A DNA stretch of 64,000 nt from Turritopsis dohrnii (Eukaryota; Cnidaria; Hydrozoa; Anthoathecata; Oceaniidae): positions 1,240,001 to 1,304,000 of the forward strand of contig BQMF02000032.1 in assembly GCA_027922465.2 (NCBI GenBank), read 5' to 3'. Positions within the stretch are counted from its first letter, which is position 1, and each line of letters opens with the position of its first letter. The notes under the pieces were generated by a model. That model made no database searches. It was not told where the DNA came from and saw only the letters and a program-made list of their open reading frames with translations. This document shows, piece after piece, positions 1 through 64,000 of the stretch. The position numbers were made by a program, and so were the translations under genes.

Positions 1-175
1 CATGTCATGTGAGTTTCATATCTAGTATTGTATTTTTCATTATTTCAAAACATATTTTAGAAATTCTGTTTACGTTGATTTAGACGATGGTATTGAAACC
101 AATGAAGACAGTTGTTGTTCCGAAATTAGCACTCAAGAATACTTTGGGGGAGATGAAGAAGAAGATGTAAAATGA
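1..175 (+). CDS. Small acidic protein, 3' part (copy A)
   Basis: End of a three-exon gene whose first exon is cut off by the window edge. Positions 1 to about 14 match the end of exon 2 in copy D (near 15,868). An intron with a TTTTAG acceptor follows, then a last exon ending at TGA 173-175. The last exon is rich in D and E and has a Cys-Cys pair; no known domain is visible. The gene converges on the recombinase, whose stop lies at 237, only 61 bp away. The exon 2 donor is ambiguous: the best-looking GTGAGT donor would place a stop at the splice junction, while a weaker GTTTCA donor keeps the acidic frame open. Function unknown. Confidence 0.5.
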
Positions 176-236
176 TTTTAATGAATTTAATTTATATAAC
201 TTATTTCCTTCAAACGAAATAACAAATAGTCGTTCT

Positions 237-2093
237 TTACAAATTTACAGAAGGGCTCGTGTTGCGTTTAAATGTCAGAGATTCTGCGCGCATCCGCAGT
301 GAGTCTTTATTTCGACAAGGGTGAAACGAGTATTCAGAATCCTTAAGTATAAGGCTCCAGCGACCTTTTCCATATTTGGAAATACCTCTACTCAAAAACA
401 CGTCTTCGTCTTTTGTAAATTTCACTTTCGAGGAAACTTTTAACTTTTCGTGAACGACTTCCTTTTTTAAATCGACGTCGAAACTTATTCGAGATCTGAA
501 TGCTGGATCTACTTGTATTTCGGCATTACAGTTGCTTTCGGGATTGCACGGAATGGTGTTTGTTATTGTAACATCATCGTCATCGTTCGTGTCGTCAGTA
601 ACTTGAGGTGAAGAACTGCTACAAGGTTGCGACAATATCGTTTCGGCTTGATCGAGTACTTGCTGATCGAAGGAACGCGCCGTGTTGTTGATTGATCTTA
701 AAACGTCCATCATGCCTGCACTCACTTCTTTTCGTTTGTTTCCAACCAGTTTCTCCATGCATTGCTTGCTGCGTGAAGCAACGTCTCTCGACAAACTCTT
801 TTGATAGGCTACTTTCGCCACGTGAGAACTGTGCTTTTGGTCACGTGAAACGATTTCTCTTTCCGATTGGCTGAGTCTTTCCGCACTTTCCGTTTCCACA
901 ATTTGTCGATAGCGAGTCGGATGTATATATTTGCCAATAGCTTCGTGGACGAGGACGCTCATGGCTGACGAGAACGCGGTGTATTGCTTTCCCTTGTTTG
1001 TAACGAGCAAATAGTCGCAGTTAGGATTTAGTTTCGGTCGCACTAACTGGATATAAAAATCGAGAATCTCCATAGTTTCGGAATCGAGAATCACAGTGTC
1101 AAATAAATATCTATCGGCAGTTTTGAATTCCTTCTGGTCGATGTAACCACCATTGGTCTTTGCTTTATTAATCATTTCTATAGTTAAGTATTGATAGGTC
1201 ATTGGTCTGGAGCACTTAACTCGAACAAATAAATACGTAGCAATAAATCTCGTTGCAAACGCCAGTTGAGATGCCGACACGTTTCGTTCTTCTCTGCATT
1301 CTTGCAAGATGTCTCGGAAACGATTGATGTGATATGGGATGACGTTTTCCATTTCGTCCAAGGTCGCCCAACTGTTTCGAGCAATGAGCGTTTCCAAATC
1401 CAGGTTGCGAGAATACTCGAGTCTCTTTCTCTTTCCCAGATTTTCTTTACCACGTCGTATGTAAACTTCGGTGACCGCAAAACAGCGTAATGTACTGTCG
1501 GATACACCATTCGCTTTTCGAAAGTCAAGTATGTCTGATATTGATTTTAAGTAATTTAACGACGCCGAACAACTTAGTTTCCAATCTTCTTCAAGAGTTT
1601 TAAGGAAGTCCATAATGATGGAGGGTGTACCCAAGCAACAATCGACAAATTCTTCGGTTAAACACGATTCTGATTCGAGGTCGTCAAAACTAGCCATTAA
1701 AAATTTCATACATCGTTGTGCAGATTGTTTGGCTTCTTTTTCAGACTTCCCTCCTCCACATGGTGTACGCAGCCAGTTGCAAAACGTCTTTCCAATACCA
1801 TCGTTAATAGAAAATGAAGGCTTGTGTGCTGTACATACTTTCTTTCTGATTGGCTGTTGTGCCTCGACTTCTTCCCTTTTGATATCTGGAGCTTCGTCAA
1901 AATAGTAATACCAACAATGCTTGACATCGATATGCTTGCGTAAACCTCGACTGCTTTTAAAACCAATGTGTAGGCAATTTTGCACTGGACAGATGTAAAT
2001 ATTTCTATCGTTTGGACGTAATACCAACTTTCTCTTGTGTTTAGCAGCACCATTGATTCCAACCCAGTTCACAACTAATGTTCTCTTCGACAT
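237..2093 (-). CDS. C2H2 / tyrosine recombinase / Myb-SANT protein, intact (copy A)
   Basis: Open frame of 618 codons without introns. The N-terminus carries one C2H2 finger (C35, C40, H54, H59). The middle looks like a tyrosine recombinase of Crypton type: an Arg near 296 (motif CSRP), H391-x-x-R394 (HPTRYR), H421 (DQKHSSH) and a candidate nucleophile Y430 (VAYQ). A Ser/Asp-rich linker follows, then a Myb/SANT-like repeat from about 558 with F559, W579 and the KYGKGRW motif. Such enzymes cut and rejoin DNA through a 3'-phosphotyrosine. The start is the first Met, shared with copy D. Transcription diverges from the helicase-like gene at 2,387. Assignment of the catalytic residues is by pattern; an exapted DNA-binding protein is the alternative. 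Confidence 0.75.
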   Translation of the reverse strand: MSKRTLVVNWVGINGAAKHKRKLVLRPNDRNIYICPVQNCLHIGFKSSRGLRKHIDVKHCWYYYFDEAPDIKREEVEAQQPIRKKVCTAHKPSFSINDGIGKTFCNWLRTPCGGGKSEKEAKQSAQRCMKFLMASFDDLESESCLTEEFVDCCLGTPSIIMDFLKTLEEDWKLSCSASLNYLKSISDILDFRKANGVSDSTLRCFAVTEVYIRRGKENLGKRKRLEYSRNLDLETLIARNSWATLDEMENVIPYHINRFRDILQECREERNVSASQLAFATRFIATYLFVRVKCSRPMTYQYLTIEMINKAKTNGGYIDQKEFKTADRYLFDTVILDSETMEILDFYIQLVRPKLNPNCDYLLVTNKGKQYTAFSSAMSVLVHEAIGKYIHPTRYRQIVETESAERLSQSEREIVSRDQKHSSHVAKVAYQKSLSRDVASRSKQCMEKLVGNKRKEVSAGMMDVLRSINNTARSFDQQVLDQAETILSQPCSSSSPQVTDDTNDDDDVTITNTIPCNPESNCNAEIQVDPAFRSRISFDVDLKKEVVHEKLKVSSKVKFTKDEDVFLSRGISKYGKGRWSLILKDSEYSFHPCRNKDSLRMRAESLTFKRNTSPSVNL

Positions 2094-2386
2094 TTTTAAA
2101 ACTTTTTTATTTTATTTAAAAACATTTTTTATAACTTTAAACATATGACTTTTAACTTAACGATTTACACAAATAAAAAACGATAACTTAGTTCTTTAAA
2201 CTTGAATGACATATTTATACCGTAATGCGTTTCGCAGGAGAGTCATTTAGTCATTCCTTTTTACAAAGGAACAATGTACTCCATTTTAATAGTATACACG
2301 AACTGTTCCATTACAAAAAGAATAGTTCGTGCCTTACGTAGTGAACAATTAAGACTTAATGAAAAGGAAACATTTTGGAGTGCGCG
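2094..2386. promoter_or_regulatory. Divergent intergenic region between recombinase and helicase-like genes
   Basis: These 293 bp separate two start codons that face away from each other. The stretch is AT-rich and is conserved almost base for base in copies B (8,085-8,376) and D (17,964-18,256). It probably serves as a bidirectional promoter and 5' leader. This is inferred from arrangement and conservation; no specific factor site was identified. Confidence 0.4.
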
Positions 2387-5300
2387 ATGGAAGAAAACGA
2401 TCCTGTTAAGACACTCCATATCGATCTCCACAGTAGTGAACAAACTTTTCATTCACAAAAGAACGAGAGTGCACGATTTGTATAACAATGAAACACGGAG
2501 AATGTTATAGACTATTAAGGAACAATTAAGCGTGTCAAACTCTGTTCTTTGACAGTTCACTGTCCAAATATTCTCAAGGGCTTTTCAACAAGAGTTTGAA
2601 TGGAAAAAACAACCCGAGTAAAAATTATAAAGCTACAATAAGTTAGTTGACAAGAAACTGTTCTCTTCGCGTGTATATGATGGCACAGCCGGCAAAACAA
2701 TTAAACTCGAAGAAACTCGAAAGTTCTTTAATGCGAAATATTGTGGCGGGGGTATGTATACATTGACTATCTCACATTTTTTTTTATGTCGTTTGATACA
2801 ATAGCTGAAATTTATATGATGGGTCTCAGTATGTGGGTTATTATACAAGGCTGCATTTTGTATTTGCTTTAGGTGATTTCTAAGTTCACAGTTATCTGTA
2901 TTCGTGCTACTTGGAATAAAGACCTCCAAGTAGTGAAGCAATTGATTTCAAATAAGCGCCTTGTCATTGACAAGGCAATTGGAGAGACTGCTGGGGTGCA
3001 GTTTTTTGTCTCCTGCATAACAGGAACGAGTACCAATGAAAAAACGCACGACAAATGCGGAAATAACAATGTCAGACCTGGTATAGGTTATTTTATTGTT
3101 GGTTGTGGTGTTACCGAGTCGACATTATTTCAAATTTTACATGACACGCACTTTGATGTTGATATTTCACAGGTAACATCAGTACTATTATTTATATGTG
3201 ACGGTTTGAGGGAAAATCATAACAAGTGATAATTTCTGATAAATTTATCAGTAAAATACTGATTAGAAAACAATAGATTTAATCAGTAATTCGTTCGATT
3301 TATCAGTAATTTGTTAGATGAATCAGTAATTACTGATAAAATAATCGGTAAATACTGATAAATAATCAGTAATTTATCAGTATTACTGATTATTTATCAG
3401 TATTACTGATTCATCGAACGAATTACTGATTCATCGAACAAATTACTGATAAATCGAACAAATTACTGATAAATCGAACGAATTACTGATTATTTATCAG
3501 TATTACTGATTATTACTGATAAATTTCTGATAAATTACTGATTAATTTATCAGTAATATCACTTGTTATGATTTTCCCTCAAACCGTCACATATTAAGTT
3601 AATTTCTAAGGACAGCCAGTCAGTTTAAATTACGTATTCTTTTAGATTAGACCAAAAGCAAAAGGCGACGACTTTAAAGACGTGCTTATAAAGCAACTGA
3701 AAATAATAGTGAAGGTATATAAGTTGATAATAGCTCTAGCTGTTCATTAATGTTCTTACTGACAAGTGGCTGAATAGAATTGATATTTGACTTTTCATAG
3801 GACCATAAAAGCAGTTATGCAACGAACCTGATGAGGGAGAGTGTGCTACACTGTCTCAGTTTAGTGAAGAAGGATGCCCAGAAGAAGGATCTTTTGCTGC
3901 AGCCATGTTTTCTCGAGTTTGACAAGAATCCATGTAGATTAGTTGTAGTTGAATCAAGTTTATTGGAAAGCATGAAAAATGCTGTAGCCAATTTAAACAG
4001 CGACGGCTTTTTGGTATCATTAGTAGTAGAAAACCGTCCCGTTGCTGTTAATACGCAACAGCCAACGACTACTCTGGGAAGAACATTGACAGCTATTGAG
4101 CGTTGTCTGAAGGAGTCGAATCATGCACTGTACAGAGGTGGCATTTACTGTCGTTTCGAAAAAGGTCAGTTCGTTATTTACTGACACGTCATCAAAGGCT
4201 TTAATTGACAATAGCTAACAGTCTTTTTATTCTGTCTAGCTGAGTTTGCATACAAGTATATGTGTTCTGCTGAAGATTATTTGAACATGCTGCTAGCTGT
4301 ACCGGCGTTACAGGAGGACATCGTGAAGTCTTGGTCTACCATCAATAAAATGCTTCAAAATGTTTACTGTGAGGTATGTCCATAACACATAAATCAAATG
4401 AAATTCTCCTTTTCATCCCCAAACAAAGATACTTTTATTTATTACTGTTCAGGTAATATCGCAGATCTCGTTTGACGAAGATTTAATTGAAATACAAGAC
4501 GGGAAGTGCTTTAAATTGTCGAGCAGACAGTTCATCAAAACGCCCTTGCTCAAAGATGTACACCTTGGAGTTGTATCACCACGCTGTTTTGTGTCATTTT
4601 CTACCAGAAATATGGGTGATGGTGGCTTCTTTGCAACATCAGTCGTTAACTCTTTCCCAGAAATGACGGAGAGAGTTAACTTCTTAAACAAGTTCTACCA
4701 ATGCCTTTTGGTGGGTCAATTGCCATTAAAAACAAGAAAGTTGGTCGTTATTGGCCCTAGAGATTCTGGTAAAAGTTCGTGGGCGAACGTTTTGTTCGGG
4801 TATGCCACGTAATAGAATTGCGTGCATATCCAAGGAGAAAACGTTTGGGTTTTCGATGATAGAGGAAGATACCCAGTTAGTCTTCATAGAATAGAATGGT
4901 CGTCTGAAATGTTTGGAAGTGACATGGCAAAAGTCTTCCTCCAAGGTAAACTGTTCTTTGTTGATTTTAGTTCTATTTAGCTATGTCACAGTTATTTCAT
5001 TTACCTTCATTTTTCTATATTAGGGGGTATATTCACCCAATCGGTGAAACACAAGAATCCGAGAGTAATGAAAAACGATGCTGGAATCTATGATGACGTT
5101 TTGTGTCAAGAGTTTTCCTCCATTGCCAGTGGTATTTAGTTTTCTTTATTGTGACTGTAACAGCAGTTGTGAATGCTCAAATGTTTTTGTGAGTTCACCG
5201 GTGATAATAGCAGTATTATTATTTCTAATAAGAGTCAAATGAGGAAATCGACATCGTTGTGGCTAAGAAAAGACGTGCTGCAAGACGAATCGACAGTGAA

Positions 5301-6247
5301 AGTTCCGATGACGCAGAAGGTAACGGATTTTTAAATTGAAAGAGCTTAAGATTTTTTCAAGCCGTCTGTGTTAGGAATAAAAATTTGAGTTCGAACTCTT
5401 TTGTTTCAGTTGGCCCAAGTGGATGGATGCCAAAAAATACTGAAGCTGTTTCGAAAGAAACCATGCATTGTGTCAAAGGTATGTATGCAAATTGGCATCT
5501 AAAATACTCAACAAAAAGCATATTTATTATGAGACTTTGCTGTTAAAAATTATAGAAAACAAGATAAATGATGGAAGTTGCGAAACTGATGCAACGATAG
5601 AAGATTTTCAACAACACCATGGTTTTTAGACATTTGTTTCTTGAATAATGCTTAAACTTATTCATCTTTTATTACACAAACATATAATTGAATAACAATT
5701 TAGGCCAAGTCGACGTTGGCATTAATGGAGACAACTTGTTACAACATACTGCGCATCAAGAAAATACAGGTAACTATGTTAACCAAGGCATCATGAAAGT
5801 AAAATCACCACTTCAATTCCCTAAACTTAACAAGTATTTTCTTAACATTTTTAGTGAGACAGGAGTTCGGAGAGCGAATTCGACAGCTACGACGCGACAA
5901 TACCGTCCAGGAAGAAATTCTCGTTGTCTGAAGTCAACAGTCATGAATATCTAAGAGAAGTCAAAAGGGTTATTCTAAACGAAATGGATATGCCACCGGG
6001 AGAATCCTTAACGGGAAGAAGATATTTGGGTTTTTGTCAGAGATATGACAAAAATCTGGGGAGATTTTATCGAGGTGCAGACCCTAAATATGATGCGTGG
6101 ATGTGCATCAAGGGTGAAAACAGATTTGTCTTTGATGCTTTCAAATTTTTTCAAAAGTATCCGTCTGTCACAGAGAAAATCAAAAAACTGCGACACAAAT
6201 GTAACGTAAGAATAACGGATAAGTTCGAAGAATTGAAAGATGTATGA
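2387..6247 (+). pseudogene. Multi-exon SF3-helicase-like gene, copy A, frame-damaged
   Basis: Fourteen exons fit GT-AG junctions with matching phases: 2387-2479, 2556-2617, 2655-2751, 2873-3172, 3646-3714, 3801-4164, 4240-4373, 4453-4945, 5024-5131, 5233-5319, 5410-5478, 5556-5621, 5704-5769 and 5855-6247, about 800 codons. Exon 8 carries a Walker A loop (GPRDSGKSSW, near 4,752-4,780) after a hydrophobic beta strand. An acidic Walker B-like strand follows near 4,880, and exons 8-9 give a LQGG..TQSVKHKNP stretch resembling the B' region of superfamily 3 helicases. Two small indels between 4,799 and 4,895 shift the frame out and back, so a stop falls inside the ATPase core. Motif C is not visible, and the frame is lost again near 5,925. 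The N-terminal third is unrecognised. Origin-unwinding helicase is the family inference. Confidence 0.6.
3197..3591. repeat. Palindromic MITE with ATTACTGAT repeats, in an intron
   Basis: A 395-bp insertion sits in the intron between helicase exons 3172 and 3646. Its ends are inverted repeats starting TGTGACGGTTTGAGGG and flanked by TA on both sides. The interior is almost wholly ATTACTGAT / ATCAGTAAT units, many joined by TCGAACGA-like spacers, so the whole element can fold on itself. It looks like a Tc1/mariner-type MITE. It codes for nothing. Confidence 0.7.
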
Positions 6248-6374
6248 AAACATCGCTTCTACATTATCTAGATACAGGAATATTTTAAGTTTCATGACAC
6301 CACAGATAGAAAACACGATGAAATACCTCCCTTGTTGTTTGGCACCAGCTCCTTCTTCGAAAACATATCACCTA
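6248..6374. other. 3' flank of helicase-like gene
   Basis: Non-coding sequence between the last helicase stop and the first hairpin-array unit. No clear polyadenylation signal was assigned. Confidence 0.3.
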
Positions 6375-7905
6375 AAACCATTAGCAACGCTTGCCTCGTT
6401 GTGGAAACGAGCCTCTCTTTCATTATATGTCGGTCACGTCTCTTTAGATTGTAGTGTGACGTAGCATTCATTGGTGCGCATGCCATTAGAGGACGTTCAA
6501 ATTGACTAAGTATAGCGCAGAAATCAACACATTGGCATATTATATGGAAGCCCGTCTTATTGAATGGAAGCCCGTGGGAAGCCCGTGAGAAGCCCGTCTT
6601 TTCTATAAGGGTTTGACCAGAAGCCCAGAAGCCCGTCCTTTTCACAGCATTTATAAAACTAAACATAGCCTTTGCATCTACTTTCAGCAAGAATCCAGGC
6701 TGCGACAGATATTAGTTTGTGTGCAAAAAAGACGGGCTTCTGGGCTTCTGGTCAAAATCTTATAAAAAAGACGGGCTTCCCACGGGCTTCCACGGGCTTC
6801 CACGGGCTTCTGTTATAAGGTGCATTTGGCAAAGGTTACGTTGACTCAATATGATCTACCACTTTGACTTTGATTTTGCACATGTGTTTGATTACAAAAG
6901 CGCCTAGCAACGATAGCCTCGTTTTGAATCTGAGCTTCGTTTTGGTTTATAACCGGTCACATTTACTTGGACAGTTTGTAGGAATCGTTATTGGTGCGGA
7001 AGTTACATGAGCACTTCAAAATTGACATATTGGGGAGCGGAAATTGGCAAATAGGCGCGTAATGTGGAAGCCCGTCTTTTTGAATGGAAGCCCGTGGGAA
7101 GCCCGTGAGAAGCCCGTCTTTTTTATAAGGGTTTGACCAGAAGCCCAGAAGCCCGTCTTTTTCACAGCATTCATAAAACTAAAACACAGCCTGTGCGTAG
7201 ACCTATAAAAGGAATCCAGGCTGTGGAAAATATTAGTTGGTGTGCAAAACGACGGGCTTCTGGGCTTCTGGTCAAACTCTTATAAAAAAGACGGGCTTCC
7301 CACGGGCTTCCACGGGCTTCGGCGGGCTTCCATTCTAATGGTTATATTTTTCAAAGTTTATGTTAGCTCTTCGTCATGGCTCCAGTTTGCATTACCAGGA
7401 AACCATTAGCAACGCTTGCCTCGTTGTGGAAACGAGCCTCTCTTTCATTATATGTCGGTCACGTCTCTTTAGATTGTAGTGTGACGTAGCATTCATTGGT
7501 GCGCATGCCATTAGAGGACGTTCAAATTGACTAAGTATAGCGCAGAAATCAACACATTGGCATATTATATGGAAGCCCGTCTTATTGAATGGAAGCCCGT
7601 GGGAAGTCCGTGAGAAGCCCGTCTTTTCTATAAGGGTTTGACCAGAAGCCCAGAAGCCCGTCCTTTTCACAGCATTTATAAAACTAAACATAGCCTGTGC
7701 ATCTACGTTTAACAAGAATCCAGGCTGCGACAGGTATTAGTTTGTGTGCAAAAAAGACGGGCTTCTGGGCTTCTGGTCAAACTCTTATAAAAAATACGGG
7801 CTTCCCACGGGCTTCCACGGGCTTCCACGGGCTTCTGTCATAGAGTGCATTTGGCAAAGGTTATGTTGACTCTATATCATCTAACACCTTGACTTTAATT
7901 TTGCA
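6375..7905. repeat. Hairpin array 1: three units of GAAGCCCGT iterons
   Basis: Three tandem units of about 510 bp lie downstream of the helicase-like gene. Each has a spacer with a GCCTCGTT...GAGCC block, then a long hairpin (about 6546-6811, 7066-7332 and 7571-7836). The left arm of each hairpin carries about five direct copies of GAAGCCCGT; the right arm carries the reverse complement ACGGGCTTC in matching number, around a loop of roughly 90 bp. Units 1 and 3 are nearly identical (6,375 matches 7,400), while unit 2 has diverged in its spacer. Open frames here are by-products of the repeat. Possible roles are helicase-binding iterons at a replication origin or a recombination site; both are inference. 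Confidence 0.75.
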
Positions 7906-8084
7906 CATGTCTTGACATCGATATGCTTGCGTAAACCTCGACTGCTTTTAAAACCAACGTGTAGGCAATTTTGCACTGGACAGATGTAAATATTTCTATC
8001 GTTTGGACGTAATACCAACTTTCTCTTGTGTTTAGCAGCACCATTGATTCCAACCCAGTTCACAAATAATGTTCTCTTCGACAT
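7906..8084 (-). pseudogene. Recombinase N-terminus, fragment (copy B)
   Basis: Start codon and first 58 or so codons of the recombinase, including the C2H2 finger, near-identical to copy A. Homology stops abruptly at 7,906, where hairpin-array sequence begins, so the catalytic domain is missing. The break marks a deletion or a recombination junction between two copies. Confidence 0.85.
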
Positions 8085-8376
8085 TTTTAAAACTTTTTTA
8101 TTTTATTTAAAAACATTTTTTATAACTTTAAACTTATGACTTTTAACTTAACGATTACACAAATAAAAAACGATAACTTAGTTCTTTAAACTTCAATGAC
8201 ATATTTATACGGTAGTGCGTTTCACAGGAGAGTCATTTATTCATTCTTTTTGACAAAGGAACAATGTATTCCTTTTTAGTAGTATACACGAACTGTTCCA
8301 TTACAAAAAGAATAGTTCGTGCCTTACTTAGTGAACAATTAAAACTTAATGAAAAGGAAACATTTTGGAGTGCGCG

Positions 8377-9228
8377 ATGGAAGAAAACGATCCTGATACG
8401 ACACTCCATATCGATCTCCACAGTAGTGAACAAACTTTTCATTGACAAAAGAACAAGAGTGCACGATTTGTACAACATTGAAACATAAAGAACATTATAC
8501 AGTGTGTTTCAAAATGATTGCAATGGAAATTTTAAAGTTGTTTTTCTCAGTAAGTATATCGAATTTTGAAATAATTTTTACATCAATCGAAAGCCCTTTT
8601 TGAGATCTTTCGCCAAGTATATTTTTGTGAGAAATGAAAAAGTGGTTTTCGAGAAAACAAGGAAAATGTCTTGGAAAATTGTCATTAAATTTTTAATGGT
8701 CGATTAACACGTAGTTTAATTACATCGTGTTTATTGTTTCAAAGCACTGAATCCATTCAAATTTTTATTAATTTTATGTTTGCACCGAGACCCCCAAATT
8801 GATATTTTAAAACATAAAAGTTAAACGTTTTTCATGAACACACGGCTTAAACTTGTTCATTGTTTGCCAAATTGCTGTTATTGTTTGAAAAAATCTTTTC
8901 TTTTCATTGACGTCTTAATCGACCATTAAAAATTTAATTACATTTTTCCAAGACATTTTCCTTGTTTTCTCGAAAACCACTTTTTCATTTCTCACAAAAA
9001 TATACTTGGCGAAAGATCTCAAAAAGGGCTTTCGATTGATGAAAAAATTATTTCAAAATTCGATATACTTACTGAGAAAAACAACTTTAAAATTTCCATT
9101 GCAATCATTTTGAAACACACTGTAGATAATTAAGGAACAATTACGCGTGTCGAACTCTGTTCATTGACAGTTCACTGTCAAACTATTCTCAAGGGCTTTT
9201 CAACAACAGTTTCAACGTGAAAATATAA
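8377..9228 (+). pseudogene. Helicase-like gene exons 1-2 (copy B), interrupted
   Basis: Exon 1 (8377-8469) matches copy A from the same ATG but has an in-frame TGA where A has a Ser codon. Exon 2 begins at 9171 after a preserved GACAG acceptor. The intron between them is split by the 623-bp MITE. Sequence continues to 9,251 and resumes at 11,105 beyond the DD41D element. Non-functional. Confidence 0.75.
8500..9122. mobile_element. 623-bp MITE sharing its tips with the DD41D element
   Basis: Long terminal inverted repeats of over 200 bp leave a small unique centre. The outermost 17 bases, CAGTGTGTTTCAAAATG, equal those of the neighbouring 9252-11104 element; the rest differs. TA lies on both sides, and copies A and D show the empty site (GTTATAGACTATTAAGG). 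No coding sequence. It is probably moved by a DD41D-type transposase. Confidence 0.9.
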
Positions 9229-9638
9229 CGTGAGTGAAAGTTAGAAAGCTACAGTGTGTTTCAAAATGTCTTATCCGCCAACTTTCAAGGCGTATATCTC
9301 ATTACATGTCTTATAAAATATTGGGAATTTTATATCACAAGAAAGAGCTTTTCATGCTCTATCCGTTAATATAAAATGTGTGCCAAAATATTTGTTCTTC
9401 GAAAAGATATTGAAGAAAACCTCAACGATTTGGTTCATTGAATTCTTAAAAGTCAATTAACTGACATGCTAATGACTTTTTAATGGTGTAAGTTTCTTTT
9501 GTTGTGCTGATGAAACCTTTAGAAAGTTTTAAGTATAGATTTGCGTATTACTTTCCCACAACAATTAATCGGACAAGTTGCAAATTAAAAATGTTTTTCT
9601 GTTAAAAGTATTGACACACGGGACATCAAAATAAAGTC

Positions 9639-10181
9639 ATGCCGCATCTCTCAATACAGCAGCGAACGTTTTTAGTAGACACTTTTCAGAGGACACAAAA
9701 TTATGATCAAGTTCTTCAAGAGTATCAAAGAAGATTTCCTGGGTCACCAGTGCCTCATAAAAAAACCATTTCCTGGAACGTTAAAAAGTTTTTGAGAACT
9801 GGGACTGTACGTAATTTACATAAAGAACGTTGTGGTAGAAGAAGAACTGGTAGGTCGGCAGGAAACATAAACGTGGTAAGAAATGTTCTTGCTAATAATC
9901 CAAATGCAACCACGCGGAACAATCCATCAGGATTACCATTTGCTACGTTTAACAGAATTACGCGACTTGATTTGCAATACCATCCTTTTAAAATTTTTGT
10001 ACGGCATGAACTCAAACCTGGCGATTTTAGACGCCGTGTTCAGTTTTCACAGTGGTTTCAAAATGCAAACAGAAATCTTAGATTTATTTACAACCTTGTA
10101 ATCGGGGACGAATGCTCATTTGGATTAAATGGTTCCGTTTCGACACAAAATGTAAGAATGTATGCACCGAAGGGTCAGCCG

Positions 10182-10212
<31 letters not shown>

Positions 10213-10749
10213 TTTAATTATGATAAAAGAAATGACCGGAGCAAAGTAAATGTATGGGCAGCACTGTGTGGAAATGGCTCAGTAATAGGGCCATACGTTT
10301 TTAATGGAAATGTTAACGGACGGACTTATTTAGAAATGATAAATAACTTCGCAATTCCGGAATTAAGTCAAATTTATAATGTAAATGTTGCAAATGGAAA
10401 CCATGAAGTTTGGTGGGCGCAGGATGGAGCCACTCCCCATAGAACAAGGCAAGTCAGAGGAAGGCTTATACAGGTCTTCCGTAATCATGTTATTGGTCTT
10501 GGTCATGGTGTGGAGTGGCCTGCTCGCTCTCCTGATCTAACCCCATGTGACTTTTTTCTTTGGGGGTATATAAAACAGAAGGTTTTCACGTCACCTCCTC
10601 AAAATTTGCATGCCTTAACAAGAAAAATCACAGACGCTTTCAACGAACTGAAGCGAAATCCAGGTATGGTTAGAAATGCATTCCGTGAAATGCAGAGAAG
10701 ATCACAACAATGCCTGGCAAACCAAGGACATCATGTTGAAGGGCATTGA
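9639..10749 (+). pseudogene. DD41D transposase, frameshifted at a C31 tract
   Basis: The first frame (9639-10217) has an N-terminal helix-turn-helix region followed by a basic RRR linker and the first catalytic Asp in the motif IGDECSF (codon 10107-10109). The second frame (10162-10749) has the second Asp in WWAQDGATPH (10423-10425) and the third in SPDLTPCDFFLWG (10549-10551). Forty-one residues separate the last two, the spacing of the rosa-like DD41D group. The two frames differ by one base and meet at a run of 31 C. A tract shorter by one, or longer by two, would join them into about 370 codons. The cut-and-paste activity is known for the superfamily. The frame break may be real or a sequencing error in the homopolymer. 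Confidence 0.9.
10182..10212 (+). repeat. Homopolymer run of 31 C inside the transposase
   Basis: Codes for polyproline, or shifts frame according to its length. It lies where relatives have a short loop after the first catalytic Asp, so the tract is probably an expansion of a short Pro/Gln stretch. Confidence 0.9.
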
Positions 10750-11106
10750 TTCTCTTTTTCTTTATCCTTGTGTTGTTTTTTTAAGTTGTTGCTTTTTTAT
10801 CTAGCGTTTACATAGACCCTTAGATATTTTTTTTATTGTGTGATGATTTTTAACTTTTTTATTGTGTTTACAAATGGCCTTCATTGTAAATTGAATTAAT
10901 TGACTTTTAAAAATTCAATGAACCAAACCGTTGAGTTTTTCTTCAATATCTTTTCGAAGAACAAATATTTTGGCACACATTTTATATTAACGGATAGAGC
11001 ATGAAAAGCTCTTTCTTGTGATATAAAATTCCCAATATTTTATAAGACATGTAATGAGATATACGCCTTGAAAGTTGGCGGATAAGACATTTTGAAACAC
11101 ACTGTA

Positions 11107-11220
11107 CAATAAGTTAGATGAATAAATTGTGTTCCCTGCGCATCGATTATAAATTACATGGTTTAATGAGGGGGAAGAAACTTGATGCATTATTTTATTG
11201 TCATTAGTCTGCACATGTAT
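11107..11220 (+). pseudogene. Helicase-like gene exon 3 remnant (copy B)
   Basis: Resumes copy B beyond the DD41D insertion and aligns with copy A 2,636-2,760 (CAATAAGTTAG and onward) with many substitutions and small indels. It runs into array 2. The rest of the helicase-like gene is deleted in copy B. Confidence 0.55.
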
Positions 11221-12831
11221 GAGGGTTTCAAGACTTAATCATCAACCAGTCACCAGACAAAGCATTACTTTTACATCTATGGAGCCCGTGATTTTGCCTT
11301 GGAGCCCGTCCTGAGCCCGTATGGAGCCCGTCTTTTCTACAAGGGTTTGACTGTGAGCTCGTGAGCCCACCTTTTTCAGAGAAATTGTATTTCTATCAAT
11401 AGTCTGCATATTTAAGAAGGTTCAATCACTAGACTAAACGATCTACCTTTGAAAATTTACTTTCTCTGAAAAAGACGGGCTCACGGGCTCACAGTCAAAC
11501 CTTTGTAAAAAAGACGGGCTCCTCACGGGCTCAGGACGGGCTCCACTGTCAAATGGCGGGCTCCATAGATATAAAAGTAATGCTTTGACTGGTGATTTGG
11601 CAACACGAAGCCATGATAGTTGCCATCACTACAACACTAACAAAAGCCTCGTTTTCACGTCGAGCCTCTTTATCTTTTATTTAGGTCACAGTCTATGTCA
11701 TAATTCATAGACTGTGCACACTGTAAAGATATTGGCATATCAAGGCCACCATTTCAGAGTTGTCTTTTGAATAAAGAAGTCAAAATCAGCTGATTACAGT
11801 GGCGCCCGTGATTTTGCCTTGGAGCCCGTCCTGAGCCCGTATGGAGCCCGTCTTTTTTACAAGGGTTTGACTGTGAGCCCGTGAGCCCGCCTTTTTCAGA
11901 GAAATTGTATTTCTATTAATAGTCTGCATATTTAAGAAGGTTCAATCACTAGACTAAACGATCTACCTTTGAAAATTTACTTTCTCTGAAAAAGACGGGC
12001 TCACCGGCTCACAGTCAAACCTTTGTAAAAAAGACGGGCTCCTCACGGGCTCAGGACGGGCTCCACTGTCAAATGGCGGGCTCCATAGATATAAAAGTAA
12101 TGCTTTGACTGGTGATTTGGCAACACGAAGCCATGATAGTTGCCATCACTACAACACTAACAAAAGCCTCGTTTTCACGTCGAGCCTCTTTATCTTTTAT
12201 TTAGGTCACAGTCTATGTCATAATTCATACACTGTGCACACTGTAAAGATATTGGCATATCAAGGCCACCATTTCAGAGTTGTCTTTTGAATAAAGAAGT
12301 CAAAATCAGCTGATTAAAGTGGCGCCCGTGATTTTGCCTTGGAGCCCGTCCTGAGCCCGTATGGAGCCCGTCTTTTTTACAAGGGTTTGACTGTGAGCCC
12401 GTGAGCCCGCCTTTTTCAGAGAAATTGTATTTCTATCAATAGTCTGCATATTTAAGAAGGTTCAATCACTAGACTAAACGATCTACCTTTGAAAATTTAC
12501 TTTCTCTGAAAAAGACGGGCTCACGGGCTCACAGTCAAACCTTTGTAAAAAAGACGGGCTCCTCACGGGCTCAGGACGGGCTCCACTGTCAAATGGCGGG
12601 CTCCATAGATATAAAAGTAATGCTTTGACTGGTGCTTTGGCAACACGAAGCCATGATAGTTGCCATCACTACAACACTAACAAAAGCCTCGTTTTCACGT
12701 TGAGCCTCGTTATTGTTTATTTAAGTCACAGTCTATGTCATAATTCATAGATTGCGCACGGAATAAGATCATTGGCATATCAAGGCCATCATTTCATAGT
12801 TGTCTCTTGAATGAAGAAAGTAATATCAGCT
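11221..12831. repeat. Hairpin array 2: three units of GAGCCCGT iterons
   Basis: Three tandem units of about 520 bp (starts near 11281, 11802 and 12322). Each has a left arm with repeated GAGCCCGT, a loop that includes TTTCTATCAATAGTCTGC, and a right arm with ACGGGCTC in matching positions. A spacer follows with the same GCCTCGTT...GAGCCTC and GGTCAC blocks as array 1. In unit 1 the palindrome also covers flanks reading CACCAG...AAAGCATTACTTTTA. The layout matches array 1 but the iteron has one A fewer, on both arms. Units 1 and 2 are almost identical; unit 3 diverges toward its end, where the acidic gene of copy C begins. Confidence 0.75.
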
Positions 12832-12985
12832 GGGTGGGCACTATGCCAAACTCCTCCCCTTGTTGCTTAGTCAATGATTTCCTAAAAATAATATAGTAAC
12901 CTAGGAACGAATTGGATCATTTTCAATGGATATTCTCTGACAGACTTACATATACTTCCTCTTTGCAAAATTTCTACGCAGCAAT

Positions 12986-13467
12986 ATGGATGGTTTCGAC
13001 GAAAGTGACTTGATGGAATCTTTAAACTGTCAAATACACGTTTACAGCGATGAAGATGACGTTATGGAAATTTTAATGGGCCCTTTGGAAACTCCACCTG
13101 AGCTCACCGAAAGGTTGGTGTGGTGGCCTTATAGTGAAGAGCTCAGTGACGAAGATGATGAAGAAGGTTAGCTGTACTCCCTAGTGTCTTTGACTTTTTA
13201 AAAGGTGTTGCATTTATAATTAACTTAAGTTCTTTTAATAATCTTACAGAAAACAACAAAAAAGGCGAACAGATTATTGCAATGGATGACGATCATGTGC
13301 TTGAGTTTCATATCTAGTATTGTATTTTTCATGTTTTCAAAACATATTTTAGAAATTCCGTTTACGTTGATTTAGACGATAGTATTGAAACCAATGAAGA
13401 CAGTTGTTGTTCCGAAATTAGCACTCAAGAATACTTTGGGGGAGATGAAGAAGAAGATGTAAAATGA
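12986..13467 (+). pseudogene. Small acidic protein gene (copy C), exon 2 deletion
   Basis: Exon 1 (12986-13166) starts with ATG and encodes about 60 residues, strongly acidic, with an LVWWPYSEE motif and a D/E-rich end. Its donor is GGTTAGC. Exon 2 begins after an ACAG acceptor near 13,251. Compared with copy D, about 20 bp including the exon 2 donor are missing near 13,306, between short GAG repeats. The last exon ends with TGA 13465-13467. With the donor gone, normal splicing is unlikely. No known domain. Confidence 0.6.
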
Positions 13468-13528
13468 TTTTAATGGATTTAATTTATATAACTTATTTCC
13501 TTCAAACAAAATAACAAATAGTCGTTCT

Positions 13529-15386
13529 TTACAAATTTACAGAAGGGCTCGTGTTGCGTTTAAATGTCAGAGATTCTGCGCGCATCCGGAGTGAGTCTTT
13601 ATTTCGACAAGGGTGAAACGAGTATTCAGAATCCTTAAGTATAAGGCTCCAGCGACCTTTTCCATATTTGGAAATACCTCTACTCAAAAACACGTCTTCG
13701 TCTTTTGTAAATTTCACTTTCGAGGAAACTTTTAACTTTTCGTGAACGACTTCCTTTTTTAAATCGACGTCGAAACTTATTCGAGATCGGAATGCTGGAT
13801 CTACTTGTATTTCGGCATTACAGTTGCTTTCGGGATTGCACGGAATGGTGTTTGTTATTGTAACATCATCGTCATCGTTCGTGTCGTCAGTAACTTGAGG
13901 TGAAGAACTGCTACAAGGTTGCGATAATATCTTTTCGGCTTGATCGAGTACTTGCTGATCGAAGGAACGCGCCGTGTTGATGATTGATCTTAAAACGTCC
14001 ATCATGCCTGCACTCACTTCCTTTCGTTTATTTCCAACCAGTTTCTCCATGCATTGCTTGCTGCGTGAAGCAACGTCTCTCGACAAACTCTTTTGATAGG
14101 CTACTTTCGCCACGTGAGAACTGTGCTTTTGGTCACGTGAAACGATTTCTCTTTCCGATTGGCTGAGTCTTTCCGCACTTTCCGCTTCCACAATATGTCG
14201 ATAGCGAGTCGGATGTATATATTTGCCAATAGCTTCGTGGACGAGGACGCTCATGGCTGACGAGAACGCGGTGTATTGCTTTCCCTTGTTTGTAACGAGC
14301 AAATAGTCACAGTTAGGATTTAGTTTCGGTCGCACTAACTGGATATAGAAATCGAGAATCTCCATAGTTTCGGAATCGAGAATCACAGTGTCAAATAAAT
14401 ATCTATCGGCAGTTTTGAATTCCTTCTGGTCGATGTAACCACCATTGGTCTTTGCTTTATTAATCATTTCTATAGTTAAGTATTGATAGGTCATTGGTCT
14501 GGAGCACTTAACTCGAACAAATAAATACGTAGCAATAAATCTCGTTGCAAACGCCAGTTGAGATGCCGACACGTTTCGTTCTTCTCTGCATTCTTGCAAG
14601 ATGTCTCGGAAACGATTGATGTGATATGGGATGACGTTTTCCATTTCGTCCAAGGTCGCCCAACTGTTTCGAGCAATGAGCGTTTCCAAATCCAGGTTGC
14701 GAGAATACTCGAGTCTCTTTGTCTTTCCCAGATTTTCTTTACCACGTCGAATGTAAACTTCGGTGACCGCAAAACAGCGTAATGTGCTGTCGGATACACC
14801 ATTCGCTTTTCGAAAGTCAAGTATGTCTGATATTGATTTTAAGTAATTTAACGACGCCGAACAACTTAGTTTCCAATCTTCTTCAAGAGTTTTAAGGAAG
14901 TCCATAATGATGGAGGGTGTACCCAAGCAACAATCGACAAATTCTTCGGTTAAACACGATTCTGATTCGAGGTCGTCAAAACTAGCCATTAAAAATTTCA
15001 TACATCGTTGTGCAGATTGTTTCGCTTCTTTTTCAGGCTTCCCTCCTCCACATGGTGTACGCAGCCAGTTGCAAAACGTCTTTCCAATACCATCGTTAAT
15101 AGAAAATGAAGGCTTGTGTGCTGTACATACTTTCTTTCTGATTGGCTGTTGTGCCTCGACTTCTTCCCTTTTGATATCTGGAGCTTCGTCAAAATAGTAA
15201 TACCAACAATGCTTGACATCGATATGCTTGCGTAAACCTCGACTGCTTTTAAAACCAATGTGTAGGCAATTTTGCACTGGACAGATGTAAATATTTCTAT
15301 CGTTTGGACGTAATACCAACTTTTCTCTTGTGTTTAGCAGCACCATTGATTCCAACCCAGTTCACAACTAATGTTCTCTTCGTCAT
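13529..15386 (-). pseudogene. C2H2 / tyrosine recombinase / Myb protein (copy C), N-terminal frameshift
   Basis: Same protein as copy A with all recombinase and Myb motifs kept. The original start codon is present at 15384-15386, but an extra T near 15,322 shifts the frame after about 20 codons. An overlapping Met at 15,355 in the alternative frame could still start a 608-codon protein that keeps the zinc finger. The sequence directly upstream of the start codon is copy D's left end, so the usual promoter is absent. Probably silent. Confidence 0.75.
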
Positions 15387-15540
15387 GGGTGGGCACTATG
15401 CCAAACTCCTCCCCTTGTTGCTGAGTCAATGATTTCCTAAAAATAATATAGTAACCTAGGAACGAATTGGATCATTTTCAATGCATATTCTCTGACAGAC
15501 TTACATATACTTTCTCTTTGCAAAATTTCTACGCAGCAAT

Positions 15541-16043
15541 ATGGATGGTTTCGACGAAAATGACTTGATGGAATCTTTAAACTGTCCCATACACGTTTAC
15601 AGCCATGAAGATGACGTTATGGAAATTTTAATGGGCCCTTTGGAAACTCCACCTGAGCTCACCGAAAGGTTGGTATGGTGGCCTTATAGTGAAGAGCTCA
15701 GTGACGAAGATGATGAAGAAGGTTAGCTGTACTCCCTAGTGTCTTTGACTTTTTAAAAGGTGTTGCATTTATATTTTACTTAGGTTCTTTTAATAACCTT
15801 ACAGAAAACAACAAAGAAGGCGAACAGATTATTGCAATGGATGACGATCATGTGCTTGAAGAGTACATCATGTCCTGTGAGTTTCATATCTAGTATTGTA
15901 TTTTTCATGTTTTCAAAACATATTTTAGAAATTCCGTTTACGTTGATTTAGACGATGGTATTGAAACCAATGAAGACAGTTGTTGTTCCGAAATTAGCAC
16001 TCAAGAATACTTTGGGGGAGATGAAGAAGAAGATGTAAAATGA
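15541..16043 (+). CDS. Small acidic protein gene, complete (copy D)
   Basis: Three exons. Exon 1 is 15541-15721, with ATG in a run that is identical upstream in copy C. Exon 2 starts at 15805 and ends at 15876 (GTGAGT donor) or 15880 (GTTTCA donor). Exon 3 starts at about 15929 and ends with TGA 16041-16043. With the GTTTCA donor the product is about 125 residues and very rich in D and E, with LVWWPYSEE in the middle and a CC pair near the end. With GTGAGT it stops at the junction after about 85 residues. It converges on the recombinase gene, which ends at 16105. Always linked to the recombinase, it may be an accessory or regulatory factor; function unknown. Confidence 0.6.
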
Positions 16044-16104
16044 TTTTAATGGATTTAATTTATATAACTTATTTCCTTCAAACAAAATAACAAATAGTCG
16101 TTCT

Positions 16105-17963
16105 TTACAAATTTACAGAAGGACTCGTGTTGCGTTTAAATGTCAGAGATTCTGCGCGCATCCGGAGTGAGTCTTTATTTCGACAAGGGTGAAACGAGTA
16201 TTCAGAATCCTTAAGTATAAGGCTCCAGCGACCTTTTCCATATTTGGAAATACCTCTACTCAAAAACACGTCTTCGTCTTTTGTAAATTTCACTTTCGAG
16301 GAAACTTTTAACTTTTCGTGAACGACTTCCTTTTTTAAATCGACGTCGAAACTTATTCGAGATCGGAATGCTGGATCTACTTGTATTTCGGCATTACAGT
16401 TGCTTTCAGGATTGCACGGAATGGTGTTTGTTATTGTAACATCATCGTCATCGTTCGTGTCGTCAGTAACTTGAGGTGAAGAACTGCTACAAAGGGGTGC
16501 GACAATATCGTTTCGGCTTGATCGAGTACTTGCTGATTGAAGGAACAAGCCGTGTTGTTGATTGATCTTAAAACGTCCATCATGCCTGCACTCACTTCCT
16601 TTCGTTTATTTCCAACCAGTTTCTCCATGCATTGCTTGCTGCGTGAAGCAACGTCTCTCGACAAACTCTTTTGATAGGCTACTTTCGCCACGTGAGAACT
16701 GTGCTTTTGGTCACGTGAAACGATTTCTCTTTCCGATTGGCTGAGTCTTTCCGCACTTTCTGTTTCCACAATTTGTCGATAGCGAGTCGGATGTATATAT
16801 TTGCCAATAGCTTCGTAGACGAGGACGCTCATGGCTGACGAGAACGCGGTGTATTGCTTTCCCTTGTTTGTAACGAGCAAATAGTCACAGTTAGGATTTA
16901 GTTTCGGTCGCACTAACTGGATATAGAAATCGAGAATCTCCATAGTTTCGGAATCGAGAATCACAGTGTCAAATAAATATCTATCGGCAGTTTTGAATTC
17001 CTTCTGGTCGATGTAACCACCATTGGTCTTTGCTTTATTAATCATTTCTATAGTTAAGTATTGATAGGTCATTGGTCTGGAGCACTTAACTCGAACAAAT
17101 AAATACGTAGCAATAAATCTCGTTGCAAACGCCAGTTGAGATGCCGACACGTTTCGTTCTTCTCTGCATTCTTGCAAGATGTCTCGGAAACGATTGATGT
17201 GATATGGGATGACGTTTTCCATTTCGTCCAAGGTCGCCCAACTGTTTCGAGCAATGAGCGTTTCCAAATCCAGGTTGCGAGAATACTCGAGTCTCTTTCT
17301 CTTTCCCAGATTTTCTTTGCCACGTCGTATGTAAACTTCGGTGACCGCAAAACAGCGTAATGTGCTGTCGGATACACCATTTGCTTTTCGAAAGTCAAGT
17401 ATGTCTGATATTGATTTTAAGTAATTTAACGACGCCGAACAACTTAGTTTCCAATCTTCTTCAAGAGTTTTAAGGAAGTCCATAATGATGGAGGGTGTAC
17501 CCAAGCAACAATCGACAAATTCTTCGGTTAAACACGATTCTGATTCGAGGTCGTCAAAACTAGCCATTAAAAATTTCATACATCGTTGTGCAGATTGTTT
17601 CGCTTCTTTTTCAGGCTTCCCTCCTCCACATGGTGTACGCAGCCAGTTGCAAAACGTCTTTCCAATACCATCGTTAATAGAAAATGAAGGCTTGTGTGCT
17701 GTACATACTTTCTTTCTGATTGGCTGTTGTGCCTCGAATTCTTCCCTTTTGATATCTGGAGCTTCGTCAAAATAATAATACCAACAATGCTTGACATCGA
17801 TATGCTTGCGTAAACCTCGACTGCTTTTAAAACCAATGTGTAGGCAATTTTGCACTGGACAGATGTAAATATTTCTATCGTTTGGACGTAATACCAACTT
17901 TCTCTTGTGTTTAGCAGCACCATTGATTCCAACCCAGTTCACAACTAATGTTCTCTTCGACAT
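16105..17963 (-). pseudogene. C2H2 / tyrosine recombinase / Myb protein (copy D), broken in linker
   Basis: The first 510-codon frame (16431-17963) has the same start as copy A, the C2H2 finger and the full recombinase block. Two extra bases near 16,490 (CAAAGGGGTGC against CAAGGTTGC in A) shift the frame in the Ser-rich linker. The Myb repeat is left in a separate frame at 16105-16548. A truncated product would keep the catalytic part but lose the C-terminal DNA-binding repeat. Confidence 0.85.
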
Positions 17964-18256
17964 TTTTAAAACTTTTTTATTTTATTTAAAAACATTTTTT
18001 ATAACTTTAAACATATGACTTTTAACTTAACGATTTACACAAATAAAAAACGATAACTTAGTTCTTTAAACTTCAATGACATATTTATACCGTAGTGCGT
18101 TTCGTAGGAGAGTCGTTTATTCATTCCTTTTTACAAAGGAACAATGTATTCCATTTTAATAGTATACACGAACTGTTCCATTACAAAAAGAATAGTTCGT
18201 GCCTTACGTAGTGAACAATTAAGACTTAATGAAAAGGAAACATTTTGGAGTGCGCG

Positions 18257-18487
18257 ATGGAAGAATACGATCCTGTTAAGACACTCCATATCGATCTCCA
18301 CAGTAGTGAACAAACTTTTCATTCACAAAAGAACGAGAGTGCACGATTTGTATAACAATGAAACACGGAGAACGTTATAGACTATTAAGGAACAATTAAG
18401 CGTGTCAAACTCTGTTCATTGACAGTTCACTGTCAAAATATTCTCAAGGGCCTTTCAACAAGAGTTTGAATGGGACAAACAACCCGA
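18257..18487 (+). pseudogene. Helicase-like gene exons 1-2 (copy D), truncated
   Basis: Exon 1 (18257-18349, 31 codons) and exon 2 (18426-18487) keep the splice sites and phases of copy A, which supports the gene model. Homology to the element ends near 18,512, in the next intron. The ATPase part is absent. Confidence 0.75.
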
Positions 18488-18512
18488 GTAAAAATTATAA
18501 AGCTACAATAAG

Positions 18513-18865
18513 GTAGGTACAAATTTCTTTTCATTGTGTAAATTTAACTTAAGTTTTTTATTATGATTTAATAACTTCGTATTCCCAACGCGAGCGAGGA
18601 GGCATAGTAGTTTCACGAGATAGGCGAATGTCAGTTTCCGATTTTGTTCTTCATCATCATCATCTTCGACCGAATTGACTTTAAAGAATTATATCTTGCG
18701 ATCTATTTCACTTTTTTGAAAAATTATTTCGCCTTTTGAACGATCAAAGACTGAAGTTTGTCTCACAAAAAATTGAGCTGTTTTGCTCTTTTCTATAAAA
18801 AGCTCGTTTTTTTCATCTTCGTTTTTCTTCTTCTATTTTCATAAATCTTCCAAATTTTTTATATC
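18513..18865. other. Unassigned sequence
   Basis: AT-rich sequence to the right of copy D. A short ATCATCATCATC run lies near 18,650. No gene or repeat boundary is visible. Confidence 0.4.
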
Positions 18866-18985
18866 ATGAAAAAGTGCTTTTTAAGCTTGACACAGCGCAA
18901 AAAGAATTTTTGAAATATCTCACAACCTTCAAATTTGCCAAGCATTTGTAAAAACTGTGCAAGTTCATTTGAAACGTACTTTAGG
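18866..18985 (+). repeat. Interspersed repeat, inverted relative to 32,165-32,320
   Basis: Shares, in reverse complement, the segment around TTTGCCAAGCATTT and GTGCAAGTTCATTTGAAACGT with the region near 32,200. Unclassified old dispersed repeat. Confidence 0.6.
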
Positions 18986-18993
18986 ACACAATA

Positions 18994-19410
18994 CCTTAAA
19001 GGATTTTTTTTGCGTGGATTAAGTTTTGCAACTTTTGCGAATTTTGGTCAAATTCGCAAAAATAAATCCACGCAAAACGTCAAGACATGAACGATTTGCG
19101 AAAATAAATCCACGCAAAATTTCATGAAATTTTTGGCTCATTTTATGGCTCTGCGTACCTTTCGTATATTAACTATTTCTTTGTACTTATCAAGCACCCA
19201 TTCGTTTTGCAGTGTGGCAGGCATGGAAATGGTAATTTTTGCTGCTACTTCTAAGCATTATAAATTACGCGCATTGCACTTTGCCCATTTGCAAATATAA
19301 ATCCAAACATTTTCCTTGAGAGGCTCTGTCTCGAAAAAATTAATTCACCCAAAATGCTCTCAAACCTTAGCTCGCAAAAATTAGTCTACGCAAAAAAAAT
19401 CCCCTTAAGG
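18994..19410. repeat. TA-flanked MITE
   Basis: Inverted ends CCTTAA.GGATTTTTTTTGCG, about 30 bp with mismatches, and TA on both sides. The interior repeats AAATAAATCCACGCAAAA several times in both orientations. Non-coding, 417 bp. Confidence 0.75.
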
Positions 19411-19520
19411 TATATCATGTTCGAAAAGAACATTTTCTTACAGATCCTAACAAAGTTTTATTTGTCTTTTCTTGCTCATTGGTGTTATTTATAGACTCCA
19501 TGGAAGTGGTAATATGCAGA

Positions 19521-19681
19521 CAGTGGTGGATCTTGTAGTCGCAACTTGCGGAGAAGCGCATTAACATAATTTGTGAATTCAGTTCATATTATCAATGGGA
19601 TTATTTGATCCTTTTTCCTTTATGTTTGAATTGCTAACACTCTCCTACACAAGTTGCGGCTTACCTCTGGATCCGCCACTG
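19521..19681. repeat. Short hAT-like MITE
   Basis: 161 bp with inverted ends CAGTGG.GGATC and an AAGTTGC/GCAACTT inner match. The CAG start suggests hAT. The target duplication is not clear. Confidence 0.6.
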
Positions 19682-20669
19682 GCAGGTTTAGTAGAAATAG
19701 ATTTTCATATTGTATGTTATGTTGATTTAAGTTATGTATAAGCAATATAATTTTTATCTTCTTGTAATTCTGTTAAATGTCATGGATTAAAATCTTTGAA
19801 ATGCCCAAGTTTCTCCTGCTCCTATTAATGCAAGTTATGAACAATTTCATGTAATGTTTACTTAAATATATTACCAAATTCACATTACTGGCAAAATTTG
19901 GAAGGTGTACACAATGAACAATTGGAAGAAATCCTGATATTAAAGTTGGCAGTTACTTACAGATTTGGTCATAAATAGCCTAGGTTTTCAGTTTTTAAAC
20001 AAGTTTGGTTGTACAGATTTAATAGTTTGATAGTGTTGTGAACGTCTTCGATAATCCCATACAGCCTTTTTTTCAAATGATTTTGGTTCACTTCTATCGA
20101 ATATCATTTTATTCTCCATGTGAACCATAAGTCATATTTTGGGAATTGTGATAGACCTGTTCTCACGTAAGCAACAATGGATAGTCATTCAGATATCTTG
20201 AAAATTAGCCTAAAGCTATTTCCTCTAGGCCTGATGCGGAAATTGTTCAAGCCCTGAGGCTTCTAGTTTCGTTTTTGAAATGCTACAACGGTCGCCGCCA
20301 TTCGCATTTCGCAATGACATCACGTGGTGAATGGAGAAAGTAAAGTGTATTAGTGAACTCTTTGTTTAAATAAAATTCTTTTCAACACAGCCTTCATTCA
20401 GTATCAGAGGTTCCAAAAAAAATTCAAGTTTGTCAAGGAAATGAGTACGTCATATACCTATCTGTGTTTTTTATTTCATTTTAAATATGTCGCATATTTC
20501 TTTCGTAGTTCACATACACGTGGTCGCTTAACATTCATAACAAGATGTTTTTATTCAAAATAAAGAGTTGTAAAAAATGTGTTCTCCTTCATATTGAAAA
20601 GATGTATCTAAAGTCGGCATTGTCTATTAAATAATAAAGACACGGTAGAGAGCGACCCTTCTACCTCAT
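19682..20669. other. No gene recognised
   Basis: AT-rich non-coding stretch. I saw no long open frame, splice-consistent exon or inverted end. Confidence 0.4.
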
Positions 20670-22135
20670 TAATTTTTTTTTTTTTTTTTTTTTTTAATGA
20701 GTTGCTCCCTGCAAGGCCGAAGCCACTACTAGGCAGAGAGCTACAAGATGAGAAAAGGAAGAACAGTTATAAAGACAGATGAGAGGGATGAGAAAAGGAA
20801 GTAGAGTTATAAAGACAGAGCAAGGTGGCGGTTAACCTTGGATTTAAAAGATTGCAGATCATACTCATCAGGAAAACAACTATGAGGGAGAGAATTCCAG
20901 AGGCGAGCAGTCCGAGGGAAAAAGCTAGATGAATAAAAGTTCTTATGGCAAGTTGGGACCTGAACAGTCAAAGGATGAGAATTCGAAGAGAGGCGAGTGT
21001 TCCGAGAGAAAGTCTTAGGAGAAGGAGTCAATTGATGCAAGTCATCCGAACAATGCCCATGAAAGTATTTATAGAAAAGAGACAGGGAAGCAACGTTTCT
21101 CCGATGTGAGAGGGGGTGAAGATTAACACAAAGATCAGGGCCAACTAAGTTAACTAAGCGCTTCTGAATACGATCGAGAAGATGAAGACAATGAGCAGAG
21201 GCTCCAGCCCAAAGGTGGCAGCAGTACTCAAGACAAGGGCGAATAGTGGCCTTAAACATGTAAATGATAGATTTAGCCGAAAGTAAGTGACGGACCCGAA
21301 AAAGTGAGCCAACCTCCATAGCAGCAGATTTAGCAATGGACTCGATGTAAGAATTCCATGTGAAATTCTTTGTGAAGGTTAAACCTAAAAGACGAACCTG
21401 AGATGACTCTGCAAGCTCACTTCCGTTCATAAGAACAGAAGGAATTACAGGGTTAGCGATTAATAGAGAGAAGCTTAGTTTTGGAAGCATTGAAGGAAAC
21501 CAACCATTTCTGACCCCATTCAACTACTGTCCTAAGATCGTCCTCCAATTCAGCAGCCATTTCAACCTTATCAAACAAGTCCTTAGTCCTTTCAAGAGAC
21601 GAGTAAAGAGTAGTGTCGTCAGCGTAGATAGCAAGTTTGCTGAGAATACAATCGGGAAGGTTGTTGATGAAAATGAGAAAGAGGGTTGGACCAAGGACAG
21701 AACCTTGAGGCACCCCTGAATTAATAGAGTAAGAAGAAGACGAATGACCATCCAGAACCACCTTAATACTCCTGCCACTGAGAAAGGACTTAATAAGATT
21801 CAAGAGTGAACCAGAAATGTCATAAGACTTCAACTTGTGAAGAAGGCTACGATGCCAAACCTTGTCGAATGCCTTGGAGATGTCAAGAGCAATAGCTTGT
21901 GTCTCACCACAAGCATTGAGGGACTGACATACACGTTCAGAGATGACGGTCAGAGCATCAGCAGTGGAACGACTAGAACGGAAACCATACTGGTGATCAG
22001 AGAACAGATGAAGAGATTCCAGATGATGGGTAATGGAAGAGTTGATCAATGATTCGAAGATCTTACTAATAACAGATAGAAGACTAATAGGACGATAGCA
22101 TAAAGGGTCCGATTTCTCACCAGAGTTTTTCATTC
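20670..22135 (-). pseudogene. 5'-truncated non-LTR retrotransposon (CR1/Jockey-like), reverse transcriptase
   Basis: The 3' end is a poly(A) tail (T run at 20,671-20,695). Frame 21453-22133 holds RT motifs in order: CYRPISLL, LDISKAFDKVWH (first catalytic Asp), SGVPQGSVLGP, and YADD. Frame 20807-21523 carries on with LGLTF and the C-terminal RIQKRL/SLFYKYFHG region. The frames overlap near 21,500, so one frameshift separates them. The element is cut at its 5' end near 22,135, just before the RT domain, as expected for incomplete target-primed insertion. Endonuclease absent. Confidence 0.9.
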
Positions 22136-23041
22136 ATTATTCATGAGATGCAACACGAGCGTCGCAATGCATTGTTGTTAAAAAAAGATGATGACAGGGG
22201 GTTTAACAACTATTTAATACGACAATTATAAAAAGGATTTTTAATTTTATTCGCAATTTCTCTTCTTAAGAAAACATATATTAATTTAATTTAAATGGAA
22301 ATAAGCTACACGTTAATCAAGCATTCTCTTAATGTTTTAATAGTCCCTTGGTTTTAGGCAAGCGAGTTAAAAAAACATCGAGAACACAGTCGCAGTCGAG
22401 ATTTTTTCCAGTGCAACAGCATTCTAATAATACGCCCGGGGGTCGTTATTAAAAGCGCCCTTACGGGCGCAACTACTATACTATTATACTATGTTATTTA
22501 GGAAGTTCGTATGCTAAAATTGCTTAGACATTTTTCATATTACGTTTGTGTTGTTTTAGTGAAGTGAACGACTAGGATTTTGAAGCACAGCTTGAAATCT
22601 GAAATTTTGCCAACAATACATTTTATTTTTGTATATATGTTTTAGCTCTAAATCTTTCATTCAATAAATTTTATTAAATGCACTGATTTTTGGCGGATCT
22701 TGCCTTAAAAAGATTTTAATTGGATTTCTGTGTTTGCAAGAAAGCCTACAAATTGTCGTTCTTATGTTTTTCCTTCTTTCTGTCCTCCAAACCTGGTGTG
22801 ATCATGACCAATAAAACCTTTTTATATTTTTTTCTTGTGTTTTTTATGTAAACTTTGGCTATTTTTTGTTTCGAATCAAAGTTTGAAACGCAGATTTCTA
22901 ATGGATTTTTAACAAAGTTTTGTTTGTTTTTGTTTCCGTTGTATAGGCTTGCAATGTATATCTTACTGTGTGTACAAATTGGAATGCTTGAGTGCGGGGG
23001 CATTTTTAGCTAAGGCTACATGCTAGTAATATATATATATA
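22136..23041. other. No gene recognised
   Basis: AT-rich sequence with one GC-rich palindromic patch near 22,435-22,475 (AGCGCCC/GGGCGC). Short frames here lack any family signature. TA repeats occur just before 23,041. Confidence 0.4.
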
Positions 23042-23594
23042 CAGTGGAACCTCTAATAGCGGCCACTTTGGGGGATCCAGCTTAGTGGCCGTTGCATTAG
23101 AGGTGACCGATGTATGGAGGTTTTATATGAATATACTTTTTTTATCAAAAAGGCTGGTCAGGATGGGAGGGGCATGAAGAATGATTCATGATCAAAATAA
23201 ACACAACATTATTGAGCCTGAGTGCTTCAAGTCGTAGTGTGACAAGATTCAAAGCACTTACTAAGTCAGCATCACCTAATGTTTCACAAAAGTTGTTCAA
23301 ATCATCTACAATAGATAAGACTGCTTGACTTGACTTTAGTTTTGTAAATAATTATTGTAAATAAAGTAACAATTTTTTGTTATTTTTCCATTCATTTGCT
23401 TGCACAAAGATTTTTTTGACCGTTAATAGAGGTAAAATTAGACATTGGGACAATTAAAAGTGGCCGTTTGGCCGTTGATTGGAGGTGACCGATGTATGGA
23501 GGTTTTTTTTATAAGAGTTTGATAATAAATTTGGCAGGGACTTTCTTTTCTGGTGACCGATGTATGGAGGTGACCATTAATAGAGGTTCCACTG
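23042..23594. repeat. Pogo/Tigger-like MITE with CAGTGGAACCTCT ends
   Basis: 553 bp with TIRs of CAGTGGAACCTCTA and TA on both sides. The motif GACCGATGTATGGAGGT occurs repeatedly near both ends, a likely subterminal transposase-binding array. The TIR type is typical of pogo/Tigger-class MITEs. Non-coding. Confidence 0.85.
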
Positions 23595-24357
23595 TATATA
23601 TCTATTACAGGTAACATTAGATATTATCTATATTGTATATATATTGTATATGTTATTGTCTCCATAATAATTGCCTTCTCATACGTGGGCATATACCCCT
23701 AATTATCATATGGTACAAGTACATTCAAATTTAAAAAATGTATAAGATACATATTACCGAACTTTTTGATTTTCTTTGAACAATATAAATATTTCGTATT
23801 TCTATGTTTGAACGCAAGCAGAAAGAGGAGTTCCTGGGTACGAGGTGGATCCACTCGTCATTACATTATGAATTGGAAATGTTTAAATTAAAGATTTTGA
23901 GTGCTTTTATAGGCAATCTAGAGGTAGTATTTTTAAAAAATTTTCTTGGCGCATCGGCCCCGTTTTTTCAGTAATACAGATTTGTTAAGATTTGTTAGAT
24001 TCGTAAGTTACGACAAAAACTACGTACATGATGTAAAACAAGCTTTATTTTTTTGCGGCATTGGGCACATCAGAAAATACCAAAGCGGAGCGCGAATACA
24101 CTCTCTGGAAGATCTGATATTACCAATCTACCATCGTGTCTTACTCTGAGGAAAGATGGTGGATTGCCACGACTGGAGAGGGACTGAATATCTAAGGCAT
24201 TCTCTTTATGTACATGACAGAAATATCCATTAGTCATCAAGCTAACATTTTATAGATCTATCGTTTCAAGGAACTATCATAGGCAACGTATGGTAACTTG
24301 TATAGAATATATATACCAATAATAATGTATAATTAGACAACTTCTAACTACCAGTCT
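23595..24357. other. No gene recognised
   Basis: AT-rich, with TATATATTG-like simple sequence at the start. The 67-codon frame at 23,946 shows no family signature. Confidence 0.4.
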
Positions 24358-24839
24358 GGTACATATCTCTAAAACGGAAATAATTTCCATATGGGGAAAG
24401 AATTTCCAGATAAGGAAAAAAAACTAAGGCTCAAATAAGGAAATTATTTCCAGAAAAGGAAATCAAAAACACGTTTTTCCATTTCCGAAGTTGCGCGCTG
24501 AAGACCAACCATTTAATCGAAGATTAAAACAATAGTTGGGAGATATGTGAACTTTTATCCGGAGGTGTAAAGAAATCTACCGAAGAAATTCGAAGAACGA
24601 CTCTTTTTTGATAGGATTTCCAGAGATTTGGAAACAACCGAACCATAATAGTAGACTAAGCTTTGCAAACTCGTGGTCGTTTTTGTCGTTGTGTTGATAG
24701 TGCTAAAAACATGGAGCAAGAAAGTCAATCTGAGCACCATATTGGAATTTGTATTTGTATTTGTATTTGTATTGGAACTTTCCTTATCTGGAAACTCTTT
24801 CCCCATATGGAAATTATTTCCATTTTAGAGATATGTACC
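24358..24839. repeat. Palindromic TIR element with TTTGTA minisatellite
   Basis: 482 bp with inverted ends GGTACATATCTCTAAAA continuing into GGAAATAATTTCCATATGGGG. The arms contain further AAGGAAA.TTCC palindromes. Four TTTGTA units lie at about 24,745-24,772 and cause a spurious Asn-Thr repeat frame. Target duplication not evident. Confidence 0.7.
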
Positions 24840-25612
24840 TAACTGACTATATACTACGAACGAAAAGAAAGTTTTAGAGGAATGACAGCGAGTTAGGAGA
24901 AGACAGCAGTCCAATTAAGCCAAATAGCGCTTAAGTAGGTGCAGCTAAATTAAGATGAACAACGCAGAAATCTGACTGGATGCACGATCTTTTCGATTGT
25001 GAAGTGTTTATCTCACGCATGATGGTTCAAAATAATAATGATCTATATATTCAAGCAAGGAAAGGGGAGAATTCAGAGTGTTCAAGAAGTTTTCATTTCG
25101 TGCAGAAACAATGGATGCATACAGAATTACGTCCAAAGTGAGTCGTAGATGTAGCTGGGATATTCGATACTCTACTCTACTGGGGCACCCAGCACAGGTT
25201 TTGTGGTGGCATGAGGAAAATTAAAGGAGTTAACAAGAGGAGGAAGGTAAAATATGGTGTATAGTAAGGATGGACTGGATAAGATCAGTAAAATGGAGAA
25301 TAGCAATTTCTGAGAACAGATTTAATCATGAGCACTAGCGTCTCCGAGAAAGTAATTATTCAAGCATCCTGATTCTGTCCGGAGTTGAACACGATCGATA
25401 TAATGGTTTGAAGGTTTATCCCAGTTAAAACAGCAGTAAGAAATATGACTGCAAATTAAGCTCCGCAGCTTAATTAGAATGTCCCTAACTGTTGCAACAA
25501 TCTGTTTCTTGAAAAATTGGAGAGCCCACGCCTGTTCATTTTTAATTATATCTTTTACATCTGATGAAGTAATAAACTCCCTTTCTGGAAATTAAGGCTA
25601 GTGAACCTAGTA
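24840..25612. other. No gene recognised
   Basis: Non-coding stretch without visible repeats or long frames. Confidence 0.4.
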
Positions 25613-26351
25613 CCGTCTATGTTCCTAATTAAAGACAGCCTTCGTTATTATGGACATCAATCAAAACATAATTCCAACCGTTTGTAAATTAAAAACACAG
25701 AACATCCTGAACTGTCAACCAAACTGTAATAAAACAAACTTCAGATATAATTAAAATTTATTTGAACGCTAGAAAATTACCAATATGCCGTTTAGAATTT
25801 ATTTTTCTAAACTTTAAAGATTTCTTTTAAAATAGACTGCTCTCTCGAGAATCATGCATGCATATTTTTATATTTTTATAAGCTCTGTGAGTTACCTCTG
25901 AAGATGATTTAGCAATAAATCGAAATATCAGGATTTTAAGAATGACATATCTTGTTTTATTTTGAGTATCAAACTAACACAAGATGAATTTGTTCGCGCT
26001 TACTTTTATTCTTTATTTGTTAAAATTGTCGAATGGCAATGGATTGTGTGTACAATGATAGCCATATTTATTGGTCATCGTACCGCCGAACAAAGGGCTT
26101 CGACAGGTTGACAGGGTAGGACACTTCTTACTGATTATTGAAATGTAGGCCATTATGATTCTTCACCTTCCATTATTCTTCAAGTGTTGCTGCTAATTGC
26201 TCTCTATATTGCTCTGTTTCATAAAACATTTTATTCAAGTTGTACATGGTGAACTTGGTAAGAGTGCATGTCTATTTTCGTGACAAGAATCTTTGTTTAC
26301 ATTTTGATGTCCGTAATAACGAAGGCTGTTCGTAATTTGGCACATAGACGG
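25613..26351. mobile_element. TA-flanked TIR element with CCGTCTATGT ends
   Basis: 739 bp. The inverted ends share CCGTCTATGT and then AACAGCCTTCGTTATTA..GACATCA. TA lies on both sides. No transposase is visible. Tc1/mariner-like non-autonomous element by its target site. Confidence 0.75.
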
Positions 26352-27104
26352 TAGTATACAACTTAAAATTTTGAAGCACCTGGAAGTGATATTTTTATTC
26401 CTCCTTTACAAAAATTGTTTATCTCATGAAAACATTGGTTTAGTTTTAGGGAAAATTTATCATGCTCTAGCAGCCATACTTTCTCAGATCAAGTAATTGA
26501 CCCAATTCGAGATTCTATTATTTTTGTTGTACAAACAGGTATTTTTATAAGCACTTTTGGTTGCAACCGTTTTTGGTATAGAAGATTGGTTTGACAGTCC
26601 AGGGCAGAGCTTAGAAACTCTGCAATTTAGCAATTTTGATGTTCACAAACAGGCTTTGCCATGAGAGATGTGTGATCGCACATTAAAACTATTTGTTTTT
26701 CTGAGGTTTTTCACTTTGTAAATGGCTTTAATCTTCTACACTTTAACACATCTATCAAATCACTTAACAAACTAAATATTGATATTCAGGAATCTAGTTT
26801 TTCCTTAATGTCTTAAAAACTGAATTCGATAAGTTAAGAGAATTAACAGAGCACTAGCCGCCAAGGCGGCGTCGCTCGCCGCCCATGTCCACCTGCTCTG
26901 TATCACTGTATCAAAAAACGTCAAATTTCCTTATAAACGGCTCGTTCAACTTGTGTTCAACCAGAAGCAGATTCGAAGTCACAACCTCTGGTAAAACCAA
27001 TCTTTTATCAGTGTAACAATACACTCAAAACGTATAGAGAGAAAACTTCAACTTTTTATTAACTTTTGTTTTAAAAAAGTTACGCGCTCTAACATGGGTG
27101 CTAT
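26352..27104. other. No gene recognised
   Basis: AT-rich sequence with a small GC-rich patch near 26,850 (GCCGCCAAGGCGGC palindrome). That patch may be the left part of the repeat that follows. Confidence 0.35.
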
Positions 27105-27716
27105 CAAACGTAAGGGGGAAATGGTTTCTCTTCTTAAAAAGATCACACGGGAGGAGAGAAAAAAGGCACGTGCTAAATGAATAAAGTGAATAAAAAAAAA
27201 CGTTCGATCTGACTAAAATAGATTAAAAGAAATCGATTAAAACAAATTAAGACAACTATTATGACAAAAGCAAAAAAAAATATTTTGTATTTTTGTATTT
27301 TTTTACCTATCGGTTTAAACATTTTGATTGCTCGAAAAAAAGTTCACCCGTCTCAGACAGTCAGGCAAGGATACATTAGGATACACTGGTAAACCGCACA
27401 TGCTCCCACGTTCTGCCACTGCTGCTTTATGTCCAAAACGTTTACTCAGTTAGTTTCTTTGTATTTAGTTGATGTATTGTTTTCAAAGCCAAGTCAACGT
27501 GGTATATAAAAGTAACAATAATAATAAAAACAAAACGTTATTCCTATTAGTTCATCAGCCAAAAAAAGTCACGTTCGATTGAGGGTTGCAATGTATTTGC
27601 TTCGAACTCACGTCGCACACACAAAAATAATAATTTCGCTCACAACTCAATCTACCATTTTGCGTGACTTACAAACAAACAAACAGACAGACGGAGAATC
27701 GGCTATTAATATATAG
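27105..27716 (+). repeat. Dispersed repeat with GGCTATTAATATATAGAT 3' end
   Basis: Closely matches 40,950-41,537 in the same orientation. A short piece of the 3' end recurs at 46,838-46,915. All three share the GAGAATCG.CTATTA end after an (ACAA/ACAG)n stretch. A common 3' end with variable 5' extent fits a retroposed or Helitron-like non-autonomous family; class not settled. Confidence 0.65.
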
Positions 27717-27784
27717 ATTCATTGATTATTTTGTTCAAAACTATGTCTTAATTTACTGTATTATGACATATTATGACATATACC

Positions 27785-28263
27785 CTCAGACTCTCTTAAT
27801 CTTTTAGATCGTATTCAGAAACGTATCAGTAATGCTATTGGTGATAAACTTGCAAGTAAACTTGACACACTCTCCCATCACAGATCTGTGGCGTCTCTTT
27901 GCCTCTTTTATAAATACTTTTACGGAAAATGTTCAACTGAGCTCTCTTCTCTCATCCCTGCATTAAAAACTTTCAAGCGAAACACAAGATATTCATCTAA
28001 TTGCCATGATCACACTGTCAACATCCCAAAGTCATCTAAAACTTTTTACCAACAAAGTTTCATTCCTCGCTCCTCCACTCTCTGGAATTCTTTACTTCAG
28101 TCTGTTTTTCCTTCTCATTATAATCTTCAACACTGTAATGTAATGTTCATCGTCACCTTTCTTCCTTGTACCTCAATACACATTACTAGTCACCTTTCTT
28201 CCTTGTACCTCAATACACAGTGGTTTTAAACCTTGTATGGAGCGATTAATTAAAAAAAAAAAA
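27785..28263 (+). pseudogene. Non-LTR retrotransposon 3' fragment
   Basis: C-terminal piece of a LINE ORF2 (RIQKRISNAIGD, SLCLFYKYFYGKCS, FIPRSSTLWNSL) followed by a 3' UTR and an A tail at 28,250-28,263. It is nearly identical to the C-terminus of the element at 54,150 on the other strand. The 3' UTR contains a tandem duplication of about 45 bp (CACCTTTCTTCCTTGTACC twice). Confidence 0.85.
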
Positions 28264-28429
28264 AAGCTTTGTATTTTAGTATTTTGCCACTTATTCACGG
28301 AAAATAGACATTATTAGTGGGTAATAACACAATGGAGAACTTCAGTTGCATCCAAATAGAGTATTTAATAGTAATTTGTATCAAAGTTCAGGGTTTGAAT
28401 TATCGTAAAAAATTCACTTCGCAAAAGTA

Positions 28430-28920
28430 CCGTAATGCATCGATTAAACGCCCCCCTTCTTTTAAACCCCCCCCTCGAATAGACGCCCCCCCCCCCCTTT
28501 TCAGGAGATTTTTAAATAAACGCCCCCTCTATTAGACGCCCCCCTCGAATAGACACCCCTCTCTAGTGAGGGGCGTTTATTAGAGACACACTAATTAAGG
28601 CATGTAGAACTACTACATTGCATTGTTTTAGCCTCAATGTTTTCATTTTGTATAAAAATATGGAAATTTGCGATAGACGCCTTTCTTTTTAAATTTTAAA
28701 CTAACAGTTGGAAACTTTGTCTTTATTGACGATGATCTTGAAGTTTAATTTTGTATATTTTTTATCGATATTTATATTTAGTTTATATTTACGAAAAAGA
28801 AGAGTTTCACAAAAATTCAATAGACGCCCCCCTCTTTCCAACACCCCCCTCAAATAGACGCCCCCCTAAAAATTCAAAAAATTTAATAAACGCCCCGGGC
28901 GTCTAATCGAAGCATTACGG
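28430..28920. repeat. MITE with AAACGCCCC motifs, pogo-like
   Basis: 491 bp with ends CCGTAATGC.TCGATTA.ACGCCCC and TA on both sides. Many copies of ATAGACGCCCCCC lie inside the arms. The ends and motif resemble the 62,852 element, which still carries a transposase tail, so this is probably a deletion derivative of the same group. Confidence 0.8.
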
Positions 28921-29739
28921 TATGCTCATTTTCGATTTTCCATGGGAAACCCTATAGGGTGGAGTTAATTCAAGTTTTGGTTTATAGACTGACAATATCC
29001 CACAAAAATGTCTTTACCGTAATTAAAACAACTTAATTTAATTCAATTTAACACAACAATTTGATGATTTTTAATAAAACCTAAAGTTGATCCATAAGCG
29101 AGAAAATAATTGCATCTGTTTAGGAAATGAGACAGTAAGAAACTATTTCTTATTATACTCAAGTTTAAAATAAGTCATCATAAAGAAATAAATGACGGAA
29201 TGTTACTAATGACGCAATTTATCATAAAATTCAATGAGTTAGATATCTTTTTTTTTTTTTGTTTGATACTTAGGATCAGATTATGTAAAGATAATTAAAA
29301 ACTTTTCAATTCTTCTTCCGTTGCAAAAACGTGTCGCAAAAGTTGCCAATGAAAAACAATATTAAATTTGCACTGGTAACAAGGTTGCTTTGTTTTCTTC
29401 AGACATCGGGATGCCAATATTATTGGCTGTCTGTTTGAAATAGTCTCGTATATAGGTAGCGGCAACATTACAAATTTTGATATAACTGAATATATCTGTA
29501 GAAAAAAATGTATATTATAATCTTGTAATGTATATTGTAATCTGGATATCATACTTCGCAATTTTCTGAAAATTTGAAATAATGAAGTGCGAAGTGCTAA
29601 TTCGAATCCTGAAGTTAGTTTAAAACAGTATTTGTGATGAATTGTTCGCTTTTATTTTGTTTCTTATATTTTTCCGAAAAAGTTTTTTTTGTCTTTTTGC
29701 TCTTACATCGTATAAAGTGCGTACGATTCACGCCTTATG
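28921..29739. other. No gene recognised
   Basis: AT-rich. The 88-codon minus frame at 29,295 has no family signature. Confidence 0.4.
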
Positions 29740-30375
29740 CAGTCTTCTCATTATGAGGCGCGCGATCGCGCTAGCGCTCGCATTAGCGCTCCTAGAGCTA
29801 GCTCAGACGCGCTTTTAATCGCGCACGTAAATAGTCATTGTTAAAACTTTTAAAACTTTTTAAAAAAGCCTTTATCACTGAATATTTTTTTGTTCCTTTC
29901 GTCTCCGTTTAAAACGAGTCTAATAATGTGTAATGAAAATAATAATGAACTACATGTTTCTAGTTTGAAACGTGCAGGTGGTATTGCATAATCATCTTGT
30001 TTAAATGAATGAACTGTTTGAAGCATCAACGATGGAGAAACCATGAGGCTTTTCAATAGAACTGGAAAAAGAAAAATCATTTTTGCTGGTAAGGGGGAGT
30101 AACCGTAAAAAACATGCTCAACCTATTATATTAGTTTTCATGCTCAATTGATAACGAAACATAACATAGGTATATTAAGTGATCATTCACCAAGTTGCTG
30201 TTGCTAGGGAGAACGACCACCGTTGCTAAGGTAATTTTGAAATATCCTTCGTTATACGAATTCATTTCTACAGCTAACGAAAGAATATGAAAACGTAAGT
30301 GGTACCAGTAGGACTCGTTTTCGTGTTATTCAGTGAAATTAAAAAGCATCTTAGTTTCCAGCTCCCGTTACCCTT
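29740..30375 (-). repeat. Dispersed repeat R, copy 1
   Basis: Reverse-complement match to 55,488-55,866 and 46,160-46,410. Shared landmarks are GGGAGCTGGAAACTAAGATGC, GCTGGTACCACTT, TTGCTAGGGAGAACGACC and CTCATAATGAGAAGAC. The left end is GC-rich and palindromic (GCGATCGC, TAGCGCT). Non-coding. Confidence 0.75.
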
Positions 30376-32164
30376 TAACCGGGGGATTTCCACAAAGAGA
30401 AACTTGCGTAAGTTAAAACAACTGTTCAAAAATGTTTTCGAGTGGAAGGTCGAAAAAAAGTAGGTGCGTGACATCGCGCGCCTTGGGATAGTTTAGCAGC
30501 GCAATCTGTCACGCTGCTACTGATTTACATATTGAGAAGACTGCTTAAGCTCATTTTGTTTGTAACTAGCAGTTGCTGGCGTTTTTAGTTAAGCCCAATT
30601 CACACTTTTTTAAAGGTAAATTGCCATCAGCCCAGGAGAAGAATAAAGTTTCAGACGAATAAGTTTAGACTGTTTTGTGCCATATGGCTCTTGTATTATT
30701 TTGTACCAACGGAATAAAGAATATTTCATATGATAGTATCAGTTATGCTTTCATGAATTCCTAGGGAGTGTGATAAAAATATGTTGTATTGTAGAAGTCA
30801 TTCAATCTTGAAATTTCAAGTATGTCATAACTTTCATCAAGCCTCACCAAATTAAGAATGGAGAGCCCTGAAATATAGGGTGCGCAAAAGGCACTTGGGC
30901 GCCCGATAGGGCACCCAAAATGTTTTTTTAGTAATCGAGCACCTATAAAAAAATTGGGAGTGTAATGGTTCACGAAGATACCTTAAATATAGGTCAAAAT
31001 AAGAATGATGTTTTAGGTTATCAAACATATATTTCCATCACTAATAAAAAGTAAAAAAAGACAACAGTGTCAGTTAAACATTTAATCTTCCTTTTGAGGC
31101 CATTCTTCATTTGCAAAATCATTAGTGGTTTCAGTTACAATTGTTAAAACTGTTGTAAAAATTTTTCTGTGGTAATCGACAGAAATGCTTATGGCCATTT
31201 CGTCAACTCTCTTTTGTGTGGGTGCTGTTTCTACTACTTCGGCGTTTGGTTGCGATGTAGACAAGACTTTTTTGTGCACCAATTGTGAATTGAATTATCG
31301 TCAACATGCCATGCCAATCTCTTATTCTAAACGCAAAAACACCATTTCAATAGCTTGCTGCAGACTTAAAGTCTGTTTAAAAATAGTGTGCATACTTTTA
31401 AGATTTGCTTGCCATTTACTCAATACTGAACCAATTTTAACAAATTTGGTATCGTTGGATAGACATTAAAAAGCACAATATTGTACAGAAATAAAAACCC
31501 AAAAAAAGGAAAAGAAAATGAAGAAAACAGAAGATGAAAAAAACAAACTTTTCATACAAAAGTCATTTATATTTGATTTTTATATCATTGGAAACCTTAT
31601 TCTTTGGCGATTTCAAAAATATATATATTTAATGGAAAATTTTCATTAGTTTTTGTTTATTATGATACATTTGAGGGTATATTGAAATTTTGGCAGTTTT
31701 GTTGATTTTTGAAAGACGGGGGAAATATCTGAAAACACAGTAATTATACTTGTACTTAAGCAAGAACATTAACACATTAACACATGGTGTGAAAAACAAA
31801 TCACATTAATCAAATCAAAGTCTAGATTACACTATAACAACATTACATTACTTTTCCATACATTTTAAACACACACACTCGTTATAATTTCACGCTTAAA
31901 AACACTATTTAGTGGTTTTTTGTCTATTCCATTACTTATCAAATCAAGTTTTGGCTCAATAGAGTTTGGTTCCGCTGGGACACTGCAATAAGTTCAGCAT
32001 TATTTTCACATCAAATGTAATTGTTTTGAATAATGTATAACTAAATGCACTATGAAATTATTTATAAAGTAACCCCCGGTTTTTTAAAATTTGTAAATGG
32101 TTGAAAAGTCTAAAATGCTCTAAGTGATAGCATCGTTGCTGCAATATTCAAAGTGCTTGCCCTT
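30376..32164. other. No gene recognised
   Basis: Long AT-rich stretch. Short frames at 30,761 and 31,082 show no motifs. No inverted ends seen. Confidence 0.35.
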
Positions 32165-32320
32165 TTAAACCACATCTTCTTAAAGTACGTTTCAAATGAA
32201 CTTGCACAGTTTTGATAAATGCTTGGCAAATTTGGAGGTTAAGTTACGCTGAGGTTACGCTGAGGTTACGGAGGAGGTTACGCTGTGTTAAGCTTAAAAG
32301 GCACTTTTAACTTCAAACGC
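32165..32320 (-). repeat. Interspersed repeat, partner of 18,866-18,985
   Basis: Reverse-complement counterpart of the repeat near 18,900, interrupted here by a short GAGGTTACGCT tandem run at 32,240-32,285. Confidence 0.6.
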
Positions 32321-32883
32321 TATCCCAACTTCTTTGTCCTGTTTCAAACGCACACGTTCGTTGAAAGAAAGTGAGTATATCACGTCAATAAAATGTCGCA
32401 ATATTTTTCTTTCTTTATTTTACTTTGAACGAATGAATTGTTTTGTTTTTAAACCCACGTGTTCGGTGAGAGAAAGTGAGAAAGAGGCGTTATGAATAGG
32501 ATGCTCAAGGGAATTCCCCTTTTTATCAAGAATACTTTCTTTTTGCACACACTGATAACGTGGGCAATATAATGGCATTGTTAATCTTTTTTTTACATAT
32601 GATTCTATACATGTCTTTTCTGGTGTGCCCTATAATTTCGGGCCCGTAAAAGGGACTTTGCGCCCGAAATAATAGGGCATAATAGGGCATCGGCATCGGG
32701 AGCGCAATTTGGTGAGCCCTGTTTCATTTTTCATGCTTCAGCTGATTTTGCAGAAATCCTTGTGCCTGTCAGGGCATCTCGTTACTTCATACCATGCTAT
32801 CTGTTGTATTTCATATAAAATTGTATAAAATTGTTATGGAGAAATCCTTTTGTTATTGAGTTGATTTCCTATTCAAAATCATT

Positions 32884-33900
32884 ATATATTTCCCCATAGG
32901 GCGATATATGTTAAAACCGACATTTTCCTTCTTCTCCTCCTCCTCCTCCTCCTCTTTCTCTGTTCACTTTTATGGTCGTGGTTCAGTATTGAATTTTGGC
33001 CTAGCCAAGATAGATAAGAATAGAGGCTAGTCTTCAGTAAAGTACACCATCTTGTTCAGTCAGACGGGTAGTGGAAGATTTTTGCTTTCTGCTACCTTAA
33101 AAATGATTCAATAGATAAAACGTTGGATGATGGAAATAAATCGTTTTAGTTCAGTGTTGTCCTAAAAGGGTTTGTAAAAGCTTTTGAATGAACGTGTAAA
33201 AAACAGAAAAAAATGATTTGATATCATTGTCATGGATGTTTTTTTGTTGTTATTGACAGCAATGTTATGATGACTGCTTATTAAATGCTTGGAACAGTAA
33301 ACCATTGAAGCTGTGATTTCAGTGCAAAGGCTAAAATTCATTATTAAAAGCCAGGCTGAAGATTTATTTTTATTTTACATCCTGATGTAGCCCAACTGAA
33401 CTGAAAGCACATATGATGTTGATTATATACAGCCAGATGTTAATTCAGAGAGTACATGTTGTACTGGTTGAGTGTGCTTCCCTTCCCTTCCCATAACTTA
33501 CTATCGATTTTATTTTGTAAAAATTAATATACTATCAATTTTCCTTACTACGAACGACGAGCATAAATCAAAACACAATCAATTCAGAACACAAACTTCT
33601 ACTTTCAACTATTATGTAGTGATTTGGTTATGGATGTGTATTTTCACTACCAAAATCTGTTGTTTTATTCCATTTGTAATTTACGAATGTAGTTTTTATG
33701 ACATATACAATAAATAATGGGTTATTAACATATTTTTTTGAATCAGAGATGTTTATTCTGAATACTTGAATTTAATTTTATAAATTGTCACTTAAAGTGC
33801 ATCTCATTTTTGAAAATAACTTTTCTTTCCTAAAATGAAATGATACACATAACATTTGTTAGTAGAGATTTTGATTGCTTTTGATAGCGAATACCGTATT
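32884..33900 (+). repeat. Left arm of large inverted repeat (family W, outer copy)
   Basis: Begins TATATATTTCCCCATAGGGCG and matches 37,190-38,342 in reverse complement over about 1 kb with many substitutions. A (CTC)n run is at 32,935-32,958. Read with the ends at 35,316 and 39,535, this is one end of an older family W copy into which another was inserted. Confidence 0.65.
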
Positions 33901-34389
33901 AAAACACCCTTGGACTACTCCTCCTCCTCCTCATCCTCCTCCTCCGGCCGAAATGGCAGTTAGCCTACGATTTAGAGTCTGTGAGACTTAACTAATAACA
34001 CAATGTAAATTCGCAGCCTTTTCAATTTTTGAAGTTTTTCCAGATCAAACATTTCAAAATAAGTTGTGTTTGATATTTTATCACTTACTACAATTAGCTT
34101 CCCAAGAGTAATTTATTTGTGAAGGAATGGATATTAATCAAATAGGTTTAATAAAATTGGAACTTTTAGTTACTTATGCTACTGAAAGTACTTTGATACT
34201 TGAAATTAGATATGTCTTTCTTGTTAGTTAAACCTCAGTTCAGACCTTATTACCTTGCGTTTGTTAGCTTTCTGGACTGTCTTTGTACATTAAGGCAGTT
34301 ATTTATTCGATCTCATTTTTGGTTTTATGAAATTATAATTAAAAAACATATTGAAGAAAAAACTACAGTTTTTCAGTACTCAGAGTTTC
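33901..34389. other. Interior of outer family W copy
   Basis: AT-rich, with a (CTC)n run near 33,920. No gene recognised. Confidence 0.35.
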
Positions 34390-35085
34390 ATGCCGTACGT
34401 ATTGTACGACAATCTTCAGCTAAATACCCCTTTTTACAATGTAAGGGTATCCATCATGATGCCAGTTATCGGAATTGTGAGACGTAAATATCAGCTGATG
34501 TTTTCGAAGGTGTCTGCATTTGGCGATAATTTCTGACCTTTTGTTGAGGAGGTTTTTTTCAGGGTGATTGGCGATCGAGAGGTTTTCATTAAGGCAAAGT
34601 AAACATCTTTTCGATTCTGGTGTGTGTGATTTGGCTTTGGTAATTATTTTCCAAGATATGGTTGGCGTTCCGTTCTTTTCTTTTATATCCCAAGCTTCTG
34701 TTGAAAGTGCCGTGTTTTTTTTATTTTTCCAGGCGGAGCGATGTATTGTGACTGTTGAACCTTTTCTTAAACATTGTTTCGCAAATTCCAATGTATTTCT
34801 TTTCTTTATAATTGGGCAAATCAGATTTTATAGCTTCATAAACAATGTTTGGGGTAAGACATTTTTTGTTCAGGGGATATGCTTCTTTGTGTACGCAATT
34901 GCAGGATCTTTCGTTTTCATTCTTGTTGATGGGATGAAGTATCTTCTTGTTATGGTTATCAATGATTGATTTCGCATTTGGCATGCAGCTATAGCTTACT
35001 TTGATGTTGTTTTTATTAAAAAGTTTGTGATATTTGTGATGCTGGGGAAAGTGTTTGTTTATTATTTTTAGGAAGTATCAGGCCT
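34390..35085 (-). pseudogene. Penelope-like element GIY-YIG endonuclease remnant
   Basis: Two frames on the minus strand (34721-34984 and 34420-34791) give the C-terminal part of a Penelope-like retroelement: IINKHFPQHHKY, SCMPNAKSIIDNHNKKIL, a Cys-rich CNC..KEAYPLNKKC stretch, and IVYEA...KKYIGICETMFKKRFNSH, the GIY-YIG nuclease core. The frame shifts near 34,730. The reverse transcriptase is not present. This family nicks DNA for retrotransposition; here only a decayed piece remains. Confidence 0.75.
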
Positions 35086-35315
35086 CGAAATTTCAAACTT
35101 TCACGTAAACTATACTTCGTTACCGTATTAATCAGTAACAGAAACGATCGTTGCGATGTAGTTCATTAAGAGGGCGTTAGCCAGGAGCAAAAAAAATTCC
35201 TTGTTGAGGCAGTAATTGGGAAAAGGCAATTTGAAAAGTGCTGAAGTTATGAACTATAAAAACTTTCAAAAACTTAGTTTGAAATATTTTCAATAATTAA
35301 ACAAGATTCGCAAAA

Positions 35316-38300
35316 ATGCGACTATATATTTCCCCAAAGTTGCAAAAATTTTATCAATTATCGTGTGGATAACCATAAGATAAATAAATAACAAGATAAA
35401 TAACAGCTACAATGGTAAAGCTACCATCAACTTGATAGAGTGCCTGCTCCCCTTACCGCTATGTGCCGCTTGCCGCTAACTTTGAGTTTGATGGTTTATT
35501 TACTTCATTTAAAGACAACAAATCAAACCAAACTAATTATTATCTAAAAGCATATTCATTCAGCCATCATTATGGAAAGTTTCAAAGTGAATTGCCAAAT
35601 ACTTACTGATTAATAGAGTAAAATCTAACACCGGGTCGCAATCATTGTGAAAATAATATTAAAAATGGCTTCTTCGAAAAATAAATGCTTCAAAATTCAG
35701 TGTCATAAATAACGGAGCATATCGATTCCTTGTTATTCCTCTGCTGTCTTGAATGCTACCAACATCTGAGATTTTATCCACACAAACAGTTTTCTTGTAT
35801 ATATCGTATACGCGAGCAAATCATCTAAAATTTACAGCAAGGTAATTCTGTAACTACGTGTCCTTTCTCCGCTATAGCAACAAAATTTGTTCTTGTTAGC
35901 ACTGATTTCAGCTTGATTATTCAATCAGTTGAATTTTTTTTCCAGACATTCAATTAGCGTGAAATCCCACGTTGATAATATTACCCATAGATTTATCGTT
36001 CAAGAAAACGTGAAACTTGTTTCGTAGACCTTTTCACCCAACCTTTTCACCAACTGTCATTAAAAATTTTTTATTGCGTTAACGCTTTTTAGCAATTGCA
36101 ACTACGTTGAATTCTATAGGATCATTCTAGCGTGTATCCTCCGCATGTTGAAAATCTCCACCACAAGTGTAGAAACAATTGATTTCATATGTTGCGAGTG
36201 TAAAATATAATTCAATACATGTTGATAATTACATTCGCCGTTCATGCTTTTAACAAATTAACGATGTCTGTGTTTACTGTATAATTACTCTAGGCTCACA
36301 ATAGGCCAATTCCCATCACGTGTCTAGATTTTTGCGATCAAAAGTTGACTTGTCGAGACGGCACTATTGTTTTCTAAAAAACTTCGCTCATAAAAATATG
36401 GCTGCCTTCGATTTGTAAACAGTAAGGGCATGCATTTTTATTAAGCCTGTGGTTGTCTTATATCTGCAGAAGCAAAGGAGGAAAGCACTTAAATTGAGAG
36501 AAAAGGGATTAAACTGTTATTATGAACACTAAATTCCATAAAATTTTGTTATTTGCATCACTTTTGACGAACGTGAAATTAGTTAGCGGAAAGAGGAACA
36601 AGTTAGCGGAAAGAGGAACATCACCCCGGTGATGTTTACGATTACAGTATTTGTTATCAATCTTATTCTCCTTGTTTGTTCTTGTTGATTAAGTATCTAG
36701 GATGACCATTTGTGGTGCTAAATCCATTTAACTGTGTTTTTACGTTTGCATTGACGAAATTTGCAACATTATAATTAAAGTTAGCGGTAAGGGGAGCAGG
36801 CACTCTACTCATATAAAAATGCTGTCTATACTTATCAGGGTGGAATTGAAGTTAATACCACAAAAAAACTTATTTCGAACTTTATGAAAAGAAGATGTAT
36901 GAACATCAAATGATAAGGTTTCACAATTTTTGCCAATGTGTTAAAAGTGATTGAGAAGTTACTATGGACATCATAATTAACATATGATCTTTATTCCTGC
37001 AGAAGACAAGTTTCCTATCCTTTAAACAATAAAATCACAGGAAAAATATAATTCAATAGACTCGCTTTCTGTAACTCAGATGAAACTCTCTTACAAAATT
37101 ATACAATCAAATTTGTATAATGGTTTACAAAAGAAGAAGAGAAAATTGTCAAACTTTTGAGTAGACATAACAGCAAATATATAACTATCAAAGGCAATCA
37201 AAAACCAATCTTTACTAAAACATATTATGTGTAGCATTTCAAATTAGGAACGAAGAGTTAGAATGACAATTTATAAAATTGAATTCAAGTTTTTAGAATA
37301 AACAGCTCTTATTCAAAAAAACATGTTTACACACATATATTAATTTGATAAAAATGACCTTCATAAATCCCAAATGAAAAAAAAATATTTTAGTAGTGAA
37401 AACATACATCCATAACCAAATCACTATATAGCTGGAAGTAGAAGTTATTGTTTTGGCTTGATTTAATTTATAGACTGTTATGTTGGAATGTGTTTTGATT
37501 TACGTTCGTTGATGTTTGTAATAAAAATTGTCAGATGTATTAACTTTTGCGAGACCGTATCAAAACAGCATATGTGATCATGGAATTCATATGTTGTTGT
37601 ATCAAACGACTATCCAGGGAAGCACATTCAACCAGATTATTTCATGTTTGTTTACGTGTCTTAATCCTTTTAATTAAAATATATATTATACGTATACAAT
37701 TGGTTTTCTGAACATCTTTTTGCATATACGATATCACGTTTTTATTGGCAGTTTTTGTTATGTACTCTTTGAAATAAATAACTGGTTGTTCTCCTCCACA
37801 TAAAAAGGGTTTCCTTCATATGGCTGTACATCCAGATGGACTACATTATCAGCAGGATGCAAAATAAAAATAAATCTTCAGCCTGGCTTTTAATAATGAA
37901 CTTTTAACTTTGCACTGAAATCACAGATTCAACGCTCTACTGTTCCAAGCATGTAACCACCATTCATCATAACGTTGTTATCAACAACAAAACAAAACGT
38001 CTGTGACATTGATATCGCTGTTTTCTGTTTTTCTTGTGTTCATTCAAAATTTTTTAAAAAACATTAAGGAAAACACTGAACTAAAACGACTTAATACCAT
38101 CATTTAACGTTTTATCTCTTGAATCATCTTAGAAGTTATATTAGCATACAAAGCTAAAATCTTCCACTGCCCAACTGCATTGACTGAAAAGAAATGGCGC
38201 TACTTCACTGAAGACTAGCCTCTATTCTTATCTACCTTGGCTAGGCCAATACTGAATACTGAACCGAGGCTATAAAAGTGAACGAAGAGGAGAAGGAAAT

Positions 38301-38342
38301 GCCGGTTTTAACATATATTTCGCCCTATGGGGAAATATATAA
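35316..38342. mobile_element. Inner family W copy (inverted, nested)
   Basis: The ends read TATATATTTCCCCAAAGTTGC on the left and, in reverse complement, TATATATTTCCCCATAGGGCG on the right. The right 1.1 kb mirrors 32,884-33,900, and the left 130 bp mirrors about 39,400-39,535. The simplest reading is a family member inserted in opposite orientation inside another. A TIR element at 35,438-36,805 is nested in it. Homology around the left end runs slightly past the presumed tip, so the exact boundary is uncertain. Confidence 0.5.
35438..36805. mobile_element. TA-flanked TIR element, GAGTGCCTGCTCCCC ends
   Basis: 1,368 bp with inverted ends GAGTGCCTGCTCCCCTTACC and TA on both sides. GTTAGCGG motifs lie near both ends, and a tandem GTTAGCGGAAAGAGGAACA pair is at 36,580-36,620. 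No transposase visible. Confidence 0.8.
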
Positions 38343-38488
38343 AAGTACCAATACCAAGGAGGGTTTTCACTATATTCGAGTCTGGATTATAAAAAATACA
38401 TGCTGGAAAACACTTCTGTATTTATTCTAAAGTTTCACTTAAGTGAAAAAGGTAAACTAATTTAACTGCAGCTATTCTTGTGTTACCA

Positions 38489-39403
38489 GGCCTGGTCGTA
38501 AGAGGCGTGTGATTGCACGCGCACACCTCCACACACGCCAAGACTTATTTACGTGTGTCAATCGCCTGGCTTGTAATGACAAGTGTAATAACAAATGTTT
38601 ATTTAAAAGTCAACAAAAATCTGTCCCAAAATGTTGAAAGTTTTGCTTCGGAAATTGTTCATGTGCTATGATTAAATTTTACAATAACGGAACGAAACTT
38701 TGCTACCATTTCAGTAGTGAGGTCTCAGATCGCTTTGGAATACGGTAGTGGTTTTGAGTTAAAAATCAGTGCTCACAAATTTTCTTCGTTTGGTAGTAGA
38801 AAACAAGTCTACTCAGCGAAATCTGCTGAGGAATGAGGAAGGAGCTTCGTGCGCGCGATTTTATTATGTATTATTTAATTGTATTTTGTAGTTTTCTCTT
38901 TCTTTTTAACGTTCTTACAGAAGTATGCGCAAGGTTGCAGTTTCGAAAAAATAATCTTTTGTTTAAAAAAATGACCAGCCAGGTGGTGACGAGTTAATGG
39001 AACGGAAACGTCTTTAATTTAATTCAAAAACCATTTGAACTTCAAACCAAAACGATGGAAAGTAATATAAATTTTTTTATTTTCAGGTTTTATTTTCCTC
39101 TTTATTAATTTTTGAATAAATTTTATTTACCGTCAAAGTAATCTTTATAGCTAACATTTTACGTTCCGAATCTTCGAAAACATTGTTTTGTTTTATTAAT
39201 TCATTCTCCGTGAAAATCTCATTATTTTTACATGACACATTTCAAATTTGATTTGATTATCATACAGAATGAAGATCGTTGATCTTAACTGAAAAAATTG
39301 ATCGCACATCTGTCAAAAGTTTACACTAGTGCACACCATAACTGGTATCGTCAATTAAGACGTGCGATGACCACACGTCTGCTAATTTTCTTACGACCAG
39401 GCC
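38489..39403. mobile_element. TIR element with GGCCTGGTCGTAAGA ends
   Basis: 915 bp with 15-bp inverted ends. Related tip sequences lie at about 46,005-46,070. Inside the ends, short GTGTG/CACAC blocks are mirrored. No coding sequence. Target duplication unclear. Confidence 0.7.
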
Positions 39404-39560
39404 ATGACAACATTTTTATCTGAGTATCAGGTTGATGGTAGTTATACCATTGTAATTATTTAATATACATTTTTCTTTTGGTTATGTACACACAATAATT
39501 GATCAAATTTTCGCAACTTTGGGGAAATATATAGTCCCATTTCTGAAAATCTTGTTTTTT
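39400..39560 (-). repeat. Right end of outer family W copy
   Basis: Reverse complement of 35,290-35,440, ending GCAACTTTGGGGAAATATATAG at about 39,535. Shared blocks include GGTTATG..CACA.AATTGATCAAATTTT. Confidence 0.6.
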
Positions 39561-39818
39561 TATCATTTTGTTTACTTCTTTAAGACCTATAATAACATGT
39601 TGCACTATTCAGCATTTTGCTAGATATGTAAACTATTTAAGGGTTACTATACATCAGACTTTGAATCACTCAATTTTTATATTATCTTGAAATGAATACC
39701 TGTTAAATATAACAATATGCAGTACAGATACCATGTAACTTCATTTTTATTTTATTTTAGGGAATATAATTATATAATTGTTAGATTTAAATTGATTTGG
39801 GAACATAAAATCTATATA

Positions 39819-39942
39819 ATGCCTATGCAATTTGAATACGACGATAAAGGGACAACCTTTTACTACTTTATCTTATCCTTTTTTGCTATGTTCCTGATTC
39901 CAGCTACATATTACTTATTTCCAGATAGGCAGAAGAAAGCAG
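39819..39942 (+). CDS. SEC63: SEC63 exon 1 (ER translocon J-protein)
   Basis: SEC63 is an ER membrane protein that recruits the Hsp70 BiP to the Sec61 channel for protein import. This exon encodes the lumen-facing start and first transmembrane helix. The frame opens MPMQFEYDDKG and carries on through TTFYYFILSFFAMFLIPATYYL, which follows the conserved animal SEC63 start (QF.YDD.G.TF.YF...F....IPATYYL.P). ATG 39819 is chosen because it matches the family N-terminus; the second Met lies two codons later. The exon ends GCAG|GTATGT in phase 1. The frame is open upstream, but that part has no homology. Confidence 0.9.
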
Positions 39943-40190
39943 GTATGTGATTACAAAAAGAAGTGCTCATGCTATGTTGGCTCTTGTTAGTCAATTTATT
40001 ATAATATTACACAATCGTTTTATTTGTAATAAGTCCTAGAAGTATTTCTAATGTACAAATAAGCTATTGCATAGAAATAGTGTGAGATTTCTTGAAGTGT
40101 TTATGTTGATGCTTTGATACAGCTAATTTTCTTAATAATCTACACATGTTGATAGTTATTCAATTATAAGCTATCACTGATCTATTATAG

Positions 40191-40293
40191 AACAAAGTGG
40201 TACAAAGAAACCTTGTTATTGTCCACCATGTATGGCAAAATATGATTTGTTAAGCCAGGTGCAGCCAAGAAAAAAGACATGGAAATTACTCAT
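40191..40293 (+). CDS. SEC63: SEC63 exon 2
   Basis: TATTATAG acceptor and CAT|GTGAG donor; phases 1 in and 2 out join exon 1 to exon 3 without a stop. It encodes the loop between the first two membrane helices, with a CYCPPC cysteine cluster and a basic QPRKKTWK segment entering the next helix. Intron 1 is 248 bp and intron 2 is 9.1 kb. Confidence 0.85.
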
Positions 40294-40359
40294 GTGAGTA
40301 TACATTTATCATTGAAGTTAACTTTTTGCATTTCATTAGAAAAGTATTTTGATGTAAAT

Positions 40360-40930
40360 CAGGCTTCGCCATGAAGAAATATCTAACCGCGGGATAAAAG
40401 CCGTAGCTAGAACACATTAGTTACGGGATCGCATACTATGAAAAACAACATCACAAATATTGTACAAGAGCCTTAAATGCATAAGGATTTCTACATGCTT
40501 TGTACTTTTGATATAATTCAAATAATGAAGTAATAACATAAAAACATTATTATAACACTTTCTAATGTTTCTGGAAATTTTGATTATTCATCTCACAACG
40601 ATTCAAAAGATATTTTGAGATATGGATACAGTTTTGAATTAAGAATGGATGTACGCCATTTTCTTTCACGGGAATCGACATTTTAATGACGTGCCATATT
40701 AGACATAAACAAGCGTCGCGAACGTATAGTTTGGACAGTAAGAAAGTTGAACCAAGAACACGGAAGGTTTTAATAGATTTCTTGCTTACGCAAAAATCTA
40801 ATAAACAACAAGAAAAAGTTTTTCATGTTAAGCTAAATCGTAACTACGCGAAAAAACACGTCCATTGCATAGCTTTAGCTACGCGACAGCGTGCAGGAAC
40901 GCGATCGCGTAGCTGTCGTGACGAAGCCTG
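40360..40930. mobile_element. TIR element with 6-bp target duplication GTAAAT
   Basis: 571 bp, ends CAGGCTTCG, perfect 6-bp duplication GTAAAT at 40354-40359 and 40931-40936. The left end continues CCATGAAGAAAT, the same as the 54,969-56,320 element. The interior has GCGATCGCGTAGC-type palindromes near the right end. It lies 66 bp after SEC63 exon 2. No convincing transposase. Confidence 0.8.
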
Positions 40931-40949
40931 GTAAATTGTTTGCTATCAA

Positions 40950-41537
40950 AAGTAGGGGGAAAATGGTTTCTCTTCTTAAAAAGATCACAAGGAAGGAGAA
41001 AGAAAGGCACGTGCTAAATGAATGAAGTGAATAAAAAACATGTTCGATCAGAAGCGCATAACAATTAAAAAAAGAAATTAAATTATTAAGACAAAAGCAA
41101 AAAAATATTTTGTTTCATGATACTCTTTTTTTACCTATCGGTTTTTAAACATTTTGATTGCTCGAAAAAAAGTTCACCCTTCTCAGACAGTCAGGCAAGC
41201 ATTAGGATACACTGGCAAACCGAACATGCTGCCACGTTTTGCCACTGCTGCTTTTTGTCCAAAATGTTTAGTCAGTTAGCTTCTTTGTATTGTATTGTTT
41301 TCAAAGCCAAGTCAACGGTGGTCCTTGGAATATAAAACTAGCAATAATAATAAAAACAAAAGGTTATTCCTATTGGTTCACCAGCCAAAAAAAGTCACAT
41401 TCGATTGGGGTTGCAATGTATTTTGTTTCGAACTCACGTCGCGCACAAAAAAAGAAATAATTTCGCTCACAACTCAATCTACCATTTTGCGTGACTTACA
41501 GACAAACAGACAGAGAATCGCCTATTAATATATAGAT
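40950..41537 (+). repeat. Dispersed repeat, second copy of 27,105-27,716
   Basis: Same order of landmarks as the first copy: GGGGGAAAATGGTTTCTC, GGCACGTGCTAAATGAAT, AAAGTTCACCC, TTTTGCGTGACTTACA and the CTATTAATATATAGAT end. Small indels distinguish them. Confidence 0.75.
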
Positions 41538-41641
41538 TATATATACTAACTAGCTAGTAGCTCTCACCATAAATGCCCCCACAATGCAAACACTGGGAAT
41601 TAGCAGACCCAAGGGTGGACAAGTTTACAATAAAACAAATA

Positions 41642-41856
41642 CAGTGTGTCTCAAAATAACTTATCCACCAACTTTCAAGGCGTATTTCTCATTACATGTC
41701 TGATAAAATATTGTGAATTTTATATCACATGAAAGAGCTTTTCATGCTCTATCCATTAATATAAAATGTTTGATAATATATTTTTTCTTCGAAAAGATAT
41801 TAAAGAAAAACTCAAGGATTTGGTTCATTAAATTCTTAAATGTCAATTAACAAAAT
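41642..41856 (+). repeat. Solo end of the DD41D element
   Basis: About 215 bp matching the left terminal repeat of the 9,252 element (CAGTGTGTCTCAAAATAACTT and onward) with roughly one difference per ten bases. An older, decapitated copy in SEC63 intron 2. Confidence 0.85.
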
Positions 41857-42204
41857 ACAGCCACCATTATTACAGCATCTTGCAGCCATGGAATCTCAAA
41901 GAAGTGTTGGACGCATTGTTGCACGTACAACAATGCGGCACATGCGAACAAATGAATGAAATATTCTCTAGCAAAGAAATAAACGAAATGAAGAAAATTG
42001 TTGCGCAATGCGAATGAAAAGGATGTAAAGAAAATCAATTTAAAGTTTTTACGAATCATTGATCAGAAATTGATTTTTGTTTTGTGATGGCATACTTTTG
42101 AGCATAAACAAAAAAATAAGTGTCTACAAAACACCAAAATAAGGAAATGCTATAATACATCGTCATAAAAAAAATATGAAAACTAAAGTCTAGTTGTCAT
42201 TACT
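41857..42204. other. Unassigned sequence in SEC63 intron 2
   Basis: No feature recognised; a 70-codon minus frame here has no motif. Confidence 0.35.
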
Positions 42205-43706
42205 GTCTGTTTTCTAAATTCGATAGAGTAACTCCTGCAAAATCAATTGTTCCTGTGTTCGCTTTTGCCCTCTTTGCGGGATACTTACGTGACGACTTTC
42301 CTCCAATTCTTCGCATTTTTTCACCACAACAAGCATTGATTGCATGGTCTGGGTTAAAATCTTCTAAAGGAGGGCATTCTTCACCAATGAGTATATTATT
42401 GAGTCTTTTTTGTCCCAATCTGTTTGGCCAGTTATTTTTTACCGACGAATTGGACTAAGCACATCAAGAAAAATAGCTATGTGTGTTAGAAATGATCGGT
42501 GTTTCCACTTTTTTATAAAACCTTCTAGCTCGGCTCTTTTTGTGGCTTGTGAATCTGTTTGGCTTTGTGATTCTATGTGTGCCATATATGTTCCATTATG
42601 GTTTAAAAGAGTTTCCATTGCACAAAATTTATGGTCAATCCAGCGTGTTCCATGTGCTTTACTGGGCTTTGGTACAGTTTTCTCCATAACATCAGAAAAT
42701 GCCTTCAGTTCTCTTAGCCTTTTGGGGGAATTCTGGTAAAGATAATAAAGTTTGGGCAACATTTCATCAATCATTTGAAATGACTTGATGTCTTGAAATG
42801 CATCTTTTAATGCTAGCTCCAGCCTATGGTTGAAGCAATGCACAACCTTGAGCCAAGGTAATGATTCCTTTAAAAGTGTAGCAATGTCGCGTTTTCTTAC
42901 CATGTTGACACTTGCCCCATTGAGATTAATCCCAACCAATCTCTTTTCCAAGGATGTGATACGTTTTCTCTGAAATGCACCTTCAATGCTTTTTTTAATT
43001 CCATTAGCATTTTCTACAGACTCTGAAATAATATTTGACAACAGGTACACCACTGTCTAAAAAGAGAACATAAATGACCTTTTGCTCTGTGACTGAGCTG
43101 CCAGTGTTTTCATCACAAACAAAATATCTCGCATTTGCTACGCTTTCAGCTAGTGACCTTTTCGTATCCCCTTCAATATAATCTGTAAATCATGCTACTT
43201 GGTTACGTGATTCGTACTTTGGTTTAATACCTGTGACATTATTTTTTACTTATAAACTGAGTAAACTATCGTAATCACTAAATGGTCTTTCCATTTTAGC
43301 TAAATAGTAAGCTGAATTAAATTTAATTCTCATAGAGACCCTGTCCTTTTCATTCATTTTCATGATCCCTCGAAAAATTGGAGCAATGTTAATAACATTC
43401 TGTTGATATGCCTCGGTGCCCATTTCACTTTTAGTTTGAAGATTGACTGCTCTTTTGTGTTGCTCACCTTTAAAATGTTTTACCAAGCTATCCTTTTTTA
43501 ACATTCGTTGAACCTGGCTGTATCCAGGTTAAAGAGAAGTTGCTGCTGCCACTTATTCTCTTCTCCCATCTTTTACAAGTTCTTGCACACTAGTTTTTCC
43601 ACCTTGCCGTTTATGATGTCATACTCTAATTTACATTTGAGTTCCGTCTTCCACTTGCGTACCGTAATGAATTTTGCAGATTTGCCAACTTTTGAATTAG
43701 AAGCCA
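42205..43706 (-). pseudogene. hAT transposase remnant, ZNF862-like
   Basis: Minus-strand pieces follow the order of a ZNF862-type hAT transposase. The start (MASNSKVGKSAKFITVRKWK) is at about 43,706. The zinc-finger region continues KKDSLVKHFKGEQHKRAV at 43,504. The core at 42439-43053 reads NLNGASVNMVRKR, then PWLKVVHCFNHRLELALKDAF and HGTRWIDHK. A C-terminal tail (GQKRLNNILIGEECPPLEDF) is at 42,418. Stops and frame changes separate the parts, and a middle section with the hAT dimerisation/catalytic end is missing. Dead element or decayed domesticated copy. Confidence 0.8.
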
Positions 43707-43776
43707 TTTTAAGAAAACTAAGCGTGCGAAATTGAAAACTAACTACTTGAATAAACTGAAAATTAAGAGTTTGCAA

Positions 43777-46004
43777 TGGTTTCGATGATGATATGATTTT
43801 TATGTTTTCATTGAATTGAGCAAAATTTGTTTCAATTATGGAGCACGTACGAACAAAGGACAGGTGTTCTATTAAAATATTTTTTCTTCTTTTTCTTCTG
43901 AGTTAGTAATTATTAAAACATTCTATTTTTTCATCGTTCAATTTCACTGTGAGTGAGTGAGTGAGTGTATCACCTGGTTTTTATAAAGTCATTTTTCAAT
44001 ATCGACGCACTATGCGTAGTTTAAAATTTCGAATAACGAATCCTTAATTCCAACCCTGTGCTGTTCGGTAATGACCCATTCGTACATTTATTGAAGATGA
44101 AAAAAAACAAAAACAGTTAACTTCTAAACCATTTACCAGTGAGAGAATTCACATCATGAATTGTTCTTATTTTAGACGAAAATTCAGACTGTTCTTAATT
44201 TTTGGAGCAATGATTTGAGCCTCAGGTTGTTCTTACTTTGTTCTTATAAAAAAAGCATGTAAATCAATTACAAATCAGTGCATTCAATAAAATCTTCGAA
44301 TGAAAGGTTTAGTATTTTCGGTGTAAAGCATAATTTGGTATAGAAGCACAGAAGAAAGGTCGTAAAGACTAATTTAAAGTAAGGTCAGGCATTTGATCTC
44401 ACCATAACAACCCTTTTAATTAGAATTTTTTATTGACGGCAAAATTTAGCCATTGTAATATGATGATTTTGTTGGACACGTCGACAAATATGTTTTTCAC
44501 GTTGGCAAAATTGTTTTTATTCAATATGCATTTCCCCTTGTTTTCCTATACGTATTTAGAACTTAGAGCAATCGGCGCACTCTCGCTTGCTTTCCGATAA
44601 TCCTTGTGACATTTTATCGAAAATCATGGTGGATGTAGGGGATAGGTGTCTTTGGCTATGCTCACATTCATTGAATTTTTGCCAATTGCCAAATACACCG
44701 GAAATAAAAGCATCTGACTTGTAATGAGTTTACTGTGGTGAAACTCTACAACAAAACCAACGCAACTAAGTTGAATTTGCTTTATCGCAATATATAAGGT
44801 GAGTTCTCATTTACCCAGCCAACAACTACAAGATATTTCATTCCTTCCTCGATTGCAAAATATTTGAAAAGACAGTTACAATTGTAGCAAACAACGAAAG
44901 GGAATTAAAATTCTTTCTTTTTATGCTGTAGCAATTTAAATGAATGAAGAAAAAAATGAACGTCATGAAAGAAAAAAAAATTGAATACTGAAAGAAAAAA
45001 GATAAATGAATGAGTTCATAAAAGAAAAGAGAACATCGTGTTTTTTCCTTTGTTTTATTTGTTTAATGGGTGGTTAATTCTGAAAATATCAAAATTCCAC
45101 TGTCGGCATTTTTTTGCCAAGGTGAAGTGGGCTTTTCTCAAATTACGACAGCAATTACATCGGCATTTGCCGCGTGCCGCCGTGAATTAAAAGGATTGCT
45201 ATAAGGTCCAAGCCCTTGTCCATCATACAAAATTTGTAATGTGTGTTCAGAGGTTTACACCACTGAAATAAAAAGTAATGTCATTAATGTCATAGGGGTG
45301 AACACAATAATATTACTGACAATAATGAACCTATGACATATTATTACATATCTTATAATAATTGCGTAACGTGCATACCACTTTTATTTTAGGGAGTGAT
45401 ATATTTAGTTTTAATTTATGGTCAATGTCTTCTTAGTTGTGTGTAAAACCCTGAGAAGCAAGAGTATTTTTTATGATTATTATGTAGTAGCACGTGGCAT
45501 CGCCACGGGAGAATCATTGCATTGCATTGCATCCCCAATCGAACGCCATGCTTTTGGGAAATATCTCGAGAACCAATAGGGATAACTGACGCTTTTATGG
45601 GTTCGCAGTACAGGCGATGGGGTGACAAAAAATTTGGGCCTAATTTCTGTTTGGGGATGCGACTATGATGGCATCAAAATATTTGATCAAGGATATCTCA
45701 GTAACGGTTGATCGTAGTGAAACGATCCCATACATTTTTTGCTCAGTTTCTCGAGCTCTACAACATGGGTACACTTTTGAATGGCTATTCCTTGATTTAA
45801 CTTTTCGTCACAGGGTACGTACACAGGAAAGGCGGATATGATACATGGTTTTTGAAGTTAGACTTGGTAAAAAGTTTTTACCCGGGACACTAGTAATGTT
45901 ATAATATTATACACTATTATACAATACTATACACTGCTCACTGGAGAGTTTCTGTCAGAAAAATATTTGAGTCTTTCTTTTCAGCAATTAGAATATCTGG
46001 TATT
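43777..46004. other. SEC63 intron 2 interior, no gene recognised
   Basis: AT-rich. A GTGA/GAGT microsatellite lies near 43,955. Short frames show no motif. Confidence 0.35.
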
Positions 46005-46070
46005 ACAGGCCTTGTCATAAGAGCTGTGTGATTGCATACCCACACACATGCAAGACGTGCTATTATACTA
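46005..46070 (+). repeat. Fragment of the GGCCTGGTCGTAAGA element
   Basis: Matches the first 65 bp or so of the 38,489 element (CAGGCCTTGTCATAAGAG...GTGTGATTGCA) with about 20% differences. Confidence 0.55.
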
Positions 46071-46159
46071 TGATGGTTGTTTCATTTGAAATTGGATATT
46101 AACTGTCATTTTAACTTGCACAAGTTTCTCTTTGTGGAAATTCTGGTTAAACTTCCATT

Positions 46160-46410
46160 TCCCTATGCTGTAAAGGGAGCTGGAAACTAAGATGCTTTTT
46201 AATTTCATTGAATAATATGAAAAGGATTCCTGCTGGTACCACTTAGGTTTTCATTATTCTTTTGTAAGGTGAAGAAATGAATTCATATATATAACAAAGG
46301 AAATGCCAAAATTACCTAAAGAACTGTGGTGGTTTTTCCTAGTTACTGGCACATTTGGTGAATATACCTAAGTGGTGCTCCTTTGTTGTCAATTGAATAA
46401 TCTCAGGATG
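46160..46410 (+). repeat. Dispersed repeat R, copy 2
   Basis: Degraded match to 55,488-55,720, starting AAAGGGAGCTGGAAACTAAG and including CTGCTGGTACCACTT. Confidence 0.65.
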
Positions 46411-46837
46411 AGCATGAAAATTAATCTAATAAGTTGAGAATGTTTTGTTTTATATAGATGGTGGAGCATGTTCAGCTTGCAATGTGTCACCCCGAAAGAG
46501 TTCAGGAAAAATGAAATTAAGGAATTGGCAATGGAAAGTGTTACCATCTTGTAGAGCTCGAAATTCTGAACACTGAAATTAATATATAAGATCATATGTG
46601 TATAATGAACGGTTTTGGAGATATCATCGATGAAATGTTTTAATGGGATCATAGAAACCTTGTCCCAAAATGTTTACCCAAATATTTTTGGCTAATATTG
46701 TGGACCCCAAAAGCAACGGTTATCCGTGTTTATAACTTTCCCTAAATATAGCGTTTGATTTGATTTCAATCACACTGACATTGCACAGAAGAAGAGAAAT
46801 AATTTATGTGTGATCTTACATTTCTGACTTCCTGATC

Positions 46838-46915
46838 TCTCTCACAGCTCAAATCTCCCATTTTGGGTGACAGAGAAACAAACAAACGGAGAATCGGCTA
46901 TTATATATAGATTTT
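46838..46915 (+). repeat. 3' end fragment of the 27,105 repeat family
   Basis: Only the last 75 bp or so remain: CTCAAATCTCCCATTTTG..TGAC, AAACAAACAAACGGAGAATC and the ATATATAG end. Confidence 0.6.
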
Positions 46916-47513
46916 AAATTTCCGATTCCTTTTTTAATTTGTTTAATATTCAGTCTTGTCAATGAAAAGATTGTCAGGTGTGTGATTAATCAGACTTGCG
47001 TGTGTATGCTATTGCCTGGTTATAAAAAGATTGAATATTTAGCAGCTGACAAATTTCAAAATTTTTGTTGTCCTTATTTAATTTTTAGAATATTAGAAAA
47101 GTACTTAGAAAATATTGATTTAACTGATTTCCCAACATGATCTTAAAAGAATTTTATTGGGTTGACTTTGATGTTTGGAATAACAAAATTATTGGAAGTA
47201 TCTTGTTGGCTGAAGGCAATTTTTTGTTAATTAACTTAAAAATTAAAATCCCTTTAAAACATTTTTTTAAAACATTTAAAACATTTTTTGAACATGGAAA
47301 AGTTTCTGACTCAGGTTATTGCTGACAATTTAGCTTACACTAGGATCCTTAGTAGAACCACTTGCCAAGAAAGCAATGACTTGGAGAGTTTCAGTTGATT
47401 TTCCATGTTTTACTTCTCTTGAGCAGTAAAGGAAGACGAATATCACCTAGTTTCTAATGAACAAATAAAAATGAAGATGTTAAAAAATATAACAGGCAAT
47501 CAGTAAATCATCT
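46916..47513. other. Unassigned intron sequence
   Basis: No feature recognised. Confidence 0.35.
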
Positions 47514-49127
47514 GTGACATGGAAAGCGAAAAGGGACCATTTGCATATTACGCGTAATTTTATTAAAAGTTACGCTTACGTAAGCGTAATTTTTCTTACG
47601 CTAGCGTAAGAATTTTGAAGTTTGTCTTATTTTGAAGTTTGTCTATTCCTTGAAATAAGTTCATTGTCTTTAATTTTAGAATGTAAACAAGTGGGGGACG
47701 TTAAACTTGTGAACCCCAAACACAAGGATTGAGCGCCAATGCAAAGCTCGACTCTCTCAATCTTAACTTCCTTGTCTACATGGCCAAAACAATAAGTGCA
47801 GTATATTATACAGTATATTGAAGTTTCATAGAGTTTGAAGTTTCGTAAAGTGTGGTCTGAAGTGTCTTGCCATTGATTGACGAATGTTTTGTTTTTTTCA
47901 GTGAAGCACGGAAAAATGTATGATTAAATATACAAAATATTAAAGGTTCGTTAAACAACTTTTTAACAGTAAATCAGCAAACAAACACTTTAAAAGGCCC
48001 TTTAACTTTTTTTTGGATTTGCCACTGCTTACAGTAAAATATTACACTCAAGTTAATAATGTTTGAGTAATCATTTATTGTGTTACACTTTCGTAATAAA
48101 AAAGAAGTAAAGTATTATGAGTTCAACGACTTTCAGACAAGCATCTTCAACCTTATGATGAAAAACTGAAGGAAACAGGTATTTATTTTTATTTAAACGA
48201 AGGTGAGTATTTCAAAAGAGAACTTTTGCAACTCATCAAGCCGAGGTTAAAATGTTATCATTTGTCTTTTCCCTACATTCATCCTACACTCATCCTGTGT
48301 TACAGACTATTATCGGATTAAAGTTACCGAAGTCAATAAAAATCGCTAGAAACGGTGAACATACATCTTTATGAAAACAAAGATATAAACGTTTTCCACA
48401 AGGGATCATCGAACAAACAACTTAAAATAGAATTAAAGCGGACGGTTTCTATTCGCAGTAACTTTCGAAATAACTGATTGTATGTTTATCTTTAACTGAA
48501 TGAGAATCAGGTAAAAAAGTTTTCGAACATCAGTGAAAAATACGATGGTTGATTATGTTGATGTGTGTGCAACAAAAGATCAAATTTGCATTAGATGTAT
48601 CATTCTTTGTGCAATCTTTGAATATGTAAAGGTCAAATAAATATGCAAGTTTCAAGATGTAAATGTAGCTATAATAACAAAAAAAGCCTCAGCTGCCAAC
48701 CATTGAAAAATAATTTGTAAACTGATCATTTGATAAGATTAAAACTCATATGAATAATGATCACAAGAAATAATAATAGTTTTTTTGTATATAGAATTAA
48801 ATAAAAAAAACTTTTTACTGGTCTTTAGAAAAATTAAGTTTTATTACTTTCTTATAAGACAGGTATTATACAAAATAATTCATTAGCTATTTCTTACACT
48901 AAACGTCTTTCACTTAACGTCTTACGCTATACGGATTACGTCTTACGGATTACGCGTTACAGCTTACGGCTGCTTGCGCTAACGTAAGAAAAATTGCAAT
49001 GGCTTGTCTTCCGTACGGCGTAATTTTACTCTGAATTATTATGGAAATTACGCTTAGTCAGCAGAATTTATTACGGCAAACAGGCGTAATTTTCTGGCAA
49101 ATGGTCCCTTTTCGCTTTCCATGTCAC
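47514..49127. mobile_element. 1.6-kb TIR element with TTACG palindromes
   Basis: The inverted ends share GTGACATGGAAAGCGAAAAG and continue GGACCATTTGC. Just outside, AGTAAAT occurs on both sides (47,502-47,508 and 49,132-49,138), which fits a 7-8 bp duplication if the element is a few bases longer. Both subterminal zones are packed with TTACGCTTACGTAAGCGTAA-like units in both directions. No transposase. Probably hAT-type by target length. Confidence 0.7.
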
Positions 49128-49441
49128 TAATAGTAAATTATCCCCACACTTCACAACATACAAACGTTTTGTGATCTTGAAACCCAGTAGAAAAGGCTTT
49201 CCATTATGAAACAAAGAAATTGGAAAGCAATTTAATATGGATAAGTAACATTAAAACCAACTAAATATAGGTAATGATAAGTTTTAGCTTTGAAAATAAT
49301 CAAACAACTGTTAAATAAAGCTCTTCTTTCTTTCATAATCAGTATCATCATGATTATAAGGCCTGGTTTGTGAAGTTGTGTTGTAACAATTGTTGTGTCC
49401 ATTTGTGCCCTGACTTGTAAAAATTATGTTTTTCTCATTAG

Positions 49442-49556
49442 GAGGTCAATGATTGTCATCCTCTGGGGATTTTTATTGGCTGGTGTTGTAAAAGTATCAC
49501 AGTTTGAGAAGGAATTCAGTGAATATAATCCATACGATGTGCTTAAACTTGAACCG
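49442..49556 (+). CDS. SEC63: SEC63 exon 3
   Basis: CATTAG acceptor and CCG|GTAATC donor, phase 2 in, phase 0 out. It encodes the second transmembrane helix (MIVILWGFLLAGVVKV) and the stretch SEYNPYDVLKLEP, which in SEC63 leads directly into the J domain (family pattern EYNPYEVL.LDP). The coding sequence seen so far is 342 nt, 114 codons. The J domain exon with the HPD tripeptide was not found downstream in the window. Confidence 0.9.
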
Positions 49557-52500
49557 GTAATCTCTTTTTTCTAGCATGAATGAGATGAAGAATTGCACTT
49601 GTGTATTTAAGGTTTATGTATTAGATCTTCAAGTGTTGTTTATTCATTTCCTATTTAGTCCTGCTGTTGTCCATTTTTCATTATTGTCACCTTTCTTCAG
49701 CCAAACTTATTATTTTAGTGTAATCTTAACCTTTCATGCAATTGCACACTCCTATATGGCATACAAATATATTAAAGTATATCACTATTGGTGTCAGAAG
49801 CTTCATTGAGGCAACATAAATTCAAGAGTTAGTTTTTCATGTCAAACAAAGTTTATAGTTTAACATATGACATAATTTAGGCACTTGTGATCAAGTAATT
49901 GAGATAAATTATAGTTGACACTTGTTATCTTGAACATGTGTTATATTGAACTTCACGCTTCCTTGAACAAAACATTTGGTCCTGTCAGCAATTGCAGCAT
50001 GCTTTAAGTCTCGTTATCTTGAAGTCATGAACTTTCATCCTATCCATTGAGAGTTTGAGATAGCGAAACTTGACTGTATATATATATATTAGGGGATCGA
50101 GCCCTCCCTTATACTAAAGATACAACATGAAATATTAACTTTCTTGCATTTTCCTGTCTTTTGTTTGGAATACATGAAAAAAGATGTAATGTGCCCATAA
50201 GATTTCATTGTGTATGACAATATGAATGTAATGTTATCATCAACAGATAGCGTCAAAATAACTTCAATAAAATCACCTAGCTTGTAAAAACATTTGCCAA
50301 CTGCATCTTTCCAGGGAACCACTGCACTGAGTTGATAATGCTTGCTACTCCCAATGGGTTATTTGATGACATCTACCATGTTGATATCGATTCTGAGGTA
50401 TTTAATATCAACAGTAATTATTTAATTACTTGGAGGACACTTTTCTTGTCAACAAGATGATGATGATGGTCGCTGTTCAATGTTCAGTGCATGTGTTAGA
50501 AGAAATTTGGAATCTTCCAAACCATAACGAAGGCCTCTGCAGCAATAGTTGCAATGAATAGTTGCATGAACAACCGATGTTTGCTAGAGGATAGCTTTGG
50601 AAAATGTGGTGCGGAATCAGTGTGTTAGCCAGGGTAAATAGGCACTGGTAAGCAGCCTTTTCTCAATCAAGTTGAGCTTAGATTTTCCCAATTCAAGATT
50701 TATAAAAGTTTTTATCGCAACTAAAAATATTGATAGGCATATTTTATTTTGAACAAGAACGAATTCTTATCGTCACATTACATTATTACGATCACTTGTT
50801 CATCCATGTTCATCCATCCATTATTGTTTTGTTTTCCTTTTCTCACCTCCCATCCATCCACCTTTGCATGCATGGAGATGTTTACAACCGTCAGTGTCAT
50901 CACAATTGTGATGTTTAAATGCTATGAGTTGATCTTTCTTCTGGTTATTGCTGATTAATAGCAAAATTGTGCACTCTGCTATACCAACATGAAACTCGAC
51001 ACATTGGTAAATGATGACCTAAAGTTGAAAAATTCAATTAGACCCCAACCCAAATCTGCCCCAATCAATAGCCTTTTTATAGCTGATCGAACTATTCAAA
51101 ACAATCTGGCACTAGAAGGATTTATGTTCCGGAGGTTCAGTTTAGTTGAAATAAGGTCAGGTTTGCAGATTATATTAAAAAGAAGAAATTTTTGTGCCAG
51201 GAAATATTGCGAAATTAAGGATAGTCATCCTGTAATCGAAAAAAAATCAATTTTTTTTTATTTCATCAAAAGATAAAGCTTTCAGAGAGCTTTCTGAAAA
51301 TGTATATAATTATGATGCTATAAAAATTTATTATTTGGTACAATATTTTAAATTTAGTGGTATTTCATCATGTTTATTGCAATTTGTTTACAGAACCTAT
51401 TCAGCATGTTTACAAGAACTATGATCTCTTTTAATAGTAGACTTATTAATTATTCATGTTAAGCAAATAACAGCTATCGTTTCTTTTGTAATGTTATTTA
51501 TTCAACCGATCGCAAAATGGAATTTCTTTGGAAGGCGTTTTCTCGATAAGTATTTTTGTGTTACTTATCTGTCTTTAAATACCTCCAAAACCCCTACGAT
51601 GGAGGTATCATTACGTAGTTTTTTGCAATTGAAAGAATAGGTTTATAAGAACAAAACATTACTACAATTTCTTCTTTAAGCGAATATTTGCTCTGCGATG
51701 AAGGAAGAAAGTCAAGGAAAGGGTATTTTAAGAAGTGCTTTTCGTAAATCTTTTATTTCGCCAGAACTAGGACTTGTTTAGAAAAACTGTAGTAACGTTT
51801 TTTAAATTAGTAAACGTAGAACACAAACATAAAAGTGTCGCAGAAAATATTTTTCAAAGGGTCCGTGGAGCTCCTAGAAATTCAGCCTTTTCAAAATGCC
51901 CTTATCCGCAATAACTTTTTAATACTAAATATATTGAAAATAAAATTATATTCATTAGATAGGGAATTTTATAAGGTTTTCAAAAATATATACTTTGTTG
52001 ATGAAAAAATAACCACATCAAAAGTTATGGACACAAAACTGAAAACATCCAAAAAGAAGTGGAAATGATGCAAAGAGCCATTAAATATCTTGGGAATCCC
52101 ATTTCTTTGGGAATCCATTTTCAGTATTAAGAAAGTAACATGTTATAGGAAAGTAGTTCACATGCACAAATTCGGAACGTTGGAATGATTCCAGAAACTG
52201 TGTCATCTAATCTTTCAGAAGATGAGAGAAATCTTCATCATCACTAAAGTTCAGGTCAACTGCACCTGATTTTTTGGAAACTCTTTCACTGTGCGACTTT
52301 CGATATTCTTGCCCCAGTCATCTTACTTTTTGCTCCGCACAACGGTTCATGGAAGGGACTGGATCGAATTCAGAAATAGACGGGCCTTCCTCACAGGGAA
52401 TGATCTTTCAAGTTTTGTTGTGCTAACTGGCAAGCAAAACAGTAGTTTGGTTATGATCTGGATATGCTTAAAATCTTGGCAAACAACACTTTGGTGAATA

Positions 52501-52560
52501 GAAAATTTTATACTAAGTACAGGTGTAGGGTGTAGTTGATTTCTTCAGATATTTCATTAA
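49557..52560. other. Start of SEC63 intron 3, no gene recognised
   Basis: AT-rich. The 95-codon frame at 50,989 and the 77-codon frame at 51,835 lack any recognisable motif. I searched by eye for an HPD-containing J-domain exon and saw none. Confidence 0.4.
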
Positions 52561-52614
52561 GTAATTAGGCAGATCATGCCATTTTGCAAGAACTTCAACT
52601 GAAGATATACAAAA

Positions 52615-53240
52615 TCATACAAAAGCATTCTTTAGTGGCTTCTCAAATATATCTGTGATAGCGAGTGGGTACTCATCTGCAAATTCAAAATCATACTTTC
52701 CTTTTCTTCTGATTTGATATTGTGCTGGTGAAGGTTGGGAACCTTCTGCATTCAAGATGTGAAGTATAGCTGAGTAATAATCATTATCATTATCTTCCAG
52801 CCGTGAGTGCATAGATTATTCAATGGAAGTGATTTCTTTTTCCATTTTGCAATTACACTTGTTGATGGCTTCATAACGGCTTTCACTGTATCAATTTTGT
52901 TCTCCTTTAAGCAAACAGATAGTTCTTTGACTGGTTCAATTAAGTCAAGATAAAACCATAAATTAACCAACATTTTGCATGTCTTCCATGTTATTAAATA
53001 ACCTTAAACTCAAGATTGCTCCTGCCCTCTGTAAGAAATACAATATGCTCATAATGTTTAATGACAATCATATCACCTTTAATATTCAGATTACAGTTCT
53101 CTGTATTTTTGGGGAGATTTTTCATACAGGTAGTATATGCGCAACAACATTTTGTCCACCTCTTTAAAGAACGTAATAAAGATAATCCATGGAAGATCTT
53201 TTCATATCAGTGCTCGCCTGTTGCATAATTTTCTGTGTTC
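52615..53240 (-). pseudogene. Second hAT (ZNF862-like) transposase remnant
   Basis: Minus frames 52752-52973 (LVNLWFYLDLIEPVKELSVC..NKIDTVKAV) and 52615-52812 continue a decayed upstream part near 53,150 (KMLLRIYYLYEKSPQKYREL). That part aligns with DEMLPKLYYLYQNSPKRLREL of the 42,205-43,706 pseudogene. It is therefore another member of the same transposase family, with several stops. Confidence 0.7.
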
Positions 53241-53906
53241 CATATTTAATGGAACCAGCACCACCCCAGTCTTCCTTGAAATATTGACTACCTTCAATGT
53301 AACTTCAGAATCTTGTGCATGCCTAACAATGAAGATTTTTTGCCAAGGTGCCCTCTTTTTCATACATCAGCCACAAGTCTACATAATATTTAGTTAGAAT
53401 TTTAACTCAATAACTTTCTTTGACAGCCTTCACTGTTACAATTTTATTGATGATCTGCTTTTTAATATTGATATAAACAATAAAAATATAACTCCAGTGA
53501 AGAATGATCCAAGTTTGCTTTTGTTTTTGAAATTATATCGAAATTATTTCGTTTCGTCTTGTTGTTTTTTGGGTTTTTTTACAGGATTGACACAATTTTA
53601 GCCCCTCAGAAGTTCTTTTTTAAGAATAATCCAATCAAGTTAGAAAAATATATCTTGTGTTTAGGAGAGTTTCTATTCGAAATTTCATATTACGGGGGTT
53701 GATTTTGGTTAGTCTCAACATCACAATACCAATTTTGGGGACATTGAATTTGGGCACCCAAATTCGATAATAGTTCTACAAAAAATAACAACAGAAATAC
53801 TTTAAGGCTGAAATACACTATCCAATTAATTGGATTCAATAAATTTGATCATCCAATTTGTTGAATTGAAACAGCTGTTTAAACTATTCAAATAAAATTA
53901 AGGCAT

Positions 53907-54147
53907 GTGTTGGAAGAAACTCTTTTCATGATGGATTCAGAAGAAGGAGAATGTGTTGCAGTAGCCATAGTATTATCTTGTTTTATCAAAAAAATGAAAG
54001 ATGTGCAAAAAGGTGAAAAGATCAATGTGGGTCAAGCCATGGCTAACACTGAGAGTAGAGCTTGGTGCAGGAACCAATTGGAAAATGAGGAAGAGTTCAA
54101 GAACTTCTTAACAACGAATCCTACTAATTTTGAAGAAGAGAAAAATG
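53907..54147 (+). CDS. Hypothetical acidic/charged ORF interrupted by a LINE
   Basis: An open frame of about 80 residues (MLEETLFMMDSEEGEC..., ending NPTNFEEEKN) runs into the A-tail side of the 54,150 LINE, so its end is artificial. The pattern R.WCRNQL....EF..FL...P..F is reminiscent of the N-terminal part of PIF/Harbinger-type transposases, but the match is weak. It may be an old transposon coding piece or chance. Confidence 0.3.
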
Positions 54148-54968
54148 TGTATTTTTTTTTTTTTAATTAGTCGCTCAATACAAGGTTTATAACCACTAAT
54201 GTGTATTGAGGTACAAGGAGGAAAGGTGACGATAAACATTACATTTAAAGTGTTGAAGATTATAATGAGAAGGAAAAACAGACTGAGGTAAAGAATTCCA
54301 GAGAGTGGAGGAGCGAGGAATGAAACTTTGTTGGTAAAAATTTTTTGATGATTTTGGGATGTTGACAGTGTGATCATGACAATTAGATGAATATCTTGTG
54401 TTTCGCTTGAAAGTTTTTAATGTAGGGATGAGATAAGAGAGCTCAGTTGAACATTTTCCGTAAAAGTATTTATAAAAGAGCCAAAGAGACGTCACAGGTC
54501 TGCGATGGGAGAGTGTCAAGTTTACTTGCAAGTTCATCACCAACAACATTACAGATTCTTTTCTGGATACGATCTAAAAGATTTAGAGAATCAGAGGGTG
54601 CACCACCCCAGATATGGAAACAATACTCAATACAAGGTCGAATAGTAGATTTATAGAGGTAAAGAATGGCATCAGGGCTGAGGTATGCTCTTGTACGAAG
54701 AAGGGAGCCCACCTTCATCGAGGCTGACTTAGCGATTGCCTGAATGTAGGGGCGCCAGGAGAAGTCCTGTGAAAAAGTGATGCCGAGGAGACGAAAGGAG
54801 TTGTTTTCTTCCAACTGGGTGTCATTCATGGAAACTGACGGTAAAAAGGGATCTTTAGTATAATTTACAGATAGAAGTTTGGTTTTTATGGAATTGAATG
54901 TGACCAGCCATTTCTCTCCCCACTCAACTATAGATTGCAGATCAAACTCAATTTCGCCTGCCATTTCT

Positions 54969-56320
54969 CAGACTTCTCCATGAAGCGAGCGCATTTGCGC
55001 TGGCCCACGTCCGCATGCTGGCAAATCATAGTTTCTTAGGTTTGCCAGCGCATGATAACACGCTGGCGAAACTCGTATTTCAGCGCATTTTTCTACCGAA
55101 AGTTTCTGCTCGCTAGTAAATCATTTTGTACTTTAACATACAATTGTTTCATTGAAAAACTCCACCTTAGTTGTTATAAAGATATTTTTTTTCTTTTGTT
55201 AAAATTACTTCATAATAATATTTTATAGTGTGATGGAGTGCCTGAATTATTTTTCCTTCTTCTAGCGTCTTTGTTGTTTCCACAACATGCACCTGTTTGT
55301 GATTACGTCAGTTTATTTTTCATTTCTTTAATCAAGCATGGAAATTTGTTGCGTCATGAGAAACGAATTATCGTTACCGTTATTTAACATTTACGGAAAC
55401 GACGGAACCTAAAATCGTTTCAGCAGATTTAGATTTACGGCAACGATTGGTAACGAATGTAACGTTGACGAAATAAAACAAGATTGTAAAGGGAGCTGGA
55501 AACTAAGATGCTTTTAAATTGCATTGAATAACACGAAAACGAATCCTGCTGGTACCACTTCCGTTTTCATATTCTTTCGTCAGGTGAACAGATGAATTTG
55601 TATAACAAAGGAAATTTCAAAATTACCTTAGCAACGGTGGTCGTTCTCCCTAGCAACAGCAAATTGGTGAATAATAACTTAGTATACCTAAGCCTAAGCT
55701 ATCCTTCATTTTCAATTGAGCATGAAAACTAATATAATAAGTTGGGCATGTAAATAGTTCATATAAATGGTTGAGCATGTTTTCACATGCGTGATTAATA
55801 GAGCATCTTAACTAGGCTCTAGGAGTGTTAGAGAGCGCGAACATGTGCCTCATAATGAGAAGACAGTAACGATAACGATCGTTTCCGCCAAATTTCCATG
55901 CCTGTTTAACGTTACGCAAACTGTGAATTGGGAATTCGAATATAATCAACGCTGGTACTTAGCTTGAAAATGGAATCCTACTCACAACACAAGAAACGCA
56001 AATTAAATTAACTTTTAGTTGAAAACGAGGCTAAAAGAACGAGACCAAATTGTTTAGGTTCATTTTCAGTAACACTTTCTCTTCGTTGGTGGATCTTCCT
56101 CTACTACAATTGTAAAAAGCAATGTTCTAAAAATTAAAATTGAAAGATGTGTACTTGAGATTAAAAAACTATTAATTACTGTTTTAAGCGCTGTTCCCTA
56201 CAGGATTTTGAATTAGTTGAGACCACCATGTTTCAACAAAAACGTAATTAAAATTAGTCCAAGGAGGTTTCCCCAGCGCATTTGCGCGCGCTGGCACAAA
56301 TTTCTTCATGGAGAAGACTG
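54969..56320. mobile_element. TIR element with 6-bp target duplication ATTTCT, in the LINE
   Basis: Ends are CAG(A/T)CTTCTCCATGAAG in inverted orientation. ATTTCT is duplicated at 54963-54968 and 56321-56326. Removing the insert and one duplication rejoins the LINE frame exactly (FSQVE | MAGEIEFDL). Subterminal AGCGCATTTGCGCTGG palindromes occur at both ends. The interior contains repeat R copy 3 (55,488-55,866). Its end sequence matches that of the 40,360 element. Confidence 0.85.
55488..55866 (+). repeat. Dispersed repeat R, copy 3
   Basis: Best-preserved plus-strand copy, from GTAAAGGGAGCTGGAAACTA to CTCATAATGAGAAGAC. It lies wholly inside the 54,969 element, so R may be internal sequence of that family rather than a separate repeat. 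Confidence 0.7.
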
Positions 56321-57830
56321 ATTTCTACCTGGCTGAACAAATCTGATTTTGGAATACAGGAATAGATGGTTGAATCATCAGCATAGATGGCAAGCTTGGA
56401 AATAATGTCATCAGGCAGATCATTGATGAAAAGAAGAAAAAGGGTTGGCCCAAGAACAGAACCTTGGGGAACTCCTGCATGGATGGAATGAATGATCTCA
56501 TAAAGGAGACCCTTAACTCCATATGCAGCAAGCTTTTTCAAAAGACCAGTATGCCATACTTTATCAAATGCCTTGGATATGTCAAGAGCAACAGCTCTTG
56601 CCTCCCCAGATTTATCTAATGCAGTGTAGATTCTATCAGTTATCACTGTAAGGAGGTCAACAGTTGAGCATGAGCAAAAGCCATATTGAGAATCTGAGAA
56701 TAGGTTATTAGATTCAAGGTGATTGACAAGAGCATTATTGATAAAGGCCTCAAAAATTTTACTCATAACTGGTAGGAGACTAATTGGTCTGTAATTTCGT
56801 GGATTAGATCGATCACCACAAGACTGGAATTACAGAGGCAAACTTCCAAGATGAAGGAAAGCAAGATTCAGCTATGCACTTGTTATATAGACGAGAAAGT
56901 ACAGGAGATAATTCAGGTGCACACTTTTGAAACAGGATGACAGGAATTCAATCAGGGCCAGTAGCCTTAGAAGCATCAAGATTTGAAATGATGGAAGATA
57001 TTTTAGCTGGTGTGATAAAGCAGCTATCCAGTACTTTATTAGTCCTCAAGGGAAATTCAGGAACAGCATGACCAGAGTCATCAAGAGTAGAGTTATTACT
57101 GAAAATATTAGAGAAGAGTTCAGCTTTATCCTTAGATGATGATAAAACCTTTGATCCATTGAAAATGGGAGGAATGGATGACCTTTTATTGCTGGTGACA
57201 CTTTTAATGATGCGCCAAAAATCTCGAGAGCCAATTTTTTGTGAAGAGATACGATTACGAGTTTCTTTTTGATATGTAGACTTTGCATTATTAATGACAG
57301 ATTTGCAATGATTTCGTGCTTGGTTGAAAAGAACCTTATTATGAGAAGACTTCTGACATTGATATTGATGAAAGTAAAGATTTCTGTGAGCAATTGCTGC
57401 AGCACAAGCAGGTGAGAACCAGGGAGAGGAGTGAGGTTTAACACGAAATTTTCTACTGGGGATAAATGCTTCAATACCAGATGTAAGCCAAGATGTGACT
57501 TCCTCTGCACATTTTTCGGAAAGTCTCGAAAATTATCCCATTCACCACGTTCATAACTGAAGAGAGTGCGATGAAAAGGAGATTCAGAAGCAGCTTTGCA
57601 ATTAAGAGATGTTAAGACAGAAACTACGCCATGGTCAGAGTTGCCAAGAGGAGCTTCACTAGATGCTTTACAGATATCAGGATTTTATGTTAAAAAGAGA
57701 TCAAGTAGAGATGGAGATCGATCATCACGATCAGGAAAGCGAGTAGGGAAGGCAATGATTTGGTGAAGAGATTGAGATAGGGCAAAATTAAGAGTATGTA
57801 TCCATTATTTATTGCATGTCAGTCAAGGGA

Positions 57831-58789
57831 TTCATATTGAGCGGAATTTTTCAAAAATAGAAACTGCAACTATCTACCTTCAATCTCAAAATACGGAAAA
57901 TTAAGCAAGATCAAGAAGTCTAATTTCTTACAATGCCTTAAAGACTACCCTGCATATCACCGCCCAAGTCATCGATGGTGCAGCAGTGGTTTGAACTTGT
58001 AGGCCAAAAAAATGAAAACTTTTGGAGAATATGCAAGCAAAAATTTTAGAAGTTCAATCAAATGTTTGCTGAACCTGTTTATCAAATAAGTTGATGTAGT
58101 TTTCAACCAGTATTTATTTTATAAGTATAAAGGGTGAAAGACGAGATCGAATAGGAATCTGGAATATCTGAAACCAATATTCAGAAGTGGATTCTGAATA
58201 ATCAGCAAAAGATAATACTCTTGATGGTTTAAGATTGGGGAAAATTTTTAAAAGAGCCATCTACTTTACAAGGAGAAAGTTTCGCAGGGAGAAAGTTGCA
58301 TTTTCGTGTTTTTGGCCTATTTTCACAAAAATCAATCCCCACAAAAAGGACTGACATGCAGATTCGTGAAAGTTTGTCCCACACAAAATGGCCTAGGAAG
58401 TCGATTCGTCTCAATGAGAAGGTTCCATAAATGAAGGTGTCCCTAATTGATAGTGCGCAGATGACTATGAAAATTGATTTTTGGTTATGTCATTTTGATG
58501 CAATTTTGGAGACCAGGGGAAGATTTGGGTTGGGGTCTCATCGGACTTTTCAATTTGGGTCATCATCCACCACTGTGCCAAGTTTCATGTCACTTAGTAC
58601 ACAATTGTTCCAATTATAACTCTCACTAATAGTATCTAGTATCACAGGCGCTTATCTTAGCCTCTTGTCGTTGCTACACATCTCTTGGTTCAGATTTTTC
58701 TTGTTGATTTGGTGAGATATGAACCAATGTATCACCATGATGGAACAAAACTACTTGTCCTTTTTGAAAAATGACTTTTTCAGATGTTT
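57831..58789. other. Unassigned intron sequence
   Basis: No feature recognised beyond short motif-free frames. Confidence 0.35.
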
Positions 58790-59700
58790 TGTTTGTAAAA
58801 TACTTGATCACCTTGTTGATAAACTTGTTAAGCTTGCTGGTAGACTTCCACACAATGGTGTTACAATATGCTCGTCTGATTCAGATTCAACAAATGCCAT
58901 ATGGGGGAGTGCAAAGTATTCAAATGTCTTGCAAATGTGTCTGGTTTTAGTTCCCCGCAGTTCTGGTAAGTGACACAGACATAATATTTGGTGGTTAAGG
59001 GTTTTGAACAAAAACAAGTTGGTAGCTGGTAAATCCATGCCACATTGGTAATGAATTTCTTGCCATGTTTGCCCAACAAAGAAGTTCATCAAGTGGTGTG
59101 TCTGGGCATTGTTCTTGCAATTTGATCAGCATGAAGTCAGTGATCATAGAGTCCATTTTGGAATGGGCTTTCTACTGCAGCTGTGGCAACATGAATATTT
59201 AATAGGCTTGCTATTTCACAATTCTTGTCAACAATAATTTCACCATTGTTGTCAGTTAAAATGAATCCCATAGCCTGCACCTACCCAGTAATTCATGATG
59301 TTGTCTATAGTAGTATTGGGCTTCTTTCTATCAATGATACTGTAAATTAAGATGTATCAATTTTGTTTTTTGACTTCAGGTCCATACCAAACTTTTCATT
59401 AAAAGTCTTTGCCATTACCATGCAAACCACAGGTCGTGGAGAAGTTCTTTTGTAAAGAGTACATATGTTACATGTCTTCTTATAGCATCTTTGTATTCAT
59501 CTTCCTATAGACCTGGATCTTCAAGTAATGAAATCAGCTTATTTTCTGATCTATGAGAAATATGTATATGCAATTTTAAGAGTATATCTTGAGGTATCAT
59601 GTAATTCATTAAGCTATACAAGGCATACAGATTCTATCAAGTGGCATGCAGTTATCTCCTGAAATTGTGTGGTTAAACATGATCTGCTTTCCAAGGATTA
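58790..59700 (-). pseudogene. Retroviral-type integrase remnant (LTR retrotransposon pol)
   Basis: Minus-strand pieces follow the order of an rve integrase: a zinc-binding-like HIHISHRSENKL region near 59,570, RPVVCMVMAKTFNEKFGMDLK near 59,400 (first Asp), TDNNGEI near 59,250 (second Asp), and VESPFQNGL near 59,170 (Glu region). A C-terminal CWANMARNSLPMWHGFTSYQLVF and TFARHLNTLHS follow, ending near 58,860. Several stops and frame changes break it. The order and motifs fit Gypsy-type or KRBA2-like integrases. LTRs were not found. Confidence 0.75.
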
Positions 59701-60737
59701 AAGCAGAATCTTTCTCCAAGTCTAGCTTTATTTTGGTTTTCTTTGGGGTGAGATGTCAGAATCAACAACAGCTGGAATGATCACTTACAACAGTATTTAA
59801 GAAAGACACCCAAGGTAGCTAAATTGATCGTACTATAAGAAAATGCTAGCTAGCTATGCCACTTGGCTGCAATAGACAGCTACCCCTTTAAAAGATGTAA
59901 TTCCCATTTGTGTACTAGTGTAGGCAACTCTGCTCCTGTACACATGGTGTTAAGGTCATCCAGCTCAACTGCACATAGACAAATGGGGCAAGAGAAGAGG
60001 TCAACTACAAGTACCAAGTATGTAAAGACTTGAGATGGGCCAACTGTTCTTCCGTGCCTCAAGAAATGCCCACTTCAGGACAAAGCAGATGCCTAACTGC
60101 CATGTCATATTCTGCTGGGTCGAAAAAAAAATATCGCCAAGATAAATCCTAACAGGCTGAGTCACATGGACCTAAAGAAAGTCCAACCCATCAATTCAGC
60201 AAATTGACTAGAAGTGAATGGAGAAGAATGAGTGATAATCATGGTTAACAGCAAAATGGCCCTCTCGGCAGCAGAGTTACGATTATAAAATATATCTTGT
60301 TTTTGGAAAATTCGTCAACCGTATAATGGCTACTGGCCTTCCTCTATCACCCCCCTTGCCCAGGTAGATGTCGTACAGAGACCATTGCTCTGTATGGGTA
60401 TGTATAGCATCCATTCGTCACTTACGTGGGTCTCAACATTTTTCTTAGGTATTGCAAGCCCTCCTACAATTACGGTTTAATAGCTACCTCATAAACAAGG
60501 AAACTGAGTCACTAGCAACGCATTGGTTTCCTTCAACAATCAACACTCCTGTATGGAAAGATATAAGTCAATATTACGAACAAAACTAATTAATCATCAC
60601 TCTCCTCGCTCTTGCTCGTTGTAGTTTTAACAATTTCTGTTAGAATTTCAGTTGAATCGTTATATTCCGTATAGGCAACTTTTTAGACATGATTTAATCT
60701 TTGCTGAAAATTCAGCACCTTCCTTTATAAGTATACC
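59701..60737. other. Unassigned intron sequence
   Basis: May include upstream pol remnants of the integrase element, but nothing I can name. No gene recognised. Confidence 0.35.
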
Positions 60738-60741
60738 AAAT

Positions 60742-60771
<30 letters not shown>
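60738..60771. repeat. (AAT)n microsatellite
   Basis: About eleven AAT/ACT units. It lies beyond the 3' side of the LINE fragment at 60,900, so it may derive from that element's tail. Confidence 0.7.
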
Positions 60772-60772
<1 letters not shown>

Positions 60773-60899
60773 CCAATTTATTTAATAACCAAGCATTTCC
60801 ATTATACAAATGGTTCTTCATCTTGTATTATGCGTAAGTGTAAGTAGAAAAATAATTTGAGTAGACAAACATCGAAAAAACCCAAAACAAATCGATTGA

Positions 60900-61270
60900 T
60901 AGTAGAAAAGATTACTTCATTGCTCGGGTAAAGCTGTTTCGCTTGTCAATGTCACGGATCGACTTCGGCAGGTCGTTGAAAATGCGTTTTGCTTCTGCTT
61001 GGAAGCTCGTGACTTTATCTTTGCATTCGATCATGGCTCCTTTTATGTTGGTGTTGCTGTGTAGGGATCTTTGATCCACCTTGTGCTCAACTCGCATGTT
61101 TTGAGGAACAGTTTCATAAAGAGCTTTGAAAGCTAGCACCAAAATAGCATATTCATGTCTCTCTAACACAGCAAGCCACGACAGCTTGATAACATCTTCC
61201 ATATTTGCTCGTTTTTGGAGAACAAGACCCGCTGCTGCGTTCTGAACTTTTGAAGTTTATTTTTAAATAA
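60900..61270 (-). pseudogene. Non-LTR retrotransposon RT C-terminus
   Basis: Frame 60912-61202 reads MEDVIKLSWLAVLERHEYAILVLAFKALY. The stretch just upstream, in another frame, gives LQKVQNAAAGLVLQKRAN. This is the classic C-terminal LQ.VQNAAA...LNWLPV..R.....L...KAL pattern of LINE ORF2. Only the last third of the protein is present, with one frameshift near 61,210. Confidence 0.75.
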
Positions 61271-62851
61271 ATAATGGCGACTCATTTCCCTTGGTACATG
61301 GCCAACAGTAACTACATAAAGCTTTTCAGGTAGTTTTGCCTTCCCAGTCATGATGACAAAGATCTATTATTTCAAAAATGAAGGGTGTGAAACAATTCTG
61401 AATGGCTGGAAAGCAGCTGGGTGGTTGGCACCATTCATGAAGGCAGTAGTGTTGAAGTGATTGATATCAATCCTTTTGTTTAAAAATAGCATAAACTGAA
61501 CAAGATATATTTGATTTTTTTCTAAAAATCCCCCATGACTGCGTTAATTACATGCAATGAAAAAGTGCAATGAAAATTTTTTGGAAAACCGTGTTAATTT
61601 TATGTTCCAGAAATGCCAATTTTTGACAAACCATGTTATTTTTCTGCACATTAATTTTTTGAGTTGTTAATAAAGTGACTTGTTAATTTCCTGTAATAAG
61701 GTAAACAGAAAACTCTGGGTTCGCGAAAGTAATGGGGAAGAACAGCTTACAAAACCAGAATTGCCACCTGCTCCTTTGAATCTTAAACAGTGACCCAACA
61801 CACCCTACTGAGCAGGACAAATGAGACATAAGTGAAGTGAAAATGAAATGATTAATGCTTTATAGTGGACACAAACGAAGTCTGCGGTATGGTCACTGTC
61901 TCATTATGATCTGGCGACCAGGTGCAGGGTATTCACAAGACAAAAATAAATTCCTGTCTTGTCACAGCAATTATGGCAGCAAACCCATATTCCGTTAGTA
62001 CATAGCGAGACTAGGTGGCTGTGTAGGTCCAGCACAATTGCATGGGTATTGGTACAATATTTGTCTGTGGTATAAAGCTAGACATAATCTAGCTTATGAG
62101 GAAGGCTGGGCAAAGCAGACCGAGTGTGACCGCTAGAGTAGGTGAAACCTGAATGAGAAATGCTACCAGGCGTGTAAGTCAACTGCATCAGACTGTCTGA
62201 TCCTATGACCCCAAGTCTGGAAAAGTGAATCAGATGGGAACAACCGCTGATGGTGGCCAGAACTCGCGGACCTGATCAGGAAAGAAATGACTATACACAA
62301 ACAATCAATATTCCAAGCCATCCACGACCAAAGATAATATAATATCGATCTGACTGGTACAGCACCATCAGAATTCTGAAGTACGTTGGTCTGTTGAGTG
62401 CACTGAGAGAAGTGGATGATGAAATTGATACACTCACCATCCTTTATGTGGTCAATCACAGCCTGATGATGACGAAGCAAAAGCAGGCAGTCGACTCGAC
62501 AATCCATGTATAAATTTAGCTGATACTTAAAAAAATTATCCTAGTGTCACTATTCTTACTGTTTATATTAAAGTGTTGTCTGGCAAAATAATCCCATTAC
62601 TCTTTTACGACAGAGTTCAGCATAGTTAATTGTCATCCTGTTTATTTTGGGCCTGATTCACAAGAGATGTTCCATGAATGCACCACAGCTGGCACTTCTT
62701 GGCCAGGAAGCCAATCCTCCCATGAACGCCGCTCGGTGTTGTCCGTAACTTTAGAAGACTGCAATAATGATCTCGTTTATACTGCCAAAACCAACGAAAG
62801 GAAAACAAAACAAAAAACAAAATGGCGACAATTCATGTCTTCCACATGATA
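61271..62851. other. Unassigned intron sequence
   Basis: Base composition is less AT-rich from about 61,740 to 62,500. The 114-codon minus frame at 62,163 shows no family signature that I can confirm. Confidence 0.35.
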
Positions 62852-63546
62852 CCGTATTTTCTCTATTAAACGCCCTGGGCGTTTATTAAATTTTTTGGAT
62901 TTTAAAGGGGGCATTTATTGGAGAGGGGCGTTAATTAGAGAGGGGCGTTAATTAGAGAGGGGCGTTTATTTCAAAAATTGACACTTCATTCTTGTTCTTT
63001 CAAAAATATTTATTTACATAGATAAGTTTCAAAGATAAGTTCAAAGATCTTCTACATTGACAAAATCATCTTCATCGTCGTCAATTAAATTACCTTCGTA
63101 ATTGGCGTCTTCCACATCCGAATCTGTCGGTTTGAACGGATTTTTCTTCAAAACATCTGCATTCTTTAAGAGCTCCAACTGTTCTTTTAACATAGCAGTG
63201 CCGGAAGAACAAGGCTGGCCATCTTTAAAACAATGGATCAACTTGTCTTCATCGCCATCGATTCTCAAATTCAAACCACAACTTTTAAACGAGTTAATTA
63301 TGGGACTTTTATCAAGACGATCCCATGCTTCTAGAATCCAAGTAACTACTAAGTGTCTTGATGCAGGCTTCATATTTTCCGCTTTTCTAGTAAACGCCCC
63401 CTTTTTTATCAATTGAAAGGGGGCGTTTAATATAGAGGGGCGTTTAAAAGAGAGGGCCGTTTATAGAATATTTTGAGGATTAGAGGGGGCGTTTATTGGA
63501 GAGGGGCGTTTAAAAAGAGAGGGAGTGTTTAATAGAGAAAATACGG
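62852..63546. mobile_element. Pogo-like element, deletion derivative
   Basis: 695 bp with ends CCGTATTTTCTCTATTAAAC and TA on both sides. The flanks of the coding part are arrays of GGGGCGTTTA / TAAACGCCCC motifs in both orientations. It keeps a 123-codon transposase tail. The 28,430 MITE has the same motif set but no coding part. Confidence 0.85.
63041..63412 (-). CDS. Pogo/Tigger transposase C-terminal tail
   Basis: Open frame of 123 codons with the pattern VTWILEAWDRLDKSPIINSF.SCGL...IDG.ED, typical of the region after the DDE domain in pogo/Tigger transposases, followed by an acidic end (DDDEDDFVNVEDL). The DNA-binding and catalytic domains are deleted, so this is not an active enzyme. 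Met 63412 is only the first Met within the remnant. Confidence 0.8.
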   Translation of the reverse strand: MIKKGAFTRKAENMKPASRHLVVTWILEAWDRLDKSPIINSFKSCGLNLRIDGDEDKLIHCFKDGQPCSSGTAMLKEQLELLKNADVLKKNPFKPTDSDVEDANYEGNLIDDDEDDFVNVEDL

Positions 63547-64000
63547 TAAATGCAGTCTTGTATAATGAACAATGAAAACAAATGAATGCTTCCATAATAA
63601 ATAATAACACTTCAACTCTTTCAAACAAATGCTTAACTGACTAACTAACGCATAAATCCATAGACATCAGCAGATAAAACGACGTACAATCTTCAAAATA
63701 AAAACTTTCCAAAAACGTGACTGGAAGCAGCGAAGCGATAATGACGAACTGCTGGTATCCGACACTACCCATGGCAAAATAGATATGGTAAAACAAAGTT
63801 GATAAAATATGAGATTGCCGCGTGCCTCTAGATGCTGCATCAGATCGCACATCGCTAGTGCTGAGTAGCATTAAGTAAACATAACAACTATAACTTCTTG
63901 CCACCCCCAAATTTAAACACTTTGTTGGTGTCAGTGTTTGTTACTTTTGCTCTAGTTTATTAATCTGTCTGAACATGATGTGGAAGTGAGTCACATCTGA
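63547..64000. other. Unassigned sequence at window end
   Basis: The 89-codon minus frame at 63,641 has no recognisable motif. Confidence 0.35.

Follow-up and report, generated by a model that had tools for sequence, protein, structure and literature searches.

Bacterial integrative plasmids and mobilisable islands combine an initiator, an iteron origin and a tyrosine integrase with attP/attB sites, and they integrate in tandem. The origin recognized by polyomavirus T antigen has short binding sites grouped in inverted clusters. Cryptons are tyrosine recombinase transposons, some groups of which are described in the main text of Kojima and Jurka 2011 (PMC3212892) as carrying an extra C48 peptidase gene and short terminal direct repeats; the terms helicase, Myb, C2H2 and palindrom- are absent from that main text.

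The element described here, from the 435.9 Mb genome of Turritopsis dohrnii, resembles Cryptons as a transposon with a predicted tyrosine recombinase (YR), no reverse transcriptase and no terminal inverted repeats (one copy, ends compared by eye). It differs from them by C2H2-like and TRF-like Myb domains, an SF3-type helicase and iteron arrays. Like the Polinton-like viruses and virophages treated in part of PMC4642659, it is a eukaryotic mobile genome with both an SF3 helicase and a putative tyrosine recombinase; these viruses carry capsid and packaging genes, whereas the copy that we scanned (C84) has no space for a capsid gene. The helicase shows E1 similarity, as do the SF3 helicases of papillomavirus (E1), polyomavirus (T antigen) and, in part of PMC11071296, the RepE1 CRESS-like contigs. 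Unlike in these systems, it accompanies a recombinase-like gene in a unit whose integrated ends are fixed, and no capsid was seen. In contrast to bacterial integrative plasmids and islands, the genes are spliced eukaryotic genes, and the only sequence relation seen is a weak helicase match to P4-type primases. A search of mostly freely accessible literature, by title and opening of the abstract, found no capsid-less animal element with a YR and an SF3 helicase.

Results

Organization of the window

The window, that is the whole 64-kb stretch of DNA analysed, contains all the components listed in an earlier note made from the letters alone: an acidic gene, a C2H2/YR/Myb gene, a spliced P-loop gene (the helicase gene below) and hairpin arrays. 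They are arranged as follows.

84-175 (+): acidic gene, last exon, first element; the left part of this element lies outside the window
237-2093 (-): intact YR gene, 618 aa, with an N-terminal C2H2-like finger, catalytic-type residues and a C-terminal Myb domain (TRF-like)
2635-2642 (+): first element's right terminus, ACAATAAG, with TAAG as the core of the junction
2643-11113 (+): second element, helicase-bearing and decayed; it no longer has the acidic gene or most of YR, and two transposons inserted into it later
2680-6247 (+): SF3-type helicase gene of the second element, spliced, decayed
2680-2750, 2873-3172, 3646-3714, 3801-4164, 4240-4373, 4453-4800 and further ones (+): helicase exons
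6375-7910 (+): hairpin array type 1; 28 ACGGGC iterons, TTC after every one
7907-8084 (-): 5' fragment of the YR gene, second element
8085-11113 (+): right-end region of the second element, with an inserted MITE (about 8500-9124) and Tc1-like element (about 9252-11105)
11114-18512 (+): third element, short form without helicase; acidic-YR part internally duplicated, junction at 15386
11250-12831 (+): hairpin array type 2; 28 ACGGGC iterons, TCA or TCC after 26 and GCC after 2
12986-13467 (+): acidic gene, duplication copy 1, middle exon altered
13529-15386 (-): YR gene, start cut by the duplication junction
15541-16043 (+): acidic gene, duplication copy 2, 114 aa; exons 15541-15721, 15805-15876 and 15952-16043
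16105-17963 (-): YR gene, frame-broken
18505-18512 (+): right terminus ACAATAAG; host sequence starts with GTA

The earlier note described four copies keeping parts of one layout, in the order acidic gene, YR gene, P-loop gene. Parts are indeed kept; the layout as a whole is not, with the P-loop gene present once and the YR gene three times plus a fragment. The acidic-YR-helicase order was rejected as a unit, because it reads across a head-to-tail junction of two copies: at TAAG (2639-2642) the right end of one element meets the left end of its neighbour, whose P-loop gene begins 37 bp inside. The ends first drawn are replaced by boundaries at 2643-11113 and 11114-18512. The first copy starts to the left of the window, where a helicase match (C32:1234674-1235015) probably belongs to it. 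The P-loop copy of the window has breaks both inside the ATPase exon and downstream of it. The palindrome TTACTGATAA (3195-3593), an independent fold-back repeat located in a helicase intron, was rejected as the element origin, since L028 lacks it at the corresponding place.

Recombinase, helicase and array form one element

About 100 copies of the composite element are present in the genome, with the unit LE–helicase(+)–hairpin array–acidic gene(+)–recombinase(−)–RE. The complete copy C236, of about 8.56 kb (8.6 kb), runs from a repeat end through TTAG, helicase exons H2, H4, H6 and Hc, the array, the acidic gene and YR to ACAATAAG followed by GTA, and C84:676.1-684.7 kb has the same gene order. 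Shorter copies without the helicase occur beside the complete form. At the left end of the short arr3 type, the first helicase exon of C236 still finds a decayed counterpart, so that such copies look like internal-deletion forms. The composite mobile element proposed in the earlier note is retained, with its recombinase-like gene, SF3 helicase and iteron arrays in a different gene order.

We scored the best 71 of 1006 YR candidates, 63 of which have no internal stop. Helicase exon 6 gave 149 matches (150 scored), and 138 of these 149 rows entered the pairing once 11 short or split ones had been dropped. A helicase lies within 12 kb of 26 of the 71 scored YRs, making 30 pairs where 0.54 would be expected; orientation is the same in 30/30, related and tandem copies not being independent. 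The helicase is on the left of 19 YRs and on the right of 10. Separate occurrence of the two genes, named beforehand as evidence against a single element, was partly found: 45 of the 71 scored YR copies have no exon-6 match within 12 kb, and 115 of the 138 helicase matches (against 23 near one) have no scored YR at that distance, a figure inflated by the scoring of only the best 71 of 1006 YRs. Common YR copies without helicase, together with the far more diverged helicase seen several times to the right of a young YR copy, would suit a Crypton-like YR transposon that merely shares an integration hot spot with a separate helicase element or a helicase-bearing virus remnant. This explanation is most improbable in view of C236 and C84, in which helicase, array and YR lie between the same two termini, of the helicase start found just inside the TTAG left end in five reads and, decayed, in the arr3 short form, and of the uniform orientation of the pairs.

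Ends and target of integration

The right end AAAGCTACAATAAGNTA has 100 exact matches genome-wide, against 1 in a reversed control. It continues with GTA (host side) in 50 cases, with TTA (mostly the next element) in 49 and with CTA in one. Among the 11 host-facing right ends read, 3 continue without GTA; one of these non-GTA ends, L015 (C407), is nevertheless counted among the 49 TTA. The target motif CTTCCCTTAAGNTA has 1769 exact matches (control 15), and 20 pairs lying within 1 kb of each other were found among the 100 matches listed, in -/+ order in 20/20, as terminal inverted repeats. Every host-facing left end that we read (6/6) abuts the end of a MITE-like repeat. Integration thus looks site-specific around TAAG.

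The left-end pattern TCCCTTAAGTTAG has 28 matches (reversed control 16), of which 11 have a YR placed as expected in both side and strand and 17 have none; this pattern was chosen after such ends had been read, and at least 5 of its 11 YR-linked matches are those ends. No match was seen by eye between LE, TTAGTTGAC..., and the reverse-complemented RE, CTTATTGTAG..., which indicates that terminal inverted repeats are absent. Insertion head to tail at a specific site is compatible with an element that integrates from a circular form.

A putative tyrosine recombinase

The YR family is large (1027 matches). We aligned the window protein with 29 of 120 listed matches, and residues R296, K324, R394, H421 and Y430 are invariant in 30/30. 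Their spacing, R296-28-K324-67-391-3-R394-27-H421-9-Y430, conforms to the catalytic pattern R-K-H-R-H/W-Y, which arose by chance in 103 of 20000 shuffles of the invariant columns. Position 391 (box-II His) is H in the window copy and Asn in 21/30 relatives. At the positions taken as catalytic, the spacing is 28/88/3/23/9 in Cre and 23/73/3/22/9 in lambda Int. In three diverged copies with dS 0.9-2.0, dN/dS is 0.06-0.10, which shows that the YR gene is under selection.

The profile searches suggested in the earlier note had a divided outcome: SF3 helicase was recognized (PF00519, HPV E1 and P4 primase models) and YR drew no library match. Pfam, PDB, NCBIfam and PHROGs did not identify it as a recombinase, its hhalign alignment to Cre and lambda Int was not significant, and neither a Crypton-derived Pfam domain nor Phage_integrase matched the 30 members in Pfam-A. 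Pattern scans of IMG/VR revealed no YR relative; those of genome contigs, together with phage tblastn, gave nothing useful. We infer that the enzyme is a tyrosine recombinase because of its catalytic residues and of the element junctions.

An SF3-type helicase, and a scanned copy without space for a capsid gene

In the helicase alignment (30 of 34 matches taken), PF00519 matched 23/30 members at E up to 0.1 (best 4.5e-7) and DUF5906 matched 16/30 at the same limit. The top PDB match of the profile was HPV E1 (1tue, E 0.009), and P4-type primase models matched 2 of 3 relatives scanned; the broken window copy alone gave no SF3 match. By these profile matches, weak for both papillomavirus E1 and P4-primase helicases, the family is SF3 and, given the P4-primase matches, not specially E1. 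Exon 6 appears constrained in the L041 pair (dN 0.07, dS 1.1); the close L039 pair, with 11 changes, has dN/dS 0.48, and other diverged pairs are saturated. A Pfam search with the acidic protein was without result.

E1-like helicases occur, according to part of PMC11071296, in sea anemone CRESS-like contigs with rearranged high-copy integrations, and S3H can accompany a tyrosine recombinase in Polinton-like viruses and virophages (part of PMC4642659). The copies could accordingly be endogenous DNA virus genomes, for example of a RepE1 CRESS-like, adoma- or Polinton-like virus, whose capsid genes were lost or never shown. An open reading frame scan of the C84 copy (L028 5131-10000 and L029 1-3733, frames of at least 80 codons) yielded helicase exons, YR pieces and overlapping shorter frames, plus a 190-codon frame at the expected place of the acidic gene that the acidic query does not match. 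In this one copy the identified frames are separated by less than about 0.6 kb, where a capsid gene would not fit, and the scan showed no packaging ATPase gene either. On this scanned copy we rejected a viral origin, which the IMG/VR result also disfavours; we retain it as a quite unlikely alternative. The same scan found no reverse transcriptase, in disagreement with a DIRS/Ngaro element.

Iteron arrays and helicase types

The arrays are inverted clusters of ACGGGC iterons with a type-specific suffix, such as TTC, TCC, TAC or CAC. One unit of each of three types folds much more stably than 100 dinucleotide shuffles, with z scores of -16.5, -20.1 and -10.8 (one YR stretch as control, 0.6), and background sequence holds 3 suffixed iterons in 45.4 kb. 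Across 14 stretches scanned, one (part of L034) has no iterons and two (L016, L027) have mixed suffixes. In about seven elements the suffix follows the helicase type. Elements whose helicase exons are 68% identical have recombinase modules about 95% identical in DNA; helicase type and suffix change together beside a near-identical YR module, which points to exchange of modules.

The abundant and recent helicase-less copies imply that the helicase is not needed in cis, as would hold for an ordinary cut-and-paste or copy-out Crypton-like element whose helicase does not serve origin-driven replication and whose arrays are regulatory or target-immunity sites. Such an element would not, however, predict the joint change of helicase type and iteron suffix next to an almost constant YR module, which is what initiator-origin pairing predicts, nor the constraint on exon 6 in the L041 pair, though the L039 value weakens the latter point. 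We regard it as rather unlikely.

A proposed replicon-like life cycle

We consider it probable that the element is a capsid-less, replicon-like animal DNA transposon with a circle life cycle. In its left module the helicase would act as an SF3 initiator and probably bind the palindromic iterons of the array as its replication origin; its right module would comprise the acidic protein, the C2H2/Myb-tethered tyrosine recombinase and the right end. Excision by the recombinase would yield a circle closed between ...ACAATAAG and TTAG..., and the helicase would assemble on its cognate ACGGGC array and recruit host polymerases that copy the circle. Circles may then be put back by the recombinase at TAAG in the MITE-like terminal repeat (TTCCCTTAAG/GTA) or, alternatively, at the end of a resident copy, generating head-to-tail arrays; ACAATAAG/TTAG and CTTCCCTTAAG/GTA are candidate recombination sites. 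A copy lacking the helicase gene could act through its own array and recombinase, in cis, and have the helicase supplied in trans.

More tentatively, the element may be a plasmid that is carried in the chromosome, integrates and replicates autonomously, and would then form a class of its own among animal mobile DNAs. Initiator helicase and iteron origin would form one exchangeable cassette, recombinase and attachment site another; iteron specificity would switch by lineage like bacterial incompatibility groups, and MITE ends would be safe landing sites.

A replication helicase of its own, a matching repeat-filled putative origin and a predicted integrase targeting the ends of another repeat make an unusual design for an animal transposon. 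If the proposed life cycle is correct, many recently moved copies replicate like a small DNA virus or plasmid and move as a particle-free transposon, possibly as a non-viral relative of the viral SF3 initiators. The element would also provide an animal example of a natural site-specific integrase, whose target is short (TAAG in CTTCCCTTAAGGTA), and would illustrate how origin-initiator and integration cassettes are exchanged as modules.

Over 2642 bp, C71 shows no difference from window copy A (100.0% identity); identity of a 2.6-kb stretch at two loci indicates recent movement. Clytia hemisphaerica has an entry in both the YR and the helicase families, which are therefore not confined to one genome.

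Organization of the element in the window

In the assembly (435.9 Mb, 891 contigs), a single element family accounts for three pieces within the first 18.5 kb of the window (contig C32:1240001-1304000). The main features of this region are:

237-2093, minus strand: intact gene read as a tyrosine recombinase (YR), 618 aa, C2H2-like at the N-terminus, followed by a middle domain and, at the C-terminus, a Myb domain
2680-6247, plus strand: spliced P-loop gene (here called the helicase), occurring once in the window
6375-7910 and 11250-12831: two hairpin arrays

The Myb domain is nearest to those of telomere-repeat factors. All three long YR copies in the window have a small acidic gene next to them; its product, 114 aa long in one copy, had no match in a Pfam search. 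The region 12831-17963 is an internal tandem duplication of the acidic-YR part; its junction falls on the YR start codon (15386), which removed the start of one YR copy. Other repeats lie nearby. At 3195-3593 a helicase intron contains a fold-back repeat, rich in A/T and with inverted ends of 34 bp, which is built of repeated TTACTGATAA (folding z -19.9) and does not belong to the element. A transposon that looks Tc1-like (9252-11105; CAGTGTGTTTCAAAATG ends, TA insertion site) carries two ORFs overlapping at a run of 31 C, and a MITE with the same ends lies at about 8500-9124.

Element ends and integration target

The ends were mapped by comparing 20 stretches around other genomic copies (L-numbers). 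On the right side, homology among copies breaks off sharply at a single point, ...TATAAAGCTACAATAAG, beyond which copies continue with unique DNA or with TTAG(T/C)... Among 24 right ends read, 13 face a TTAG start and 11 face the host; eight of the latter are followed by GTA and the remaining three by CCG, TTA and GCA. A start codon follows shortly past TTAG in the window copy, L028, L023, L020 and L026; in the window it is the helicase start, and L028 and L023 read alike there. Helicase exons also lie downstream of the TTAG start in L028, L020 and L026. The helicase is therefore part of the following element, with TTAG as its left end. Upstream stretches place helicase exons to the left of the array on contigs C71, C189 and C236. 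The C236 copy is complete at about 8.56 kb, reading repeat end, TTAG, helicase exons, array, acidic gene, YR, ACAATAAG and GTA. The same order is found on C84 (676.1-684.7 kb), where both junctions are shared with neighbours.

All six host-facing left ends read (L023, L024, L028, L031, L035, L047) lie at the end of a GCGAAA-rich repeat, which is TTCCCTTAAG in five and a variant in L035. Uninterrupted copies of this repeat start with the reverse complement of CTTCCCTTAAGGTA and finish with CTTCCCTTAAGGTA. Together, these observations show that the element parts TAAG from GTA at the repeat end; TAAG alone is shared between host and element. The sequence CTTCCCTTAAGNTA has 1769 exact genome matches, against 15 for a control, and among 100 matches listed all 20 pairs at most 1 kb apart are in inverted order, as expected for MITE ends. 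For one type, the sequence across the joined ends, AGCTA-CAATAAGT-TAGCT, has inverted arms flanking an 8-bp spacer, and recombinase sites often consist of inverted arms about a spacer. Directly right of the element cluster lies a MITE-like repeat (18991-19412, ends TACCTTAA...CCTTAAGGTA), whose relatives with CTTCCCTTAAGNTA ends act as landing sites.

Genome-wide association of the genes

We scored the best 71 of 1006 first-look YR candidates. A helicase exon-6 match lies within 12 kb of 26 of them, and 30 pairs were observed against 0.54 expected under even scatter, figures that are descriptive and carry no P value because tandem and recent copies are non-independent. Orientation is the same in 30/30 pairs, the helicase lying left of the YR for 19 YRs and right for 10. 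Exact matches to the right-end pattern AAAGCTACAATAAGNTA number 100 (reversed control, 1), followed by GTA in 50, TTA in 49 and CTA in one; at least one of the TTA ends (contig C407, read as L015) has no TTAG following. A right end is at the expected place for 58 of the 71 YRs. The left-end pattern TCCCTTAAGTTAG, picked only after reading the ends, has 28 matches against 16 for its reversed control; a YR is on the expected side and strand for 11, the other 17 being about the control level.

Identity of the probable recombinase and of the helicase

We found 1027 YR relatives; among the 120 listed, most are nameless and one bears the name Clytia hemisphaerica. Of six catalytic positions, five do not vary in 30/30 sequences, and the remaining one is occupied by H in 9 sequences and by N in 21, with spacing inside or close to the range of Cre and lambda Int; such a pattern arose in 103 of 20000 shuffles. 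The junctions have no inverted repeats, a short shared core and head-to-tail joins. The earlier note had called this gene a tyrosine recombinase. Catalytic residues and junctions support that assignment, whereas profile searches do not: none of the libraries searched (Pfam, PDB, NCBIfam, PHROGs) named it a recombinase, and hhalign to Cre and lambda Int gave no significant match. We regard it as a probable tyrosine recombinase with a putative fold, the junctions outweighing the residues as evidence. In three diverged YR copies dN/dS is 0.06-0.10, and it is higher in parts of the L029 copy, which seems to be decayed. That copy (1349-3170 of L029), whose main parts are 87-94% identical to the window's YR, lies in several frames with uneven dN/dS, which suggests recombination or decay.

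Helicase relatives number 34, among them an entry from Clytia hemisphaerica. With an E limit of 0.1, 23 of 30 members matched PF00519 (papillomavirus E1) and 16 of 30 matched DUF5906, and the best PDB match of the family profile was HPV E1 (E 0.009). These searches agree with the proposal that the gene is SF3-helicase-like. Two of three relatives scanned further matched P4-type primase models; the third, from Clytia, had no match in those libraries, and the window's broken copy, searched alone, matched no SF3 family. The matches thus identify the family as SF3 helicases, without tying it specially to E1.

Iteron arrays and exchange of modules

ACGGGC iterons occur in 13 of 14 stretches scanned and are absent from one (part of L034). 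The background is 3 in 45.4 kb, and none lies within the helicase and YR genes. In three units mapped, five or six iterons share one direction and are followed by four to six in the opposite direction; they are 7-12 bp apart within tight clusters, and the gaps measure 20-39. The arrays are putative origins. The bases next to ACGGGC depend on type.

Suffix of ACGGGC by element
TTC: window's helicase-bearing element, 28/28 iterons
TCA/TCC: C133 and C338
TAC: C84, 27/29 iterons
CA: C71, C189, C236
Mixed, mostly CTA/CTG: L016 and L027

The suffix tracks the helicase in about seven elements seen; on C338 the helicase is 5.8 kb from its array, so this pairing is less certain. Helicase exon 6 is 83% (C133), 77% (C338), 78% (C84) and 68% (C236) identical to the window's, and those of C133 and C338 are 68% identical to that of C236. 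From the acidic gene to the right end, DNA identity to the C71 copy is 95.7% for C133 (L026) and 95.5% for C338 (L021), and other pairs between the array types arr2 and arr3 are 92.2% (L025) to 95.7% identical. Diverged helicases joined to near-identical acidic-to-right-end DNA thus indicate two cassettes being exchanged. The YR of the TAC element on C84 is more diverged (87-94% in protein).

Relation to known systems

We consider it quite probable that the family is a capsid-less, replicon-like transposon of two modules, helicase with array and acidic gene with YR and right end; the P4-primase matches and the failure of two further libraries to recognize the YR slightly lowered this estimate. 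Cryptons are likewise transposons using a recombinase (PMC3212892), but the element's YR had no match to any Pfam family of Cryptons or integrases. Polinton-like viruses and virophages combine an S3H helicase with a Yrec but have capsids (PMC4642659), and RepE1 CRESS-like contigs are described in anemones (PMC11071296). Our literature search found no capsid-less animal element with both a YR and an SF3 helicase; Repbase and most subscription papers were outside its scope, and a catalogue entry for the element may therefore exist already.

Recent activity and further lineages

The first element of the window, ending at 2642, is 100.0% identical to the C71 copy across 2642 bp, and nine scored YR copies, including the window's, share the joint top score with 100% protein identity. 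The family has therefore moved recently. Short copies without the helicase are common, and the arr3 short type retains a decayed first helicase exon. Numerous helicase matches of 40-54% identity on C79, C13, C95 and other contigs have no scored YR close by and may represent additional lineages of the element.
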